A stretch of 64,000 nucleotides of DNA from Synergistaceae bacterium (GTDB taxonomy: Bacteria; Synergistota; Synergistia; Synergistales; Aminobacteriaceae). The position numbers and the translations under genes were made by a program. The notes beneath the pieces were generated by a model. The model was not told the origin of the DNA, made no database searches, and was given only the letters and a program-made list of their open reading frames with translations. Below are positions 1-64,000 of the stretch, piece by piece (within the stretch, counting starts at the first letter, position 1; every line of letters starts with the position of its first letter). Location: the NCBI GenBank assembly GCA_031267575.1, contig JAIRYN010000047.1, positions 1-64,000 of the forward strand, in the 5' to 3' direction.

Positions 1-1
1 C

Positions 2-427
2 CAGAACGTCTTGAAGCACATCGTCAAGCGTCCGAATTTGTATTTTATGGACACTGGGCTCGCCGCCTATCTCACGGACTGGAACACTCCGGCGCAACTG
101 CTGGCTGGGGCTATGAGCGGAGCGATTTTCGAGACCTTCGTGGTTGCCGAAATTCTGAAATCCTACAATCATAACGGCAAACAAGCCAGCGTCTACTATT
201 ACCGAGACACGAACAAAGTTGAAATCGACCTCATCATAGCTCAGGACGGCAAGTTGTACCCGGTGGAAATCAAGGAAACCGCCACTCCAGACAGCCGCAT
301 GGTTAAAAATTTCGACGTACTGGAAAAACTCGGCAAAAACGTGGGCTATGGCGCCCTTGTCTGTCTTACTGACAGGCCCTTCCCACTGACTCGAAAGGCC
401 AGCGCTGTCTCGGTGTGGGACATGTGA
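2..427 (+). CDS. DUF4143-domain AAA-type ATPase, C-terminal part (5' end outside window)
   Basis: The frame is open from the first bases of the window, so only the last ~141 residues are seen. The visible part fits the C-terminal nuclease-like domain (DUF4143) of the AAA_14/DUF4143 proteins: YFMDTGLAAYL, then FETFVVAEILKSY, then YYYRDTNKVEIDLI and LYPVEIKET, which give the D...E-x-K pattern of PD-(D/E)XK folds. The ATPase half would lie upstream. The cellular role of this family is poorly defined. It ends in TGA with no partner gene on the same strand. Family assignment is fairly safe; function is not. Confidence 0.8.
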   Translation, partial: QNVLKHIVKRPNLYFMDTGLAAYLTDWNTPAQLLAGAMSGAIFETFVVAEILKSYNHNGKQASVYYYRDTNKVEIDLIIAQDGKLYPVEIKETATPDSRMVKNFDVLEKLGKNVGYGALVCLTDRPFPLTRKASAVSVWDM

Positions 428-484
428 AGCTATATTAAAATTTCTGAGAGCCGGAAAAGGTCTGCAAGAAACTCCCTGGCGACA

Positions 485-1105
485 CTACTCGAGGGTCTGT
501 TTCGTCAGGCCCGCCATTTTGAGCGCGAAAAAAATGAGAACGAGTCCGACACCGACATTAAGAAAAACCATGACTTCCCGCGGGAGAAAAGTTCTTGCCA
601 CGCTGCCCGCCAGAGCGACACCGTTCAGAAATACGAAAGTCGCCGTCGCGCATCCCATGCCGAAGCGAAAAAGCTGACGGCCGTTCAGATCTTTCGCCGC
701 CACGTTGGCGGAAAAGACTCCTCCCCAAAAGACTATCGTCAGAGGATTGGAACCCGTCAACAACACGGCTTTTAAGAAAATACCCTCCGCTTCGGTCCCG
801 CCGAACAACGACACTTGAGGGAGCAGCGGTATTCCCAGCGCCCCCGAGACGATGTCCAGTCCGAACGCGGCCAGTATGCACGCCCCCGCATAGCGGACAG
901 TTTTCTTGACTTTCTCGTCTTGCAAGAAAACCGCGATACCCACGGCGGCCAAAAAAATATAGAATCCATCAACCAGCGTCACGGCCAAAGCCGCCAATGC
1001 CCCCGAACGGAACCCGAAAACTCCAGACGTGTTGAAGACCATTAGGCACACGGGCCCGACCGCTAACTGCAACAGGAGCCCAAAACGCAGTCCGTCAAAA
1101 AACAT
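485..1105 (-). CDS. LysE/RhtB-family amino-acid exporter
   Basis: A hydrophobic protein of ~206 residues with about six membrane segments. The N-terminus FGLLLQLAVGPVCLMVF carries the GP motif after the first helix typical of LysE/RhtB exporters, and GSNPLTIVFWGGVF is the second conserved N-P motif. Members export amino acids across the inner membrane. The reading frame runs open further upstream, but the ATG at 1105 is preceded by AGAAGGTGGAG and starts the first helix, so I chose it. It follows the capA-like gene by about 55 bp on the same strand. The substrate cannot be told from sequence. Confidence 0.8.
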   Translation of the reverse strand: MFFDGLRFGLLLQLAVGPVCLMVFNTSGVFGFRSGALAALAVTLVDGFYIFLAAVGIAVFLQDEKVKKTVRYAGACILAAFGLDIVSGALGIPLLPQVSLFGGTEAEGIFLKAVLLTGSNPLTIVFWGGVFSANVAAKDLNGRQLFRFGMGCATATFVFLNGVALAGSVARTFLPREVMVFLNVGVGLVLIFFALKMAGLTKQTLE

Positions 1106-1160
1106 GTCTCCACCTTCTGATCTTGAACTCCATCGAAAAAGCAAGGGGGAAATTTTCCCT

Positions 1161-2459
1161 CTACCGCAACATGATTTCGGCACGGTTTCCGTGAATGGCG
1201 ATCTTTGTGCCGTAGGCTTCCGACCGCTGGGCAAGCTGCTCCAGAATGGAGGAGTCTTTTGCCGGAGCGGGCCAGCCGCTGCGGCTGCGAGGAAGACCAA
1301 AGCCCAGCTCCGCCGCCAGGAGCGTCAGCTTCGTCAGCTCTCCGTCCTCCATTTCCCAATAGGGTATGACCGTCTCGAAGGCCTCTCGTTTGGTTTGCAG
1401 CCCTCGGGTGAAGCCGGCGGAGCGCGCCTTGTAGAGGTCGTGCATGGTGGAGTCCGTCGACAGGCCGTAAAACTCGAAGTAGTCCGCCGGGGCTCTCGTG
1501 ATGTTTTCGTTTTGCAGAACAAAATCCCCCAGGGAATAAAAAATAGGTCGATTCTTGTAAATTTCGATGCCCCGCAGAACGTGAGGGCCGTGTCCGACAA
1601 TGGCATGAGCACCGTAGTCGATGCAGGTTCTCGCGAATTCCTCCAAGAACGGAGGGGCGAGAAATTTCTCGGCCGCGGGCTGTTCGTGGCAGTGGACGGA
1701 GACGACGATATAATCGGCCTGCAAGCTCGCGTCGTAAATAGATTTTTTTATTCTCGCCAGGTCCTTGGGATGCACGGAAGATTTTTTGCCCACCTGGTCG
1801 CCGGCTTCGAACGACAGCGTATCGAACTCTATCCTGTTGTCAGGCAGCGGAGAACTGTACCCTTCGCTGCGAAGAAGTTCGTTGATGGCGTTTATCTGAG
1901 TGCCGGCGGCGATTTCCCGAAGGGCCTGGGCGTGACGGGGCTCGATGTAATGGGTGGTCTCCAGGCGCAGCCCGTTGACGCCGGGACGCCCGATCATGGC
2001 GCCGGAAGCGTTTCCGGCCATGGCCGCGGGGTTGAACGAGGACACCGCGCCGATGAGAGCGGCGCGTCCGGAACTGCAGTCTAAATAGGCCGGGGCCGCC
2101 GCCCGCTGGAGGTCGAGCCCCACTCCAGCGGAGGGGATTCCCGCTTTCCCGAGGTTTTCCAGGGTCTTTTCCAGCCCGCCGTAAGAGAAATCCATCGTGT
2201 GGTTGTTGGCGAAGGAGGAAATGTTGAAGCCGAACCTTTTCGCGTCCTCCAAAATTCCGTAGGGCGCGCACAGATAGCTCCCCCCGTTGTACTGAGAGCC
2301 GTAAGATTCGTAATCGTGGACCGTGGTCTCCAGGTTGAAAAAACGCATGTCGCCTTTTTGGATCTCCGCCGCGATTTCGTCGAAACCCGGATAACTTTCG
2401 GGCAGACGGCGATGAACCAGCATGTCCCCCGTCGCCGTAAAAGACATTTTCACTGTCAT
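1161..2459 (-). CDS. CapA-family (poly-gamma-glutamate capsule type) metallophosphoesterase-like protein
   Basis: About 432 residues, starting with ATG at 2459. The order of motifs fits the PGA_cap/CapA fold: FTATGDMLVHRR at the N-terminus, FFNLETT, FANNHTMDFSYGG (the N-N-H metal motif), then VSVHCHEQP, IVGHGPHVLRGIEIY and IFYSLGDFVLQ. CapA proteins are calcineurin-like phosphoesterase relatives, first linked to poly-gamma-glutamate export, but many act outside capsule loci. No capsule synthase genes (capB/capC) lie nearby and there is no clear signal peptide, so a role in capsule formation is not supported. lysE follows on the same strand. Confidence 0.85.
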   Translation of the reverse strand: MTVKMSFTATGDMLVHRRLPESYPGFDEIAAEIQKGDMRFFNLETTVHDYESYGSQYNGGSYLCAPYGILEDAKRFGFNISSFANNHTMDFSYGGLEKTLENLGKAGIPSAGVGLDLQRAAAPAYLDCSSGRAALIGAVSSFNPAAMAGNASGAMIGRPGVNGLRLETTHYIEPRHAQALREIAAGTQINAINELLRSEGYSSPLPDNRIEFDTLSFEAGDQVGKKSSVHPKDLARIKKSIYDASLQADYIVVSVHCHEQPAAEKFLAPPFLEEFARTCIDYGAHAIVGHGPHVLRGIEIYKNRPIFYSLGDFVLQNENITRAPADYFEFYGLSTDSTMHDLYKARSAGFTRGLQTKREAFETVIPYWEMEDGELTKLTLLAAELGFGLPRSRSGWPAPAKDSSILEQLAQRSEAYGTKIAIHGNRAEIMLR

Positions 2460-2497
2460 AATGGCCCTCCTAACGTAACATTCAAGCTCAAGACAAA

Positions 2498-2520
2498 CTC
2501 AGGGGGACAGAGTCCCCCTG
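2498..2520 (-). terminator. Hairpin at the end of the peptide ABC operon
   Basis: Downstream of the last ATPase gene, read on the minus strand: a perfect 9-bp stem CAGGGGGAC / GTCCCCCTG with a 3-base loop at 2500-2520, followed by AGTTTGTCTT. This is a plausible intrinsic terminator, though the T-tract is short and broken. Confidence 0.6.
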
Positions 2521-2558
2521 AACCCCCTTCTGAAAATCTTTCATCAATATTTTATGTA

Positions 2559-3551
2559 TTATATGTAGAGATGGCAGGCCACGAAGTGCTTTTCAGTTCC
2601 CTCTTTTCCGCCTTTTTTCTCTTGTTGTCGAAGAGGGGGCGTTTTTTCCCGGCAGATCTCCTGGACGTTCCGGCACCGCGCGGCGAAACGGCAGCCTGGC
2701 GGAGGGTTGATCGGGCTGACGATCTCTCCTTTGATGACCTCGATTTCCTTGTCGCGCATGGAGATATCCGGCTCTGGGATCGCGGACAAAAGCGCCTTCG
2801 TGTAAGGGTGCAGGGGATTTTCGAAGAGGGAGTCGGAGGAGGCGTGTTCCACACACTGCCCCAGATACATCACGACAATCTCGTCCGAGATGTGTTTGAC
2901 CACCGAAAGGTCGTGGGTGATGAACATGTAGGTCAATCCTCTGTCCTCCTGAATGTCCATCAGCAGGTTGAGAATCTGCGCCTGAATCGAGACGTCCAAG
3001 GCGGAGACCGGCTCGTCGCAGACGATGAACTCGGGATCGAGAGAAAGGGCCCGGGCGATGCCGATGCGCTGGCGGCGCCCTCCGTCCAGCTCGTGAGGGT
3101 AGACATTGGCGTAACGCCGGGCGAGCCCCACGGTGTCCATCAGCTCGGCGGCTCGTTGAAAGGCGGCCGTCCTGCCGGAGCAGGTTTTGTGTATCAACAT
3201 GTACTCCGCGACGATCTCGGCCACGGACATGCGAGGGTCGATGCTGGAATAGGGGTCTTGAAAGATGATCTGCATCTTCTTGCGCATTTCTCTCATGGCC
3301 CGACGGCTGTACGCGAGGACGTCTTGTCCGTCGAAAAGCACCTGTCCCTCGGTGGGCTCGATCAGGCGGATGATGGCGCGGCCCAGGGTGGACTTGCCGC
3401 AGCCCGACTCTCCCACCACGCCCAGGGTCTTTTTTCGAGGAATAGAGATATTGATGTCGTCTACGGCGTGGAGCCATCCCTCCCGGACTTTGAAATATTT
3501 TTTGAGCCCCCGTGTCTCCAACAGCGGCGCGTAAGAAGCTTGAGGTTCCAT
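2559..3551 (-). CDS. dppF: Oligo/dipeptide ABC transporter ATP-binding protein (DppF/OppF type)
   Basis: A 330-residue ABC ATPase. Walker A is GESGCGKST, Walker B ends in FIVCDEPVSALD, and a switch His follows in FITHDLSV. The signature is HELDGGRRQRIGIARAL, so the usual LSGGQ is changed to LDGGR. The C-terminal Cys-containing extension (PPGCRFAARCRNVQEIC) is the oligopeptide-type C-domain of Dpp/Opp ATPases. It powers uptake with DppD, which ends right where this gene starts (3551/3552). It is the last gene of the operon and a hairpin follows. Confidence 0.93.
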   Translation of the reverse strand: MEPQASYAPLLETRGLKKYFKVREGWLHAVDDINISIPRKKTLGVVGESGCGKSTLGRAIIRLIEPTEGQVLFDGQDVLAYSRRAMREMRKKMQIIFQDPYSSIDPRMSVAEIVAEYMLIHKTCSGRTAAFQRAAELMDTVGLARRYANVYPHELDGGRRQRIGIARALSLDPEFIVCDEPVSALDVSIQAQILNLLMDIQEDRGLTYMFITHDLSVVKHISDEIVVMYLGQCVEHASSDSLFENPLHPYTKALLSAIPEPDISMRDKEIEVIKGEIVSPINPPPGCRFAARCRNVQEICREKTPPLRQQEKKGGKEGTEKHFVACHLYI

Positions 3552-4589
3552 TTACGCTTCCTCCTTCCGCCAGTCATTTTGCCGGGCCAAGAGGTGGCAG
3601 GAGATCAGGTGCGTTCCGTTGCGGTAAACGCCGGGGGGAACTCCGTCGCAGTCGCTTATTTTCTGGAGACAACGAGGGGAAAAGCCGCATCCTTTGGGTA
3701 GATTCGTGGGGTCGGGCATCAGCCCCGGAATAGGCGTCAGGCGTTTGGCCTTGGTGCGCAGATTGGGGATGGAGCCGAACAACCCCACCGTGTAGGGATG
3801 ATGGTTCGCGGAAAGGTAAATATCTTCCGCCCTCCCCATTTCGATGATTTTACCGGCGTACATCACCGCCACGTTGTCGCAAGTCTGAGCGACAATGCCC
3901 AGATCGTGGGTAATCATGATCATAGCCGTACCCAGGCGCTTCCTCAATTCCCGTATCATCTCGATGACTTGGGCCTGGATGGTGACGTCCAGGGCGGTGG
4001 TGGGCTCGTCGGCTATGAGAAGGGCCGGCTCGCAGGTCAGAGCCATGGCGATGACCACCCGCTGCTTCATCCCTCCAGAAAATTGATGAGGATAATCGTA
4101 CTTGCGGGAAGCGGGAATCCCAACCATCGACAAAACTTCGTCCACACGTTTTTGTATCTGTTCTTTCGTCTTGTTGTCCTCGTTGTGAAATTTCAGGGCC
4201 TCTTCGATTTGCTCGTTGATCGACATGACGGGGTTCAGGCTGGTCATAGGATCCTGGAAAATCATGGCCGCGCGCTCTCCTCGAATTTTTTGCATGTCGG
4301 ACTCCGGCAGGTCCAACAGGTTTTTGCCCTCGAACTCGATCTCGCCCTTGGTGACACGCCCGGTGTTTTCAGGAAGGAGCCTCATGCAGGTGAGGGCCGT
4401 CGTGGTCTTTCCCGCGCCGGTTTCTCCCACAAGACCGAAAGTCTCGCCTTTTTTCAGAGAAAAGGTGATGCCGTTGACGGCCTTTACCGTCTCCAAGTCG
4501 GTGCGGTACTCCACCGACAAATTATTTACCCGCAGCAGAGGGACTGTCAGTCCGTCCATATTTTCTTGATCCATATTTTCTTCATCCAT
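3552..4589 (-). CDS. dppD: Oligo/dipeptide ABC transporter ATP-binding protein (DppD/OppD type)
   Basis: A 345-residue ABC ATPase: Walker A GETGAGKTT, signature FSGGMKQRVVIAMAL, Walker B LLIADEPTTALD, switch ITHDLGIV, and the Cys-containing oligopeptide C-domain (PKGCGFSPRC). It pairs with DppF to drive the DppB/DppC channel. The N-terminus shows a 15-bp perfect tandem duplication that yields MDEEN-MDQEN-MDGL, an in-frame lengthening of the non-conserved start. AAAGGGGCGGGAG lies just before the ATG at 4589. Confidence 0.93.
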   Translation of the reverse strand: MDEENMDQENMDGLTVPLLRVNNLSVEYRTDLETVKAVNGITFSLKKGETFGLVGETGAGKTTTALTCMRLLPENTGRVTKGEIEFEGKNLLDLPESDMQKIRGERAAMIFQDPMTSLNPVMSINEQIEEALKFHNEDNKTKEQIQKRVDEVLSMVGIPASRKYDYPHQFSGGMKQRVVIAMALTCEPALLIADEPTTALDVTIQAQVIEMIRELRKRLGTAMIMITHDLGIVAQTCDNVAVMYAGKIIEMGRAEDIYLSANHHPYTVGLFGSIPNLRTKAKRLTPIPGLMPDPTNLPKGCGFSPRCLQKISDCDGVPPGVYRNGTHLISCHLLARQNDWRKEEA

Positions 4590-4602
4590 GTCTCCCGCCC
4601 CT

Positions 4603-5496
4603 TTATGTTCGCAGACGTGGATCCAGCGCGTCGCGCAAGCCGTCGCCCAGGACGCTCATGGAAAAAGACGCGACACAGATCATGAAACCGGGAACCAGGA
4701 TGAGGTGGGGTGCCGTGCGCAAAAATTCTTTCCCTTCGCTGACCAAAGCGCCCCACTCCGGCTGCGGCGGGTTGATGCCCAGCCCGAGGAAACTCAGGGT
4801 CGCCGCCGTCAGGATCATGGAGGCCACGTTGGCGGTGGTCTGGACGATGAGGGTTCCCACGGCGTTGGGAAGCACGTGGCGGATGAGAATGTGCAGGGTG
4901 GAGGCCCCGCCCGCCCGCGACGCTTCGATGTATTCCTGCTCGGCGATGTTCAGCACCGAGGATCGCACCATTCGCACAAAGCCGGGAAGGTTGGTCAAGG
5001 AAATAGCGATGCAGATGTTCAGGATTCCAGGCCCCATAGCGGCCACAACCGCCATGGCGAAGAGGGTGTCGGGAATGGAAGAAAAAATATCCAGCGCGCG
5101 CATGACGAGATCGTCCAATTTTCCCCCCACATACCCAACCAGAGCGCCGATTATGCTACCGACCAGCAACGTAGCGAAAGACGTGGCGAATCCGACGAGC
5201 AGAGACACTCTCGATCCATGAAGACAACGCGCCAAAAGATCACGCCCGTATCCGTCGCAACCAAACCAGTGTTCGGCGGAGGGCGGCGCCAGCCTGAGCT
5301 TCATGTTCATCTTGAGCGCGGTGCTGTAGGGGACGATGAGGTCCGCCGCTAGGGCGCAAAAGATCACCACGCAAATGATAAAGAAGCCCAGCATGGCCAC
5401 CCGGTCTTTTTTGAGCCTGCGCCACACTTCTTTCCAACGGTTTCCTTTTTTGAATACCAAAATATCCGCCGTTGTGCCGAGCGCGTCCGAACTCAA
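4603..5496 (-). CDS. dppC: Peptide ABC transporter permease (DppC/OppC type)
   Basis: A membrane permease of ~297 residues. It has an N-terminal helix after a basic stretch, the periplasmic motif HWFGCDGYGRDLLAR, about five more helices and the EAA loop EYIEASRAGGAS near residue 195, ending with the typical DALDPRLR. The frame could start at ATG 5544, deep inside dppB. I prefer TTG at 5496: GAGGAGGGG lies just upstream and the overlap with dppB (stop at 5498) disappears. Together with DppB it forms the channel for peptides or a related solute. Confidence 0.9.
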   Translation of the reverse strand: MSSDALGTTADILVFKKGNRWKEVWRRLKKDRVAMLGFFIICVVIFCALAADLIVPYSTALKMNMKLRLAPPSAEHWFGCDGYGRDLLARCLHGSRVSLLVGFATSFATLLVGSIIGALVGYVGGKLDDLVMRALDIFSSIPDTLFAMAVVAAMGPGILNICIAISLTNLPGFVRMVRSSVLNIAEQEYIEASRAGGASTLHILIRHVLPNAVGTLIVQTTANVASMILTAATLSFLGLGINPPQPEWGALVSEGKEFLRTAPHLILVPGFMICVASFSMSVLGDGLRDALDPRLRT

Positions 5497-5497
5497 C

Positions 5498-6439
5498 TCA
5501 ACCCCTCCTCCCCGAGTACTTGGCCCGGATCCTAGGATCCACAAAAGCGTAGGAAATATCCACCGCTAGAATGACAAATGAAAAGATGACGGCCAAAATA
5601 ATAATTCCCCCTGTGACGACGGGGACGTCTTTCTGTTTGATCCCCATCACGACGAAGGTCCCCAAACCGGGAAGTCCAAACAGTGTTTCTGTGGCGATGG
5701 CGCTGCCGATGAGGATGCCGAAGCTGTTCCCCGCCACTGTGATGACTGGGAGAAGCGCGTTTTTCATGGCGTGTTTCCAGATAACCACCCTTGACGGAGC
5801 GCCTTTGGCTTTGGCGGTGCGGACGTAGTCCTGGCGAATGGTTTCCAACATGCTGGAACGCGTGAAGCGCAATTGGCGGCCGCCGTAAGGAAGCCCCAAA
5901 GCGATCATCGGCATGATATAACTTTTCCAGCTCGCCACGCCGGTAACCGGAAACCAACCCAGCCGGAGCGAAAAAATCAGCATCAACACGAGGCCAATCA
6001 AAAACGCTGGTTGTGACGCCAAAAGCAGGGCCAGTCCTGTGGGAACGCGGTCGAAGAGGGTATTCTGCTTCACCGCCGACAGTACACCCAAGGGAACTCC
6101 GAAAACGAGCGAGAACATAATCGCGTTGAATGCCACCGTCAAAGAAACGGGCAGCCGGTCGGTCACTTCGGTGAAGACCGTTTTTTTTGTAGAGTAGGAT
6201 TTGCCTAAATCCAACTTGAAAATCGCGTTATACATATATATACCATAGCGCTGCAAGAGCGGGCGGTTATATCCCAGTTGCGCGTTCATCAAGTCGATGT
6301 CCTCCTGGCGGGCGCCAGGGCCCAGCAAATTAGACCCTGGGTCACCGGGAACCAAGTCGATAATGATAAAAATCAAGAGAGACACGCCGATGATAATGGG
6401 TATCATCATCAGTAGTCGTTTCAAAATGAATCGATACAA
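5498..6439 (-). CDS. dppB: Peptide ABC transporter permease (DppB/OppB type)
   Basis: A 313-residue permease with the family N-terminus YRFILKRLLMMIPIIIGVSL, the motif DLVPGDP near residue 30, six predicted helices and the EAA loop DYVRTAKAKGAPS about residue 200. The end AFVDPRIR is typical. The start is a TTG at 6439, with GAGGTGTGACGC giving good spacing. It lies downstream of the binding-protein gene, separated by a strong hairpin at 6481-6512. The loop AKAKG binds the ATPases. Confidence 0.92.
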   Translation of the reverse strand: MYRFILKRLLMMIPIIIGVSLLIFIIIDLVPGDPGSNLLGPGARQEDIDLMNAQLGYNRPLLQRYGIYMYNAIFKLDLGKSYSTKKTVFTEVTDRLPVSLTVAFNAIMFSLVFGVPLGVLSAVKQNTLFDRVPTGLALLLASQPAFLIGLVLMLIFSLRLGWFPVTGVASWKSYIMPMIALGLPYGGRQLRFTRSSMLETIRQDYVRTAKAKGAPSRVVIWKHAMKNALLPVITVAGNSFGILIGSAIATETLFGLPGLGTFVVMGIKQKDVPVVTGGIIILAVIFSFVILAVDISYAFVDPRIRAKYSGRRG

Positions 6440-6480
6440 GCGTCACACCTCATCCACAATGGTTTTTGAAGCTGGAGAGG

Positions 6481-6512
6481 GGCAAAACCCCCCTATGTAA
6501 GAGGGTTTTGCC
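6481..6512. terminator. Stem-loop between binding-protein gene and permease genes
   Basis: Perfect 10-bp inverted repeat GGCAAAACCC / GGGTTTTGCC with a 12-base loop. On the operon (minus) strand no T-tract follows, so it is more likely an mRNA-stabilising or attenuating hairpin that lets the binding protein be made in excess over the permeases. On the plus strand it is followed by a T-rich run and could terminate antisense transcripts. Confidence 0.6.
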
Positions 6513-6523
6513 TATTTTATTTC

Positions 6524-8050
6524 TTATTGCCAGGACCATTCATAAAATTGAGGAAAGATAGAATAGTTTCTCGAAATGTTCAAATCGGTCGTCCAGACAA
6601 AAGGCGTCGGTCTATAGAAAACAGGCAGCATAGTGGCGGTGTCCATAATCATATCATTGAGTTCAGTGTAAATTTCCTTACGTTTGGTGACGTCCGCGAC
6701 AGAAACACCGTCGTCCCAAAGTTGATCCATTTTCTTATAGTCGAATTTGTCACCTTCGTACTTGACGTAGTAGGCACCAATTGCCCTGGTATCACAGTAC
6801 AGTCTCCAAGCATCGAAGTCGCCGACCACTTCACCACCGGTCGTCAGGAGGTTGAACTTCTGAGTACGAGCATACTCCAGATTTGTGGCGGATTCCAGGC
6901 GGTTGATGTCGCAGGTCAGGCCGATTTCGGCGAGATTCGCCTGCAAGACGACGGCCATCTTCTCGTAGTTGCCACCAGCGGAACAGTTAATCGAGCCGAT
7001 GTGGGTTCCGTTTGGATAGGCGGACTTGGCCAAGTACTCCTTGGCTCTCTCAAGATCGTAGTTGTAAACGATGCCTGTGATGGGAGCGCCGGTATTTTGA
7101 GCGCCAATCAGGAAATCGGCATTGACCGCGTTTCCGTTGAAGACAGCGATATTCATGGCGTCCTTGTCGATGGCATAAGCAATTGCCTTACGCAGGTTGT
7201 CGTCATCCAGAGGTTTGTTGAAGTAGTTTACGCAGATGAAGGAAATGTGATTGGCGGGCACAAGCTCGGTTTTGTATTTCGGATTAGAGACCAGCATGTC
7301 CCAGTTGGCGATGGGAGCAATGTACCAATCCAGCTCGCCGGATTCGAAAGCGATAAGCCCCGCGGAAGCGTCAGTGATAGGAACGAAACGCAGTTTTTTG
7401 ATAGGCGCCTCGCCCCGATAATAAGCGGGGAAAGCATCGCAAGTCCACTCGACGTCGTGTCTGAGGGAAGTAATGAAATAGGGACCAGTTCCGGCCAAAG
7501 TCAGTTTCGTGCCGAACTCCTCGCCCTGCTCTTCGACTTCGGCCTGATTCACGATAAAAATCATATTTTGGTTATTGAGGAACGCCGAGTTGGGCTGTTT
7601 CAGCTTGACGACCACGGTATAGTCATCGGTGGCGGTTACATCGTCAACGGTTGTCAGATAGTTTCTGACCTTGGGGTTTTCGGCGGCACGCTTGAGCGAA
7701 AATACTACGTCGCTGGCCTTGAGATCTCTACCGTTGTGGAATTTGACGTCTTTGCGGAGATTAAATGTATAGGCGAGACCATCGGAAGCGACACTATAGC
7801 TCTCCGCGACGCGGAGCTCGTACTCGCCGGTGGCTTCGTTTTGAAATACCAGGGGTTCAAAAACTTGCTTGAGGAAGATGATATCTTGGAGGTTGGTAGT
7901 ATTGTGCGGGTCGATCGTGGTAAGTGGAGCCAAGGTACTCAGGTTGAGAGTGCGGACATCAGCCCCCAAAGCCGGGATCGTTCCACTGCGCACCACAAAA
8001 ATCACAATTGCTCCCAACAAAAACGTCGCTCTTTTAAAAAATCTTTTCAT
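6524..8050 (-). CDS. ABC transporter substrate-binding protein, family 5 (peptide/nickel type)
   Basis: A 508-residue secreted protein. Residues 1-29 form a signal peptide (MKRFFKRATFLLGAIVIFVV... ending in ALGA). The mature part shows the SBP_bac_5 marks: FEPLVFQNEATGEYELRVAESYS, YTFNLRKDVKFHNGRDLKASDVVFSLKR split over residues 90-120, and LRKAIAYAIDKDAM. There is no lipobox Cys. It delivers solute to DppBCDF encoded just downstream. The ATG at 8050 sits behind the conserved leader element at 8057-8195 that supplies the AAAGGATC ribosome site. Dipeptides are the most likely solute class, but this family also binds nickel, haem and sugars. Confidence 0.92.
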   Translation of the reverse strand: MKRFFKRATFLLGAIVIFVVRSGTIPALGADVRTLNLSTLAPLTTIDPHNTTNLQDIIFLKQVFEPLVFQNEATGEYELRVAESYSVASDGLAYTFNLRKDVKFHNGRDLKASDVVFSLKRAAENPKVRNYLTTVDDVTATDDYTVVVKLKQPNSAFLNNQNMIFIVNQAEVEEQGEEFGTKLTLAGTGPYFITSLRHDVEWTCDAFPAYYRGEAPIKKLRFVPITDASAGLIAFESGELDWYIAPIANWDMLVSNPKYKTELVPANHISFICVNYFNKPLDDDNLRKAIAYAIDKDAMNIAVFNGNAVNADFLIGAQNTGAPITGIVYNYDLERAKEYLAKSAYPNGTHIGSINCSAGGNYEKMAVVLQANLAEIGLTCDINRLESATNLEYARTQKFNLLTTGGEVVGDFDAWRLYCDTRAIGAYYVKYEGDKFDYKKMDQLWDDGVSVADVTKRKEIYTELNDMIMDTATMLPVFYRPTPFVWTTDLNISRNYSIFPQFYEWSWQ

Positions 8051-8056
8051 AACTTT

Positions 8057-8195
8057 CCGATCCTTTCAGCGTACTAATACCTACTTATAACGAGCAGATA
8101 CATTTCGCATAGTATCTCTTCGACTATAAAGCCAAAGAAAAAGCTGAATCTCGCAAAGCTCATAAAAATATTCCGAAATATTCCACAAGCGCCGT
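8057..8195 (-). ncRNA. Conserved structured 5' leader element, copy 1
   Basis: This stretch directly precedes the binding-protein start and recurs at 17389-17518 and 21506-21567. On the sense (minus) strand it can form, 5' to 3', GCUUGU/AUGAGC, UUUCUUUG/CGAAGAGA, then CUGCU/AGUAG inside a UACUA/UAGUA closing pair. It ends in GCUGAAAGGAUCGG, which holds the ribosome site. Compared with copy 2, differences in these stems become G-U pairs on the sense strand and mismatches on the other strand, as expected of an RNA. An extra 10-bp tandem duplication sits in the first loop. Identity unknown. Confidence 0.6.
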
Positions 8196-8730
8196 CGTTC
8201 GGATACCCGGGTCAATAGCCACTGTACGGCCTTGGTTCTAGGCTATAACGTCAGTAACTATCGGAACGCGTATAAACCACCCATCAGACTCTAGAGTCAA
8301 TCGTAAATTCTGCCTTCATCGATTCACCTCCCTATTGTCGAAACGCACAACTCTGTTACCTACGTCACTTGATAATATAATTTTTACCATAACATATTAT
8401 AGCGCTTTGTAATAGTTTACCAGATATGAATATTAATGTATTACAGCTTATTAAGATACTATGTATAATCTTCCTCCTTTCCATTAGTTCTACTCCATTA
8501 GTTCTACAGCGATTCTTCATCGCACGGAGGTTTAAATTTTTTGAGAGTAAAATGAATATAAAGTTGCCTACAATGAGATCTTCAGATCAGGGAAAAGCTA
8601 CTTTAAGTTGTTAGTTATATCGCATTATAGCCAACTTTCAGCAATCGTCAAGCCAGTACCACCAGGTACCAGGGCAAACTGAGAGAAGCGGTTTTATTGG
8701 AGCAGGGTATGAATACATCAAGTCAAACGA
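8196..8730. other. Intergenic stretch with no supported gene
   Basis: AT-rich region between the divergent peptide-transport and galM units. On the minus strand GGGAGGTGA precedes an ATG at 8319 that opens an 11-codon ORF (stop at 8284). It may be what is left of a lost gene or a short leader ORF. A 14-bp tandem duplication (CCATTAGTTCTACT) lies at about 8483-8511. No conserved protein could be seen. Confidence 0.4.
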
Positions 8731-8759
8731 TTGACAAAGCAAAACCCTCCCCCTATACT
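8731..8759 (+). promoter_or_regulatory. Sigma-70-type promoter for the HTH ORF/galM unit
   Basis: TTGACA at 8731-8736, a 17-bp spacer and TATACT at 8754-8759: consensus -35 and near-consensus -10 at ideal spacing. The first ATG downstream is at 8770, so the transcript would start only a few bases before it. Confidence 0.75.
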
Positions 8760-8769
8760 CATCTACATC

Positions 8770-9051
8770 ATGATTGATGTTGTTTTTGAAGTAATTGATG
8801 TTGTTTTTGAAGCAGGTGAATATATCATAGTTTCTATCCAGGATGTAGTTGACCAGGATGTAGTTGAAAAAGCCGACGTTTCGGCTAATACTGTATCTTA
8901 CGTCATCAACCAGAAGAAGGCGGTACGTCCTGAGATGTACCAGAAAATTTTTGTGGCAATCGATGATCGGTGTTTCTCTTTAATTGATCAAATTAACTGG
9001 ATTGATCAAATTAACTGGTCAAAACTAGCGGGGGCTGTGCCGACGCTATGA
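8770..9051 (+). CDS. LacI-type HTH fragment (small regulator or remnant)
   Basis: A 93-residue ORF whose middle matches the N-terminal helix-turn-helix of LacI/PurR regulators: VSIQDVV, EKADVSANTVSYVINQKKAV, then RPEMYQKIFVAID. The sugar-binding domain is absent; the ORF stops right after the HTH and overlaps galM by 4 bp (ATGA). Three perfect tandem duplications of 21, 15 and 18 bp lie inside it, all multiples of three. The natural start may have been at the ATA at 8833, where AGGTGA sits 7 bases upstream. It could be a truncated, dead regulator or a minimal DNA-binding protein; the kept frame leaves the second option open. Confidence 0.5.
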   Translation: MIDVVFEVIDVVFEAGEYIIVSIQDVVDQDVVEKADVSANTVSYVINQKKAVRPEMYQKIFVAIDDRCFSLIDQINWIDQINWSKLAGAVPTL

Positions 9052-10130
9052 AATTGAATATAAAACCGTTCGGTGACAACGGCGCCTCGTTGTATACTTT
9101 CAGCAATAAAAACGGAGTGGAGCTTTCGGTTACTGAAATCGGAGCTTCAATAATCAGCATAGTTCTGCCGGACCGCGACGGAAGGATGACTGATATCTTG
9201 TTGGGTTACGATTCCAGCGAGGGTTATGAGAGAAACAGCTCTTTTTACGGCGCCACAGTGGGCCGGTGCGCAAATAGAATAGGTGGGGCCTCCTTTATTA
9301 TAGACGGAGCGGTGTATTGTCTCGACAAAAACGAGGGCGACAATGTCCTGCACGGAGGAAACGATCCGTACTCGCGCAGAATGTGGGTTGCTGAAGTTTT
9401 CCCTAGCCCCTGCAGCCCCAGCCCTGGAGACGCGCAATCTGTCATATTCAGGCTGGAGAGCCTGGACGGCGATCAAGGTATGCCCGGAAACGCAAAAATA
9501 TCGGTGACCTACTCCCTGAGCGAGGACAATAAAGTCGTCATCCATTATCATGCTGTGGCCGACAAGAAGACGGTGTTCAACCTTACAAATCACAGCTATT
9601 TCAATCTGGGCGGACATGATTCCGGCCCCATCGCCGAACAGTTTCTCATCCTCGCCTGCGCTCAATTCACCGCCATCGACGCCGAGTTCATCCCCACTGG
9701 TGAAATCATGCCGGTGACGGGCACGCCTTTCGACTTCACCCAAGCAAAACGAATCGGGCGCGACGCAGACTCGGAGCATGAACAAATAAGACTGGGCAAT
9801 GGGTACGATCACAACTTCGTGATCGAAAACCCTTCCCTTGAGGTTCCGTTTGCCCACGCGTGGTCGGAGGCGACCCGCATAGAGATGAAGGTCTATACCG
9901 ATCTGCCAGGAGTCCAGTTTTATGGCGGCAACAATATGGGAGGCGATTTTGGGGAGAAAGGCGGGGCAAAGTACCTCAAAAGAGGGGGCTTCTGTCTTGA
10001 AACGCAATACTTCCCTGACTCCCCTAACAAACCGGCTTTTCCGAGCGCCGCTTTTGACGCCGGAAAAGCCTTCGACAGCACGAGCATATACGAGTTCTTC
10101 CCAGGAAAGCGAGGCGCGTCGATTAGATAA
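9048..10130 (+). CDS. galM: Aldose 1-epimerase (mutarotase)
   Basis: A 360-residue GalM-family protein that interconverts alpha and beta anomers of aldoses in the cytoplasm. Visible motifs: NKNGVELSVTEIGASIISI, GATVGRCANRIG, the His motif DNVLHGG, FNLTNHSYFNLGG (catalytic-site His), GTPFDFT, YDHNFVI, and PGVQFYGGN. The catalytic Glu fits FCLETQYFPDSPN near the C-terminus. It overlaps the upstream HTH ORF by ATGA and converges with the yjiH-like gene, overlapping its 3' end by 8 bp. Confidence 0.92.
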   Translation: MKLNIKPFGDNGASLYTFSNKNGVELSVTEIGASIISIVLPDRDGRMTDILLGYDSSEGYERNSSFYGATVGRCANRIGGASFIIDGAVYCLDKNEGDNVLHGGNDPYSRRMWVAEVFPSPCSPSPGDAQSVIFRLESLDGDQGMPGNAKISVTYSLSEDNKVVIHYHAVADKKTVFNLTNHSYFNLGGHDSGPIAEQFLILACAQFTAIDAEFIPTGEIMPVTGTPFDFTQAKRIGRDADSEHEQIRLGNGYDHNFVIENPSLEVPFAHAWSEATRIEMKVYTDLPGVQFYGGNNMGGDFGEKGGAKYLKRGGFCLETQYFPDSPNKPAFPSAAFDAGKAFDSTSIYEFFPGKRGASIR

Positions 10131-11463
10131 CGGTTAACACGTCCGCAAAGCCCAGCGCCATGGCGATGGGGATCGTTAAGACGATGGACAATACCACTCG
10201 CTCGAACCAAATCACAACAATGTCCCGTAATTTGATCGGAATATCCGTACCCATGAGACAGGGAATGCTCGCAGAGAAGAAAAGAATCTCGGAGATGCTT
10301 ACCACCGCGATGACGAACCCCAAAAGCGGCGTCGTTTTTTTTGCGATCAGAAGGGCGGGTAGAAACATCTCCGGCAAACTCAGCGCCGCCGCCTTTCCCG
10401 CCAATGTCGCGTCGGAGACGCCAAACACCGCGAAAAAGGGATAGAACACATATCCGAACCAATCGAAAATCGGCGTATACTCGGCCAGCACAAGTCCTAA
10501 CAACCCTACTGAGGTGATCGAAGGAATGACGGCGAAAGCCATGTTCAGACCTGCCTTGATGTTGGCAAGGGTCATCTTCCAGAGGGGGGCTGACTGTCCG
10601 CCAACCTGTATACCCACCTCCCACGCGCGCTTCCAGCGGTTACCCTGAATGTCTGGGTCGGGGTCCGGTCTGTTCTCGAAATAGGTATTGGGATACGAAC
10701 TGAGCGGCCAAATATAGGCCGTGACCGCGGTCACGAGAAATGTTACGAGAAGGCTGACCCAAAAGTAGAGCGTCCAGTGGTCCATAAGGTTCAGAGTACG
10801 GGCCACGACCAGGAGGAATGTCGCCGAAACAGTCGAGAAACCCGTCGCGACGATGGCGGCTTCCCGCGTGGAGTATTTTCCCTGGCGGTACATGTTGTTC
10901 GTGATGATCAGCGCGATGGAGTAGCTGCCCACAAAAGAGGCCACGGCATCGATGGCGGAACGTCCCGGTGTGCGAAACAGTGGTCGCATCACTGGCGTCA
11001 TGAGCACTCCCGTAAATTCCATCAGTCCGAAGTTGGCGAGAAACGCTAAGAAAACCGAACCAATGGGAATGACGAGCCCTACAGGTATGGCCAGTCTGTC
11101 GAAAAGAAACGGCCCGAAGTCGGGGCGCCAGAGCCATTGATGATCAGAGAACAGCTTGAAGTACAGAATCGTGCCGATGACCGCGCCACAGACTTTGGCC
11201 ACGGAGAAAAAGAGTGTCATGGCGTTCTTGTTCCACGTTTTTTTGATGAAGGGGATGACCGCGCCGCAGTACATGACGAGCAAAATGTAGATTTTCGCGC
11301 CCTCCAGCCAATTGACGTTGATAAAGGAAATAATGTGATCTACGGGAATAGTCGAACGACCACCGAGAGTGATGGGGCAAAAAAACATGAACACTCCGAA
11401 CAAGCTGTAACCCAGAAATTTGTATACCCCCGTGTTGTTTTGCGCCATGCTGTCTTCCGACAT
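10123..11463 (-). CDS. YjiH-family membrane protein (nucleoside-recognition/gate domain)
   Basis: A 446-residue polytopic protein with about ten hydrophobic segments. Features of the YjiH/gate-domain family include FLGYSLFGVFMFFCPITLGG, RSTIPVDHIISFI, the block FVGSYSIALIITNNMYRQGKYSTREAAIVATGFSTVSATF (positions 190-230) and FLPALLIAKKTTPLLGFVIAVVSISEILFF. Its substrate is unknown. In several bacteria such proteins sit beside histidine-degradation genes, and here hutU lies 50 bp upstream on the same strand. A transporter linked to histidine or urocanate is therefore a reasonable inference. Confidence 0.75.
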   Translation of the reverse strand: MSEDSMAQNNTGVYKFLGYSLFGVFMFFCPITLGGRSTIPVDHIISFINVNWLEGAKIYILLVMYCGAVIPFIKKTWNKNAMTLFFSVAKVCGAVIGTILYFKLFSDHQWLWRPDFGPFLFDRLAIPVGLVIPIGSVFLAFLANFGLMEFTGVLMTPVMRPLFRTPGRSAIDAVASFVGSYSIALIITNNMYRQGKYSTREAAIVATGFSTVSATFLLVVARTLNLMDHWTLYFWVSLLVTFLVTAVTAYIWPLSSYPNTYFENRPDPDPDIQGNRWKRAWEVGIQVGGQSAPLWKMTLANIKAGLNMAFAVIPSITSVGLLGLVLAEYTPIFDWFGYVFYPFFAVFGVSDATLAGKAAALSLPEMFLPALLIAKKTTPLLGFVIAVVSISEILFFSASIPCLMGTDIPIKLRDIVVIWFERVVLSIVLTIPIAMALGFADVLTVI

Positions 11464-11513
11464 AATACATTCCTCCTTAAGCGCTTTAAGTTCTTCGAGA
11501 CATTTTCAGCATT

Positions 11514-13505
11514 CTATCCAATCTCGACCAATTTTTCGAGATATTCCTCGTCCGCGATGAACGGAAGGGTAATGTGCCCGTCGTCTCTCTTCCGGTTAAA
11601 TTCTTTGATCGTCTCGATGGCGTGTTCGTTCCGTGCCCAGGCGCGGCGTGCTACCCCGCTGATAACGTCCCAGCTCATCGAAGAACGGATGATTTCATCA
11701 ACTCGCCTGCTTCCATCAAGCACAAGACCGAATCCACAATCGACCGCTTTCCCCGTACCTACGCCGCCTCCGTTGTGAAGCGCTACGAGACTCATGCCCC
11801 TTGCGCAATCCCCGGCAAAACACTGTAACGCCATTTCCGCCATAATGTTGCTGCCGTCTTTGATGTTTGCGGTCTCTCGGTAAGGAGAGTCCGTACCGGA
11901 TACGTCATGATGATCCCGTCCAAGCATTATGGGGCCAATCTCCCCATTCCGCACCATCTCATTGAATTTCAAAGCGATGCGTATCCGGCCTTCCTCATCT
12001 TGATAAAGTATCCGGGCCTGCGTGCCCACAACGAGCCTGTTTTTTTCCGCGTCGCGTATCCATGCCCAGTTGTCGTGGTCTTGAAAACGCCTCTCTGGAT
12101 CGATACAGTCCATCGCCGCCTTGTCCGTCTTACGGAGGTCTTCGGGGTCGCGGCTCAGGCAAACCCAGCGGAACGGTCCATAGCCGTAGTCGAAAAGCAG
12201 CGGTCCCATGATATCCTCAACATAAGAGGGGAAAATGAATCCTTCGTAGGTGTCAACCCCGTTTTTTGATATCTCCTTCACTCCCGCGTCGAACACCGCC
12301 CTCATGAACGAGTTGCCGTAGTCGAAGAAGTACGTCCCTTTGGCAACGAGAGCCGCGATCACCTCAAAGTGTTTTTTGAGGCTGATGTCCACCAGTTTAC
12401 GGAATTTAACCGGGTCTTTACTCAACATTTCGGTGCGTTCCTCGAAGGTAAGCCCCTGGGGGCAGTAGCCTCCGTCGTAAACAGCGTGGCACGAGGTCTG
12501 ATCAGAAAGAAGTTCTACCTTCTTGTCATGATCGAGGGCGTATTGAAGGAGATCCACGACGTTGCCGTGGTAGGCGATGGAAAGGGGTTTGCCCGCGCTC
12601 ATGGCTTCCTCGGCCCACTTGAAGGCTTCCGCCAGATCGGCGGTTTTCCTGTTCACCCAACCTTGATTCATACGCGTCTCTACCCTCGACGAATCCACGT
12701 CCGCGATGATCGAGGCGGCTCCGGCAATGTCGGCGGCCTTGGGCTGCGCCCCGCTCATACCTCCAAGCCCGGAAGAAATGAAAAGGTGTCCGGCAAGACC
12801 TTTTCCTTTTGGGAGATCGAACTTCTTTCTGCCAGCGTTCAACAGCGTGTTGTAGGTTCCGTGAACGATACCCTGCGGCCCGATGTACATCCAGCCGCCA
12901 GCCGTCATCTGACCGTAGTTCGCCACTCCCAGCGCCGCGGCGCGGGCGAAACTCACCGGATTATCGAATAACCCAATCATAAGCCCATTCGTCAGAATAA
13001 CGCGCGGCGTGCCGGGGTTTGAGTGGAACAAACCTAGCGGATGTCCCGACTGGAGGACCAGAGTCTGATCCCGCGTCATGATTTCCAAATATTTTTTAAT
13101 AAGAAGGTACTGCATCCAGTTCTGACAAACTTGTCCCGTCTCGCCATAGGTCACGAGTTCGTAGGGGTAAAGGGCCACGTCGAAGTCCAAGTTATTGTCG
13201 ATCATCACCTGAAAGGCTCTGGCTTCCAGGCATTTACCTTTATATTCGTCAATGGGCCTGCCCATGAACCGCCCTTTAGGGCGGAAACGGTAACCATAAA
13301 TTCGCCCCTTTTCTCTGTACTCCGCCAGGAATTCAGGAGCCAATTCTTTATGGAATTTTTCTGGAATGTAACGTAACGCGTTTTTCAATGCGAGGACGGT
13401 TTCCTTTTTGCTCAAGACTTGTCCTCGATTTGGCGCTCTTCTGATTCCCGGCTCAAATTCCGTTTTGGGTGGTAAGCCGCCTGAAAAATCTAACCTGATC
13501 TCCAT
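11514..13505 (-). CDS. hutU: Urocanate hydratase (long form)
   Basis: Converts urocanate to imidazolone propionate in histidine breakdown, using tightly bound NAD as electrophile. About 663-674 residues, longer than the ~555-residue E. coli-type enzyme but like the long form of anaerobes. Landmarks: TGQVCQNWMQYL, LGLFHSNPGTPRVILTNG, YGQMTAGGWMYIGPQGIVHGT, SSGLGGMSGAQPKAA, and near the end CARGMSLVALHNGGGVGTGKAVDCGFGLVLDG. The frame also offers ATG 13529 and TTG 13538; none has a strong ribosome site, and I chose ATG 13505 beside GGGCAAGG. No hutH or hutI is seen in the window. Confidence 0.92.
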   Translation of the reverse strand: MEIRLDFSGGLPPKTEFEPGIRRAPNRGQVLSKKETVLALKNALRYIPEKFHKELAPEFLAEYREKGRIYGYRFRPKGRFMGRPIDEYKGKCLEARAFQVMIDNNLDFDVALYPYELVTYGETGQVCQNWMQYLLIKKYLEIMTRDQTLVLQSGHPLGLFHSNPGTPRVILTNGLMIGLFDNPVSFARAAALGVANYGQMTAGGWMYIGPQGIVHGTYNTLLNAGRKKFDLPKGKGLAGHLFISSGLGGMSGAQPKAADIAGAASIIADVDSSRVETRMNQGWVNRKTADLAEAFKWAEEAMSAGKPLSIAYHGNVVDLLQYALDHDKKVELLSDQTSCHAVYDGGYCPQGLTFEERTEMLSKDPVKFRKLVDISLKKHFEVIAALVAKGTYFFDYGNSFMRAVFDAGVKEISKNGVDTYEGFIFPSYVEDIMGPLLFDYGYGPFRWVCLSRDPEDLRKTDKAAMDCIDPERRFQDHDNWAWIRDAEKNRLVVGTQARILYQDEEGRIRIALKFNEMVRNGEIGPIMLGRDHHDVSGTDSPYRETANIKDGSNIMAEMALQCFAGDCARGMSLVALHNGGGVGTGKAVDCGFGLVLDGSRRVDEIIRSSMSWDVISGVARRAWARNEHAIETIKEFNRKRDDGHITLPFIADEEYLEKLVEIG

Positions 13506-13653
13506 TGCCTTGCCCGTCGAATCAAACATCGCTGACAAACTGCTACTGAAAACCTACACAAATGTGTAATAGTCCAGATTTTTCCTTCTTCATCCTTCCC
13601 TCTTTCGCCAAAGCTACTCAAGTTTGTATGGAAGTCCAAAGGCTTAAATTCCC

Positions 13654-13674
13654 GTGTAGCCCACGGCTTTACAC
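13654..13674 (-). repeat. Right-end hairpin of the 14-kb TnpB element
   Basis: Just after the TnpB stop, GTGTA/TACAC with an inner GCC/GGC stem forms the imperfect hairpin usual at the right end of IS200/IS605-group elements. In such elements this region also encodes the 3' end of the guide (omega) RNA. Confidence 0.5.
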
Positions 13675-14492
13675 TACTTTATAGTGTTTACAATACTTTA
13701 GGTTCATAGCCGCGTTCAAATCGCGGTCTATTTTCAACCCGCATTCTTGGCAGATATAGACACGGTCACTGAGCTTCAAATCCTTGCTTCAAATCCTTGC
13801 TTAAAATCCTTCTTTAAACCCCACTTTATAGCCCCACAATTTGAGCACATCTTCGATGAGGGAAAAAAGATGAGGGAAAAAAGATGAAGGAAAAAAGATG
13901 AAGGAAAAAATCGGTCAGCGGCTCTAAGCTCTATGCTGTGCCTCTTACATTTCTCTGCCAGCTTGCTTTTAAAACAGTAAAAATCCTGTTCCGCTATAGC
14001 CTTTGAGAGATGCCTGTTTTTCATCATTCCAAGAATATTAAGGTCCTCGATTGTGATATAGGCTGGCTTGGTCATCACCAGTGCACAGATTATTTTGTTG
14101 ATATAGTCTTTTTTTACACAATCAAGTCTGTAGTAGGCTTTCTGGACTTTAATACGCTGTTTATATAGGTTCGTAAATTTTCCAGTAGCAGCTTTCACCT
14201 TCTTTCTATAATTAATTTTTCGAGAAAATTTACGTTGTTCTCGTTTAAGCCTGCGTTTTAATTTCTTAACTCTGGGTGCTTTGTTTATATTGCTAAAAAC
14301 CTGGTGGTTAGAAACCGTAGCTGTTTCTTTAATTCCTAAATCAACACCTATTCCATCAGAATCAGACTCTAGGGACATAGCCACTTTCACGCTCACGCCG
14401 CGGATACAGCGCTCAATATGGGAGATTGGGATCTTGTATATCGTCATATCGACAAAGGCGCGACGCTCTTTGAGAGTAGTCGCGGAAGTCAT
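13669..14492 (-). pseudogene. TnpB-like RNA-guided nuclease, truncated and frameshifted
   Basis: Matches the C-terminal two thirds of TnpB (IS200/IS605 group): RuvC-I GIGVDLGIKETATVS, the Lys/Arg-rich helices, RuvC-II YITIEDLNILGMM, then RFFPSS, CSNCG and, in another frame, VYICQECGLKIDRDLNAAMNL (second zinc knuckle and RuvC-III). The N-terminal domain is missing. A 14-bp unit present four times at 13855-13910 adds 14 residues in frame before the zinc finger; repeated copies of GATTTGAAGCAAG at about 13780-13815 break the frame between the two Cys pairs. No TnpA gene is present. Confidence 0.8.
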
Positions 14493-14647
14493 TGTAGTTC
14501 TATTCTTTATAGCTTGAAAGCCATATGCGACGCGAGACGCGGCAAATAAGAAGGAGTCTGATGCAAATTAATATAAATAAATTAACGAATAGATACTTAT
14601 CTTTATACTCTACGACGGCCTCTTGGTGTCTGAACTCCCCAATGGCG

Positions 14648-14839
14648 TCATAAAAAAGATCGGTAGCCAAAAACAATGGCGGCGGCGAAGAGAAAACCAA
14701 GAAATGTGCGCAAATAAAAGACCCAAAGAGGCCCCCCTGGAAGTTCGCCTCTTTGTATTCGCACCGTCAACCTGGCCACCAGAAGCGCCATTCCAAAAGA
14801 CGCCAAACCCATCAAGGCATAAACATTGCTCTCCGGCAT
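14648..14839 (-). CDS. Small membrane protein of unknown function
   Basis: A 63-residue ORF with two hydrophobic helices (YALMGLASFGMALLVARL and WVFYLRTFLGFLFAAAIVFG) joined by a basic loop. I do not recognise a family. ATG at 14839 has AGAAGGTGG 11 bases upstream; a TTG at 14878 would add 13 residues. It follows der by about 220 bp on the same strand. Confidence 0.5.
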   Translation of the reverse strand: MPESNVYALMGLASFGMALLVARLTVRIQRGELPGGPLWVFYLRTFLGFLFAAAIVFGYRSFL

Positions 14840-15059
14840 AACAGCTTGTTCCCACCTTCTAAGAGTTCCAATACTCAACCCTGTTTCCTATGCGACTTGG
14901 TACACCGTGTATAATACCGCCATAATAGCTATATTATAGCATATATATACCTTGTTAAGTATATAATTAGAAACTAATATTTAATTATCCACTATATGTA
15001 ACCCCCCAGGTTGTCCAGATAGAGGTACCGCCGTTCCAGAGGCGTCCACGAGTATAGTT

Positions 15060-16382
15060 TTAAGTTATTGCGGGGAAGGGGGGTTTACCGCGCCAGTAGG
15101 TTCGGATAGGGCTCCCGGAAAATTCCCCTAGAGCACGCAGTTCTTTTTGAATATGGTTTTCAAACCCATTATCCACGATTTCGGGGTCATTGACGAAAAA
15201 CACAAAAGTCGGAGGCTCGACGCTCGATTGTAAACAATAATAGATTTTGAGAGCTTTTCCCCGTTTGTTCGAGGGCAATCGGTCGAAAGCCAGAACATCC
15301 CGCATCAGACGATTCAAAACGTTAGTCGGGATACGATGTCGGCGATTTTCAAAAACCTCTATCGCGGCGCCGGGGATTTTCTGGAGGCCTCTGCTGTTCA
15401 AAGCCGAGATGAACAAAAGCGGCGCCCAAGACAGAAAAGGCATTTCATCACGGATTTTGGCGGCCATCTTATCTCCCATCTTGTCTTTTTTCGCCAACAA
15501 ATCCCATTTATTGATCAGCAGGAGCAATCCTCGGCCTTTTTCCACCACGTGGGCCGCGATTTTTTTATCGGAATCGGTACAGGGTTCGTCGGCCTCCATG
15601 AGAAGAAGGGCCACGTCCGACCGATCCACCGCCGTCAGAGTTCGCACGAAGGAATAGTATTCCAGGTCAGAATCCATCCGGCTCTTTTTGCGCAAGCCCG
15701 CCGTGTCGATCAACCTGAACTTGCGGCCCTCCAAAACCACCAGCGTGTCTACAGGATCTCTCGTGGTGCCTGCGATGGGGCTGACGAGAGACCGTTCTTC
15801 GCGCGCCAGTTTGTTCAAAAGGCTGGATTTACCCACATTGGGACGTCCCACGATGGAAACGCGGATCTCATTCTCCTGGTAGGGCTCCTCTGTCTCCGGC
15901 AGTTTGTCGAGAATCAGGTCCAGCAGTTCGTCCAGGTTACGCTTGTGCAAGGCGCTCACCCCGACCACGTCGTCGAAGCCCAGGGCATAAGCGTCGGCAA
16001 TACGAACCTCGTGACGAGGATCGTCGATTTTATTGACGACCACAATCACCGGGCGTCCGCTACGTCGCAAAAGGAGCGCCACGTCTTCGTCCGGGGTTAC
16101 GATGCCTAACGTTCCGTCCACGACCATAACGGCCAGATCGCACTCCGCCAAGGCCGCCTTCACGTGGGTCTCGATACCCGCGCTAAAAGAGGTTTCTTCC
16201 CCCTTGATGCCCCCGGTGTCCACCGCGTAAAAAGATCGCTCCCGCCATTGGACCTCACCGTAAAGGCGATCGCGGGTCACACCGGGAACATCGTCCACGA
16301 TAGCCTCACGACGCCCGATCATACGATTGAAAAGGGATGACTTACCTACGTTGGGTCTTCCGACAACGGCTACAATAGGCAT
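15060..16382 (-). CDS. der: Ribosome biogenesis GTPase Der (EngA)
   Basis: A 440-residue protein with two tandem GTPase domains and a C-terminal KH-like domain, as only Der has. G1 motifs are GRPNVGKSS at residues ~8 and ~180; G3 motifs DTGG and DTAGL; G4 motifs NKID and NKWD. It matures the 50S subunit. The ATG at 16382 lies 3 bp after the stop of the asparaginase-like gene, so the two are probably co-transcribed from the leader at 17.4 kb. Confidence 0.97.
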   Translation of the reverse strand: MPIVAVVGRPNVGKSSLFNRMIGRREAIVDDVPGVTRDRLYGEVQWRERSFYAVDTGGIKGEETSFSAGIETHVKAALAECDLAVMVVDGTLGIVTPDEDVALLLRRSGRPVIVVVNKIDDPRHEVRIADAYALGFDDVVGVSALHKRNLDELLDLILDKLPETEEPYQENEIRVSIVGRPNVGKSSLLNKLAREERSLVSPIAGTTRDPVDTLVVLEGRKFRLIDTAGLRKKSRMDSDLEYYSFVRTLTAVDRSDVALLLMEADEPCTDSDKKIAAHVVEKGRGLLLLINKWDLLAKKDKMGDKMAAKIRDEMPFLSWAPLLFISALNSRGLQKIPGAAIEVFENRRHRIPTNVLNRLMRDVLAFDRLPSNKRGKALKIYYCLQSSVEPPTFVFFVNDPEIVDNGFENHIQKELRALGEFSGSPIRTYWRGKPPFPAIT

Positions 16383-16385
16383 CGA

Positions 16386-17381
16386 TTACTCATTGAGCAT
16401 ATAGGACCGTAGATCCTGGTCCCGCAATTCCGCCCCCAGCCCCACCGCCAACCGGATGCGCGCCTGCAAGGGCATCAAATCCCCCGCGCTGATCAAACCC
16501 ATTTCCAGAAGGCGTTTCGCGCTGCCCTCGAAATCGAGCCCCGATATAACACGCCCCGCCATACAACGCGAGGCGAGAACGACAGGAACCTCGGCGCGCA
16601 TAACCTTGCGCAGAAGAGAGACCCACGAGGGTGGGACGTCGCCTCCCCCGAAGGACGAAACCACAAGCCCATCTACCTCAGAAACACGCCCATCCAAAAG
16701 AGCATTCAGCAAAACATCGCCCCCTCCTAGGGAGGCATCGAGAATTTCCACGTTGCGGGCGGGAGGAGTGGTGATATCCATGATCTTGCCTCGGCGGAGA
16801 GTGCGGATAGGCGTTAAAACGCCCTCGGGCTCGGAGAACTTCGCGACGGGACCGCCAGGTATGGCAACGTACCCGTTGCGGTTGTCGTTGGACAGGTGTA
16901 CGAGCTCCGCGGCCGGGTAAAGTTTATCCTGCAAGCAGACGAGAGCGCCCTGCCCCCAGCAGGTACGCGATTCCGCAGCGCGCACAGATTGAGAAAAAAA
17001 CAACGCCGTTTCGGAACCGAGGCTATTCGCGTAGTTAATGGACGCGGTGAAAACGAGGGGCTGAGGATAGCTCCAAACCAGGTTGGAGAAATACGCCATC
17101 TCCGTCAAGGCTTGTGTTCCGCAGGTGATGACAATGCCACTAGCCCCCGCCTCCACCTGAGCCCCCGCCACTTGAATCATGTCGCTGCACATGCGTAGAG
17201 TATAATGAGAAATAGGCTGGTAGCTCCAGTCCACTATGTAGATTTTTTCCCTCATCGCCTCCGGAAAAAGCGCGACGATCTCTTCTTCCTCCAGAACTCT
17301 CGTTTCCAGTTCGATGGGGACATGTTTCTGGATAATCTGTCCACCCGCCAAAATCAACGCGATCTTATCTCTGTTTGCCAC
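16386..17381 (-). CDS. Asparaginase-family protein with altered active site
   Basis: A 331-residue member of the asparaginase/glutaminase fold: ALILAGGQIIQ at the N-terminus, IVITCGTQALTEMAYF, YPQPLVFTASINYANS and GLVVSSFGGGDVPPSW in the C-terminal domain. Classical enzymes have GGT and HGTD with nucleophile Thr and an Asp; here GGQ and CGTQ stand in their place, and the conserved Lys after the second motif is not evident. It may hydrolyse another amide, or be non-catalytic. GTG start at 17381, behind leader copy 2. Confidence 0.8.
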   Translation of the reverse strand: MANRDKIALILAGGQIIQKHVPIELETRVLEEEEIVALFPEAMREKIYIVDWSYQPISHYTLRMCSDMIQVAGAQVEAGASGIVITCGTQALTEMAYFSNLVWSYPQPLVFTASINYANSLGSETALFFSQSVRAAESRTCWGQGALVCLQDKLYPAAELVHLSNDNRNGYVAIPGGPVAKFSEPEGVLTPIRTLRRGKIMDITTPPARNVEILDASLGGGDVLLNALLDGRVSEVDGLVVSSFGGGDVPPSWVSLLRKVMRAEVPVVLASRCMAGRVISGLDFEGSAKRLLEMGLISAGDLMPLQARIRLAVGLGAELRDQDLRSYMLNE

Positions 17382-17388
17382 ACTTCTA

Positions 17389-17518
17389 CCGATCCTTTCA
17401 ACGTACTAATACCTACTTATAACAAGTAGATACATTTCGCATAGTATTTCTTTGACTATAAAGCCAAAGAAAAAGCTAAATCTCACAAAGCTCGTAGAAA
17501 GATACCACGAGCACCGTT
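17389..17518 (-). ncRNA. Conserved structured 5' leader element, copy 2
   Basis: Copy with perfect Watson-Crick helices on the minus strand: GCTCGT/ACGAGC (17507-17512 with 17490-17495), TTTCTTTG/CAAAGAAA (17465-17472 with 17447-17454, as RNA CUUUG paired loop GGCUUUAUAGU) and CTACTT/AAGTAG (17424-17429 with 17413-17418). The tail GUUGAAAGGAUCGG holds the ribosome site for the asparaginase-like gene. See 8057-8195 and 21506-21567. Confidence 0.6.
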
Positions 17519-17742
17519 GTAGTTTCGATCTACAACAATACTTCCCTCTTTGATATCCCTAGTCGATATCCCTCTTTGATCAACTTAGCGCTTCCAATCT
17601 TTTTGATTACTCCATTCCACGAACAGGCTTTAGAGGTAGAAGCCTCATTGACATTTCTCATTGATATTCCTCATTGACATTGATAACTACTTTTCCATAT
17701 TCCGAGATCTCCAGCCCAGGAGTTGATCGACTATACCCGGGC
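17519..17742. other. Intergenic spacer with duplicated short words
   Basis: Contains near-tandem repeats such as GATATCCCT (17560-17580) and CTCATTGA(C/T)AT (17645-17680). No gene is seen. Confidence 0.4.
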
Positions 17743-18393
17743 TTAGAACCCTAAATCCTCACCGACCATAATAACATGTGTTTTCCTGCTCACATTCGGT
17801 CTTTCCAAAATCAAAAGAGCCCGGCAGATGCGTGCTGGAGAATCGCAATCCACGCAGTAGCCCGTTTGGGTACAAGGCGTATTTCCATTTAAGCGCAAAA
17901 CATTGGGCGGCGTCGCCGTCCGAGCCCTCACGACCGCCGCGTCCAAGTCCGCGACCACCTTGTTGACGCTAATAACGAAAATCAGTGTATTGCGCCCCCA
18001 GGCCATAGCGCTGACACGGTTGCCGTTGCCGTCGATATTTACAATCTTACCATCCTTGGTAATGGCGTTGGCGCTTGTCAGAAAATAGTCCGCGCAATAC
18101 TCGTCCATTAAAACTTTGGAACGTTCATCAGGCGATAAAGCGGGATTCCAATGGTGGTATATTGTACACCCTCGCTCCGCCAACTTTTCCATAGCTCCGA
18201 TCTCCCTAACCGTCACCGTTCCAGGAACGCCTACTGATGTTCCCCCGGGGATCAGCTTCAACACCTCTTCCAGCGCCGCCTCTTTTGAAGGAACATAGGT
18301 CGCCTCATATCCTTTTGCCTTTAGGGCTTTGACCACGGATTGCCCCAGGATTTCACGCGCTTTTGCCCGCGCGTCACCGAAAGGATCGCTCAT
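17743..18393 (-). CDS. LUD-domain protein (LutC/YkgG-like, DUF162)
   Basis: About 216 residues of the LUD fold, shared with LutB/LutC lactate-utilisation proteins: IPGGTSVGVPGTVTVREIG near residue 45, DYFLTSANAITKDGKIVNIDG with the family's SANAIT-like motif, and GRNTLIFVISVNKVV. The C-terminus has a Cys cluster (TPCTQTGYCVDCDSPARIC), suggesting metal or disulfide binding. Such single-domain proteins are often annotated as lactate utilisation, but no lut partners occur here. ATG at 18393 has GGGGGCG upstream; the frame is open for 18 more codons. Confidence 0.85.
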   Translation of the reverse strand: MSDPFGDARAKAREILGQSVVKALKAKGYEATYVPSKEAALEEVLKLIPGGTSVGVPGTVTVREIGAMEKLAERGCTIYHHWNPALSPDERSKVLMDEYCADYFLTSANAITKDGKIVNIDGNGNRVSAMAWGRNTLIFVISVNKVVADLDAAVVRARTATPPNVLRLNGNTPCTQTGYCVDCDSPARICRALLILERPNVSRKTHVIMVGEDLGF

Positions 18394-18468
18394 TTTTAAC
18401 GCCCCCATTTGTATAATTATCCTGCCTTCCGAGGCCCCCAAGCCCAACGCGAGGCATGGATTGTTTCC

Positions 18469-20757
18469 TTACTGCCGCTCCAGAGCGTGAAGATGAACGC
18501 GCTCTAAAGCCGTGCGCAACGTTTTCCTATCGATGCCCATTTTCGCCCCCGCCATAGAAAGATTCACGTAAAGACTTCGATCCACCGGGTTAAAGTAAAC
18601 GGCCTCGGCGAGAAGCCTAGCCTCAGAGGGAACATTCAATATCGTCTGAAAGTCCTTCCACAGAGGCCCCACATCGCCAGCCAAAGAACCGGAGGGCAAA
18701 GGATTATTCTTATTATCACCGTTCCCCTCAAAACTCAAACAAGCCAGAAACATCTCGAACGCTTGGCTATAGTTTCCCTCCCGATAGTGATCGACTCCTT
18801 CGTTGAAGAGGCCTTCTCGTGTGACGGATTCCACGGCAGAGACGGAAAAAACTGGGGAAACCGCTGAGGCCACTTTATTGGCAACAGGTTTTGCTTGGAA
18901 ACGCGTGTTTCTTCTGAAGCTGCGCGGCGACGTATTTCTCTTGGGAGGCTGGCGTCTTCTGTTTTGCACCTCCAACTCAGCCAGCTTGGTCTTGGCCTCG
19001 TCGTGGTCCGGTTGATATGTCAACGCTCTTTGCAGGGACTTAATTGCCCCGGCTCTATCGCCCAGTTCGTTGCGAGCGTCGGCGAAACCTATCCAAGCAT
19101 TCACGTCGTTGCTGTAAACCGACAACGCCTCTGAGAAATACCGAGAAGCGTCTTCGTATTTTTTCAACTCCAAAGCCGCCGTGCCCTCTCTCATGGCTTG
19201 CTCGAACTTTTGCGTCACGGCTCGAACCTTTTGCTCCTCTTCCCGCGCGGCTAAGATGAGAGAAATCCGCCTGATGGCCTTCCGGGCAACGTCAGAGGAG
19301 GGGCTCAGATCAAGCATCCGGCTATAGGCCTCAGAGGCCGCCTGGAGGTCGTCCTGCTCCTCCAAGACGATGGCCAGCGCGAAATAAACGCTATAGCTGG
19401 TCGGATCGATCGCCGCAGCCTCCTTGAAGCTGGATTGGGCTTTGTCCCATGCCTTCAGACTGGAGTAAAGACGCCCGATTTCGTAAAATACCCCGGAACG
19501 AGCCGGCGCCTCGCTCTCAGAGAAGAACTTCAAGCTGGCCTGGTAGGCCGCCACCGCATCCTCCACTCGTCCGATATGTTCGGCGGCGCGAGCCGTGCCC
19601 AACAAAGGCTCGATCCTCCCAGCGTAGCGCCCCACCACCCGCTGATACATTTCAAAGGCGGCTTCGTATTGCTCCTGACCATAAAACGTCAGGGCTTCCC
19701 CCATGAGAAAATCGTAGGAGTTGCGCTTCCAATGATGGTACACCGTAAAGAGCGTCCCAATAATCAGGATCGAGAAAGCGCACAACACCAAAAAACGTCC
19801 GCGGTTCCCTCGGAAGCCGCTACGCCTATACAAAGGGGAAACGCGTCTCATCGGCTCGGTGTCCTGCATCTGTTGAGCGAGATGAAGCGCTTCTCTCTCC
19901 GCAGATCTCCACATGGCGTATTTCTCACTGTCGTTACCGTGATTTTCGTCGTGAATTTTATCATGCGTTTCATCGCGATCACCGTTTTTTTCGCTTTTTT
20001 CAGTTTCCCCGCTTTTTTCGTGGGTTTCGTGGGTTTCGTGGGATGGAAGCGTAGAATCGTCAGAGACTGGAAAAATCTTGTCGAGGGAATCGCCAAAAAC
20101 ACCAGAACCCACATCGGCAAGGTCGGAAATATCGGAACCATCGGAAAGAGAAATTATCTCCGGAGTGGCGAGGGGTTCAGGCTCCTCGGAAGATGTTGAT
20201 GTTTGTGTTTCCATGCCTGGTTCATCATCGAATTTTCTTTGATAAGCCGCCACGGAGATGTCTTCCTCCATCGAACTTTTCTTTATCAGGCTTTCTTCAA
20301 TCAGGCTTTCTTCAATCGGGCTTTCTTCAATCAGGCTTTCTTTAATTGAATTTTCTTCAATTGAATTTTCTTCAATTAAGTTTTCTTCAATTAAGTTTTC
20401 CTGTATTGAATTTTTTTTGATATCTTTTTTGATATCTTCTTCGATATTTTCTTCGATATTTTCTTTAATGTCTTCTTCAATATTTATATTTCCTTTAATA
20501 TTTCCTTTATCTTCTTTGATATCTTCTTCAATCGAGTTTCCCTTAGGTGTGGTTTTTCCAAGCACAACCTCCTTCACCGGGCTTACTTTAACCTCGGCGA
20601 CGGAAAAAATCTCGCTAGAAGGAGGAGGCACAACCAGAAGCGGAACAACAGGGTAGTCCTCCTCACGAGTTTTATCAAGCATGGCAGCATAATCCATCAC
20701 AAATAAGGATGCTTGCCACGCTCCGCCTCTGAGCCAGTCCTCCAGATTCTTCCTCAC
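18469..20757 (-). CDS. Membrane-anchored TPR protein with repeat-expanded acidic region
   Basis: About 762 residues. Residues ~70-165 form a low-complexity acidic stretch made of pentapeptides such as IEESL and IEENS, coded by 15-bp tandem units (about 20280-20420). A second acidic/His region follows. One membrane helix (FLVLCAFSILIIGTLFTVY, ~residue 330) leads to at least six TPR units (for example AAFEMYQRVVGRYAGRIEPLLG, split as needed) and a C-terminal TPR-like tail. It is likely a scaffold with the TPRs on one side of the membrane. GTG at 20757 with GAGG nine bases upstream is preferred over TTG 20763. Confidence 0.75.
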   Translation of the reverse strand: MRKNLEDWLRGGAWQASLFVMDYAAMLDKTREEDYPVVPLLVVPPPSSEIFSVAEVKVSPVKEVVLGKTTPKGNSIEEDIKEDKGNIKGNINIEEDIKENIEENIEEDIKKDIKKNSIQENLIEENLIEENSIEENSIKESLIEESPIEESLIEESLIKKSSMEEDISVAAYQRKFDDEPGMETQTSTSSEEPEPLATPEIISLSDGSDISDLADVGSGVFGDSLDKIFPVSDDSTLPSHETHETHEKSGETEKSEKNGDRDETHDKIHDENHGNDSEKYAMWRSAEREALHLAQQMQDTEPMRRVSPLYRRSGFRGNRGRFLVLCAFSILIIGTLFTVYHHWKRNSYDFLMGEALTFYGQEQYEAAFEMYQRVVGRYAGRIEPLLGTARAAEHIGRVEDAVAAYQASLKFFSESEAPARSGVFYEIGRLYSSLKAWDKAQSSFKEAAAIDPTSYSVYFALAIVLEEQDDLQAASEAYSRMLDLSPSSDVARKAIRRISLILAAREEEQKVRAVTQKFEQAMREGTAALELKKYEDASRYFSEALSVYSNDVNAWIGFADARNELGDRAGAIKSLQRALTYQPDHDEAKTKLAELEVQNRRRQPPKRNTSPRSFRRNTRFQAKPVANKVASAVSPVFSVSAVESVTREGLFNEGVDHYREGNYSQAFEMFLACLSFEGNGDNKNNPLPSGSLAGDVGPLWKDFQTILNVPSEARLLAEAVYFNPVDRSLYVNLSMAGAKMGIDRKTLRTALERVHLHALERQ

Positions 20758-20883
20758 ATCCAATCACCTCAGGAAGAGTTTATCAATACGAGTGGTCAAC
20801 TGCAACTTTTTTAAGGCCAAAACAAAACTTAATTATTCAAGCTCAGATACCAGGTGAGAATCGAACAAAAAGGGCCTGAACGG

Positions 20884-21495
20884 TTAGCGATTTTTGACCA
20901 AGGTCTGAATGAGTGTCACCGCGCCGTCAATGCCGGTGGAACTGGTGTTAATCGCGAGATCGTAAGACCGCACATTCCCCCAAACCTCGTCCGTGTAATG
21001 TTGGTAATAATTGGCGCGTCCCTTGTCCATCTTGGTCATTTTCGACTCGGCCTCCTCCCGCGGGATACCGTATTCTTCCACGATGCGCCGCAGTTTGTCT
21101 TTCACCGACCCGTAGATGAACACTTTCACGCACTTGGGGTGGTTCCGGAGGATATAGTTAGCGCACCGCCCAATGATGACGCAGCTCCCTTGGCTCGCCA
21201 ATTCCTCAATAGCCTTCGACTGCGCAAAATAAACTTGATCGCTGATGGGAATGTTGACCTGGGAGAAAATTCCCGACGAGACGTAGCCCCCTATGGCTAG
21301 ATAGAACAAAAATCGACTGGTGGCCTCTTCCTCCGCTTTTTCGATCGTGATGGGATCGAGCCCGCTTTTAGCCACAGCTAGGTGAATCAAAGATTTGTCG
21401 TAAAACCCAATCCCCAGTTCTTCGGCTAGTTTTTCGCCGACCTGCCTGCCGCCGCTGCCGAATTCTCTGCCGATAGTGATCACCAAGTCGTCCAT
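20884..21495 (-). CDS. Cytidylate kinase-like family protein
   Basis: A 203-residue P-loop protein of the Cytidylate_kin2 family: VITIGREFGSGGRQVGEKLAEEL contains the GREFGSGG P-loop, FYDKSLI follows, and GSCVIIGRCANYIL and the lid-like RRIVEEYGIPREEAE are typical. These are NMP-kinase-fold proteins of unproven substrate, often near transporters or stress genes. Its ATG follows leader copy 3. focA lies just upstream on the same strand. Confidence 0.85.
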   Translation of the reverse strand: MDDLVITIGREFGSGGRQVGEKLAEELGIGFYDKSLIHLAVAKSGLDPITIEKAEEEATSRFLFYLAIGGYVSSGIFSQVNIPISDQVYFAQSKAIEELASQGSCVIIGRCANYILRNHPKCVKVFIYGSVKDKLRRIVEEYGIPREEAESKMTKMDKGRANYYQHYTDEVWGNVRSYDLAINTSSTGIDGAVTLIQTLVKNR

Positions 21496-21505
21496 GGTCG
21501 TTTCT

Positions 21506-21567
21506 CCGATCCTTTCAGCGTACTAATACCTACTTATAACAAGTAGATACGTTTCGCGTAGCATTTC
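21506..21567 (-). ncRNA. Conserved structured 5' leader element, copy 3 (3' half only)
   Basis: Only the 3' half of the element is present, since the formate/nitrite channel gene ends at 21569. CTACTT/AAGTAG is kept, and the outer pair reads UGCUA/UAGUA, a G-U change relative to UACUA in the other copies that still pairs on the sense strand. The tail CGCUGAAAGGAUCGG precedes the cytidylate kinase-like start. Confidence 0.55.
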
Positions 21568-21568
21568 A

Positions 21569-22405
21569 TTAAGTCAGCGTCCCCGCCTTTGCCAGATAAC
21601 ACTTCCACAACAACGCGCCTAGTCCAACGCCGCCCAAGACGTTGCCCACCGTTACCGGCAGCAGATTACTCATGAAGAATTTCCCCCAAGTCAACGCCGC
21701 CACATCGACACCCGCCCCCGACACCTTCGCCGCGTAAACGGGAACGTCCATCGCAAAAAGCCCCGCGGGGATATAGTACATGTTTGCCACGCTGTGCTCG
21801 AAGCCGCAGATGACGAAAAAGACTACGGGAATATATGCTCCCAGGACGCGGCCTGCGCTGTCTCTGGCGGACAAGCTGCACAAGACACCCAGACACACCA
21901 ACACATTGCACAAGACACCCAGCAGCATGGCGGGAATGAACCCCACAGCGCACTTAGCCGCCGCTACTTTGATGGTGTAGACGGACAGACCGCCGTCGGA
22001 GTAGTTCATCTGTCCAGAATAAGCGCAGCTAGCGGCCAACAAGACAGCCCCCACAAAGTTGCCCAAGTACACTATCACCCAGTTTCTCAACATCCCTTTT
22101 ATGGTGCTCCTGCCTTCCAATAAGGAAATAGGAATCATACAGTTGCCCGTGAACAGCTCTGCGCCTATCAGCATCACGACGCCCAGTCCGAAGGGAAAGA
22201 GCAGACCGCTGATTACCCGGGCGACAGATACGTTCACGATGGCGTGAGCGGCCGTGTTGGTCACCGCTGCGCCCATTCCAATCAGAAAGCCCGCGAGAAT
22301 ACCCAACAGGAATAGTTTTCCCGTGGGACTCGCCGCTTTTTTTGCGCCGATCTCTGCGTAATCCGTGATGATTTCGACAGGCGTCAACAACTGCGGCGCG
22401 TTCAC
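21569..22405 (-). CDS. Formate/nitrite transporter family channel
   Basis: About 278 residues with six helices of the FNT fold (FocA/NirC): residues ~40-60 GILAGFLIGMGAAVTNTAA, AELFTGNCMIPISLLEGR and NWVIVYLGNFVGAVLLAA, and the later GFEHSVANMYYIPAGLF, the family signature with the pore His. It passes formate or a similar small anion across the inner membrane. GTG at 22405 overlaps the folD stop by 4 bp (GTGA) and has GGAGGGCG upstream, so it is preferred to the ATG at 22426. Coupling with folD suggests one-carbon/formate metabolism. Confidence 0.92.
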   Translation of the reverse strand: MNAPQLLTPVEIITDYAEIGAKKAASPTGKLFLLGILAGFLIGMGAAVTNTAAHAIVNVSVARVISGLLFPFGLGVVMLIGAELFTGNCMIPISLLEGRSTIKGMLRNWVIVYLGNFVGAVLLAASCAYSGQMNYSDGGLSVYTIKVAAAKCAVGFIPAMLLGVLCNVLVCLGVLCSLSARDSAGRVLGAYIPVVFFVICGFEHSVANMYYIPAGLFAMDVPVYAAKVSGAGVDVAALTWGKFFMSNLLPVTVGNVLGGVGLGALLWKCYLAKAGTLT

Positions 22406-23253
22406 GCTCCGCGCCCTCCAATGCACTTGGCCGCCTGCGTCACATGTTCGGCCAATAGGGTGGTGGTGACGCTCCCAACACCGCCCGGAACTGGGGTGAC
22501 GGCGTCAACAATTTTTTCCGCGTCGGTAAAGTTGACGTCTCCGCACAAAACGCCGTTCTCGTCCTCGTTGATCCCCACATCAATCACCATTTGCCCTGGG
22601 GAAAAGTAATCTTGATCGATCATTCTGGCCTTGCCGATAGCTACAACCAACACGTCGGCCTCCCGGCATAAGGCGGACATGTTTTTGGTTCCCGAATGGC
22701 ACACTGTGACCGTGGCGTTTTTGCCCAAGAGCATCATAGCCACCGGCCTGCCCACAACCAAACTGCGCCCCACGACCACCACCCTTTTGCCCTTCAGGTC
22801 AACGCCGTAGTGATCGAGAATTTTCACGCAAGCCTGGGGAGTGCAGGGAGGAAAACCGACGTTGATGCTCCCCGTAAACACGGCAGCGATGGATGCGTCG
22901 GTGATGCCGTCCACGTCTTTAGCCGGCAGAAGCCTGTTGCGAATCACCTCGTCATCGATATGCTTTGGCAGCGGGCGGAGCAACAATACACCGTGAATAG
23001 AGGCGTCCTCGTTGAGGCTGTCCACGACGTGCAACACCTCCTCCTGCGTGACGGTCGTGGGCAGGACGAGGCTTTTCACCTCCACCCCCAAGGATGAACA
23101 GCGCTTTGTCGCCCCGCGCTGGTAAGCGATGTCGCCCTCCCGTTCACCCACACGAACGATAGCCAACCCTGGCAAGATATTTCTTGCCCTCAATAATCTC
23201 ACTTCTTCCTTGATCGCCGCATTTAGCTTCGCGACCACTTCGGCACCCTTCAA
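22402..23253 (-). CDS. folD: Bifunctional methylenetetrahydrofolate dehydrogenase/cyclohydrolase
   Basis: A 283-residue FolD: ILPGLAIVRVGEREGDIAYQRGATKRC (N-terminal active-site block; the usual YxxxK Tyr and Lys are YQRGATK), PLPKHIDDE, CTPQACVKILDHYGVDL, GKRVVVVGRSLVVGRPVAMML and PGGVGSVTTTLLAEH. It interconverts methylene-, methenyl- and formyl-THF. Its stop overlaps the start of the formate/nitrite channel gene. Confidence 0.95.
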   Translation of the reverse strand: MKGAEVVAKLNAAIKEEVRLLRARNILPGLAIVRVGEREGDIAYQRGATKRCSSLGVEVKSLVLPTTVTQEEVLHVVDSLNEDASIHGVLLLRPLPKHIDDEVIRNRLLPAKDVDGITDASIAAVFTGSINVGFPPCTPQACVKILDHYGVDLKGKRVVVVGRSLVVGRPVAMMLLGKNATVTVCHSGTKNMSALCREADVLVVAIGKARMIDQDYFSPGQMVIDVGINEDENGVLCGDVNFTDAEKIVDAVTPVPGGVGSVTTTLLAEHVTQAAKCIGGRGA

Positions 23254-23322
23254 TAACGTCGCGATGAAAATCTCCTCCCTATATATCCGTAGATCAATTT
23301 TTCCTGTTCACGCGAAACAATT

Positions 23323-24435
23323 TCACGCGAAATAATTTTTGATGATGTGCACGATTCGCTGGGAGGCTTTTCCGTCACCAAAGGGCATTCCCCGGCCCAT
23401 AAAAGATCGACGATAAGACTCGTCCTCCAGCAGGCACAATGCCTCTCTCTCGATCCGTTTTCGATCTGTTCCGACCAACACGCCTGTTCCTGTCTCCAGA
23501 GCCTCTGGACGCTCGGAGAGCTCTCGCAAAATTAACACCGGTTTTTCGAGGGCGGAGGCTTCTTCTTGGACGCCGCCGCTATCGCTCATAATAAAAAGGC
23601 TGCGGTTCATTGCGGCCACAAATTCAGGGTAGTCCAAAGGTTCTGTGAAGATCACTCTCGTACAGCCCTTCAGCGCCTCCTGTAGCGTGTCCCTGACCGT
23701 GGGGTTTTTATGGAGGGGAATCAGTATCTGGAGGTCGGGGTGTTTTTCCAAAATCCCCCGAACGGCGCCGCAGATCTCTAGAAGCGGTTTTCCCCAGGAC
23801 TCGCGTCTGTGGGCGGTCATCAAAATCAAGGGGCTGCCGTGGGGTATATCGTTTAGAAAACTCGTTTCCATTCCCCGCTTCAAAGTCCAAAAAAGTGCGT
23901 CGATCACCGTATTCCCCGTGACGAACACCCGCGCGCTCCCCGCTCCCTCCGCCCGCAGATTTTGAGCCGACAGAGGGGTTGGGGCGAAATAAAGGGTAGA
24001 GACCTGGTCGGTGAGAACGCGGTTCGCCTCTTCTGGGAATGGACAAGCTAGGTCGTGGCTCCGTAGCCCCGCCTCCACGTGCCCCACGGGAATTTTTCTG
24101 TAGAACCCAGCCAAGGCAGCGGCGAATGTCGTGGTCGTGTCCCCGTGGACCAGCAGCAAATCATGAGGAGCCGAGTCCAAAAATGCCCCCACACCCTCTA
24201 AAACAGCGGAGGTAACGTAATCGAGGGTCTGCCGGTCTCTCATAACGGCCAGGTCCATGTCAGCCGTTATTCCGAAATGTCCCAGCGCCTGAGATAACAT
24301 ATCTGTGTGTTGTCCGCTGGAGAGAAGTCGTGTTTCAAAAACAGGATCTTCTTTTAAAGCCAAAATAAGAGGAGCCATTTTGATGGCTTCCGGTCGCGTT
24401 CCCACAACACAGGTAATTTTAATTTTTGCTTTCAT
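23323..24435 (-). CDS. wecB: UDP-N-acetylglucosamine 2-epimerase (non-hydrolysing)
   Basis: A 370-residue WecB-type enzyme that makes UDP-ManNAc. Motifs: VVGTRPEAIKMAPLI, SSGQHTDML, VHGDTTTTFAAALAGF, GHVEAGLRSHD, PFPEEANRVLTDQVS, MTAHRRESWG, and SDSGGVQEEASALEKPVLILR. It lies 6 bp after the WecA-like gene, pointing to surface polysaccharide or teichoic-type polymer synthesis. Confidence 0.95.
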   Translation of the reverse strand: MKAKIKITCVVGTRPEAIKMAPLILALKEDPVFETRLLSSGQHTDMLSQALGHFGITADMDLAVMRDRQTLDYVTSAVLEGVGAFLDSAPHDLLLVHGDTTTTFAAALAGFYRKIPVGHVEAGLRSHDLACPFPEEANRVLTDQVSTLYFAPTPLSAQNLRAEGAGSARVFVTGNTVIDALFWTLKRGMETSFLNDIPHGSPLILMTAHRRESWGKPLLEICGAVRGILEKHPDLQILIPLHKNPTVRDTLQEALKGCTRVIFTEPLDYPEFVAAMNRSLFIMSDSGGVQEEASALEKPVLILRELSERPEALETGTGVLVGTDRKRIEREALCLLEDESYRRSFMGRGMPFGDGKASQRIVHIIKNYFA

Positions 24436-24441
24436 AAGGGT

Positions 24442-25323
24442 TTACAACACTTTCGCGTAAGCCATCACACCTAGCAGGAGAAAACACGCATGCAACACCA
24501 CCAGGCAGGTCACGGACCAGAATGGGGAGCGCGTCCACTCCATGAGGTGGTGGTGAAGGTGCCCTCTGTCCGGGTAAAAGGGAGATTTTCCCCTCAAAAT
24601 CCGGCGGCTGAAAGCAATCAAGGTATCCAAAACGGGGACTCCCCCTAGCAACAGAAGCAAAAGGATGAGTTCGTGCAGTCCTATCCGGGCCAAGGCAGGA
24701 GACGCGCATATCACGAAGTGAGAGGCAAACAGGAAACCCAGAAGAGTGCTACCCCCGTCGCCCAGAAAGGTCTGGGCCATCGGAAAGTTCCAGCAAAAAA
24801 TCCCCAGGGCGATGGCCGCGCCTACCACCCCAAAAAACGCGCCTCCCACGAAACAGAGTGCCGCTGCGGAGGAGATGAAAATGGAGATGCAAAGACCGTT
24901 GATGCCGTCAATGAAGTTGTACGCGCTTGTGGCCCCCGCGATCCAGATAACGCACACAAACCAGGGGATGGCTGGTAAAGGTAAGGGCAAAGTCACCAGA
25001 AAAGCCGCCAGCAGGTGGACCGCCAAGCGGATAAAGGGACTCATGGACTTCATGTCGTCCATATAGCCGCAGAAGAAAATTAAGGTGGCGGCCGTGGCAC
25101 TGTAACGGATCTGGAGCATATCGGGCACGAAGTAAAGAGCCCACAGGAGATAGCCGGTCCACAGTCCCAAACCCGCGCCCCGCGGGGTGCTCTCACGGTG
25201 AATCTTCCGACCGCCGGGGAGGTCCATGATCCGGTAGTCGTGGGCGAGTCGGATGGAAAGGGGAGTGATGAACCCTCCCCAGAAAAAGCCGAAGAGCCCC
25301 ATCAATACCAACCGAACGTTCAT
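24442..25323 (-). CDS. Glycosyltransferase family 4 / WecA-like phosphosugar-lipid transferase
   Basis: A 293-residue integral membrane protein with about nine helices. [20 protein letters not shown] (substrate loop), [13 protein letters not shown] (DD motif), [11 protein letters not shown] (N-F-x-D-G-x-N-G) and [14 protein letters not shown] are the marks of the WecA/TagO/MraY superfamily, closest to WecA/TagO. It would transfer GlcNAc-1-phosphate to undecaprenyl phosphate. Start overlaps the RpiB-Upp stop by 4 bp (ATGA). Confidence 0.9.
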
Positions 25324-26423
25324 TTCGTGCCAAAAAGCCTGTCGCCGGCGTCGCCGAGTCCTGGCACGATGTAACCGTGATCGTTTAGGCGGCTGTCCAA
25401 CGCCGCGATGAAGATATCTGTCTCAGGGTGGTTTTCCCGAACTTTGTTGATCCCCTCCGGAGCCGCGATCAAGCAGACCAAGGAAACCTTCCGGCCGCCT
25501 CGTTTTTTGATGAGAGAAATGGCTGCTGCGGCAGAACCTCCCGTGGCCAGCATGGGATCCACCACGAAAATGTCTCTTTCTTCTATGTCCGAGGGCAGTT
25601 TGCAATAGTACTCCACGGGTTCGAGGGTATCGGGATTTCTGTAGAGACCGATGTGTCCCACCTTGGCGTTAGGGATGAGCTGCAATAGACCATCCACCAT
25701 GCCAAGCCCCGCGCGCAGAATGGGCACGACAGCCGGTGTTTTTCCTGCAAGAGTACGGGCCGTCGTTGGCGCCACAGGTGTTTCCACCTCCACATCGACC
25801 AGAGGAAGGTTTCTCGTGATCTCGTACACCATAAGACCGGTGATCTCCTGGGCCATTTCGCGAAATTCTTTGACGTTGGTGTTTTTGTCGCGGATGATGC
25901 CGATTTTGTGTTGCACCAGGGGATGATTGAAAATCACCACCCGGCCTTCCTCTCGACCTTCTTCTTTTGCCGAAACGACGGAAAGCGTCGAGGATTCAGC
26001 CGCGGCGATCTTGTTGATCCTAACCAGGTGACGCCCTCCCTCGAACGGGGTATCGAACCAGGCGCTCAAAATTGCGCGGGCGTTTTCGGGTGGCAGGACA
26101 CGCCCTCCCATACAGAGGATATTCAAGTTGTTGTGAGCCTTGCCCAATCGCGCGCTTTCGACATCGTTACACGCGGCGGCGCGTATTCCGCCAATTTTGT
26201 TGGCGGCTATAGCCATGCCTATCCCCCTTCCGCACAAGAGCACTCCCCTGTCCGCTTCTCCCTTGGAGATGGCCCTCGCCACTTTCAATGCGATATCCGG
26301 GTAATCGCTTTGCTCTCCCCTAAAGACACCGCAATCTAACACCTCGGCTTTGCCCTCGAAAAAACTCGTTACAGCGGATTTCAAAGGAAAGCCTCCATGG
26401 TCGCATCCAATCGCCACAATCAT
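25320..26423 (-). CDS. Fusion of ribose-5-phosphate isomerase B and uracil phosphoribosyltransferase
   Basis: One 367-residue frame holds two enzymes. Residues 1-~148 are Rpi[26 protein letters not shown] (catalytic Cys) and [14 protein letters not shown] (catalytic His). Residues ~160-367 are Upp: [33 protein letters not shown], the PRPP loop [16 protein letters not shown] and the end [14 protein letters not shown]. The linker is short and rich in Glu. RpiB feeds ribose-5-P towards PRPP, the co-substrate of Upp, so the fusion joins related steps of uracil salvage. The genes are separate in most bacteria. Confidence 0.93.
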
Positions 26424-26540
26424 TTTCTTTCACGCACCTTCCGCGATGTTGTCAAAATCATATCACAGTCCTACGCGAATGATCCAAGAGCGAAGGCATG
26501 CGGCCGCAGCGATCTTCTGAATCTTCTTCTGATAAATTTT

Positions 26541-26680
26541 CTTGTTTATATTGCCAAAAACCTATATGGTTAGAAACGGTATATGGTTAGAAACGGTAGC
26601 TGTTTCTTTAATACCTCAATCAACACCTATTCCATCAAAATCAGGCTCTGTTGAAGTTAAGGTGAACTCTTCCATACAGC
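26541..26680 (-). pseudogene. TnpB fragment around RuvC-I
   Basis: About 140 bp match the RuvC-I region of the TnpB at 13669-14492 (DFDGIGVD-x-GIKETATVSN, with a TGA where Leu is expected). A 17-bp perfect tandem duplication (ACCGTTTCTAACCATAT) follows. The rest of 26424-26955 holds no gene that I can support; the promoter of the next gene is probably there. Confidence 0.65.
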
Positions 26681-26955
26681 AAGACACAAAGTATCTTCTT
26701 GCCTTGAACTATATATCTTATCCATAACACCATATTATACTCTATATCCTAATTAGTAAAGCTAGAAGCAATCTCCCTTATCATCCACGGCAGCGATCTC
26801 CCCTAAGCTCTGTTTTAGCTGAAGAGTTTAACATAAAAAAAGAGCACGTAAAACGCTTGTTTTTGGAGTAGAATTATCACAAAATACAAAAGGGAGGGAA
26901 CGGCATAAAACTGAAAAAACGATTCCTGTCCCAGGGATCTGGACACTTCCTTTTA

Positions 26956-28935
26956 ATGAGGTTTTCAGCGATGATGTTTTCAGTGATGCGGTTTTCAGTG
27001 AGGTTTTCGATAGTGTTCGCGATGGCGGGGATTTTTTCGCTCATCGCTGTAACGCCGGGTAAGGCCTGTGGAGAAGGGACCGTCATAGAAGACTTATCAG
27101 TTCTCGCCACGGTGACGAAGGGCAGTATTCTTTCTGTGGAAGAGACTTTGATTGTGTTTTTCGACGGACTGCCTCTCTCCGAGGACCTGACGCGAGGGAT
27201 CTCCAGGCGCTACGTCCGAGACGGCTACGAAAAAAACAAGACGGGTTTCGTGTTGCTGGATGCCACCCTGGACGGGCAGCCCGCGAAAACGGACATACAA
27301 CGCAGAACCGACAGCCTGAGATTGACTCTGGCTCGCAGAGGCGGAGGCTTTATGTCGGCGCCGATGTGGGGAAGGCATGTCTTCAAACTGAAGTACGAGC
27401 TGATCAACATGATCTCTTTTTTCGACCCCGAAAACGCCCAAGAATACTCCCTTGAAGGAATGCCCGCCGACCAGGACTTACTGATTTGGAACCTGGTGCA
27501 GGGAAGTTCCTGCCCGATTCTACGGATCTCGGTGGAGGTGAAGTTGCCCGATCCAGAGTCGACAGAAAAAGAAGGCCCCGCGTTTGGGCTTTTTACTGGA
27601 CATATGAGCACTCTTGATCGAGGAGAGAGCATCCACACCGAAAGGCCAGGCGCCCTTTCGACCACGGCGGAGCTGCCGGAGGGAAGTGACTTTACACTCT
27701 ACATGTCTTGGGACAAGGGATTTGTGATGGGGACGCACCAGAATGTTTCCCCCTGGCGTTACTTGGATTTGGGTGCTATGATCCTTTTAACGATTTACTA
27801 TGCCTATACTTGGTGGGCCTACGGTCGTCTGTTCAAGCGCCAGACCGCGCCTTTGAGCGTAATCCCTCCGGCGAACCTTTCTCCTGGGCTTCTGCGTTAC
27901 CTTCGCGACATGCGTCCGAGCGCGCGGATCCTGACTGCGGAAATCCTTAACCTGGCCGTCAAGGGCTACATTCGCCTAGACAACGCCGAAGACGCCGCCG
28001 ACGGAAAGAAGGATGAAAGGAAGGATGAAAGGAAAACTCCGGTCAGACAAAGCTACTACTCGACGTTGGAGCGTATGATGAGCCGTAAATATCGGCTGAG
28101 ACCGAACGACTCTTCTTTGAACTCTCCGGCTTTGACCGCTACAGAAAAAATTTTGTTACACAACTTGTTCGCCCAAGGAGGAGAGCCGGTCGTTCTGGAC
28201 GAAAGCTGTGCCGCCCGTTTGAAAACCGCGTTTCGCGCGTTGATTCGAAGTTTTTCGGATGTAGGAAAACGTTTCTTTTTTCAGCACATGGGACGATGGG
28301 TATTGGGGCTCGTTTGTTTTGAAGCCTACACGGGGTTTATTATGTTCCAGAACCTCTCCCAGGGCGTGGGCGGTATAGAGCCCAGCAGTGAACACGCCTT
28401 GGCTTTCATGGCCCCTCTTTTTTTCCTGACTCCCCTTCTCGGTGGGGAGACGCTGTGGAGGCAAAGCACCCCCATGTTCATTCTGCGCACGGGGATTCCT
28501 CTTTTCTTCTGCGCCTGCTCTCTGACTCTCCTCCATCAGCAAGGGATGGACTCCTTGAGTATCGCCACCTTGGCCGGCAGCATCGCCGTTATCGGCTTCT
28601 TTTGGGAAATAGCTCCTAGCCGCTCCGAGGAAGGACAAAAACTTCTGGGAGAAATAGAAGGGTTTCAACTGGGACTGGGGAGCCGGGCGGAGCTCAGGGA
28701 GCAGGACAATATCGAAAAATTCGAGAGTCTTCTCCCTTACGCCTACGCGCTTGGCCTAGAGCAGCCGTTGATCGCTCGATACGACCCTTTGATCTCCCCG
28801 CTGAGGCATCGGGCGAAATGGCACACCAATGCATCCCATAGCCTCAGTAGCGGCGCGGAGCACTACACGTTGACCTACGAACTGGGGGAGGCAATAAAAA
28901 CGTTTTTGTCCGATTTGTCCGATTTGTCCGATTGA
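26956..28935 (+). CDS. DUF2207-domain membrane protein
   Basis: About 659 residues: a signal-like N-terminus, an extracytoplasmic DUF2207 beta domain (~40-265), a helix at ~275-290 (MILLTIYYAYTWWAYGRLF), a linker, a pair of helices at ~445-550 and a cytoplasmic tail. Function of the family is unknown. ATG 26956 has no ribosome site, but the frame stays open upstream to an ATA at 26905 that has AGGGAGG seven bases before it and would encode a basic KLKKRF signal-peptide start. The 3' end is unusual: the TGA lies within the end of an IS608-like element (28932-28935), after a 9-bp triplication coding LSDLSDLSD. Confidence 0.75.
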   Translation: MRFSAMMFSVMRFSVRFSIVFAMAGIFSLIAVTPGKACGEGTVIEDLSVLATVTKGSILSVEETLIVFFDGLPLSEDLTRGISRRYVRDGYEKNKTGFVLLDATLDGQPAKTDIQRRTDSLRLTLARRGGGFMSAPMWGRHVFKLKYELINMISFFDPENAQEYSLEGMPADQDLLIWNLVQGSSCPILRISVEVKLPDPESTEKEGPAFGLFTGHMSTLDRGESIHTERPGALSTTAELPEGSDFTLYMSWDKGFVMGTHQNVSPWRYLDLGAMILLTIYYAYTWWAYGRLFKRQTAPLSVIPPANLSPGLLRYLRDMRPSARILTAEILNLAVKGYIRLDNAEDAADGKKDERKDERKTPVRQSYYSTLERMMSRKYRLRPNDSSLNSPALTATEKILLHNLFAQGGEPVVLDESCAARLKTAFRALIRSFSDVGKRFFFQHMGRWVLGLVCFEAYTGFIMFQNLSQGVGGIEPSSEHALAFMAPLFFLTPLLGGETLWRQSTPMFILRTGIPLFFCACSLTLLHQQGMDSLSIATLAGSIAVIGFFWEIAPSRSEEGQKLLGEIEGFQLGLGSRAELREQDNIEKFESLLPYAYALGLEQPLIARYDPLISPLRHRAKWHTNASHSLSSGAEHYTLTYELGEAIKTFLSDLSDLSD

Positions 28936-28975
28936 CATACTCCCACGACTAAAGTCAGTCGTGTTCCGCGAATAT
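28932..28975 (-). mobile_element. IS608-like right-end remnant
   Basis: Reading the minus strand, GACTTTAGTCGTGGGAGTATG then TCAA matches the right ends at 38190, 46940, 48711 and 60173. The matching stops within ~45 bp, so only the terminus remains. It supplies the stop codon of the DUF2207 gene. Confidence 0.7.
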
Positions 28976-29023
28976 GAAATATGAATAGATATTTATCTCT
29001 AGACTATATGAGACTATATGAGA

Positions 29024-30199
29024 CTATATGACGGACTCGAAGGTTCCGCGGACGGTAGCCTTGCCGGACTCCACCATTACCCGTCCCCGGGCGATGACTA
29101 AGTTGATGTTCATGTCTCCATCCAGGACCGCGAAGTCCGCGTCGCAACCTACCTCGATACGCCCTTTGGTGGGCAACATCAAGACTCTGGCCACGTTGGA
29201 AGTAAGGGGTTTCAGGGCCATAGACAGATCCAAGCCACTGGCGACCATGGACTTCAACTCTTTTTGCAGGCCGGAGAGCTTCGTGACAATCAAACGTTCC
29301 ACTTTACCGGTCTTGTCAAACACGGCCATGCTGCCATTGCCGTCGGAGCTGATGGTGATGTTGTCGATGGGGATTCTCTTCTCCAGGCAAAGATTGATGG
29401 CCTCCGCGATGGGCACAGCCCCGGCAAAGCCGTTCGATTCGCTCATGCCGGCTGTTATGTCGATGATACCGCCCAAAGCCGCGAAAATCATCGACTGCTC
29501 GAAAAGATCTCGGCTACGCGTTACGTGAGTGGGCAGAAAGTGCCTTATAGGAATTTCCGTGTCTTTCAAAATTTTGAAAATGCCGCTAAATCCCTCTTTG
29601 CCACTACCCATGTGAAGATTCACCACTCCGGCTTTGCCACTGAGCATCCCTCCGAGGCGGGTATCCACGGCGATGCGGATCAGCTCCTCCATTGTGGGTA
29701 TCGACGAACGATGATCGGATATAGCGATCTCTCCCGTACCGATGACCTCGTCCACGATAACGATATCCCGCCGCGTCGAACCCGTTAGCGAGATCAGCGG
29801 CAACTCGTAGGAGCCCGTGTAAATATAGGCCGTTATTCCCTCTCGCATCAATCCTTTGGCCTTGGCCAACAGCGTTTCCATGTGGCGGGTAGTGCCATCC
29901 GTGCCGATGACGCCCACCAGTGTCGTGATTCCGCTTTCCGTGACGGCAGAGAGGGTCACTTCAGGCGTTCGGCTATGAAAGCCAGCCTCGCCGCCGCCTC
30001 CGATGATGTGGACATGATTGTCGATAAAACCGGGAATCAACCTCATGCCGCGCAGGTTCCGCACCTCCACGTCTATTCCCGCGCAGGTGAAGTCGATGCC
30101 TCTATCAATTGCCGCGATTTGTCCGTTCAAAACGAGAACATCCGCAATTCCTAAGTAATCAGGCGAGTAAACCTCTCCGTTTTTAAGTAACAGAACCAT
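29024..30199 (-). CDS. iadA: Isoaspartyl dipeptidase
   Basis: A 391-residue amidohydrolase close to IadA, which cuts beta-aspartyl dipeptides left from damaged proteins: PGFIDNHVHIIGGGGEAGF (metal His pair), GTDGTTRHMETLLAKA, IYTGSYELPLISLTGSTR, IGTGEIAISDHRSS, VNLHMGSG, FLPTHVTR and ITISSDGNGSMAVF. E. coli IadA has a carboxylated Lys bridging two zincs; here a Glu (GTGEIA) occupies that place, as in a known subgroup. It fits the peptide/Asx catabolism theme. Confidence 0.92.
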   Translation of the reverse strand: MVLLLKNGEVYSPDYLGIADVLVLNGQIAAIDRGIDFTCAGIDVEVRNLRGMRLIPGFIDNHVHIIGGGGEAGFHSRTPEVTLSAVTESGITTLVGVIGTDGTTRHMETLLAKAKGLMREGITAYIYTGSYELPLISLTGSTRRDIVIVDEVIGTGEIAISDHRSSIPTMEELIRIAVDTRLGGMLSGKAGVVNLHMGSGKEGFSGIFKILKDTEIPIRHFLPTHVTRSRDLFEQSMIFAALGGIIDITAGMSESNGFAGAVPIAEAINLCLEKRIPIDNITISSDGNGSMAVFDKTGKVERLIVTKLSGLQKELKSMVASGLDLSMALKPLTSNVARVLMLPTKGRIEVGCDADFAVLDGDMNINLVIARGRVMVESGKATVRGTFESVI

Positions 30200-30259
30200 C
30201 CACGATCCCCCGTCCTCTGTCGCGGCCTATCGTCGATTCAACGCTTCACTTGGAGTCGG

Positions 30260-31792
30260 TTACTCGGTTACGTTGAAAATCTGACGCCCTTCGTCAATTT
30301 CGTCCAGTTTGCGCTCGAAACCATAGATCGTCGGGTCAATTTCGTCCACCGTATTGTTCAACTCGTCCAATCCGCGGAAACGGTAGCCTTTGGGCAGACG
30401 GTTGGCAAATCGCTTGATCTTTAAAAGAGCCTGAAGGTAGTTGCGTTCGTAAGGTAAAACCATCTGAGCGGCCAATAACGCGTTGGGCGTTGGTTCCTCG
30501 AAAAACAACATCGCCATTTCCAAGTTTTCATCAATCTCCATTTCATCGTACCATATCGAGGCTAAAATGGAGCGGTAGCGATTGCGATCATGACCGTGTA
30601 CCAGTTTGCGGACCACACGGTCGATTTTGCGTAGCCCCGCGTGAAGAAAACCCGTCACGATGGACGCGTCGCCCGGAGGCATAGAGTACTGGGCAATGTA
30701 CTCGGCCTCGACTTCGAGGATCGCCTGTTTGCGTAAAAGCCTCCCGTAAGAAGGCCGCAGAGTCACCACGGCCTGTTCGGGAGGACTGTTCATCAGCGTC
30801 CGAAAGACCTCGTCTGTTTGAAACCCGTGACGCTCGAAGGGAGAATTTTCGAGCCAGGTGACAAAACCCGGATCGAATAGCCCCTTCCGCCCGGCCCGAC
30901 CCGCCATCTGCAAAAACTCGTTTTTGGTGATGGGCTCGTCGTGATGGTACTGAACCAGTTGGGCGAACACGGCGTACTGAGCGGGAAGGTTTACCCCCAA
31001 GGCCAAGGCGTTGGTTCCACAGACCACATCCAGCAAACGCTCCCTGAAGGCGGACTCCACAAGAAGTTTTTCTTTGGGGAACATGCCACCGTGGTACACT
31101 CCCACTCCATGAAGAAGGGGCATTTGGATCTTTTGCACCTCCAGGATTTCCGCCAATTCCTCAAGGCGCGTCAAGTGCTCGCGGGTTAGGCGTTTACGGG
31201 CTTTAGCGATCTGAAAAGCCAAGTCGTAGGCTCCTTTTTGGGAGAACAAAAAAATCAACGCGTCATGAACAGTATGGAGCGTCATGGGCTTGTCTGGAGC
31301 GAAAATAAGGCGCGTCATACGCTCGCGGCTTTCATGAACGACAAAAGAACGGGACGAAATCTCCGACAGGTAGCGGCCCACTTTTTTGGCGCCTCCCAGA
31401 GTGGCGGACATCACCAAAACGGCTGTGTCAGGGTGGGTATTTTTTATTCCGTCGATGTAAGTCCGCGCCCGGTCGGAGTCGTTAAAGATGTAATGGAACT
31501 CGTCCACGATCAACATCTGTCCGGCTCGGTCCGTATATTTCATGGTGTAGATTTCCTGTGTACAGCAAATGATCTGGGCTTCTTCGTTGCGTTTGAAATC
31601 GCCAGTCTCGATACCCACATCGAACCCCATCCGTCTGAGGTCCATGTAGCGTTCATTACTCAACGCCTTGATGGGCGCGGTAAAAATGACGCGGCTCGCG
31701 GATGGAAGCCGCGTTTTACCGTCAACGTTCAACAGGTTTGCCCAAAGGTAAGCCACCAACGTTTTCCCTGCACCAGTAGGCGCGGATAACAC
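30260..31792 (-). CDS. Ski2-like superfamily 2 helicase, start uncertain
   Basis: Helicase motifs in order: SAPTGAGKT (I), FTAPIKALSNERY (Ia), IICCTQEIY, VDEFHYIF (II, DEFH), VMSATLGG (III), VGVYHGGMFP, VVCGTNALALGVNLPA (V) and FLQMAGRAGRKG (VI). DEFH and the layout fit Ski2/Mtr4-like RNA helicases. The GTG at 31792 would omit the Q-motif, yet the frame continues upstream with ELYKWQLDAYSRIRDQSA before a TAG at 31898. No ATG, GTG or TTG lies in that part; an ATA at about 31853 is possible. The upstream DNA is a 46-bp repeat array, which may have removed the start. Confidence 0.8.
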   Translation of the reverse strand: MLSAPTGAGKTLVAYLWANLLNVDGKTRLPSASRVIFTAPIKALSNERYMDLRRMGFDVGIETGDFKRNEEAQIICCTQEIYTMKYTDRAGQMLIVDEFHYIFNDSDRARTYIDGIKNTHPDTAVLVMSATLGGAKKVGRYLSEISSRSFVVHESRERMTRLIFAPDKPMTLHTVHDALIFLFSQKGAYDLAFQIAKARKRLTREHLTRLEELAEILEVQKIQMPLLHGVGVYHGGMFPKEKLLVESAFRERLLDVVCGTNALALGVNLPAQYAVFAQLVQYHHDEPITKNEFLQMAGRAGRKGLFDPGFVTWLENSPFERHGFQTDEVFRTLMNSPPEQAVVTLRPSYGRLLRKQAILEVEAEYIAQYSMPPGDASIVTGFLHAGLRKIDRVVRKLVHGHDRNRYRSILASIWYDEMEIDENLEMAMLFFEEPTPNALLAAQMVLPYERNYLQALLKIKRFANRLPKGYRFRGLDELNNTVDEIDPTIYGFERKLDEIDEGRQIFNVTE

Positions 31793-31880
31793 CGCGCTTT
31801 GGTCTCGTATCCGAGAGTAGGCATCCAGTTGCCATTTGTAAAGTTCTATGTTCGAATCGCTCTCTTCTGAATTAGATAAA

Positions 31881-32064
31881 AGGCCTAAAGAAAAGACCTA
31901 AAAACTAAAGCAAAGATACAAAGCAAAGGCCTAAAGAAAAGACCTAAAAACTAAAGCAAAGACACAAAGCAAAGGCCTAAAGAAAAGACCTAAAAACTAA
32001 AGCAAAGACACAAAGCAAAGGCCTAAAGAAAAAACCTAACGACTAAAGAAAAGATCTAAAGCAA
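31881..32064. repeat. 46-bp tandem repeat array
   Basis: Four units begin with AGGCCTAAAGAAAA at 31881, 31927, 31973 and 32019, an exact 46-bp period; the first three are nearly identical and the last decays into shorter CTAAAGCAAAAAC words. Each unit is itself built from 11-15-bp words. Units abut, with no unique spacers. It lies between the rluD-like gene (stop 32119) upstream region and the broken 5' end of the helicase. Confidence 0.9.
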
Positions 32065-32118
32065 AAACCTAAAGCAAAAACCTAAAAAAAGGCCTATTGA
32101 GATTATACAGCTATTCTT

Positions 32119-33072
32119 TTAGCATCGCCAACCGCCAAACGTCACCTCGCACTTCTCGCGCCGTGGAAGACCAAGGTTAGCTAGGCACTGGCGCAGATCC
32201 TGAGGCAGAAGTGAAGTAAAGCTCAAAGGTCGGCTCGTCACAGGGTGATTGAAGGCCAGTCGCCAAGAGTGCAAAAAAACCCGATTGAGCCCCTCGATCC
32301 GTTGCGCGCCATAAAGGGTATCCCCTACAAGGGGGTGTCCCTCCGCCGCCAAGTGGACGCGTATCTGATGGGTGCGTCCCGTGAGGAGCTTGCAGATCAG
32401 CAAAGCATAGTTCGCGCTATTCCAAAGCACGCGATACTCTGTAGCCGAGTCCCGTCCACCTTCGATGACAGCCATCTTCAGGCGATTTTGTGGGTTACGG
32501 CCGATGGGACCCTCGATAATCCCCGTCTGTCGCTTGAAACGTCCCTGAACCAGAGCAAGATAATATTTCTCGATAGCTCGTTCTTTGAAGTCTTTCTGGA
32601 GGGCTTCCATCGTCCTCTGTTCCCGGGCTACCAGCATCAGCCCGGAGGTGGTGGCGTCCAGTCGGTGGACGATGCCCGGCCGCGCCACGTTGTTGAACGG
32701 TCCGAGATCGGGATATCGAAAGAGAAGCCCGTGCACCAGAGTTCCCGTCCAGTGCCCCGACGCGGGATGCACCACAAGACCGGCTGGTTTGTCGATGACC
32801 AAAAGGTACGGGTCCTCATGAGCGACCTCAAAGAAAACGTCCTCGGGCTCAATTCCCAGGATTTGAGTTGGTGGAATGGACACAGAAAAAGATTGACCCT
32901 CCGATATCTTGTAGGAGGGTTTGATCTTGAAAGAAGGATCATTCAGCGACTCTAACGACACGTGGCCCTCGCGGATCAGCTTTTGAGCGAAAGCGCGGGT
33001 AATCCCCAGCTGCCGGGCAAGGGAAATATCCAACCGTTCCGATATTTGGGCGATGTAGCGCTCGACTGTCAT
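32119..33072 (-). CDS. RluD/RluA-family ribosomal RNA pseudouridine synthase
   Basis: About 317 residues: an S4 RNA-binding domain (residues 1-80; RLDISLARQLGITRAFAQKLI) and a pseudouridine synthase domain with DEDPYLLV-like AHEDPYLLVIDKPAGLVVHP, the catalytic RPGIVHRLDATTSGL (Asp in HRLD) and LLTGRTHQIRVHLA. It converts rRNA uridines, most likely in 23S rRNA. ATG 33072 and TTG 33084 are both possible; neither has a clear ribosome site. Confidence 0.92.
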   Translation of the reverse strand: MTVERYIAQISERLDISLARQLGITRAFAQKLIREGHVSLESLNDPSFKIKPSYKISEGQSFSVSIPPTQILGIEPEDVFFEVAHEDPYLLVIDKPAGLVVHPASGHWTGTLVHGLLFRYPDLGPFNNVARPGIVHRLDATTSGLMLVAREQRTMEALQKDFKERAIEKYYLALVQGRFKRQTGIIEGPIGRNPQNRLKMAVIEGGRDSATEYRVLWNSANYALLICKLLTGRTHQIRVHLAAEGHPLVGDTLYGAQRIEGLNRVFLHSWRLAFNHPVTSRPLSFTSLLPQDLRQCLANLGLPRREKCEVTFGGWRC

Positions 33073-33146
33073 GGCGGGAAGCAAAAGAGGCAGGGGAAGC
33101 CTAAAGGGGGCTCTCTCCCACTCCTCTTTTAGTCTCTAACTCTTTT

Positions 33147-35993
33147 CTAAGCCTTCAACACGCCTACGCACCGAGGGCATAGTCCATTCTCACCGGGAGT
33201 TTCGGAGTACTTCCAGCACCGTGGACACTTGACGCCGGACGTGAAGGCCACGGCCATGACGTAACCTGTTTCCTCGTCCGTGATCACTTTAGCCAGAGGC
33301 AGAGAAAAATCCTCTACCCACTCGAACTTGGACACGATCGCGATGTCGGCCATTTCTTGCAACGTAAAAGCCGAGACGACATCTGCCAGGTCCTCTGTCT
33401 TTTTGACCTGCACGTGAGCTTCTAGCGAGGTTCCAATGGTCTTCGCGGCCCGCAGTTCTTCCAGAGCGCGAGATACGGCTCCTCGTAAGAGCAAGACCTT
33501 GCTCCACAGAGCGTCGCTCCATAAAGCGTCCAAGGGCTCGTCTATGGCGCTGGGGTCGGGCTTGGGGAAATCGGACAAGAAGACGCTCTCAGGCAGAGTG
33601 GAGTCGATGGCGCGCATCTCCTGCCAGATCTCCTCCGCGGTGAAGCTGAGGATCGTCGCAAGCATACGGGCGACGGCGGAGAGCACCTCCCACATGGCGG
33701 TTTGCGCGCTCCGGCGGAGAAGGGAATCGGCGGACTCCACGTAAAGGCGGTCCTTATTCACGTCCAGGTAGAAAGAACTCAGCTCCGTGACGCAGAAGGA
33801 GTGGATCGCGTAGGTGGGCAGGTGGTACTCGTAGTTCTCGAAGCCCTCCCCAGCCCGCTCGACGACTCGGTTTAGTCGGCCGAGAATCCATCGGTCCATA
33901 GGTTGCATCTTGTCCCTGGGTACAACATGGCGCTTAGGGTCGAAGTCGTGCAGGTTCCCCAGTAGGAAGCGGGCGGTGTTGCGGATGCGTCGGTAGGTCT
34001 CCGACAAAGACTTCATAATGGTCTTCGAGATGCGCACATCGTTGCGGTAGTCGGTAGACGCTACCCACAGGCGCAGGATGTCCGCCCCGTACTCGTCCAC
34101 CACCTCTTGAGGGAAGACGCTGTTCCCCAGGGACTTCGACATCTTGCGTCCTTCGCCGTCTAAAATGAATCCGTGAGTTAGAACCTGTTTGTAGGGTGCT
34201 CTGCCCTTCACCGCCACGGCGGTCATGAGGGAGGACTGGAACCAACCGCGGTGTTGGTCGCTGCCTTCTAAGTAGAGTTCCGTAGGCCATTCGTGCCCTT
34301 CCCTCGTGTTCAGCACGGCGAAATGGGAGACGCCGGAGTCGAACCAGACATCGATGATATCGTTGGTTTTCGACAAGTTCTGGGATCCGCAAGCATCGCA
34401 GACGGCCAAGTCGCCGAAGAGTTTCTGGGGCGTCTTTTCCTTGTCCCACCAGATGGAACAGCCGTTAGGCGCGTCTTTAACCTTTTCCGCGAAGCGACGT
34501 ACCCGTTGAGAGGTCAAGGAGTATGCGCCGCAGTCCTCACACTTCAGGGCCGGAATGGGAACACCCCAGATCCTCTGACGGCTGATGCACCAGTCGGAGC
34601 GGTCCCTCACCATATTGTAAATACGGTCGCGCCCCCAATCGGGTATCCAGCGGACTTCCTTCTCGATGACCTCTAAGGCTCTATTCCGGAACTTGGGCAC
34701 GGAGATGAACCACTGTTCTGTGGCGCGGAAAATGACGGGTTTTTTGCAGCGCCAGCAGTGAGGGTAGCTGTGCATGATCGTGCTATTGCCCAAGAGGCGT
34801 CCCCGTTCTGCGATGAGTTCCAGTGCCTTTTTTCCGCCCGAATCAATGTCCATGCCGCCAAAGAGGGAGGTATTTTTGAGATAATGTCCCGTCTCGTCCA
34901 CGGGATTGTAGATGTCGATACCATACTTGACGCCGCTCTCAAAGTCCTCCGTGCCGTGACCGGGCGCCGTGTGGACGCAGCCCGTGCCCGAGTCTAACAA
35001 GATGTAATCGGCCAAAATCAGGGGAACTTTCCTCTCGTCATAAAAAGGATGGATGGAAATCAAGCCTTCCAGCTCGGAACCTTTGACTTTGAGGATGGAC
35101 TCGCCAAAGGTCAATCCCGTCTCCTTGGCCACGGAGTTTTTCAGGTCCGCCGCGATCAGGTAAACCTTGGAGTTGCTCTGGTTCCCCGTTTCGTCCGCCT
35201 CGTAAAAGCCATATTCGTACTGAGGATGTAGGGCCACGGCCATACTGGCGGCCAAGGTCCAGGGGGTCGTCGTCCAGATGAGGACGGAAACATCTTTACC
35301 CGCCAGTTGGGGGTATCTTTCGCTCACGCCCGGCATGGGGTAGGCGATGGTGACGGAGGGCGAGGATTCATCCCAGTATTCAATTTCGCTTGTGGCTAGG
35401 GCCGTTTGGCAGTCGATGCACCAGTAGACTGGCTTGAGTCCGCGGTACACTAAGTCTTTGTCGATCATCTCGGCGAAGGCGTTCAATTCCACGGCTTCGT
35501 AAGCCGGTTCGAGAGTGATGTAGGGGGCGTCCCATTCGCCGAACACTCCCAGACGCTTGAACTCGTCGGTTTGAACGTCGATGAATCGATAGGCGAACTC
35601 CGTGCACTTTTTGCGAAGCAAGACGGGGTCGGCCGCCTCTTTGGACATTTTTTCATCCTTCAGGACCCGAAGCTCGATAGGGAGGCCGTGGGTGTCGTAG
35701 CCGGGGATAAAGGGGGCGTAGTAGCCACACATCAATTTATACTTAGGAATAAAGTCCTTGAGAATTTTGTTGAAAGCGGTTCCGATGTGAATATTGGCAT
35801 TGGCGTAAGGAGGTCCGTCGTGAAGAATGAACTTCTCCGCGCCCTCGCGCCGCTTCAAAGCTTTGTGATACGTGTCGTTATCCTGCCAGAACTTTAAAAA
35901 ATCGGGCTCCCGGCTTGCCAAGTTGGCCCTCATGGGAAAGCTCGTGACAGGAAGGTTCAGCGTATCTTTATAATCCTTTACTTCTTTACACAT
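33147..35993 (-). CDS. ileS: Isoleucyl-tRNA synthetase
   Basis: A 948-residue class I synthetase: HDGPPYANANIHIGTAFNK (HIGH-type motif), GYDTHGLPIE, the editing domain with TTTPWTL and GTGCVHTAPGHG, W-hinge blocks, GRKMSKSLGNSV (KMSKS), an anticodon-binding domain and a C-terminal zinc finger CPRCWKY...CPRC. Length and zinc finger fit the bacterial type. It sits downstream of a hairpin-bearing 5' UTR. Confidence 0.97.
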   Translation of the reverse strand: MCKEVKDYKDTLNLPVTSFPMRANLASREPDFLKFWQDNDTYHKALKRREGAEKFILHDGPPYANANIHIGTAFNKILKDFIPKYKLMCGYYAPFIPGYDTHGLPIELRVLKDEKMSKEAADPVLLRKKCTEFAYRFIDVQTDEFKRLGVFGEWDAPYITLEPAYEAVELNAFAEMIDKDLVYRGLKPVYWCIDCQTALATSEIEYWDESSPSVTIAYPMPGVSERYPQLAGKDVSVLIWTTTPWTLAASMAVALHPQYEYGFYEADETGNQSNSKVYLIAADLKNSVAKETGLTFGESILKVKGSELEGLISIHPFYDERKVPLILADYILLDSGTGCVHTAPGHGTEDFESGVKYGIDIYNPVDETGHYLKNTSLFGGMDIDSGGKKALELIAERGRLLGNSTIMHSYPHCWRCKKPVIFRATEQWFISVPKFRNRALEVIEKEVRWIPDWGRDRIYNMVRDRSDWCISRQRIWGVPIPALKCEDCGAYSLTSQRVRRFAEKVKDAPNGCSIWWDKEKTPQKLFGDLAVCDACGSQNLSKTNDIIDVWFDSGVSHFAVLNTREGHEWPTELYLEGSDQHRGWFQSSLMTAVAVKGRAPYKQVLTHGFILDGEGRKMSKSLGNSVFPQEVVDEYGADILRLWVASTDYRNDVRISKTIMKSLSETYRRIRNTARFLLGNLHDFDPKRHVVPRDKMQPMDRWILGRLNRVVERAGEGFENYEYHLPTYAIHSFCVTELSSFYLDVNKDRLYVESADSLLRRSAQTAMWEVLSAVARMLATILSFTAEEIWQEMRAIDSTLPESVFLSDFPKPDPSAIDEPLDALWSDALWSKVLLLRGAVSRALEELRAAKTIGTSLEAHVQVKKTEDLADVVSAFTLQEMADIAIVSKFEWVEDFSLPLAKVITDEETGYVMAVAFTSGVKCPRCWKYSETPGENGLCPRCVGVLKA

Positions 35994-36017
35994 CCAAACC
36001 GCCCCCTCGATAAAAAC

Positions 36018-36061
36018 ATATCACCATTCAACGCGCTCTTCAATCAGCGCGCGGGTGATAT
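36018..36061 (-). promoter_or_regulatory. Hairpin in the ileS 5' UTR
   Basis: On the minus strand ATATCACC (36054-36061) pairs with GGTGATAT (36018-36025), and inside it CGCGCT pairs with AGCGCG. It lies about 25-70 bases before the ileS ATG. No T-box (GGTGG-N-ACCGCG) or terminator T-run is present, so its role, if any, is unclear. Confidence 0.45.
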
Positions 36062-36190
36062 ATAATACTATCATAAAGCGGGAGCGTGGATCAAACGTAA
36101 GAGAGTTGGGCAAGCGTGGCGGCAGTAAAATATGGACAAGGAGTTGTGACGATGACGACAACAACTTTATGAGACCAACCCGCGAACTCC

Positions 36191-36219
36191 TTGACAAAAA
36201 TGGGGTTCTGATTTATAAA
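36191..36219 (+). promoter_or_regulatory. Promoter of the tyrA leader
   Basis: TTGACA (36191-36196), 17-bp spacer, TATAAA (36214-36219). Transcription would begin near 36226, about 60 bases before the leader ORF and 290 bases before tyrA. Confidence 0.8.
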
Positions 36220-36289
36220 CACATATATTGAGCGCAGTAAAGCTCAAGGCGTTTTAACGGCTGAAAACGACTGAAGGAGAGATGGAGAT

Positions 36290-36403
36290 ATGAGGTATGA
36301 GTTAGCAATTTATTACAAGTCATTTTATTATTATACTATCTTCTCCTTTATTAGCATGGGTCCTGATTCGCGGAGGATTTGTGCTTGTCGTGGTCCGGCC
36401 TGA
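36290..36403 (+). CDS. Tyr-rich leader peptide of tyrA
   Basis: A 37-codon ORF: ATG 36290 with AAGGAGA nine bases upstream, TGA at 36401. Six of the first 15 residues are Tyr (positions 3, 8, 9, 13, 14, 15; the block is YYKSFYYY) and Phe occurs at 12, 18 and 20. It ends 46 bases before an intrinsic terminator that precedes tyrA. This is the layout of amino-acid biosynthetic attenuators, where ribosome stalling at codons for the scarce amino acid prevents termination. Confidence 0.75.
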   Translation: MRYELAIYYKSFYYYTIFSFISMGPDSRRICACRGPA

Positions 36404-36449
36404 TAGAGAAGGATAGAGAAGATACGACATAGCGCGATTCAGTATGTGA

Positions 36450-36487
36450 AACCGGGGTCCGGAAGAGGGCCCCGGTTATTTTTTTGT
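36450..36487 (+). terminator. Intrinsic terminator in the tyrA leader
   Basis: An 11-bp GC-rich stem (36450-36460 with 36467-36477; one G-U pair) with loop GGAAGA, followed by ATTTTTTTTT. It lies between the leader ORF and the tyrA start at 36517, so tyrA is expressed only when it is bypassed. Upstream, 36363-36372 can pair with 36433-36442 (one mismatch); a strong antiterminator overlapping the stem is not obvious. Confidence 0.9.
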
Positions 36488-36516
36488 TTCTTGTTTTATA
36501 GAATGGAGAGAATGAA

Positions 36517-37362
36517 ATGAGCTACAGGATAGGCATTATTGGACTAGGGTTGATGGGCGCGTCCCTCGCCGGAGCGCTGCACGGTTTCAAAAACGCTCGA
36601 ATTGCGGGCGCGGATGTTTCAGAAGGCGTTTGCGTCAAGGCAAAACAGGCCGGTTTTGTGGATGAAGCCTATGTAGACGCGGGAGACGCCATACACGGCG
36701 CAGACCTAATCATCTTTTGCGTATACGCGCGTCATATTCCGCGGTTGATATCAGAGAACGCGTTGTGTTTCAAAACCGGCTCGGTGGTATCCGACATCTG
36801 CGGGGTGAAAAGTGAATTGTACGCCAAACTGCGAGGCTTGCTGCCAGAGCACGTGGACTACGTCGGAATCCACCCCATGACTGGCAAGGAGCGAGACGGC
36901 ATAGACAACGCGGACCCCGCGATTTACAAAAACTCCGGCATGATCATCTGCCCGCTTCCCAGCAGTAAGCCCGAGGATATCGCTTTAATGAAAGATATAG
37001 CGGAGTACATCGGGGTGACAAGGTTGGCAACCTCTCCTCCAGGCGAACATGACAGCGTGATCGCCTATACCAGTGATTTGATGCACATTGCCGCGGCAGG
37101 GCTCTGCGTGGAGTTTCACGCGGGTATGACGTCGGCTTTCGCGGCCGGGGCGTTTCGTGACTGTACACGCATCGCCAACATAAACCCGGAGGCGTGGACG
37201 GAGCTGCTGATGGACAATAGGTCGCACACACTTGCCCGGCTCAACGAATACATCGGTAGCTTACAGACTATCCGCAGGTCTCTCGCTGACGGCGACAAAA
37301 CCCTGCTGTACTCGCTACTCGACAAGGCTGGCAGGAATAAGAGGAAAATGCTGGCGAGGTAA
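36517..37362 (+). CDS. tyrA: Prephenate dehydrogenase
   Basis: A 281-residue TyrA-type enzyme of tyrosine synthesis: the NAD-binding IGIIGLGLMGASLAGALHG, ADVSEGVC, DLIIFCVYARHI, VSDICGVKSELY, GIHPMTGKERDGIDNAD and SVIAYTSDLMHIAAAGL. It oxidises and decarboxylates prephenate to 4-hydroxyphenylpyruvate. There is no ACT or chorismate mutase domain, so feedback may rely on the Tyr-rich leader upstream. ATG 36517 follows ATGGAGAGA. Confidence 0.9.
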   Translation: MSYRIGIIGLGLMGASLAGALHGFKNARIAGADVSEGVCVKAKQAGFVDEAYVDAGDAIHGADLIIFCVYARHIPRLISENALCFKTGSVVSDICGVKSELYAKLRGLLPEHVDYVGIHPMTGKERDGIDNADPAIYKNSGMIICPLPSSKPEDIALMKDIAEYIGVTRLATSPPGEHDSVIAYTSDLMHIAAAGLCVEFHAGMTSAFAAGAFRDCTRIANINPEAWTELLMDNRSHTLARLNEYIGSLQTIRRSLADGDKTLLYSLLDKAGRNKRKMLAR

Positions 37363-37628
37363 TGCAAACCATTGAAGGGTCCATTGAAGGATTGAAGGAG
37401 CGTAAGATTCAGCCCTCAACTTTAAAACGCAGCTCTGTAGCGGTCAAAATTTCTACCGGCACAAACCCGGCTTCAGGAACCGCGATCATAAAGTCGGTCA
37501 CGTTAAGCGACATTTCCCCGACCGCTGCGACCGGTGCGATTATGGGCGTCGTCGGGGCTATGATCGACGTCCTCGCGGGCGATTATATGACGATAGAGCG
37601 GACTATCGTTAGCGTATTGGAAAATTAA
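37362..37628 (+). CDS. Hypothetical protein, possibly a phage-derived remnant
   Basis: An 88-residue ORF whose ATG overlaps the tyrA stop (TAATG). I recognise no family. The middle part (TGTNPASGTAIIKSVTLSD, then GAIMGVVGAMIDVLAG) looks like a small secreted or virion-type beta protein, but this is only an impression. Near the start, ATTGAAGG words are duplicated. It may be a fragment or noise. Confidence 0.3.
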   Translation: MQTIEGSIEGLKERKIQPSTLKRSSVAVKISTGTNPASGTAIIKSVTLSDISPTAATGAIMGVVGAMIDVLAGDYMTIERTIVSVLEN

Positions 37629-37649
37629 ATTGGAAAATTAAATTGGAGA

Positions 37650-37945
37650 ATTAAGACGCTAAAAAACGGAACAGCAGCAAGGCCGTATCAGACGATCCAG
37701 GCAGCGCTGAATGCTATTCCCAGGTATTTCGTGGATGTAGTGGTAAAAATTAAACCTGGGACTTACGATGAAGTGCTAAAACTAACTGACAAAATATATA
37801 CAGGGAAGAGTCTAAGCATCACGTCTTTTTCCGGCGAAAAAGATAGCGTCATTTCTCGTACATCAACAGCTTTAGCAACAATGTTGTCTTTGTCCAACAT
37901 AATGAGCAATCTGAGTGTCAGTAATATAACAATGGTCGTGTTAAA
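37650..37945 (+). pseudogene. Right-handed beta-helix protein fragment
   Basis: A frame without a start reads KTLKNGTAARPYQTIQAALN, then AIPRYFVDVVVKIKPGTYDE and later SLSNIMSNLSVSNITMVV. The pattern of a TIQAALNAIP helix followed by V-x-I-x-PGTY-x-E is typical of pectate-lyase-like beta helices in surface and tail-spike proteins. It runs straight into an IS608-like 3' end at 37953, so the gene has lost both ends. Confidence 0.55.
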
Positions 37946-37952
37946 TCCACAG

Positions 37953-38190
37953 TTGCCGCTGTCCGTCCGTGGATGGACGTGTCCGAGATGTGGGGCGGGG
38001 CGGAACACGACCGGGATATCAATCGGGATATCAAGGCGGCTGTAAATATTCTCAGAGTGGGGGCATTCGCTCTTAAAGGAGAAGATGTATCTTAAAGGAG
38101 AAGACGTAAGACCGGTTTCAGTCGGCTGTCTTTGTCGATCTTACAATCCCATCTTACAATCCCATGACTTTAGTCGTGGGAGTATGTCAA
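37953..38190 (+). mobile_element. IS608-like 3' fragment (tnpB end plus right end)
   Basis: Encodes the last TnpB segment (LPLSVRGWTCPRCGA, frameshifted just after) and continues through the right-end hairpin CCCATGACTTTAGTCGTGGG to the terminal TCAA at 38187-38190. Two GGGATATCAA units are present. Tandem duplications of TCTTAAAGGAGAAGA and ATCTTACAATCCC distinguish this copy. No left end is seen. Confidence 0.8.
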
Positions 38191-38242
38191 AGTCCCGCAT
38201 GAGCGGTGTTCATAGCCAATAAAAGAGCTAATAGAAAGAGCC

Positions 38243-38280
38243 GCCGGAAGAAACCTTTATCCGTTCCTTCCGGCTTTTTT
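38243..38280. terminator. Terminator between IS remnant and lyase gene
   Basis: GCCGGAAG/CTTCCGGC with an extra AAC/GTT and loop CTTTATCC, then TTTTTT on the plus strand. The lyase gene ends 8 bp away on the other strand, so it may act in both directions. Confidence 0.8.
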
Positions 38281-38287
38281 GATAGTT

Positions 38288-39748
38288 TTACAGACTATCC
38301 CCCAAGTCTTTTCGGAACTTTCGCGCCAGTTTTTCTGGCCAATCGCTCAAGGCATCCAGTTTACCGCTGAAGAACCGGAGTACTTTCGGTTCGGATACCC
38401 ATTTTAGTCCGCCCACCAGTTCCCTGTTCTCGAAAAGCCAGTGTATACGATCCACAGCGTACTTCACCTGCGATAGAGTGAATACTCGGCGAGGCAGGGC
38501 TAACCTCAAGAGTTCCATGTCGCATAGATGCTCGGAGCCATCGGAGTTCCGTTCCTCTGACAAAGTGCCACGCTCCATTCCCCGGATGCCCCCGGCAATG
38601 AACACCGCCGCCGCCAAGGAGCCCGCAGGATATTCTTCTTTGGGCAAATGAGGAAGAAACTCACCAGCGTTTAAGTGACATCCCAGACCACCGGGAGGTG
38701 TGACAACAGGGACTTTCTGACGCATGAGTTCGGTGGCCATGAAGGCAATGAACTCCGGACCGTGACGTATCATATCGAAATCCATAGTTTCCTCCAGGCC
38801 AACTGCCATCGCCTCGATCTCGCGCACCGACATGCCGCCGTAGGTGAGAAAACCCTCGTACAAGGGAATAAAAGTCCGCATGGTCTCGTGCAAACTCGCG
38901 TCGTTGGTCAGTATCAAACCACCTCGGGCGCAGCCCAGCTTTCGCGCGGAGAAGTAAATGATGTCGACCGCGTCCGCGATGGTTTTCGTTATCTCACGTA
39001 TGCTCTTGTCTTTTTGCGCGGCCTCCCTGGTTTTGATGAAGTAAAGGTTGTCGGCCAGCAGCGAGGCGTCCAGGACCAACGCCACCTTGCGCGCACGGGT
39101 AACGGCGCTGACCTCTTGCAGGTTGGCTAAGGACCAAGGTTGTCCGCCGATCAGGTTCGTTCCGGCCTCCACTCTAACGAAAGGCACGTTACCAGCGTGG
39201 GTTTCGAGGGCTTTTTCCAACGCCGCCACATCCATATTGCCCTTAAAGGGGTCGTCGCTGGAGAGTTTCATTGCCGCCGGTGTGAACAGTTCTAGCACCG
39301 AACCTCCTTTTAAGCCGATATGAGCTTTCGCGGTGGTAAAGTGATAGTTCATAGGGATGATATTACCCTCTTTGACGAAAGCACAGGCGAGAATATTTTC
39401 CGCGGCTCTGCCCTGGTGAGTCGGCAGGATAAACTCCTTGCCGAAAATGTTTTGGGCCGTCTCGCAGAGGCGCTCGAAGCTCATAGACCCCGCGTAACTG
39501 TCGTCAGCGATCATCATAGAGGCCAGTTGCCTGTCGCTCATGGCGTTGACTCCACTGTCTGTCAACATGTCGAGGAAAACTGAGCAATTTTTCAACAAAA
39601 ACGTGTTGAAACCAGCCTGGCGTATCGCCGAAACCCGCTCCTCCACAGGGGTCAAATTCAGCTTTTGGACGATGCGCACTTTGTGCATTTCCAGGGGAAA
39701 ATCCTTACTACCGAAAAACTTAATCATACCGTTCATAATACCGTTCAC
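38288..39748 (-). CDS. Tryptophanase/tyrosine phenol-lyase family PLP enzyme
   Basis: A fold-type I beta-eliminating lyase: LTDSGVNAMSDRQLASMMIADDSYAGS near residue 65 (split: LTDSGVNAMSDRQ, then MMIADDSYAGS), ILPTHQGRAAENIL, VEAGTNLIGGQPWS, LVLDASLLADN and YFSARKLGCARGG, whose Lys (about residue 270) should bind PLP. Such enzymes cleave Trp to indole or Tyr to phenol, with pyruvate and ammonia. The Tyr-rich leader upstream points to tyrosine. The frame opens further to 39838, but that part is the terminator hairpin; GTG 39748 with GAGAGGG eight bases upstream is my choice. Confidence 0.85.
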   Translation of the reverse strand: MNGIMNGMIKFFGSKDFPLEMHKVRIVQKLNLTPVEERVSAIRQAGFNTFLLKNCSVFLDMLTDSGVNAMSDRQLASMMIADDSYAGSMSFERLCETAQNIFGKEFILPTHQGRAAENILACAFVKEGNIIPMNYHFTTAKAHIGLKGGSVLELFTPAAMKLSSDDPFKGNMDVAALEKALETHAGNVPFVRVEAGTNLIGGQPWSLANLQEVSAVTRARKVALVLDASLLADNLYFIKTREAAQKDKSIREITKTIADAVDIIYFSARKLGCARGGLILTNDASLHETMRTFIPLYEGFLTYGGMSVREIEAMAVGLEETMDFDMIRHGPEFIAFMATELMRQKVPVVTPPGGLGCHLNAGEFLPHLPKEEYPAGSLAAAVFIAGGIRGMERGTLSEERNSDGSEHLCDMELLRLALPRRVFTLSQVKYAVDRIHWLFENRELVGGLKWVSEPKVLRFFSGKLDALSDWPEKLARKFRKDLGDSL

Positions 39749-39778
39749 TTCTAGCACCCTCTCGAATTTGAAAGATAC

Positions 39779-39822
39779 AAAAACAGAGGGCCCTTCTCCC
39801 ATATTTCGGTGAAGGACCCTCT
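39779..39822 (-). terminator. Intrinsic terminator in the lyase leader
   Basis: On the minus strand AGAGGGTCCTTCACC pairs with GGGAGAAGGGCCCTCT (two mismatches), loop GAAATAT, then GTTTTTG. It stands between the leader ORF stop (39862) and the lyase start (39748). Confidence 0.85.
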
Positions 39823-39861
39823 TGAGAACTCGTGTCATTTTTGTTTTTGAAACACAAAAAA

Positions 39862-39948
39862 TTACAAGCCGGGCACCCTCAGAGGTCCAGACTCATAATA
39901 ATACACGTACACGAAAACAATAGAAATAACGGAAATAACACTTGACAT
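39862..39948 (-). CDS. Tyr-rich leader peptide of the lyase gene
   Basis: A 28-codon ORF with GGGG nine bases before its ATG. The codons 14-18 read Y-V-Y-Y-Y, followed by ESGPLRVPGL and TAA. Six bases after the last Tyr codon GGACCTCT begins, which can pair with the 5' arm of the terminator (AGAGGGTCC; one bulged G). This gives a mutually exclusive antiterminator. The ORF lies 12 bp after the protease gene but has its own promoter. Confidence 0.75.
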   Translation of the reverse strand: MSSVISVISIVFVYVYYYESGPLRVPGL

Positions 39949-39960
39949 CTATATTATCCC

Positions 39961-41922
39961 CTATCTTTTACGTAAAGACTTAGGTAGGATAGCATCCGAC
40001 CCACGAGTTGTCAAGGATTCTCTAAAGAACCTGAATCTGTGAACCGCAAATTTCCAGGCTCCAAAACCTCCTAAAATAAAGACGAAAGCCCCTATGCCCG
40101 TGTCACAACCGCCGCCGCCGCCGCCGCTTCCGGTCGGAGGTTGATTTGCTGGACGCGCGGGGGGGTTATTGTCTGGATCTGGAATGAACTCCCGCACGGT
40201 GATACTCATGCTCTTGAAGATGTCGGTGCCTCCCGACGCGCTGGCTGTAATGACCGTTGTACCCAAAGTATGCGCGGTCACCAGACCCATGGAGTCGACA
40301 GTGGCCACGTCGGCACTGCTGCTGCTCCATGTGACATCAATATCTGTTGCCTCTTCCGGTTCCAGGATGGCGTAGAGCTGGACCGTGTTAGCTAACGTTA
40401 GGGCGGGAGACGTAGGGAGCACCACGATGCTGCTGACGGGAACGGACGCGGGGAGGTCTGCGTCAAGGGCGGTTTTGACGTCCAAAAGCCCGTATTTTGA
40501 AAGCGTTTTATCGACGACGTTCTGGGGGGGGATCTCGCGGCCGAGCTGCTTTCCCGGGGATGTGGGATTGATGTTCCTGTTAGCGGCGGCGTTCAACAAA
40601 AGTTTCAATTGGTGCGCCCCCAGCTCTGGACGGAACGATGCGATCAACGCTACAGCGCCAGCCACATGAGGCGTCGCCATGGATGTTCCGCTTGATGATT
40701 TGTAAAGTCCTGGTTTGTCCGTGGCCAAAGGCGAGTAAGTGCTCCAAATATTCACTCCCGGCGCGGCCAGATGCACCGACTTACTGCTCCAGTTCGCGAA
40801 ATCTCCTGCGTTGTCGTTCACGTCGATCGCCCCTACCACCAACATGTTATTCAGGCCCGTGTAGGAGCTGGGGTAGCAGTAGTCACCTTGAGCTATTTCC
40901 AGACTCGAAAAACTATAGGGCGCCGGCGCGCCCACCTCGTGGCCCTCGTTGCCGGACGCCACTACAATGACGGTTCGGTCCGTCTGATCCAACAGTTTGT
41001 AGGCTCGCCACATTGCTGAGTTTCGGATGGCATCCGGCGTGGGGCTCATCCATCCTCCCAGAGAAAAATTAAAAGCGACGACACGTAAGTCGGGCTTCTC
41101 CTTCAAGAGCTTGAGGAGATAATCAATACCAGCAGTGACCCAAGAATAGTATCCTACGCCGTCCTCGTCGAGAACCTTCAGCGCAAGAATCTTGGTGTTC
41201 CAGTTGACCCCGACGACCCCTATTCCATTGTTGCCTACAGCGGCTATCGTACCCGCCACGTGGGTTCCGTGTCCGTTGTCGTCCCCAAAGTTGTGGCTCT
41301 CCACTGGCGTCGTGTCGTTGTTCTCCGAATTGACGAAACTCCGGCTCAAAGACATATCCACGTTGCTCGCTAGATCTGCGTGCTCATAATACACGCCGGT
41401 ATCCGCCACGGCCACGTACACGCTGTCGCTTCCCGTCGTCGTCTCCCAGGCTTCATTAGCCCGTATTTTTTTTAGCCCCCAGAGGTTTCCGGCACTTCCG
41501 TCGAAGTATGGATCATTGGGCGTTGTATCGGCATATACGCGATAGTTGGGAGACGCACACTCCACGTCGGGGTTTTTTTCGAGTTCGGTCAACAGTTCCT
41601 CCGTGCTTTTTGTCTCGGACCTCATCAAGACGAAAATCCCGTTTCCAGCTTCGGATAAAGCGGCGTAAGTCGTGACCGCTTTGGCCCCCACGGAGGAGGA
41701 GGCGCTCTTAACGTAGCTCGTTCCCGCCGCGCTGGACAGAGTCGAGACATTCAGTCGTCCGATTCGATTTTTGAGCACCACCAATACCTCGCCGGGAGCG
41801 TAGTCTCCTCTCGCCGCGTTTACCGTGGGCTGGGACAAGGCGCTGGAAGCGTACAAAACCAGCAAAATGACCCCAATCAAAACCAGTCCTGCGAAGTTGG
41901 TCCATTTTTTATTCACGCTCAC
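39961..41922 (-). CDS. Subtilisin-family (S8) serine protease with Ig-like domain and Synerg-CTERM
   Basis: A secreted 653-residue protease. A signal peptide (residues 1-30) and an inhibitor-like propeptide lead to the catalytic triad: VAVADTGVYYEHADL (Asp), GHGTHVAGTIAAVG (His), SGTSMATPHVAGAVALIA (Ser). A BIG2 bacterial Ig-like domain follows (~500-590) and then a Gly-rich linker with GGGGGGCDTGIGAFVFILGG and a basic end, which matches the Synerg-CTERM sorting tail. It likely acts at the cell surface on proteins or peptides. GTG at 41922 with AAGGAGG; 12 bp after rlmN. Confidence 0.93.
   Translation of the reverse strand: MSVNKKWTNFAGLVLIGVILLVLYASSALSQPTVNAARGDYAPGEVLVVLKNRIGRLNVSTLSSAAGTSYVKSASSSVGAKAVTTYAALSEAGNGIFVLMRSETKSTEELLTELEKNPDVECASPNYRVYADTTPNDPYFDGSAGNLWGLKKIRANEAWETTTGSDSVYVAVADTGVYYEHADLASNVDMSLSRSFVNSENNDTTPVESHNFGDDNGHGTHVAGTIAAVGNNGIGVVGVNWNTKILALKVLDEDGVGYYSWVTAGIDYLLKLLKEKPDLRVVAFNFSLGGWMSPTPDAIRNSAMWRAYKLLDQTDRTVIVVASGNEGHEVGAPAPYSFSSLEIAQGDYCYPSSYTGLNNMLVVGAIDVNDNAGDFANWSSKSVHLAAPGVNIWSTYSPLATDKPGLYKSSSGTSMATPHVAGAVALIASFRPELGAHQLKLLLNAAANRNINPTSPGKQLGREIPPQNVVDKTLSKYGLLDVKTALDADLPASVPVSSIVVLPTSPALTLANTVQLYAILEPEEATDIDVTWSSSSADVATVDSMGLVTAHTLGTTVITASASGGTDIFKSMSITVREFIPDPDNNPPARPANQPPTGSGGGGGGCDTGIGAFVFILGGFGAWKFAVHRFRFFRESLTTRGSDAILPKSLRKR
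39986..40014 (-). promoter_or_regulatory. Promoter of the lyase leader, inside the protease gene
   Basis: On the minus strand TTGACA (40009-40014), 17-bp spacer, TATCCT (39986-39991). It sits within the last codons of the protease gene and would start a transcript near 39979, about 30 bases before the leader ORF. Confidence 0.6.
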
Positions 41923-41934
41923 AAAAATTCCTCC

Positions 41935-43062
41935 TTAGAATAAACGGTCACGCGCGCCTTCCCTGTTCTGTTCCCTGTTCTGGTCTTTCAGGACTCCCGC
42001 CAATTGACCACAAGCCGCAAGGATGTCCGTTCCTTTTTCTCGCCGAAGCTCGAACTCTATCGACAACTCCGAAAGCGCGGCACAAAACGCCTTGATCCTA
42101 GCCGGGGCAGGGCGTTTTAGAGTCATTTTGGCCGCGTTTCCTATTATAAGCGTGTCGATGGGATTGTAGGGAATGACGTTGACGTAAACTCCAAGCCCGT
42201 CTAGAAGAGCGGCTATCTCGAAGGCGAACTGAGGATCGTCGTTAACTCCGTCTATCAAGACGTACTCTATGGTGATGCGCTCGCTCGTGCGTTTTTTGTA
42301 GTGGCGCATCGCCTCCACAAGGGTAGCCAGGGAATATTGTTTGTTGACAGGCATCAGCTTGTCGCGGAGCGAATCATTGGAGGCGTGCAGCGAAACGGAC
42401 AGCCGCACGGGAGTCCCGAAGTCCGCCAGGTCCCGTATGCCCGGCACGATCCCCGATGTGGAGATCGTAATGTGGCGTCCTCCCAAATTGCGCATTTTGG
42501 GATGGTTCAACGCGCCGATGCTTTTGAATACATTGGTTTCGTTGAGCAATGGCTCGCCCATACCCATGAACACTATGTTGTTGATGTCTCTGCCCAGGCG
42601 TTTCTCCATGAGCAGAAATTGCCCTACGATCTCTCCCGCCGAGAGGTCGCGAATATAACCCGTTTGCCCCGTGGCGCAGAAGGCGCAGGCCAAAGGGCAA
42701 CCCACTTGGCTGGAGACGCATGCCGTCGTGTGATTGCCGTGATCCAGGAGCACGGACTCAACGCGATTGCCGTCCTCCAGTTGCCATAGGTATTTGCGAG
42801 AACCGTCCGAGGATCTTTGTTCCTTTAGCTGAATGGGAACCTTCACCAACGCCTCATAGATCAGTTTATCCCTTAGGCCTTTTGAAAGGTTTGTCATGGA
42901 GTGGTAGTCGAAAACTTTTTTGGCGTGGATCCACCCGCAGATCTGATCAGCTCGAAAACGGGGCTCTTCCCATTCTTCCACCGCTTTTTGCCATTCTTCG
43001 TAAGACATAGAGAGTGCGTCACGGATTTTTGTCGTCGTAGCGTTTGTGCCTTCTATTTTCAT
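41935..43062 (-). CDS. rlmN: 23S rRNA (A2503-C2)/tRNA (A37-C2) methyltransferase
   Basis: A 375-residue radical-SAM methyltransferase. The 4Fe-4S motif is CPLACAFCATGQTGYIRD, with SSQVG before it; FMGMGEPLLN, ITISTSGIVPGI and SLHASND follow, and the second catalytic Cys is in LAACGQL near the C-terminus. A 12-bp duplication gives NREQNRE at the tail. Divergent from the histidine kinase gene. Confidence 0.96.
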   Translation of the reverse strand: MKIEGTNATTTKIRDALSMSYEEWQKAVEEWEEPRFRADQICGWIHAKKVFDYHSMTNLSKGLRDKLIYEALVKVPIQLKEQRSSDGSRKYLWQLEDGNRVESVLLDHGNHTTACVSSQVGCPLACAFCATGQTGYIRDLSAGEIVGQFLLMEKRLGRDINNIVFMGMGEPLLNETNVFKSIGALNHPKMRNLGGRHITISTSGIVPGIRDLADFGTPVRLSVSLHASNDSLRDKLMPVNKQYSLATLVEAMRHYKKRTSERITIEYVLIDGVNDDPQFAFEIAALLDGLGVYVNVIPYNPIDTLIIGNAAKMTLKRPAPARIKAFCAALSELSIEFELRREKGTDILAACGQLAGVLKDQNREQNREGARDRLF

Positions 43063-43274
43063 GTCATCTCCTTAAATTCTTCGCGCTTCTTGCGGAAATA
43101 GCCTAGATTTTTTGTGCAGTATTCCTTTATCTTTCCTACCGAATACTCTTATACTTGTACTCGGAATGTCGTCGCGGGGTCAATGACCGGAATACACAAA
43201 ACCGAGGTTATTATAACAGTTATGACGCGATTGATTTTTGTAAAGAATGTTTAAAGAGGCGAAGTGAAAGCCTG

Positions 43275-44642
43275 ATGGTGGAAAATCGGACTTTGTTGCC
43301 CATCGAGGAACGTGGGGCCTTCAAACGCATTTTGCTGGGGATTTTGATTCTTCTAGCGGGGTGTACTGTTCTTTATTTCGGCAATCGGTACGTCGCTTAC
43401 ATGATCTCACGTTTGCAGGAACGATCATTCGGACTCATGCTATTCGGCTCCACTTTGGGAGTGCTCGTGCACGGGGGCCAGGTGATTTTGTTGCTCGTGG
43501 CCTGGGGGTTGATCGGCAGGGGGATCGGTTATTATTTTCACCGAACGGAGCTGATCGCGGGGCTCTCCTTTTCTTCCTTGGGCATTTGGGCGGTCTGGAC
43601 GGTGTTTCCTCTGCTCTCCCGCAATTTGGTCTACACATTTCCTTTGAATTTTTATATCGTGCTCCTTTTGTTCGCCATTTTCCAGCTCTTGACGCTGAAT
43701 ATAGAAAACTGGATCGACAAGGCCGCGGCCATTCTGCTGTGGGTCTATTCGTTCCAGAGTCTGGAGCTTTTGCCCATGTTTTCGCCGGACCGTCTCGCCC
43801 TCTCCACGCTTTTTCGGGACATGTACCGCTCCAACGAGGACGTGGCCATCGCCAGTGTGGCAGGGACGGCTCTGTTTTTGAGCTTCATGGCGGGGGCCAT
43901 GATTGCCACCTGGATTTTGACACGCTATTCCATTCTTCTGGGGCAAATGCGTCACTCCTGGGAAAGCCAATCTAAGCGAACCAAGGAAGAAGACACCCTT
44001 CTGGAGGTCAGCATGGTCGATATCCGCAGCCTGGTCCACGATCTCAGAAACCCCTTGGCGGCCATCAAAGGAATAGCCCTCATGTTTCGGAGCGAGGGGC
44101 ATTCCGCTTCCGAAAAATCTGACATTATGCTTAAAGCGGCGAATTACATGGAACACATTATCGGGGAAATCCTTCACGAGGATCAACAACGTCTCGTCCC
44201 GGTCCAGGTATTCTTCGACGACTTGGAAAAACATATCTGTCCCTTTCCTTGGGCCGAACATGTCGCCGTTGTCATTGAACCCGACAGCGAACAGCTTTCC
44301 CTGTCGCTCAACGAGATCCGCTTCACGCGGGCTCTGCTCAATATTCTGGACAACGCGTCACGGGCTAATCGCACCGCGGGAACGAAGGACATCGACATCC
44401 ACGTCCGGCGCAACGTCCAGTTTCTGGAGATTGAGGTTATGGACAATGGACCTGGAATCCAGTCCTCCTTGTACCAGAAGTCCGGCTGGGGCTCCACGGG
44501 GCTGGGATTGGCCTTTACCCGCAAGGTGGTTACCTCTCATGGTGGAAACATCATGCTCGCGCATCGCGCGGACGGCATCAACGGCGCCAGTGTGCTGGTT
44601 TCGCTCCCCATTGTCTCCACGACTGACAGCCCGTGGGGATAG
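43275..44642 (+). CDS. Membrane sensor histidine kinase
   Basis: About 455 residues. Six or so hydrophobic segments (residues ~18-230) form the sensor. The kinase core has an H-box DIRSLVHDLRNPLAAIKGI, an N-box LLNILDNASRAN, MDNGPGIQSS (G1) and STGLGLAFTRKVVTSHGG (G2). It would autophosphorylate on the His of VHDLRNP; no response-regulator gene adjoins it, so it is an orphan here. The frame opens earlier (43155), but ATG 43275 begins just before the first helix. Confidence 0.88.
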   Translation: MVENRTLLPIEERGAFKRILLGILILLAGCTVLYFGNRYVAYMISRLQERSFGLMLFGSTLGVLVHGGQVILLLVAWGLIGRGIGYYFHRTELIAGLSFSSLGIWAVWTVFPLLSRNLVYTFPLNFYIVLLLFAIFQLLTLNIENWIDKAAAILLWVYSFQSLELLPMFSPDRLALSTLFRDMYRSNEDVAIASVAGTALFLSFMAGAMIATWILTRYSILLGQMRHSWESQSKRTKEEDTLLEVSMVDIRSLVHDLRNPLAAIKGIALMFRSEGHSASEKSDIMLKAANYMEHIIGEILHEDQQRLVPVQVFFDDLEKHICPFPWAEHVAVVIEPDSEQLSLSLNEIRFTRALLNILDNASRANRTAGTKDIDIHVRRNVQFLEIEVMDNGPGIQSSLYQKSGWGSTGLGLAFTRKVVTSHGGNIMLAHRADGINGASVLVSLPIVSTTDSPWG

Positions 44643-44654
44643 GTTCCCGTTTTT

Positions 44655-45626
44655 TTACTCGGTCAGGTCTTGCCGCGAAAGTAGGGGTTTCCCGCGACTC
44701 AATCGATCAACGTTATCCTGGATGAAGTCGAACACGCCTTTGAAAGACTCATCCGTAACGCCACCGATGTGGGGAGTCAAGGTGACGGAGGGATGGGTCA
44801 AGAGGGGATTGCCGGGAAGAGGCGGTTCGTTTTCCAACACGTCCAGACCCGCCCCAGCGATGTGACGTTCGTTCAAGGCCCTCAACAGGGCGTCTTCTTT
44901 CACGAGACCGCCCCGAGCGACGTTGACGAAGAAGGCGCCTTCGTCCATAGACTGGAAAAACTCGTCGTCGAAAATCCCGCGAGTTTCGTCGTTGAGGGCG
45001 AGGGCCGCGACGACGAATCGGCAGCCCGGAACGGCTTTCCTCAGGCGGCTCAGGAGGAAAAATTCCTTTATCTTCATTTCATTGAGGCGCGCGGGGTCCA
45101 CGAGACTGCGGTTGACGCCTCTGAGCCTCATCCCCATAGCCGTGAGCCGCTCCGCTAAAGTTCGTCCCAAATTACCGAGCCCCACCACACAGACCGTCTT
45201 TCTCCAGAGCGAGACGCCGCTCGGCGAGAACATTTTTCCCGACTGAATGTTCTGCTGGGCGAAGGCGTACTTGCGACCCAAGAGCAATAGGTGTAGCAGG
45301 GCGATTTCCGCCACTCCCTCGGCGTTACCCGTGCCCCGGGAAGGCGTGTTGCACACCGCGATCCCCCGTTTACGATACATGTCGAGGTCCACACCGTCGA
45401 GGCCCGTGCCCCACTGTTGCCGCAACCTCAATCTCGGCGCGGAATCCAGCAGGTCTCCGCTCACAACAACACCGGGGCGAGTCACCAAGACATCGGCGTC
45501 GACGATTTTCTCGGCAAGCGCATCCTCGTCGGCCGTATCCGCCTCGTGTCCTTTAGTCCAGTCGGCTAAACGGTCGTGCATCGTCACAAATTCCTTACTA
45601 TAAAACAAAACTTTCAATACTTTCAA
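44655..45626 (-). CDS. D-isomer-specific 2-hydroxyacid dehydrogenase
   Basis: A 323-residue NAD-dependent dehydrogenase of the SerA/LdhA family: LRQQWGTGLDGVDLD, NTPSRGTGNAEGVAE, the nucleotide-binding VCVVGLGNLGRTLAERL, VAALALNDETRGI, VNVARGGLVKEDALLRAL (catalytic Arg), DVLENEPPLPGNPLL (Glu) and TPHIGGVT (His). The acid used is not clear. It converges with the histidine kinase gene, 12 bp apart. Confidence 0.93.
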   Translation of the reverse strand: MKVLKVLFYSKEFVTMHDRLADWTKGHEADTADEDALAEKIVDADVLVTRPGVVVSGDLLDSAPRLRLRQQWGTGLDGVDLDMYRKRGIAVCNTPSRGTGNAEGVAEIALLHLLLLGRKYAFAQQNIQSGKMFSPSGVSLWRKTVCVVGLGNLGRTLAERLTAMGMRLRGVNRSLVDPARLNEMKIKEFFLLSRLRKAVPGCRFVVAALALNDETRGIFDDEFFQSMDEGAFFVNVARGGLVKEDALLRALNERHIAGAGLDVLENEPPLPGNPLLTHPSVTLTPHIGGVTDESFKGVFDFIQDNVDRLSRGKPLLSRQDLTE

Positions 45627-45884
45627 TCAACTCACTTCCTTATACCGTTCCGATATCTGTACTATATTTATAAAGATCATAATTTGACGCTGACATTCCG
45701 TCAAGGGTTCAATCCTAATCGCAGTTGGCCTCACGCACACGTACTTTGTCTGGGCATATATGACACTTACGATAAAGCGATGAAAAAGCCAATGGTTTCA
45801 GCCGTTAGATGAGAATTGCAACGGCGGCGTTTGTTTTGTATTGGGTTTCTTGCCATATGTCTACTTTCATGTTAAACTCCTTTT

Positions 45885-46298
45885 ATGGCTTTATGGCTTA
45901 TTAACGATGGATTCATTCGAACACATCTGTGTTCAATATTGGCTGTCATCTTATCTGTTGTCCAAAATATCGAATATCGGCGCAAGGTACTTGTTGGTAA
46001 TGTAGAAATCCGACTCAAAGAACTTTTATACGAGAAAACTGATGAGATCGATGTTCAGATTGCAAAGCTTGAGATCATGCCGGATCACATTCACGCTTTT
46101 GTCAAAACGCGGTCTATAAACGCTCCTCACTATATTGTCCGACAGCTCAAGGGCTATACGGCAAGAGTATTGCGCTTGGAACTTCCTCATCTCCTAAAAA
46201 TGCCTTACTTGCGAACACGTTCGTATTACTGTGAATCTGTGGGGCATATTTCAGAGAAAACTATCATGAAGTATATCGAAGAGCAGAAAAATAAATGA
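45885..46298 (+). pseudogene. tnpA: tnpA (Y1/HUH transposase of IS200/IS605), frameshifted
   Basis: From residue ~30 the frame reads YRRKVLVGNVEIRLKELL, MPDHIHAFVKT (the HUH motif) and TRSYYCESVGHISEKTIMKY (catalytic Tyr). The true N-terminus (RWIHSNTSVFNIG, CPKYR) is in another frame: a 7-bp tandem duplication (ATATCGA) at about 45967-45980 shifts it, and a TAA replaces an early codon. Its stop overlaps the tnpB ATG. Confidence 0.85.
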
Positions 46299-46852
46299 GA
46301 ACCTACGTTTTCAAACTCTACCAGGCCAAACGGAATAAACATCTTCACCATAAGATTAGCCTTGCCGGGTCGATCTATAATCATTTGATCGCGCTTCATC
46401 GCCGCTACTACCAGATGTTCGGTAAAAGCCTTAATGTTATCCGTTTGCAACGGCATATAACCAAGCTGAAGAAAACTAAACGCTACGGACACTGGAATAA
46501 TATTGGCTCTCAGGAAATACAAGATATCGCGCAACGTATTGACAGAGTATACAAACTGTTCTTCAGCAATCTGAAACGCGGGGTTAAAACGTCCCTTCCG
46601 AGTTGCAAAAAGCTGAGAAAATAAGGTGAGAAATATCGTTCATTCACTCTAAAGCAACCTGAGTTGCCGCTGTCCGTCCATGGATGGACGGATGGACGTG
46701 GATGGAGTGGATGGACGTGTCCGAGATGCGGGGCGGAACACGACCGGGATATCAATCGGGATATCAATCGGGATATCAATCGGGATATCAAGGCGGCTGT
46801 AAATATTCTAAGAGTGGGGGTATCCACTCTTAGTGGGGGCATCCACTCTTAA
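46295..46852 (+). pseudogene. tnpB: tnpB with central deletion
   Basis: The N-terminal domain is intact to SCKKLRK (46624), where a small duplication breaks the frame; KYRSFTLKQ then joins directly to PELPLSV and the zinc-ribbon end GWTCPRCGAEHDRDIN. The RuvC core is gone. The 12-bp unit GGGATATCAATC has grown to about five copies, giving repeated RDIN. No nuclease could be made. Confidence 0.85.
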
Positions 46853-46979
46853 AGGAGAAGACGTAAGACCGCTTTCAGTCGGCTGTCTTTGTCGATCTTA
46901 CAATCCCATGACTTTAACTTTAGTCGTGGGAGTATATCAATGCTTTTTTCCCCGCGGTTTTAGGAGGGGGTGAGAAAAC

Positions 46980-47007
46980 TTGACACGATAAATAAAGATG
47001 ATATAAT
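46980..47007 (+). promoter_or_regulatory. tRNA promoter
   Basis: TTGACA (46980-46985), 16-bp spacer, TATAAT (47002-47007): a full consensus promoter, ten bases before tRNA-Leu and probably serving all three tRNA genes. Confidence 0.85.
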
Positions 47008-47016
47008 ATTAATGTT

Positions 47017-47100
47017 GCCGGGCTGGCGGAAGTGGTAGACGCACAGGACTTAAAATCCTGGAGATTTAGATCTGTGCGGGTTCGAGTCCCGCGTCCGGCA
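47017..47100 (+). tRNA. tRNA-Leu (anticodon TAA)
   Basis: Acceptor GCCGGGC/GTCCGGC, anticodon loop in GACTTAAAATC, long variable arm and T-arm GGGTTCGAGTCCC, as expected for a class II tRNA-Leu. CCA is not encoded. Confidence 0.95.
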
Positions 47101-47152
47101 TGAAGAAGGTATAAAGAAGTATAAGGTATAAAGAAGTATAAAGAAAGAGTAT

Positions 47153-47229
47153 CGCGGGGTGGAGCAGCCAGGAAGCTCGTCGGGCTCATAACCCGAAGGT
47201 CACAGGTTCGAATCCTGTCCCCGCAACCA
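47153..47229 (+). tRNA. Initiator tRNA-fMet (anticodon CAT)
   Basis: The first base C faces A at position 72 (CGCGGGG against CCCCGCA), and three G-C pairs flank the anticodon (GGGCTCATAACCC): both are marks of bacterial initiator tRNA. CCA is encoded. Confidence 0.95.
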
Positions 47230-47254
47230 ATTTTCAAATTTCCTAAATTTATGA

Positions 47255-47328
47255 GGCGGCATGGCTCAGATGGTTAGAGCACGCGGTTCATACCCGCGAT
47301 GTCACTGGTTCGATTCCAGTTGCCGCCA
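47255..47328 (+). tRNA. tRNA-Met, elongator (anticodon CAT)
   Basis: Acceptor GGCGGCA/TGCCGCC and anticodon loop TTCATAC. A CAT tRNA could also be tRNA-Ile read after lysidine change; the body looks like elongator Met. CCA is not encoded. Confidence 0.9.
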
Positions 47329-47493
47329 TTACCGCTCAAGAAGATTTAGATTTATAAGTCAGAAGATTTATAGATTTAATAGATTTATAAATAAGTCAAT
47401 TCCAAATCAGGGTTTTGAAGTCTGTCTTTGTCACTTAGAGCAAGTCTCAATATCAAGTCTCAATATAAATCTGACAATTTATGACTTATCAGT

Positions 47494-47532
47494 TCAGCAA
47501 GGACCCCAATTTGTGATGAGGTCCTTGCTGAT
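47494..47532. repeat. 12-bp inverted repeat
   Basis: TCAGCAAGGACC / GGTCCTTGCTGA with a 14-base loop. It lies 3' to the Synerg-CTERM remnant on the minus strand and may be its old terminator, though no clear T-run follows. Confidence 0.5.
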
Positions 47533-47580
47533 AACCTCAATAAATTTGAAGCTAATGGATTTGATTACGACTACACAGAC

Positions 47581-47770
47581 TTACACTGCCCTTCTGCGGG
47601 CTATGATCAACGCGCCGAGCACAATGATGCCGGCCATCGCGCCTACTTCGGTTTCGCAGCCGCCACCACTATTATCACCATATTATCATTATCACCATCC
47701 GGTGGCGTGGACGCTTTCTTCGCGTCGTAATCAATTCGTAATCAATCATATACAGCGACAAATGTGATGT
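47581..47770 (-). pseudogene. Remnant of a Synerg-CTERM surface protein
   Basis: The minus strand ends in GDNSGGGCETEVGAM, then AGIIVLGALIIARRRAV and TAA: Gly-Gly-Gly-Cys, one helix, RRR. Before it DYDAKKASTPPDGD is in another frame because GGTGATAAT words are duplicated. The body of the gene is gone. Confidence 0.7.
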
Positions 47771-47774
47771 CGTA

Positions 47775-47808
47775 ACATACTCCCACGGCTAAAGTCGTGG
47801 GAGTATGT
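47775..47808. mobile_element. Palindromic IS608-like right-end relic
   Basis: ACATACTCCCACG and CGTGGGAGTATGT are perfect 13-bp arms around GCTAAAGT. The right arm continues to TCAA like the ends of the full elements; the left arm is preceded by GTAA, the complement of TTAC. Confidence 0.65.
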
Positions 47809-47933
47809 CAAACTTCTGGAGCTACACTGATGGCGAAGAGATAGAACTATCTTTAGCTCGATGTCAATCTCTCCCGCATCATGCGGACATTTTCTCAGAC
47901 GACTTATGGGAGGACATTATCACAGACGAGTGA
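47805..47933 (+). CDS. Small acidic ORF of unknown function
   Basis: A 42-residue ORF whose ATG lies within the IS right end; it is acidic (GEEIELSLARC, FSDDLWEDIITDE). No family is recognised and no ribosome site is seen. It could be the tail of a gene cut by the IS. Confidence 0.25.
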   Translation: MSNFWSYTDGEEIELSLARCQSLPHHADIFSDDLWEDIITDE

Positions 47934-47988
47934 CACTATTTAGGATATTTCTTGTGTCTTTTAGGGAAAAGTGTTAGGCTAATGATAC

Positions 47989-48040
47989 AATGAGCGGTGG
48001 CAGTCACATAAGTCCAGTTGACTGTAACCGCTCATTTTTA
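47989..48040 (+). terminator. Long stem-loop, probable terminator
   Basis: AATGAGCGGT pairs with ACCGCTCATT and, after one mismatch, GCAGTCA with TGACTGT (17 bp); TTTTTA follows. It could end transcription from the tRNA genes or the small ORF. From here to 48434 I see no supported gene. Confidence 0.75.
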
Positions 48041-48434
48041 GGATGTTTTTTATAACTTTTCGCGAATTTTTGAGAAAAACGGGAGCTTGACGTTAGGTAA
48101 TTTAGCTATATAATGTTTGCCAGAGTAAACACTATGACATCTCAGATTGGGAGCGATGAAAGCGAAAAATCATGTCTGTTAAGACTGAAGTTAATCGCGA
48201 GTTCGGGTATATAAGTATAAATAATGCAATTGACATCTCATTTTTTTCTCCTATTCCGAGTAGTGATAGTTTATCTTTTCTCTTCAGGCAAGCTGTTTCC
48301 CAATGTCGCATGGTGGAATTCGGTATTCGGAGGCGTCCTTGGCGAGGCTTCGCGCCACTAAGAATTTAAAAACTCAAAGTCTCTATATATTTTAAAAATA
48401 TCGTTTATCCAAATGCTTAATAAATAATTTTTAC

Positions 48435-48711
48435 GATAAAGCGATGAGAAAGCCAACGGCTTCATATGTTCTTCCTGAGTTGCCGCTGTCCGTCCGTGGA
48501 CGGACGGATGGACGTGGATGGACGTGTCCGAGATGCGGGGCGAAACACGACCGGGATATCAATCGGGATATCAAGGCGGCTGTAAATAGCGGCTGTAAAT
48601 ATTCTCAGAGTGGGGGCATCCACTCTTAAAGGAGAAGACGTAAGGCCGGTTCCAGTCGGCTGTCTTTGTCGATCTTAGAATCCCATGACTTTAGTCGTGG
48701 GAGTATGTCAA
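48435..48711 (+). mobile_element. 277-bp mini-element of the IS608-like family
   Basis: It starts after TTAC (48431-48434) with the first ~40 bp of the left end, then passes directly into the last part of tnpB (YVLPELPLSV, TCPRCGAKHDRDIN) and the complete right end, finishing with TCAA (48708-48711). It has both ends and the guide-RNA region but no transposase, like the PATE/MITE-type derivatives of IS200/IS605. Confidence 0.8.
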
Positions 48712-48788
48712 GTAAAGATTATGTTTGTTAGCATTTTTTGGTGTTGTGGCTGTATTTTAGTGGCTGTATTTTAGAAGGAGTGTTTAGA

Positions 48789-51700
48789 ATGCAGAGTTTC
48801 AAAAAGCAGAGTTTCAAAAAAATGAAAAGTTTTGCCAGGCTTATAGTGGCGACATTGTGCGTCTTGGCGCTCGCAATGCCTGCGACACAGACGTGGGCGG
48901 CTAATTCAATAGAGGGGATACAGGGCGACGGCACTGAAGAAACTCCGTTCTTGGTCGGCAGCGGACAGGATCTCGATGCTGCGCTCATTGTCATCGCGGA
49001 GGATTACTATGTTGTTAGCGGCGACAATGTTTCAAATATGCACTACATCGAGTTGAGCAATGACATCGACGCGATCGCCTCGTCGACGTATGGAAATGAG
49101 GACGACGACCACCCCGTGCGCGTGACCATCGACGGCAAGGGGCACACGATTAGAGGCACTCTTCCCGACTCTGCTCCGGCACACGCAACGGGAGCCCAAT
49201 ACACGGGTCTGAGGTTCGCGAACCGCACGCCGTGGACGGTAACAGACCCGGCGACAGGAACAGGCAAGGGAAACCATATCGTGCTGAAAAATCTCACGGT
49301 GAGCGGGCTTTATAACGCCGAAACCCACGGCGGCGGAGCGTTCGCCATCTTTGGAGGAAAGGTCGAGGTCGATAACAGCATATTCAGCGGCAACGCCTCG
49401 TACTCGGCTGGCAGAGGCGGTACCGGTGAGCCCGGCAGGGGCGGCGGCGCTATCTTGTTGCAGCATCGCGCCAGCGTTCTTTCGGTCAAAAACAGTACGT
49501 TTATCGGCAATACCGCTACCGGCGCGGGCGGAGCCATCGACTCCAGCGGCGATCAAGATAATGTGACGCTCGGTGAAAATGTTATCATCGAGAACAGTAC
49601 ATTCTACGGCAACAAATCAGGAAGCGCTAGCGGCGGAGGAGCCATCGCCTACAGCCGCGCTCGGGGCAGGATAACGAACAGCACCATCGTCGGCAATGAA
49701 GCGACGAGCGGGAAAGGCGGCGGCGTGTTGGCCAGAGATAACGTTGCGGGCAACGCATCGGGCCTCGGCGATTACAGCGACTTTTCTCTCATCAACAGCA
49801 TCGTGATCGGGAATGGCAGCGGCTCCTACACTGACGTCGACTTTATTCATCGTAACGTTGCCAGTCCTGACTTCTATGTCAAGATTGCCGGCGCTTACAA
49901 CCTCGTAGGAACATCTAAGGTTTCGCTTGACAATACTCGGACGGGAGTGAGCATCTCGGCTGTCCTGGTATCGGGTGCTCCACAGATCAACGTCAGGGGA
50001 ACGCCCACGATTGCGTTGTCTGGCAGTTCTCTAGCGATTGACGCCGCGGACGCGGCGCAAGCTCCAGAGAAAGATCAGCGAGGCTATTCAAGGTTGAGGC
50101 AGGCCGACATCGGCGCGTTCGAGTCGTTTGTATTGCCGGTTGAAGGTACAGGATCCGCGGCCAGTCCGTATATCGTTTCCAGCGGAACAGAGCTGGACCA
50201 AACGCTCGTTGTCATCGCGGAGGACTTTCGCCCGAACCCCGATACCGATGCCGTAAACAACAATATTTCGGATATGCACTACATCAGCCTGGCCGCCGAC
50301 ATCGACGCGGTAACTTCGTCGACATACGGGGAAGAGGACATCGACCATCCCGTGCGCGTGACCATCGACGGCAATGGGCACGCGATTAGAGGCATTCTTC
50401 CCGACTCTGCCCCGGCACACGCAGCGGGAGCCCAATACACGGGCCTGAGATTCGCGAACCGCACGCCGTGGACGGAGACGGCGACAGGGACGGGCAGGGG
50501 AAACCACATCGTGCTGAAAAATCTCACGGTGAGCGGGCTTTATAACGCCGAAACCCACGGCGGCGGGGCCTTCGCCATCTTCGGAGGAAAAGTCGAGGTC
50601 GATAACAGCGTATTTGATGGCAATGCCTCATATGCGGTTGGCAGAAATGGCGCGGAGGCCGGCAGAGGCGGTGGAGCCATCTTGTTGCAGCATCGCGCCA
50701 GCGTTCTTTCGGTCAAAAACAGCACGTTTGTCAACAATACCGCCACCGGTGCGGGCGGCGCCATCGACTCCAGCGGCGATCGCGACAATGTGACGCTCGG
50801 CGAAAATGTGATCATCGAGAACAGCACATTTTACGGCAACAAATCGGGAAGCGCCAGCGGCGGCGGAGCCATCGCCTACAGCCGCGCCCTGGGCAGGATA
50901 ACGAACAGCACCATCGTCGGCAATGAAGTGAAGAGTGGAAAAGGCGGCGGCGTGTTGGCCAGAGATAACGTTGCGGGCAACGCGTCGGGCCTCGGCACTC
51001 GCAGCGACTTTTCTCTCATCAACAGCATCGTGGCCGGGAACGGCAGCGGTTCTTACACTGACGTCGATCTCTCCGAGCCCACGGGTGTGGAGCCTGAGAA
51101 TCATGCCAGAATTACCGGCGATTACAACCTCATAGGGATATCTGAGGTTGCGTTTGGCGAAAATACGTCAACGGGTGTAGACGTCTCGGCTGTCCTGGTA
51201 TCGGGCGCTCCGCAGATCAACGTCAGAGGAACGCCCACGATTGCGTTGTCTGACAGTTCGCTAGCGATTGACGCCGCGGACACGGAGCAAGCTCCAGAGA
51301 AAGATCAGCGAGGCTATTCAAGGTTGAGGCGGGCCGATATCGGCGCGTTCGAGTCGTTCGTATTGCCGGTTGAAGGCACAGGATCCGCGGCCAGTCCCTA
51401 TATCGTTTCCAGCGGAACGGAGCTGGACCAAACGCTCGTTGTCATCGCAGAGGACTTTCGCCCGAACCCCGATGTCGATGCCGTGAACAACAATATTTCA
51501 GATATGCACTACATCAGACTGGCCGCCGACATCGACGCGGTAACTTCGTCGACATACGGGGAAGAGGACATCGACCATCCCGTACGAGTGACCATCAACG
51601 GCAACGGGTACTCCATTAGAGGCACTCTTCCCGACTCTGCCCCGACACACGTGGCGGGAGCCCAATACACGGGACTGAGATTCGCGAACCGCACGCCGTG

Positions 51701-53393
51701 GACGGAGACGGCGACAGGGACGGGCAGGGGAAACCACATCGTCCTGAAAAACCTCACGGTAAGCGGGCTTTATAACGCCGAAACCCACGGCGGCGGGGCC
51801 TTCGCCATCTTCGGAGGAAAAGTCGAGGTCGATAACAGCGTATTCAGCGGCAACGCCTCGTATGCGGTTGGCAGAGATGGCGCGGAGGCCGGCAGAGGCG
51901 GCGGCGCCATCTTGTTGCAGCATCGCGCCAGCGTCCTTTCGGTCAAAAACAGTACGTTCATCAACAATATTGCCAATGGCGCGGGCGGAGCCATCGATTC
52001 GAGCGGTGACCAGGAAAATGTAACGCTGGGTGAAAACGTGATCATCGAGAACAGCACATTTTACGGCAACAAATCGGGAAGCGCCAGCGGCGGCGGAGCC
52101 ATCGCCTACAGCCGCGCCCGGGGCAGGATCACGAACAGCACCATCGTCGGCAATGAAGTGGCGAGCGGAAAAGGCGGCGGCGTGTTGGCCAGAGATAATG
52201 TTGCGGGCAATCCATCGGGCCTCGGCACGCGCAGCGACTTTTCTCTCATCAACAGCATCGTGGCCGGGAACGGCAGCGGTTCTTACACTGACGTCGATCT
52301 CTCCGAGCCCACGGGTGTGGAGCCTGAGAATCATGCCAGAATTATCGGCGATTACAACCTCATAGGGATATCTGAGGTTGCGTTTGGCAAAAATACGTCA
52401 ACGGGCGTAGACATCTCGGCTGTCCTGGTATCGGGCGCTCCGCAGGTCAACGTTCAAGGGACGCCCACGATTGCGCTGCTGGCGGGTTCGCCGGCGGTTG
52501 ACGCCGCGGACTCGGAGAGCGCTCCGGCCACGGATCAGCGCGGCTTTGCGAGGCATGGGGATCCCGACATCGGCGCATACGAACTTCAGCCTGCGTCCGA
52601 CGGTGATAAACCGGACGATCCTTTGACCCCGGACGACTCCGGAACGTCTGGCGGTTCTGGCACCCCCTCAGTCATCGACGTTGTTGCAACTCCGCCCGTA
52701 AAGCCCACAAATGATGGCGTCGAAATCGGAAGCACACCGACGGTGTTTAGCGAGGAGACGCAGAGCGAATTACCCGTTGCGATGAGCGACAGCGTGATCG
52801 TGAGTGGCGGCGTGGTTGTCGCGGACGTGGCTGCCGTTCAGAGCGGTCTGGGCGAAGCCGACGCGGAACAAATCGACGATGAGGAGACGGTCGTCTCTCT
52901 GCCGGTATTCGCGACCGAAGTCTCCGAGAGCGGCAAAACGGCTGTCGTGACGTTCGATGCGAAACTTGGTGATTTCGATGGGCTTCCCATCGGTAACCTG
53001 CTCATTTTGAAGCTGAAGCCTGACGGAGTGACTGCGCTGCTCACCTCTGCGGACTCTCTCGCGAACATCACGGATGGAAAGTACATTTGGACGGACAGCG
53101 CCGGTGCGGAGATAGCCCCATCGACGTCGATTGTCGGCGATGAGTCGTACTATTTCAACGTAGCGATAAAAGACAACGGCGAATACGACTGGGAGACGGC
53201 AGAAGACGGTAAAAAAGTCATCGACCCCCTCGCTATGGCGGTCAAGAAAAGCGACGAGAATCTCCGCGGGTCCTCTGGCGGCGGTTGCGACGCCGGCTTT
53301 GGTGTATTTGCGTTGACGGCTTTCGGTGTGGCGCTTCTCTCGCGCAAACAAACAAGGCTAGCAGACAAGGTTAAAGCTCAAATAGTCAAATAG
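48789..53393 (+). CDS. Giant surface protein: three 410-residue beta-helix repeats and Synerg-CTERM
   Basis: About 1534 residues. Signal peptide (FARLIVATLCVLALAMPATQTWA). Three tandem repeats of 1230 bp (410 residues) follow, with unit boundaries near 50131 and 51361. Each contains HYI-L-DIDA, VRVTIDG-GH-IRGTLPDS, NLTVSGLYNAETHGGGAFAI, NSTFYGNKSGSASGGGAIAY and ends with DQRGYSRLR-ADIGAFE, a right-handed beta helix with a choice-of-anchor-type end. A Pro/Asp linker, an all-beta domain and SSGGGCDAGFGVFALTAFGV plus a basic end (Synerg-CTERM) complete it. Probably an adhesin or surface layer component. AAGGAG lies nine bases before ATG 48789; a 15-bp duplication follows the start. Confidence 0.88.
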   Translation: MQSFKKQSFKKMKSFARLIVATLCVLALAMPATQTWAANSIEGIQGDGTEETPFLVGSGQDLDAALIVIAEDYYVVSGDNVSNMHYIELSNDIDAIASSTYGNEDDDHPVRVTIDGKGHTIRGTLPDSAPAHATGAQYTGLRFANRTPWTVTDPATGTGKGNHIVLKNLTVSGLYNAETHGGGAFAIFGGKVEVDNSIFSGNASYSAGRGGTGEPGRGGGAILLQHRASVLSVKNSTFIGNTATGAGGAIDSSGDQDNVTLGENVIIENSTFYGNKSGSASGGGAIAYSRARGRITNSTIVGNEATSGKGGGVLARDNVAGNASGLGDYSDFSLINSIVIGNGSGSYTDVDFIHRNVASPDFYVKIAGAYNLVGTSKVSLDNTRTGVSISAVLVSGAPQINVRGTPTIALSGSSLAIDAADAAQAPEKDQRGYSRLRQADIGAFESFVLPVEGTGSAASPYIVSSGTELDQTLVVIAEDFRPNPDTDAVNNNISDMHYISLAADIDAVTSSTYGEEDIDHPVRVTIDGNGHAIRGILPDSAPAHAAGAQYTGLRFANRTPWTETATGTGRGNHIVLKNLTVSGLYNAETHGGGAFAIFGGKVEVDNSVFDGNASYAVGRNGAEAGRGGGAILLQHRASVLSVKNSTFVNNTATGAGGAIDSSGDRDNVTLGENVIIENSTFYGNKSGSASGGGAIAYSRALGRITNSTIVGNEVKSGKGGGVLARDNVAGNASGLGTRSDFSLINSIVAGNGSGSYTDVDLSEPTGVEPENHARITGDYNLIGISEVAFGENTSTGVDVSAVLVSGAPQINVRGTPTIALSDSSLAIDAADTEQAPEKDQRGYSRLRRADIGAFESFVLPVEGTGSAASPYIVSSGTELDQTLVVIAEDFRPNPDVDAVNNNISDMHYIRLAADIDAVTSSTYGEEDIDHPVRVTINGNGYSIRGTLPDSAPTHVAGAQYTGLRFANRTPWTETATGTGRGNHIVLKNLTVSGLYNAETHGGGAFAIFGGKVEVDNSVFSGNASYAVGRDGAEAGRGGGAILLQHRASVLSVKNSTFINNIANGAGGAIDSSGDQENVTLGENVIIENSTFYGNKSGSASGGGAIAYSRARGRITNSTIVGNEVASGKGGGVLARDNVAGNPSGLGTRSDFSLINSIVAGNGSGSYTDVDLSEPTGVEPENHARIIGDYNLIGISEVAFGKNTSTGVDISAVLVSGAPQVNVQGTPTIALLAGSPAVDAADSESAPATDQRGFARHGDPDIGAYELQPASDGDKPDDPLTPDDSGTSGGSGTPSVIDVVATPPVKPTNDGVEIGSTPTVFSEETQSELPVAMSDSVIVSGGVVVADVAAVQSGLGEADAEQIDDEETVVSLPVFATEVSESGKTAVVTFDAKLGDFDGLPIGNLLILKLKPDGVTALLTSADSLANITDGKYIWTDSAGAEIAPSTSIVGDESYYFNVAIKDNGEYDWETAEDGKKVIDPLAMAVKKSDENLRGSSGGGCDAGFGVFALTAFGVALLSRKQTRLADKVKAQIVK

Positions 53394-53404
53394 CGTCTTT
53401 AACG

Positions 53405-53434
53405 ACAACCGGTCCGCGTAAGCGGACCGGTTGT
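53405..53434 (+). terminator. Perfect 13-bp hairpin after the surface protein gene
   Basis: ACAACCGGTCCGC / GCGGACCGGTTGT with loop GTAA. A T-run is lacking (ATCGTG follows), so it may stabilise the mRNA end or act as a weak terminator. Confidence 0.65.
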
Positions 53435-53578
53435 ATCGTGTGCTACGGACATCTTAACATACTTCCTTGAACTCAGGGAACGTTATCAGTGAAGGATGGA
53501 CAAATGCGACCTTTCATCCGGCAAAAAGCAAAGATGCATCAGGCGATAACGGTAGTTCCTATTCCACTGCCGATCCCG

Positions 53579-54772
53579 TCAGGCAAATCTTTTGAGGGTG
53601 GGAGCGTCGTTGTTGATGTCTGGGCCGAAGAACTTTATTATAAAAAGATCCTCCGTCCCTGTGTTCACCACGTCAACCCCAGTGCGCGCCCGTATCGCCG
53701 TGACCATTATCTCGTCAAGCGCGTGGTCGCCGCCTTTGACCGGTAGACCACCGAATGTTCCCTCGCCGTTCCATACGAGTATGTTGTAAGCACCCCTATC
53801 AACGCTTCTTTTTGAAGCTCCCGGATGTACTATCAGTTTCGTGCCGCTGTATTTGCGGGTGTTGTAGAATATCCACCATTCCTCGCAGCCTGCCGTGTGT
53901 CCGTCTTCCAGTATGACGGGCGGCGTGTGGTGGTTTTCGTAGAAATACGGGTCGCCGTTCGCTTCCCAGTCGAGCTGTTCAACAGCCGCCATCATACCGC
54001 GTTCCTCCAGTTCATCCGGAGGAATATCGCGCGTCAGAACGCTCTTGTCGAGCAGCGTGTGCGCTAGTTTGCCCTGGAACATGCTAGACACGTCGGAATC
54101 CTCCTGAAGCTCAATCGTGAGCGCGCTGCCCGGCGCGTGCAGTATGCCAGGAGGTAGGTGGAATCCGTCATCCGGCATATTGATATAGGCGCGCGACAAC
54201 GCTAGCAGTCTGTCGGTATTCTCCCAGTCCTCCAGGTATTTGGCTATCATGTCCTTGCGGTTCTGGCGGACGATAAAAGGATGTAAGCCGAAGAAGGTTT
54301 CGGGGTGTGGGCCGAGGGGAACGCCTGGGGGAAAGTAGTACGACTCTTCCTTTGATTTTTTGCCTATCTTGTCGGTGTCCTGTTGACGCTGGTGGATATG
54401 AAAAGGCAATCTGTCGGCGTTGTCGAATATCTTGGGCAGACGTCCGAGGCCTTTATGCGCCGAGGCGTAACCCGCGCCCATGATTTCGTCGGGCAGGGCT
54501 TCCACGGCTGCTTTGAGGGTGATGTCCGGCCCTCCGTTGACGCGGATGAATGACAACCCCTCGTCCTGAGTGTGTATCGGGTTTTCGGCCTCGGTGGTCG
54601 AGCCGATCCATCGTTCGGTGATAAAACCGCGTTCGCCCACGTCATAAGCATCGACCGGAAGACCAAGGCGTTTTCCGGGCGGCAGGAATACCCGTGAAAC
54701 CCATGCGGGCTCGAGACGCAGCAAACCTCTATTTTCGGCGATCAGTTTCGCGATTGTGTCTTTGATATTCAT
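53579..54772 (-). CDS. ManA-like cupin sugar (phosphate) isomerase
   Basis: A 397-residue protein resembling class I mannose-6-phosphate isomerases: RLPFHIHQRQQD (His-x-His metal motif), YYFPPGVPLGPHPETFFGLHPFI (in part), DDGFHLPPGILHAPGSALTIELQEDSDVS (cupin motif with His) and a second cupin half (EEWWIFYNTRKYSG). It closes a five-gene sugar operon, so it probably isomerises the imported sugar or its phosphate. The exact substrate is unknown and the match to ManA is distant. Confidence 0.65.
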   Translation of the reverse strand: MNIKDTIAKLIAENRGLLRLEPAWVSRVFLPPGKRLGLPVDAYDVGERGFITERWIGSTTEAENPIHTQDEGLSFIRVNGGPDITLKAAVEALPDEIMGAGYASAHKGLGRLPKIFDNADRLPFHIHQRQQDTDKIGKKSKEESYYFPPGVPLGPHPETFFGLHPFIVRQNRKDMIAKYLEDWENTDRLLALSRAYINMPDDGFHLPPGILHAPGSALTIELQEDSDVSSMFQGKLAHTLLDKSVLTRDIPPDELEERGMMAAVEQLDWEANGDPYFYENHHTPPVILEDGHTAGCEEWWIFYNTRKYSGTKLIVHPGASKRSVDRGAYNILVWNGEGTFGGLPVKGGDHALDEIMVTAIRARTGVDVVNTGTEDLFIIKFFGPDINNDAPTLKRFA

Positions 54773-54835
54773 AGCGCTAGCCTATTTTGAGCATGGCCGC
54801 TCAACTCATGAGCGGCCTCCTGCCCGATTTTGTCC

Positions 54836-55738
54836 TTACAGCTTGTCCTTGCTTAGGACGGTTACGCCGGTATCCACCGGGTCCTTGGAGACGGTCTTGC
54901 CCTCCAGGACAGCTACTGCTGCTTTCACGCCTTCATAGCCCATTACGCCGGGGTTCTGGGCCATCGTCGCTATCAGGTAGCCGTTCTTGATAAGCTCGCG
55001 GAGAGCGTCGGACTGGTCGAAGCCGACTCCCAGTACCGCATCGCCAGCCTCCTGAATCGCGTTACCTACGCCGGTGGAGGAACCCTCGTTTGCGCCGAAG
55101 AGACCAACCACGCCCTGAGTGATGAAATTATCGGCTATTTCCTTACTCTTTACAACATCGCCCTCGCCGTACTGCGTCTCCAGAATGCTGAACTTCGTCC
55201 CCTCGAACGCCGCGCGAAAACCCTTTTCGCGGGCGACGGTGCTAGCGGTTGCCGAGTTCACGTTTACGATACCTATTTTGCCCTCGGTCTTGCCCGCGGA
55301 TTCCAGAGCCTTTATCAGTTCTTTACCCGCCGTATTGCCCGCGGCTTCGTTGTTGGTGGTGAATATGGCTTCTGCTGGGAAATTCGCGGGAGAATCGACG
55401 TAGATGATCTTGACGCCAGCCGCTACCGCTTCCTTCAGCGCCTCGGTGACCGCGTCGGGGCCGTTCGCCGCTAGCAGTATCACGTTCGCTCCGCCGGCCA
55501 CGGCGTTGTTGATCATTTCTATCTGCTTCGCGTCATCCTTGACGTCGGGAGCGGTCCAGCTGTATGTGACGTTGCCCGCTTCCTTCGCCGCTTTATCCGC
55601 GCCTTCGTTCACACCGGCCCAGTGACGATCCATCTGATCCATAGTTATGAGGGTCACTTTGTACTGTGCGGCCGCCGCTCCGCTGACCAAAAACCCCAAA
55701 ACCAACGTCAACGCCAATACGCAACGCAGTGCTTTCAT
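54836..55738 (-). CDS. Periplasmic sugar-binding protein (RbsB type)
   Basis: A 300-residue secreted protein: signal peptide (LRCVLALTLVLGFLVSGAAA), YKVTLITMDQMDRHWAGVNEG, NAVAGGANVILLAANGPDAV, IIYVDSPAN, ITQGVVGLFGANEGSSTGVG and VLGVGFDQSD. These fit Peripla_BP_4 proteins for ribose, galactose or related sugars. It feeds the RbsC/RbsA pair encoded just upstream. Confidence 0.93.
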   Translation of the reverse strand: MKALRCVLALTLVLGFLVSGAAAAQYKVTLITMDQMDRHWAGVNEGADKAAKEAGNVTYSWTAPDVKDDAKQIEMINNAVAGGANVILLAANGPDAVTEALKEAVAAGVKIIYVDSPANFPAEAIFTTNNEAAGNTAGKELIKALESAGKTEGKIGIVNVNSATASTVAREKGFRAAFEGTKFSILETQYGEGDVVKSKEIADNFITQGVVGLFGANEGSSTGVGNAIQEAGDAVLGVGFDQSDALRELIKNGYLIATMAQNPGVMGYEGVKAAVAVLEGKTVSKDPVDTGVTVLSKDKL

Positions 55739-55794
55739 GATATTACCTCCCTTATATTTTTTACCTTTTGCCGTAAAACCGACTAAACTAAACC

Positions 55795-56835
55795 TCAGCT
55801 TTCACTCCTTTCACGCGTTTTGCGTTTGAACCAGGCGATTTTATTTTTCCCCATCCGCGTCCCCTGACGCACGATGATGTCGAGCAACACCGATATAACG
55901 ACGATCACGCCGACCGCTATGTTTCTGATCGCGACCGGAGCGCCGGCCAAAATCAGGCCATTCTGGAGAACACTCCATATCGACGCCCCTATCACTGTCC
56001 CCAACAGTAACCCCTGACCGCCCAGCGTCGAGACACCGCCTATTACGCTTGCGGCGACGGCGTACAGCTCGTACATATTGCCGGCGTCCATGGTACCCAC
56101 GCCGCCTGTCGCGCAGACTATGAATCCCACGACACAGGAACAGAAAGCGCTGACAAGATAAGCTGCGGTGACCGTGTAGCCGACATTCACCCCAGACATC
56201 CTGGCGGCCTCGATGTTGCTGCCGACGGCGTAAATATGCCGGCCGGTTCTGGTGGACGACAGTATGAAATTGAATATGATCCAAAGCACGACGGCTATCC
56301 AGACGGTGCTATAGACTCCCCCGTACTCGCCATAGTAGAACAGGTTGCGGAAAGCTCTCGCGGCCTCGCCGATCGAGTCGGTGTTGTGGTTTTTGTTCAC
56401 GATCTGAGCGATGCCGCGCGCGATCGTCATGGTGCCGAGCGTCGCTATGAACGGCGGAAGCCCGCACCTCGCGACCAGTACCCCGTTGAGAGCGCCGATC
56501 AGCAGACACGAAATCAGAGTTATGGCGACGGCTCCCGACGGAGAGACTCCCTTCGTCATGAGAGTGGCCGATATCATGCAACTCATCCCCACCACGGAGC
56601 CTATCGAGAGGTCGATGTTGCCCGTTATGAGCACGAACGACTGGGCTATACCGATTATCAATATCGGGGCCATCTGGCGGAGAAGGTTCCTCAGGTTTCG
56701 CGCCGAGACGAAGTTCTCGCTCAGCATACTGAAGATGAAGAAAATTATCGCGAGGCCCACCGTCACCGTTATGACCTGGGGCATTCCCCTGATCGTCAGT
56801 ATTCGGGCGCCAATACCCCTGTTTTCGCCGCTCAT
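55795..56835 (-). CDS. Sugar ABC transporter permease (RbsC type)
   Basis: About 346 residues, eight to ten helices, BPD_transp_2 family: FVSARNLRNLLRQMAPILII, GNIDLSIGSVVGMSCM, GLPPFIATLGTMTIARGI, GSNIEAARMSGVNVG (the permease loop) and GGVSTLGGQG. ATG 56835 overlaps the ATPase stop by 4 bp (ATGA) and follows GGGGAGGAAG; the frame is open upstream. Confidence 0.93.
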   Translation of the reverse strand: MSGENRGIGARILTIRGMPQVITVTVGLAIIFFIFSMLSENFVSARNLRNLLRQMAPILIIGIAQSFVLITGNIDLSIGSVVGMSCMISATLMTKGVSPSGAVAITLISCLLIGALNGVLVARCGLPPFIATLGTMTIARGIAQIVNKNHNTDSIGEAARAFRNLFYYGEYGGVYSTVWIAVVLWIIFNFILSSTRTGRHIYAVGSNIEAARMSGVNVGYTVTAAYLVSAFCSCVVGFIVCATGGVGTMDAGNMYELYAVAASVIGGVSTLGGQGLLLGTVIGASIWSVLQNGLILAGAPVAIRNIAVGVIVVISVLLDIIVRQGTRMGKNKIAWFKRKTRERSES

Positions 56836-58385
56836 ACCGCTTCCTCCCCTTCGACTGCAATATGCGCGCCGAGTTTTTTCTCCTCTTTTTTTTCCTCGAA
56901 GCGTGTCGCGCACTCCAATATTTTATTTTGTGTGACCTCGTCGCCTGTGAATTCGCCGGTGACACGTCCCTCGCACATCACCAGCACGCGATCAGCGAAG
57001 CCCATTATCTCCGGCATTTCGGACGACACGAACATGACTCCAATGCCTTCTTTTTTGAGTTCATTCATCAGGTTATAGATTTCGACCTTCGCGGCCACGT
57101 CGATTCCGCGCGTCGGCTCGTCGAAAATCACGACCCTGGAATTTCGCGCCAGCCATTTGCCGACGACGACCTTCTGCTGATTGCCCCCCGAGAGGCTCCC
57201 CGCGTTCACCTCGGGGCTCGAAAGTTTTATGGCGAGATTTTTGACCGTCTCGTCCACCATTTTCATCTCTCTGACGCGGCTCACCACGCCGCCGCCCCCG
57301 CAAAGCGAGTCGAGGTTCGGCAACACGACATTCTCTCGCACGGAAAGCCTTACGCACAGGCCGTCCTTCTTGCGGTCCTCGGGCGCGAGGACTATGCCCG
57401 CGGAAATCGCATCGGAGGGGCGATTTATTGCAACTTTTTCGCCGTCGAGGAATATTTCGCCTCCGTCCCTGGGATCAATTCCGAATATCGCGCGCGTGAG
57501 TTCGGTGCGTCCGGCTCCCATAAGGCCCGCGATGCCCACTATTTCGCCCTCGTAAAGCTCCAGCGAGACGTTTTTCACCGCTTTCCCCGCCGAGAGGTTT
57601 TTGACTTCGAATATTTTCCTACCACGCAGACGCTCGACGCAGGGAAATTTTTCCTTTATCTCCCGCCCCACCATGTTGGAAATGATCTCGTCCATGGTGA
57701 TCTCCGAGAATTTTTTCGAGATGATGAAGCGTCCGTCCCGCATTATGGCAACACGATCGGCGACGCGCTTCAGTTCGTCGAGTCTGTGCGATATGTAGAC
57801 GATGCCACAATGGCCCTCTCTTTTGAGTGAATGGATTATGCTGAAAAGGTCATCGATTTCTTTTGCCGTCAGAGCGCTTGTTGGCTCGTCCATTATCAGT
57901 ATACGGGCATTGGCCGAAAGTGCCTTGGCTATCTCGACGAGCTGCTGCTTTGAAACGGTAAGGTCGCCGACGATTGTGTCGGAATCCATGTCGATATTGA
58001 GACGTTTTAACACTGCCGCCGCCGCCGCGCTCATCTGGCGTTTAGCCAGGACACCTTTTTTGACGGTCTCACGCCCCAAAAAGATATTTTCCGCCACAGT
58101 AAGGTGTGAACAGAGATTGAGTTCCTGGTGGATTATCGCGATTCCCATGTTCTTGGCTTCGCGCGGCGTGATATTGCCCACCGAACGACCGTAAATTTTC
58201 ATCGTTCCGGCGTCGCGCGTGTAGACCCCGCTCAATATTTTGACGAGCGTCGATTTGCCGGCGCCATTTTCGCCGAGAAGCGCTACAACTTCTCCGGCAT
58301 TGACACCGAACGACACGTCGTCTAGAACTTTTACGCCAAAGAAAGATTTATCGATATGTTCCAGTTCGGCGAGCAGCTTCACCAC
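56832..58385 (-). CDS. Sugar ABC transporter ATP-binding protein (RbsA type, two ABC domains)
   Basis: A 517-residue tandem ATPase. Domain 1: GENGAGKSTLVKIL, LTVSKQQLVEIAKAL, LIMDEPTSAL. Domain 2: degenerate GLMGAGRTE, LSGGNQQKVVVGKWLA, VIFDEPTRGIDV. This asymmetry is usual for RbsA/MglA. GTG start at 58385. It energises the RbsC-like permease. Confidence 0.95.
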   Translation of the reverse strand: MVKLLAELEHIDKSFFGVKVLDDVSFGVNAGEVVALLGENGAGKSTLVKILSGVYTRDAGTMKIYGRSVGNITPREAKNMGIAIIHQELNLCSHLTVAENIFLGRETVKKGVLAKRQMSAAAAAVLKRLNIDMDSDTIVGDLTVSKQQLVEIAKALSANARILIMDEPTSALTAKEIDDLFSIIHSLKREGHCGIVYISHRLDELKRVADRVAIMRDGRFIISKKFSEITMDEIISNMVGREIKEKFPCVERLRGRKIFEVKNLSAGKAVKNVSLELYEGEIVGIAGLMGAGRTELTRAIFGIDPRDGGEIFLDGEKVAINRPSDAISAGIVLAPEDRKKDGLCVRLSVRENVVLPNLDSLCGGGGVVSRVREMKMVDETVKNLAIKLSSPEVNAGSLSGGNQQKVVVGKWLARNSRVVIFDEPTRGIDVAAKVEIYNLMNELKKEGIGVMFVSSEMPEIMGFADRVLVMCEGRVTGEFTGDEVTQNKILECATRFEEKKEEKKLGAHIAVEGEEAV

Positions 58386-58591
58386 ATCCTCACCTGTTTT
58401 TCACCGATACCGTATAGTATACGGCGTCACGGCGAATCTTTCAATGTAAGTGGTAAGTGAATCTTTCAATAACAAATCTTTCAATGTATGTGAATCTTTC
58501 AATATAAATCTTTATGAATCTTTGTGAATCTTTGTGAATATTTGTGAAGCTTTCGATATGACGGAGTTTTCATCCCGCTTGCATCCCGTTC
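58386..58591. repeat. Short-word repeats in the spacer between kinase and ATPase genes
   Basis: GAATCTTTCAAT and GAATCTTTGT words recur about ten times between 58430 and 58555. No gene is seen here. Confidence 0.6.
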
Positions 58592-59560
58592 TCATCCCTG
58601 CGCTTTCAAAAAAAATTCGACCTCTTCAAGCCGCGGCATGGAATTCGCCGCGCCGCGTCGTGTTGCCACAATAGCGGCGCACGCGTTGGAAAAACGCAGA
58701 ATATCTGCAAGCTGTGGCATGTCCAGTTTGGCCAATCGGGTGTCCGCCAAAGGCATCAGTTTATACATCACTCCGGCCATGAACGCGTCGCCGCATCCAG
58801 TTGTCTCGTTCACCTCGACTTTGAAACCGGGAATCGATATTTCCTGTTTATGCCAACGCGCACGCGCTCCCTTCGAGCCTTCCGTGACGATGAGAAGACC
58901 GCTTTCGTTAGCGGGTAGTGCATCGAGGCCCTTTGTTGTATCATTCTTCCCTGTGATCCAGGTCAGGTCATCGTCGCTCAATTTCAGAACATCGACCTCG
59001 GATATCCATTCCAGAAGGCGCGGCTTGAAGCTGGGTTTATCTTTCAGGTAAAGCGGGCGGATGTTGGGATCCAGTACGGTGACAACGCCGGCAGATTTCA
59101 TCGTTTTGAAAAGGCGGACGTAGGTCTCGGACGCTGGCGGGTCGCCCAGGGAGACAGAGCCGAAATGATAGAGCGCAACCTCCGCAGGGTCTATTGGCGG
59201 CAGCTCGTCCCAGGTTAGGGATATGTCTGCCGCGTGGTCGCGGTAGAAACGGAACTGTGCTTTACCCTCGGTGTCAATTGCCGCCATAGCGAGGGTGGTA
59301 TTCTGTCCTTTGCCCTCCAGTAAATACCGAGAATCCAGTCCTTCGTTCAAAAGCAAGCTCTTCAATTCAAGTCCGAACTCGTCCGTTCCCAGCTTTACCA
59401 GAAAACCTGTTTTGTGCCCCAGTCGGGCCACCCCTACCGCGGTATTGAAAGGCGAGCCTCCGGGACGCCTCTCGAAGAACTTCGATTTTGCCAGCCCGGC
59501 ACCGGGGGTCGTCGATAGGAAATCGTACAGGATTTCTCCGCTACACAGCACATGTTTCAT
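58592..59560 (-). CDS. PfkB-family carbohydrate kinase
   Basis: A 322-residue sugar kinase of the ribokinase fold: CSGEILYDFL, RRPGGSPFNTAVGVARLGH (sugar site), KLGTDEFGLELKSLL, DPNIRPLYL and VNETTGCGDAFMAGVMYKL (anion hole and catalytic Asp in GCGD). Closest in look to fructokinases. First gene of the sugar operon, so it likely phosphorylates the imported sugar. Confidence 0.9.
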   Translation of the reverse strand: MKHVLCSGEILYDFLSTTPGAGLAKSKFFERRPGGSPFNTAVGVARLGHKTGFLVKLGTDEFGLELKSLLLNEGLDSRYLLEGKGQNTTLAMAAIDTEGKAQFRFYRDHAADISLTWDELPPIDPAEVALYHFGSVSLGDPPASETYVRLFKTMKSAGVVTVLDPNIRPLYLKDKPSFKPRLLEWISEVDVLKLSDDDLTWITGKNDTTKGLDALPANESGLLIVTEGSKGARARWHKQEISIPGFKVEVNETTGCGDAFMAGVMYKLMPLADTRLAKLDMPQLADILRFSNACAAIVATRRGAANSMPRLEEVEFFLKAQG

Positions 59561-59756
59561 GTTTCATGGCTCCTTCGTAGACTCAGGTTGTTGAAAGTGA
59601 GAGTGTGTTTTAAAAACTCTCAAATTGACTACAGACTCCATTGTCTCCGTCACTCCGCGAATTGTCAGATTCCATAGTTTTCTGCTCGTACTAATCATAT
59701 CACGTATTCGGCAAATGAAAACTTTGCCAGCGCGTACTGACGCATACTAAAATGAT

Positions 59757-60000
59757 GACCGCCTGAAAAAAAGACTGGAGGAGATAGATCGCGTCACGGA
59801 CAGCGTGGCGAATAGAGCACTGGAAGAAATAGCAGAGGCTATTGGTGAAAAGGCCGACAGCCTCACGGTTCAAAAGAACAAAGGTTTTATGTGGCGCTCG
59901 TAGGGCCTGCTGATGAGCTTTGTGGTGCTGCTCCGGGCGGCGGTGTCCAACTCAGGATATGTCATGGGGAATGGACATAGCCCTTTCTGGCTACATTCCG
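59757..60000 (+). pseudogene. Remnant of a coiled-coil/membrane protein
   Basis: A frame with no start reads DRLKKRLEEIDRVTDSVANR, then ALEEIAEAIGEKAD, an in-frame TAG at ~59899 and LLMSFVVLLRAAVSNSG. Regular heptads followed by a helix suggest a real protein once. Family unknown. The rest of 59561-60170 holds no other gene. Confidence 0.4.
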
Positions 60001-60239
60001 AAACAGGCCTGCGTCGAGTGGCAGGGTGGATTTTGAATGTGCCATCGGGATAGATTTTGCTGTTGGGAAGCGGTCCGTTTCTGTTTGAAGTTTATAGCAG
60101 CAGTATGAAAAAGATAACCGTCAACAAGCGTTTTGGAGTCAACAAAACAAAAATGAAAATATCGTTCTGTACTTGACATACTCCCACGACTAAAGTCATG
60201 GGATTGTAAGATCTACAAAGACAGCAGATTGAAACCGGT

Positions 60240-61081
60240 CTTACGTCTTCTCCTTTAAGAGTGGATGTCCCCACTCTGAGAATATTTACAGCCGCCTTGA
60301 TATCCCGATTGATATCCCGGTCGTGTTCCGCTCCGCATCTCGGACACGTCCATCCGTCCATCCACAGATGGACAGAGATGGACAGCGGCAACTCAGGAAG
60401 AACATAAAAACAGGATGAACAGATTTTTGACGAAGGATAGAACCTGTAGATTTTTGTTCTATGCGATTTTTATTCCATGATTGCCGTTCTTGTACATCTC
60501 CCACGAAAGAATACCGAGAAATTGAGCGTGTCCCAAATCAGATATTTTACGACCCCACATGCGTTGCATAGCTTTCATATTCAAGTCCTTGACTTCAAGT
60601 CCTCGACTTCAAGTCCTCGACTTCAAGTCCTTGACTTCAAGTCCTCGACTCCAAGTCCTTGACTTCAAGTCCTTGACTTCAAGTCCTTGACTTCAAGTCC
60701 TCGACTTTAAGTCCTCGACTTCAAGTCCTTGACTTCAAGTCCTTGACTTTAAGTCCTTGACTTTAAGTCCTTGACGAAGGAAGATGGAAGCATGCCGCCG
60801 TACGAGCTCAAGCGCCAGTTTGTAGTGATAGTCTCTACGTTGATTTGCGATTGTCCTGTGCGTTCTGGCTAGAGCAAACCTTGCTTTCTTATGATTCTTG
60901 CTTCCTCGTCTCTTACGGCTGAGTTCTCGCGAAAATTTCTTGAGCTTGCCTGAAGCCCGGCGCATAGATGCATAGAAAGAGGCGACTCAATCTTTTCTCC
61001 CTCCGACGTGGTGAGGAATATTTTCAAATCGAAATCGAGACCCAAAATCGAGGCCGACACTTTTACCTGATCTTGCCTCAT
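60240..61081 (-). pseudogene. tnpB: tnpB fragments, frameshifted
   Basis: Pieces in different frames follow TnpB order: RuvC-I ILGLDFDLKIFLTTSEGE (Gly in place of a variable residue; catalytic Asp present), the basic helices GKLKKFSRELSRKRRGSK, RTIANQRRDYHYKLALELV, then the 14-bp array at the RuvC-II site, MQRMWGRKISDLGHAQF, PSSKICSSC and WTCPRCGAEHDRDIN. The start domain is lost. Confidence 0.8.
60581..60776. repeat. 14 x 14-bp tandem array inside the tnpB remnant
   Basis: TTCAAGTCCTTGAC units repeat 14 times without spacers, with C/T changes at two positions. The array falls where TnpB has its RuvC-II Glu-Asp-Leu motif and has destroyed the frame. Confidence 0.95.
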
Positions 61082-61658
61082 TCGCTTTGCAATCCTCCGT
61101 TTTGCAATCCTCGTCCGTTACGAAGTAGAGCCGGAGGTCACCCAGCGCGTCTCGCTTGATGGTGAGGATTTTTATTTATAAAGTTCTTTGAGTCGGATTT
61201 CTACATCACCAACAAGCACCTTGCGCCAATATTTTGGACACTAGAGGAGATGATAGCCAATATTGATAGCCAATATTGAACACAGATGTGTTCGAATAAA
61301 TCCATCGTTGATAAGCCATAACCATAAAAGGAGTTTAATATGAAAGTAGCAATATGGCAAGAAATCAAATACAAAACAAACGCCGCCAACGGCGGCGTTG
61401 CGATTCTCATCCAATCTCATCCAATCTCACCCAATCTCACCCAATCACAGCTGAAGCTGTTGGCTTTCTCATCGCTTTATCGTAAAATCCATAACAAATC
61501 TTGTTGCAATGATATTTATTATTTTGATCGTTCTTTATTTGACCGGGATGAACGTTGCGCTTTTATGACGGATGAAATCATTCGTGGTTCACTCATTGTA
61601 ATCGTCGCTTTTGGCGTATAATTCAAAAAAAACGAACAGCAAGAAAGGAGGCGGGAGA

Positions 61659-63368
61659 ATGTTAACACCGCGCCAGTATCAGCTAGAAGCTATAGAGACT
61701 GTTCTGGGTAAGTGGCGTGAAGGCGTGACTCGCCAACTTCTTAGCCTCCCGACCGGAACCGGCAAAACGGTAATTTTTGCTCTGTTAGCCCAGAGACTGG
61801 ATACGTTCACCCTTATCCTCGCCCATCGGGAAGAACTTTTATCCCAAGCCTACGAGAAAATCACAACCATCATGCCGGAAGCAGACGCCGGGATCTTTCA
61901 GGGTTCCAACCGCGAAGGATTGGAGAGCCGGATTTGCATCGCTTCCGTTCAGACGGCGGCGAGACATACGCGCAGCCTTCAACAACGGGGATTCAATCTT
62001 TTGATTTGCGATGAAGCCCACCACGCGCGTGCGCAAAGCTATGAGAAGATTCTCAAGAAAACGGGGTTTTTAGAGAACAACCTCAACAAACTCCTTCTCG
62101 GAGTGACCGCTACGCCGTACCGAATGGATGGACGTGCTTTAGGTGGTGTTTTTGAGCATATCGTTTTCGAGCGCAGTCTTGTGACCATGATTCGAGAAGG
62201 ATATTTGAGCGATGTCCGGTGTATTTCGGTCGGGACAAATTCCGACTTAGATAACGTGAGTATCCGCAACGGCGATTTTGCCAGCAACGAGCTAGCGTTA
62301 GCGATTGATACTGTCTGCCGCAATCAAGTTATTGTAGATGCCTACAAAAACTATTGTATGGGGAAAAAGGCGGTTGCTTTCGGCGTTTCTGTAGAACATG
62401 CGCAAAGCATCGCACGAGAATTCCAGTCCAACGGAATACCATGCGGAGTAATGTGGGGAAACATGGGGGCTGAGGAACGGAAAAAAGAGTTAGCGCGTTT
62501 CGCGTCTGGAGAAGTCAAAGTTCTCTCCAATTGCATGTTGCTCACGGAAGGATTCGACGCACCTGACATTGATGCTATCCTGATGTCCCGTCCGACAAGA
62601 AGCAAAGGACTCTATACACAGTGCGTGGGGCGCGGCTTGAGACTCGCTCCCGGAAAAAAAGAATGTCTCCTTCTGGATTTTGTAGACATTTCGAGGAAGC
62701 ACGATTTGTGTAACCTGGGAACCCTGGTGGGGAGAAAAATAAAATCCGGTGAGTCTCTTCTTGAAGTCGTCGAAGAAGGGGAATGGAAAGATCGTGAGCC
62801 GCAGTCCGGTCTAATCGTGATTCATAAGAATACCGAAGAGGTAGACCCTCTGAGGCGTGACCGCTTCCAGTGGATATCCTTCGGGAAAGGATACCGTTTA
62901 CTCGTGAAGGATTTCGCAATCACGTGTGTTCCACACGACAACGGATATTTCGTTTTTCTTGTCCAAAAAGCAGGGAAAACAAGTGTCCTCGTCCAAAAGG
63001 CGGTCCCATTGGAGACGGCGATGGCGGCAGCCGAGAATTATGCCTGCAAAACCGTGCAATCGTTTTTCTTCGATCAGGGAGCAAAATGGCGCAAAGAGAA
63101 AGCATCGGACAAGCAATTACAACTACTCGACAATCTTCAGTTACCTCATAACCCCGTCATCTCAAAGGGAGAAGCAGCGAATTTACTCAATCAGCATTTC
63201 AATCAACCGGCGACGGAAAAGCAAGTGTGGTACTTGAATTTTCATAACCTCCATCCCTTCCCAGAGGTATTGAGCAAAAAGGAGGCGGGGCAAATCATTC
63301 AAAAATTCCGAGACGGAGAATTGCAGGAAGAAAAAGCTCTTGTTCCGCAGTATTCATCATTATCGTGA
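61659..63368 (+). CDS. DEAD/DEAH-box helicase family protein
   Basis: A 569-residue superfamily 2 enzyme: RQYQLEAIETVL (Q-motif), LPTGTGKTVIFALLAQ (I), LILAHREELLSQAYEKI (Ia), ICDEAHHARAQSYEKIL (II, DEAH), GVTATPYRMDGRALGG (III), LLTEGFDAPDIDAILMSRPT (V) and YTQCVGRGLRLAPGK (VI). The C-terminus has two similar helical units (KQLQLLDNLQLP and KQVWYLNFHNLHPFP). It resembles SSL2/type III restriction-like helicases used in repair or defence. ATG 61659 follows AAAGGAGGCGGGAG. Confidence 0.9.
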   Translation: MLTPRQYQLEAIETVLGKWREGVTRQLLSLPTGTGKTVIFALLAQRLDTFTLILAHREELLSQAYEKITTIMPEADAGIFQGSNREGLESRICIASVQTAARHTRSLQQRGFNLLICDEAHHARAQSYEKILKKTGFLENNLNKLLLGVTATPYRMDGRALGGVFEHIVFERSLVTMIREGYLSDVRCISVGTNSDLDNVSIRNGDFASNELALAIDTVCRNQVIVDAYKNYCMGKKAVAFGVSVEHAQSIAREFQSNGIPCGVMWGNMGAEERKKELARFASGEVKVLSNCMLLTEGFDAPDIDAILMSRPTRSKGLYTQCVGRGLRLAPGKKECLLLDFVDISRKHDLCNLGTLVGRKIKSGESLLEVVEEGEWKDREPQSGLIVIHKNTEEVDPLRRDRFQWISFGKGYRLLVKDFAITCVPHDNGYFVFLVQKAGKTSVLVQKAVPLETAMAAAENYACKTVQSFFFDQGAKWRKEKASDKQLQLLDNLQLPHNPVISKGEAANLLNQHFNQPATEKQVWYLNFHNLHPFPEVLSKKEAGQIIQKFRDGELQEEKALVPQYSSLS

Positions 63369-63869
63369 TCGCGAACTCCCAACCCCAAACCCCGCTTGAC
63401 GACAGCTAATTCAAAGAAATTGTACTCCCTATAGAGCGCATAGAGCTTTTCCCTGGAAAGTTTGAGACTATGTGTCTGGCGTTGTGTGAATGTTATTTGT
63501 CTGTGATAATGTCCTCTCATAACCCGTCAGGGAAAATGTTCTCATAAAGCAAGAACAAGTGGCTTTGCTATTTGTGAGAACATATAACCAAAATTCCTGG
63601 TCTAATTATAGGTACACGTTATTAGCAACAATCCTAAATGCTTTGAAGATGAGCATGATTTCATCTCAAAGTAAATAAATCGGAAAACTATAAATCGGAA
63701 AACTATTGAAGGCAACGGAGGTAAAATTATTTGCCTGTTTAGCAAGTATCGCTATAAGTGTAGCTACTATAGCTATAGGAAAAAGAACGCTTGAACCCTT
63801 TTTTTGTAAAGTCTTAGCTTCATTTTTTTCAATTTTGGGGATAAACTTCCGCTTCAAGAATATACGTAG
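63369..63869. other. Intergenic stretch with no supported gene
   Basis: Contains a 17-bp tandem duplication (ATAAATCGGAAAACTAT, ~63676-63710) and hydrophobic short ORFs on both strands (63706-63918 plus, 63666-63857 minus) that I cannot tell from chance. Confidence 0.4.
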
Positions 63870-63926
63870 TTATTTCCTCAGATGTAGCCATAAGATAGCA
63901 TATTATAGGTGCATCTGAGGAAATAA
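63870..63926. repeat. 15-bp perfect inverted repeat
   Basis: TTATTTCCTCAGATG / CATCTGAGGAAATAA around a 27-base AT-rich loop. No T-run marks it as a simple terminator; it could be a transposon end or a binding site. Confidence 0.6.
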
Positions 63927-64000
63927 TCCATGCTGCTCCTTCTTATAAAATTAGCTTATATTTATAGTTTACAGCGCTTATTTATGACTATAATGCCTCA

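Follow-up and report, generated by a model that had tools for sequence, protein, structure and literature searches.

IS607 and ISXfa1, in the parts of their descriptions available to us (PMC6188088, PMC10711439), possess a serine recombinase TnpA with a MerR-type helix-turn-helix (HTH), a TnpB, GG/GG junctions arising by exchange at GG without target duplication, and a right-end RNA that reaches the right boundary, where the host-side nucleotide is fixed. The TAMs reported for IS607 TnpBs in the available part of PMC11061315, AGGAG and GAGGG, adjoin the left end, and the RAGATH-18 reRNAs (ISFba1) described there are right-end RNAs that follow an IS607 tnpB and go with an AG-rich TAM. The rare pro-Fanzor TnpBs, mostly cyanobacterial, are marked in the available part of PMC10711439 by the combination of DPG with an alternative Glu. 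The Synergistaceae family described here is similar to IS607 and ISXfa1 in its recombinase, TnpB, junctions and right-end RNA, and to the RAGATH-18 reRNAs in the place of this RNA and in its AG-rich target. Nevertheless, it differs from IS607 and ISXfa1, as far as the same parts of those papers go, in its many miniature copies, in a right end resembling a Shine-Dalgarno (SD) sequence, and in the concentration of its insertions in SDs ahead of start codons, of which they give no such account.

The locus lies in a window of 64,000 nucleotides, the whole stretch of DNA analysed here, from a Synergistaceae genome of 2.76 Mb. An earlier note on this window had described three copies of an element located just before start codons. 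Its coordinates for these copies, all on the minus strand, are correct, and Pfam agrees with the downstream genes that it named (a peptide-binding protein, an asparaginase and a cytidylate kinase-like protein), whereas copies 1 and 2 reach farther upstream than it had drawn them (to 8472 and to at least 17649, respectively) and the copies in the genome number more than 60 instead of three. The 16-mer AGTAGGTATTAGTACG occurs 3 times in the window, compared to 0.08 expected (with up to 3 mismatches). The features are the following.

8059-8472, minus strand: copy 1, an internally deleted (miniature) IS607-type element of 414 bp from left end to right end, delimited by both junctions
8353-8472, minus strand: left end of copy 1 (blastn of the left-end consensus, 86%, aligned over 8353-8468)
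8196-8374, minus strand: scraps of tnpA and tnpB within copy 1 (tblastn), equivalent to aa 8-31 of TnpA (a weak match, E 0.013) and aa 140-177 of TnpB (E 1e-5)
8059-8180, minus strand: right end of copy 1 with the predicted right-end (omega) RNA scaffold (right-end blast over 8059-8174, 96%)
8473-8482, minus strand: host GGAAAGGAGG left of copy 1, read from the junction as the split-off SD half and a TAM-like motif
8057-8058, minus strand: GG of the host next to the right end of copy 1, 6 nt ahead of ATG 8050
6524-8050, minus strand: peptide-binding protein gene (SBP_bac_5) after copy 1 (Pfam PF00496, E 1.7e-72)
17391-17649, minus strand: copy 2, 5'-truncated, with a C-terminal tnpB remnant at 17468-17649 (67-71% to TnpB, tblastn E 3e-15) and the right end at 17391-17512 (95%)
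16386-17381, minus strand: asparaginase gene after copy 2 (Pfam PF00710, PF17763)
21508-21570, minus strand: copy 3, a 5'-truncated right-end fragment (92% to right-end positions 62-124)
20884-21495, minus strand: cytidylate kinase-like gene after copy 3 (Pfam PF13189, Cytidylate_kin2, E 4e-55)

The three copies end in GAAAGGATC (at 8059, 17391 and 21508), beyond which come the host GG (at 8057-8058, 17389-17390 and 21506-21507) and the start codon of the downstream gene (ATG 8050, GTG 17381 and ATG 21495). At its other end, copy 1 shows the left junction ...GGAAAGGAGG/AAGATTATACATAG at 8473/8472, with a left end of a type common to many copies. When copy 1 is removed and GGAAAGGAGG is rejoined to AAAGTTATG, the result is GGAAAGGAGGAAAGTTATG, with a strong SD ahead of the start codon. 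Copy 3 is a 3' fragment only, of about 63 nt, and adjoins the upstream gene (21569-22426) at its stop codon.

A 139-nt query found 41 places in the genome, and the 27-nt end found 60 (28 forward, 32 reverse) when 3 mismatches at most were allowed, against 0 for a reversed control pattern. The own-genome set used below comprises 62 distinct copies whose sequences were retrieved and inspected; in some, the last 27-60 nt are all that remains. The genes that follow the copies number in the dozens and are unrelated, with no common theme. No match to the exact 27-nt end was found in a scan of named genomes, and a covariance model built from the own-genome copies detected relatives in 8 of the 83 genomes of the family, belonging to 5 of 20 genera, which is a sporadic distribution. 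A sub-family of right ends in which AAAGAATC replaces AAAGGATC (L050, L052, L060, L061 and L062, in G000 contigs C2, C41, C45, C74 and C75) lies mostly away from genes, and several of its members have a common upstream sequence ...ACCTTGAAAACTGAATATAAGAGGTTGTTCGGAGAAGTTCCGAACG. We also observe, in two genera, a right end ahead of apparently the same gene (L046 in G000:C27 and L071 in G028:C168); the likeness consists of a similar N-terminal coding sequence, and reflects either an ancestral common insertion or independent insertions into the same SD.

In related genera, a protein end (...IVVDRDYNGARGILLRALRDSAL) occurs directly upstream of the hairpins. Its frame is that of TnpB (Pfam PF07282, 1.6e-16; PF01385 for the upstream part, 2.8e-8), whose C-terminus runs into the element without a break, the element overlapping the 3' end of tnpB. 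The own genome shows, on contig C27, an open serine recombinase gene tnpA, a decayed tnpB, the element and a gene, in this order, and this TnpA combines PF00239 (3.4e-14) with an N-terminal MerR/HTH_17 domain of the IS607 type. A full element is present in G004:C108, arranged as ...GGTGGGAGG, left end, tnpA (same protein type as on C27), long open tnpB, right end, GGTAGGTCATG. Both genes accompany the same scaffold in G076:C45, and G087:C1 encodes an open, intact-looking TnpB. In the own genome no demonstrably intact TnpB was found; the tnpB copies there are fragmentary or damaged, and the longest spans two contigs (63-nt overlap) and has a damaged N-terminus. The repeats are right ends of an IS607-family transposon, with tnpA ahead of the less decayed ones: a serine TnpA with a MerR-type HTH, a TnpB after TnpA, and exchange at GG without target duplication are all observed. 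An IS607 transposon with TnpB and a right-end RNA is of an already known kind.

The TnpB carries DPG at RuvC-I and an alternative Glu placed six residues ahead of the zinc-finger Cys (ExxxxxxC), more specifically SVDPGVRTF and DEAYTSKTC in G087, as do the pro-Fanzor TnpBs and Fanzor2 L79. Its best solved relative is the mimivirus Fanzor2 L79 (PDB 9b0l, 1.1e-20), well ahead of Cas12f- and TnpB-type chains. It differs from these proteins in its Synergistaceae host and in the zinc finger, where the first CxxC lacks its second Cys (CSWN) and the second CxxC is absent (TnpBs of G087, G004 and G000), and the candidate pro-Fanzor assignment is limited to the RuvC signature. The same or a closely related TnpB is found in named records of Synergistaceae/Synergistales genomes, including goat rumen MAGs, with further relatives in a record labelled Bacteroides sp. 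(63%) and in the cyanobacterial Moorena (39% identity). Downstream of the related tnpB of Moorena bouillonii (L223, 2450-2850), short repeats occur that are present at dozens of places in the genome, and when the right end of the Moorena element was itself searched for in Moorena, only dispersed repeats came up.

Left ends begin directly past GG, with flanks such as TTTTGGAGG/, TTAGGAGG/, TATTGAGG/, GGAAGG/ and GTGAAGG/ in other copies. Over 18 flanks and empty sites, the five bases leading up to the junction have the consensus G-(G/A)-(A/G)-G-G, or RGRGG, which resembles the published TAMs of IS607 TnpBs (AGGAG, GAGGG); judged from the left flanks, RGRGG may be the TAM of this family. Among eight occupied/empty comparisons, six are clean, L195 and L199 being left out for having no junction GG or being too diverged, and in these six a sister genome lacks the element and homology restarts exactly at GG. 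The occupied GAAAGGATC/GGTAAGCAAGCTATG corresponds to an empty ATAGGA/GGTAAGCAAGCTATG at 98% identity, and other empty sites read GGTGGGATCGTAATG after TTTAAA, GGTTTTTGTGAAGATG after TAAGGG, GGCTGTTGTATG after GAGAGGGG and GGTTATTACAGTATG after AAAAGGG, with TTTGGA/GGTAGATATACTATG in a more diverged genome. Both junctions are visible when G004:C43 is compared to G022 (which form one genus with G032), the left flank TTTAGAGG preceding the left end and the empty site reading TTTAAAGG. Such natural occupied/empty pairs are usable for testing target choice.

The scaffold of copy 1 comprises three helices, P1 (UUCAGC/GCUGAA), P2 and P3. Folded singly, the sequences have only a moderate advantage over shuffles (z -1.7 and -3.5), so that the case for an RNA structure depends on comparison. 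In 38 own-genome copies, 95.1% of the cells of a 31-pair structure are paired, compared to 38-46% when the structure is slid. A MAFFT alignment across genera misregistered P3, and a covariance-model alignment was used in its place; this alignment of 39 distinct rows, drawn from several genera, leans toward structure by construction. It has 93.2% of cells paired, and two-sided changes affect 15 pairs (at most 6 after sliding) and 117 cells (at most 24 after sliding). Hairpin sequences differ widely between genera yet stay complementary. The structured RNA under sense-strand selection that the earlier note had proposed is thus borne out, with strong covariation and a three-helix fold in the own genome and in other genera; a covariance model, here built from own-genome copies, does find relatives whose pairs covary, and the G-U pattern that it had noticed extends to the 38 genome copies, in which one-sided departures are G-U in 67 cases and A-C in 27. 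It had also recognized no known class, and no Rfam family matches the scaffold: lax thresholds gave chance matches only, and RAGATH-18 (RF03064) has no match in window positions 8040-8260 at E up to 10, which separates this scaffold from the RAGATH-18 reRNAs, whereas a separate relic in the same window does match. The structured RNA overlaps the 3' end of tnpB and ends at the right end, the usual place of TnpB right-end (omega) RNA scaffolds; by its position and fold, it is probably a TnpB guide-RNA (omega) scaffold, bound by TnpB.

To score location, a copy was counted as preceding a gene if a start codon lay 3-20 nt past GGATC, opening an ORF of at least 80 codons with an in-frame stop no more than 150 nt upstream. 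This is the case for 47 of the 62 own-genome copies (76%), the other 15 having no qualifying start codon nearby, compared to 5.3% for GG and 8.4% for AGGAG/GAGGG among the control sites of the window. Even the GGAGG/AGGAGG sites of the window precede starts in only 7-15% of cases by the same test (14.7% for AGGAGG). TAM-like motifs alone therefore explain too little, and a preference of TnpA or selection acting on insertions must contribute as well.

On our reading, the transposon recombines at GG, and the dinucleotide used by this family is usually one inside an SD. Insertion splits the SD and leaves its upstream half behind at the left end (empty AGGA/GGTAAGCAAGCTATG), while the conserved GAAAGGATC of the right end and the host GG, at a normal distance from the start, would form a replacement ribosome-binding site. 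GAAAGGATC, which we take to be complementary to the usual anti-SD, probably recruits ribosomes, as its sequence suggests; the own-genome assembly yielded no 16S 3' end. The RNA bound by TnpB would use the 5' end of the host gene as guide. Since the right end AGGATCGG is not AGGAGG, it would not itself act as a TAM, which would protect an occupied site and leave an empty one open to cutting. Insertions would persist by being nearly neutral, and removal of an element once in place would cost the ribosome-binding site. The element would be found in front of unrelated genes because a mobile end inserts in ribosome-binding sites and supplies a substitute. IStrons are TnpB-carrying transposons that splice out of RNA, limiting the damage of their own insertion. 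In the Synergistaceae family, an insertion would become harmless by rebuilding of the ribosome-binding site, with no splicing; such a right end would allow insertion without silencing of the gene and be an alternative to splicing.

With the transposon identity, both junctions, the empty sites, the location bias and the RNA covariation in hand, we regard it as highly probable that the element is, as a whole, an IS607 right end with an omega RNA scaffold and an SD swap at insertion. A bolder reading, which we offer tentatively and with more doubt than belief, is that this right end is at once the end of a guide-RNA scaffold and a TAM-less ribosome-binding site, by which a pro-Fanzor-like IS607 homes to SDs and stays translationally silent, that dozens of host genes depend on it, and that any TnpB still present could exploit or influence the 5' leaders.

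The location before start codons might instead arise from insertion at any GG, if the copies near starts remain since their deletion removes the only SD of the gene. This idea competes with the preferred explanation only over the choice of target and may hold in part, as IS607 itself prefers only (G)GG in the available part of PMC6188088, the more diverged own-genome copies are at starts more often (76%) than those of other genera (59%), and AAAGGA is damaged in 6 of the 15 copies without a nearby start versus 3 of the 47 others (p 0.004). Nevertheless, the copies in other genera, many of them near-identical, are already at starts in 13 of 22 cases, and the flanks show RGRGG, which is more than GG, so that survival as the sole cause is unlikely. 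Target preference and survivorship seem to act together.

The earlier note had taken the element for a regulatory leader of three operons. It was right about a structured RNA before start codons that supplies an SD-like sequence, and a cis-acting riboswitch-like or protein-binding leader common to several operons would be consistent with the conserved, covarying sense-strand fold, with the position of the copies and with the SD region being less changed than the helices on terminal branches (0.75 versus 1.48 changes per site). A leader of this kind does not agree with the overlap with tnpB, the IS607 tnpA, the left end, the GG/GG junctions, the presence or absence at orthologous sites, the lack of a theme among dozens of downstream genes, or the reduction of some copies to their last 27-60 nt. 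As a tree-less count of private changes is biased against G-U, we counted changes by parsimony on a tree of the own copies, where the ratio of pair-keeping to pair-breaking changes is 21:6 on internal branches and 48:41 on terminal branches. Pairing was kept on internal but largely not on terminal branches, indicating that the helices were selected while the element moved, and selection on them in the resident leader is at most weak. The structure is neither clearly kept in the resident leader nor tied to orthologous genes, and we consider a shared cis leader extremely improbable. The mobile repeat that the earlier note had named as the finding that would speak against its leader is in substance what we observe, although most copies do stand at gene starts, with a single orientation relative to the gene. 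Domestication of the right ends, in which a resident TnpB or another factor binds the mRNA scaffolds and regulates the downstream genes, in the way that TldR repressors act through guide RNAs, would make use of the dozens of full scaffolds that stand directly before genes with host-gene sequence at the guide position, and an extensive tnpB copy does survive in the genome. The little terminal-branch selection on the helices and the fragmentary or damaged state of the tnpB copies nevertheless make such a role very unlikely.

For the preferred reading, an IS607 right end that swaps the SD at insertion, what appears to be new is the scaffold class, the pro-Fanzor-like Synergistaceae lineage with its dozens of miniature copies, and the swap itself. 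A literature search linking TnpB or IS607 with Shine-Dalgarno found nothing, which is weak evidence of novelty given its limited coverage, and the words "ribosome" and "start codon" are absent from the main text of PMC11061315. SDs, as found before many genes, could account for AGGAG-like target motifs in an RNA-guided transposon family. The predicted guide-RNA scaffold class is missing from Rfam, and the near-intact copies represent a pro-Fanzor-like system outside cyanobacteria.

The window also contains a second, different IS607 relic, directly ahead of another gene.

13530-15001, minus strand: second IS607 relic, with its left end at 15001 after host GGGGGG, the start of tnpA at 14852-14923, a tnpB remnant with PF07282 at 13699-13773, and a right-end RNA that is RAGATH-18 at 13582-13642 (Rfam RF03064, 63.7 bits)

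Two more copies of RAGATH-18 occur in G000, on contigs C36 and C28. Across the 64-kb window we count 37 exact adjacent duplications of 10-18 nt (for instance at 8480, 8838, 8983, 13773-13883, 20285-20486 and 60591-60745), compared to 0 in block-shuffled sequence, and similar ones are found inside many element copies and at broken left junctions; the genome appears to have a mutational habit of this kind. The truncated left junction of L047 (G000:C49) carries an exact duplicate of the upstream gene's stop region, GTCGTGAAAAGAGAATGA, hinting at template-switching repair during trimming of the element.
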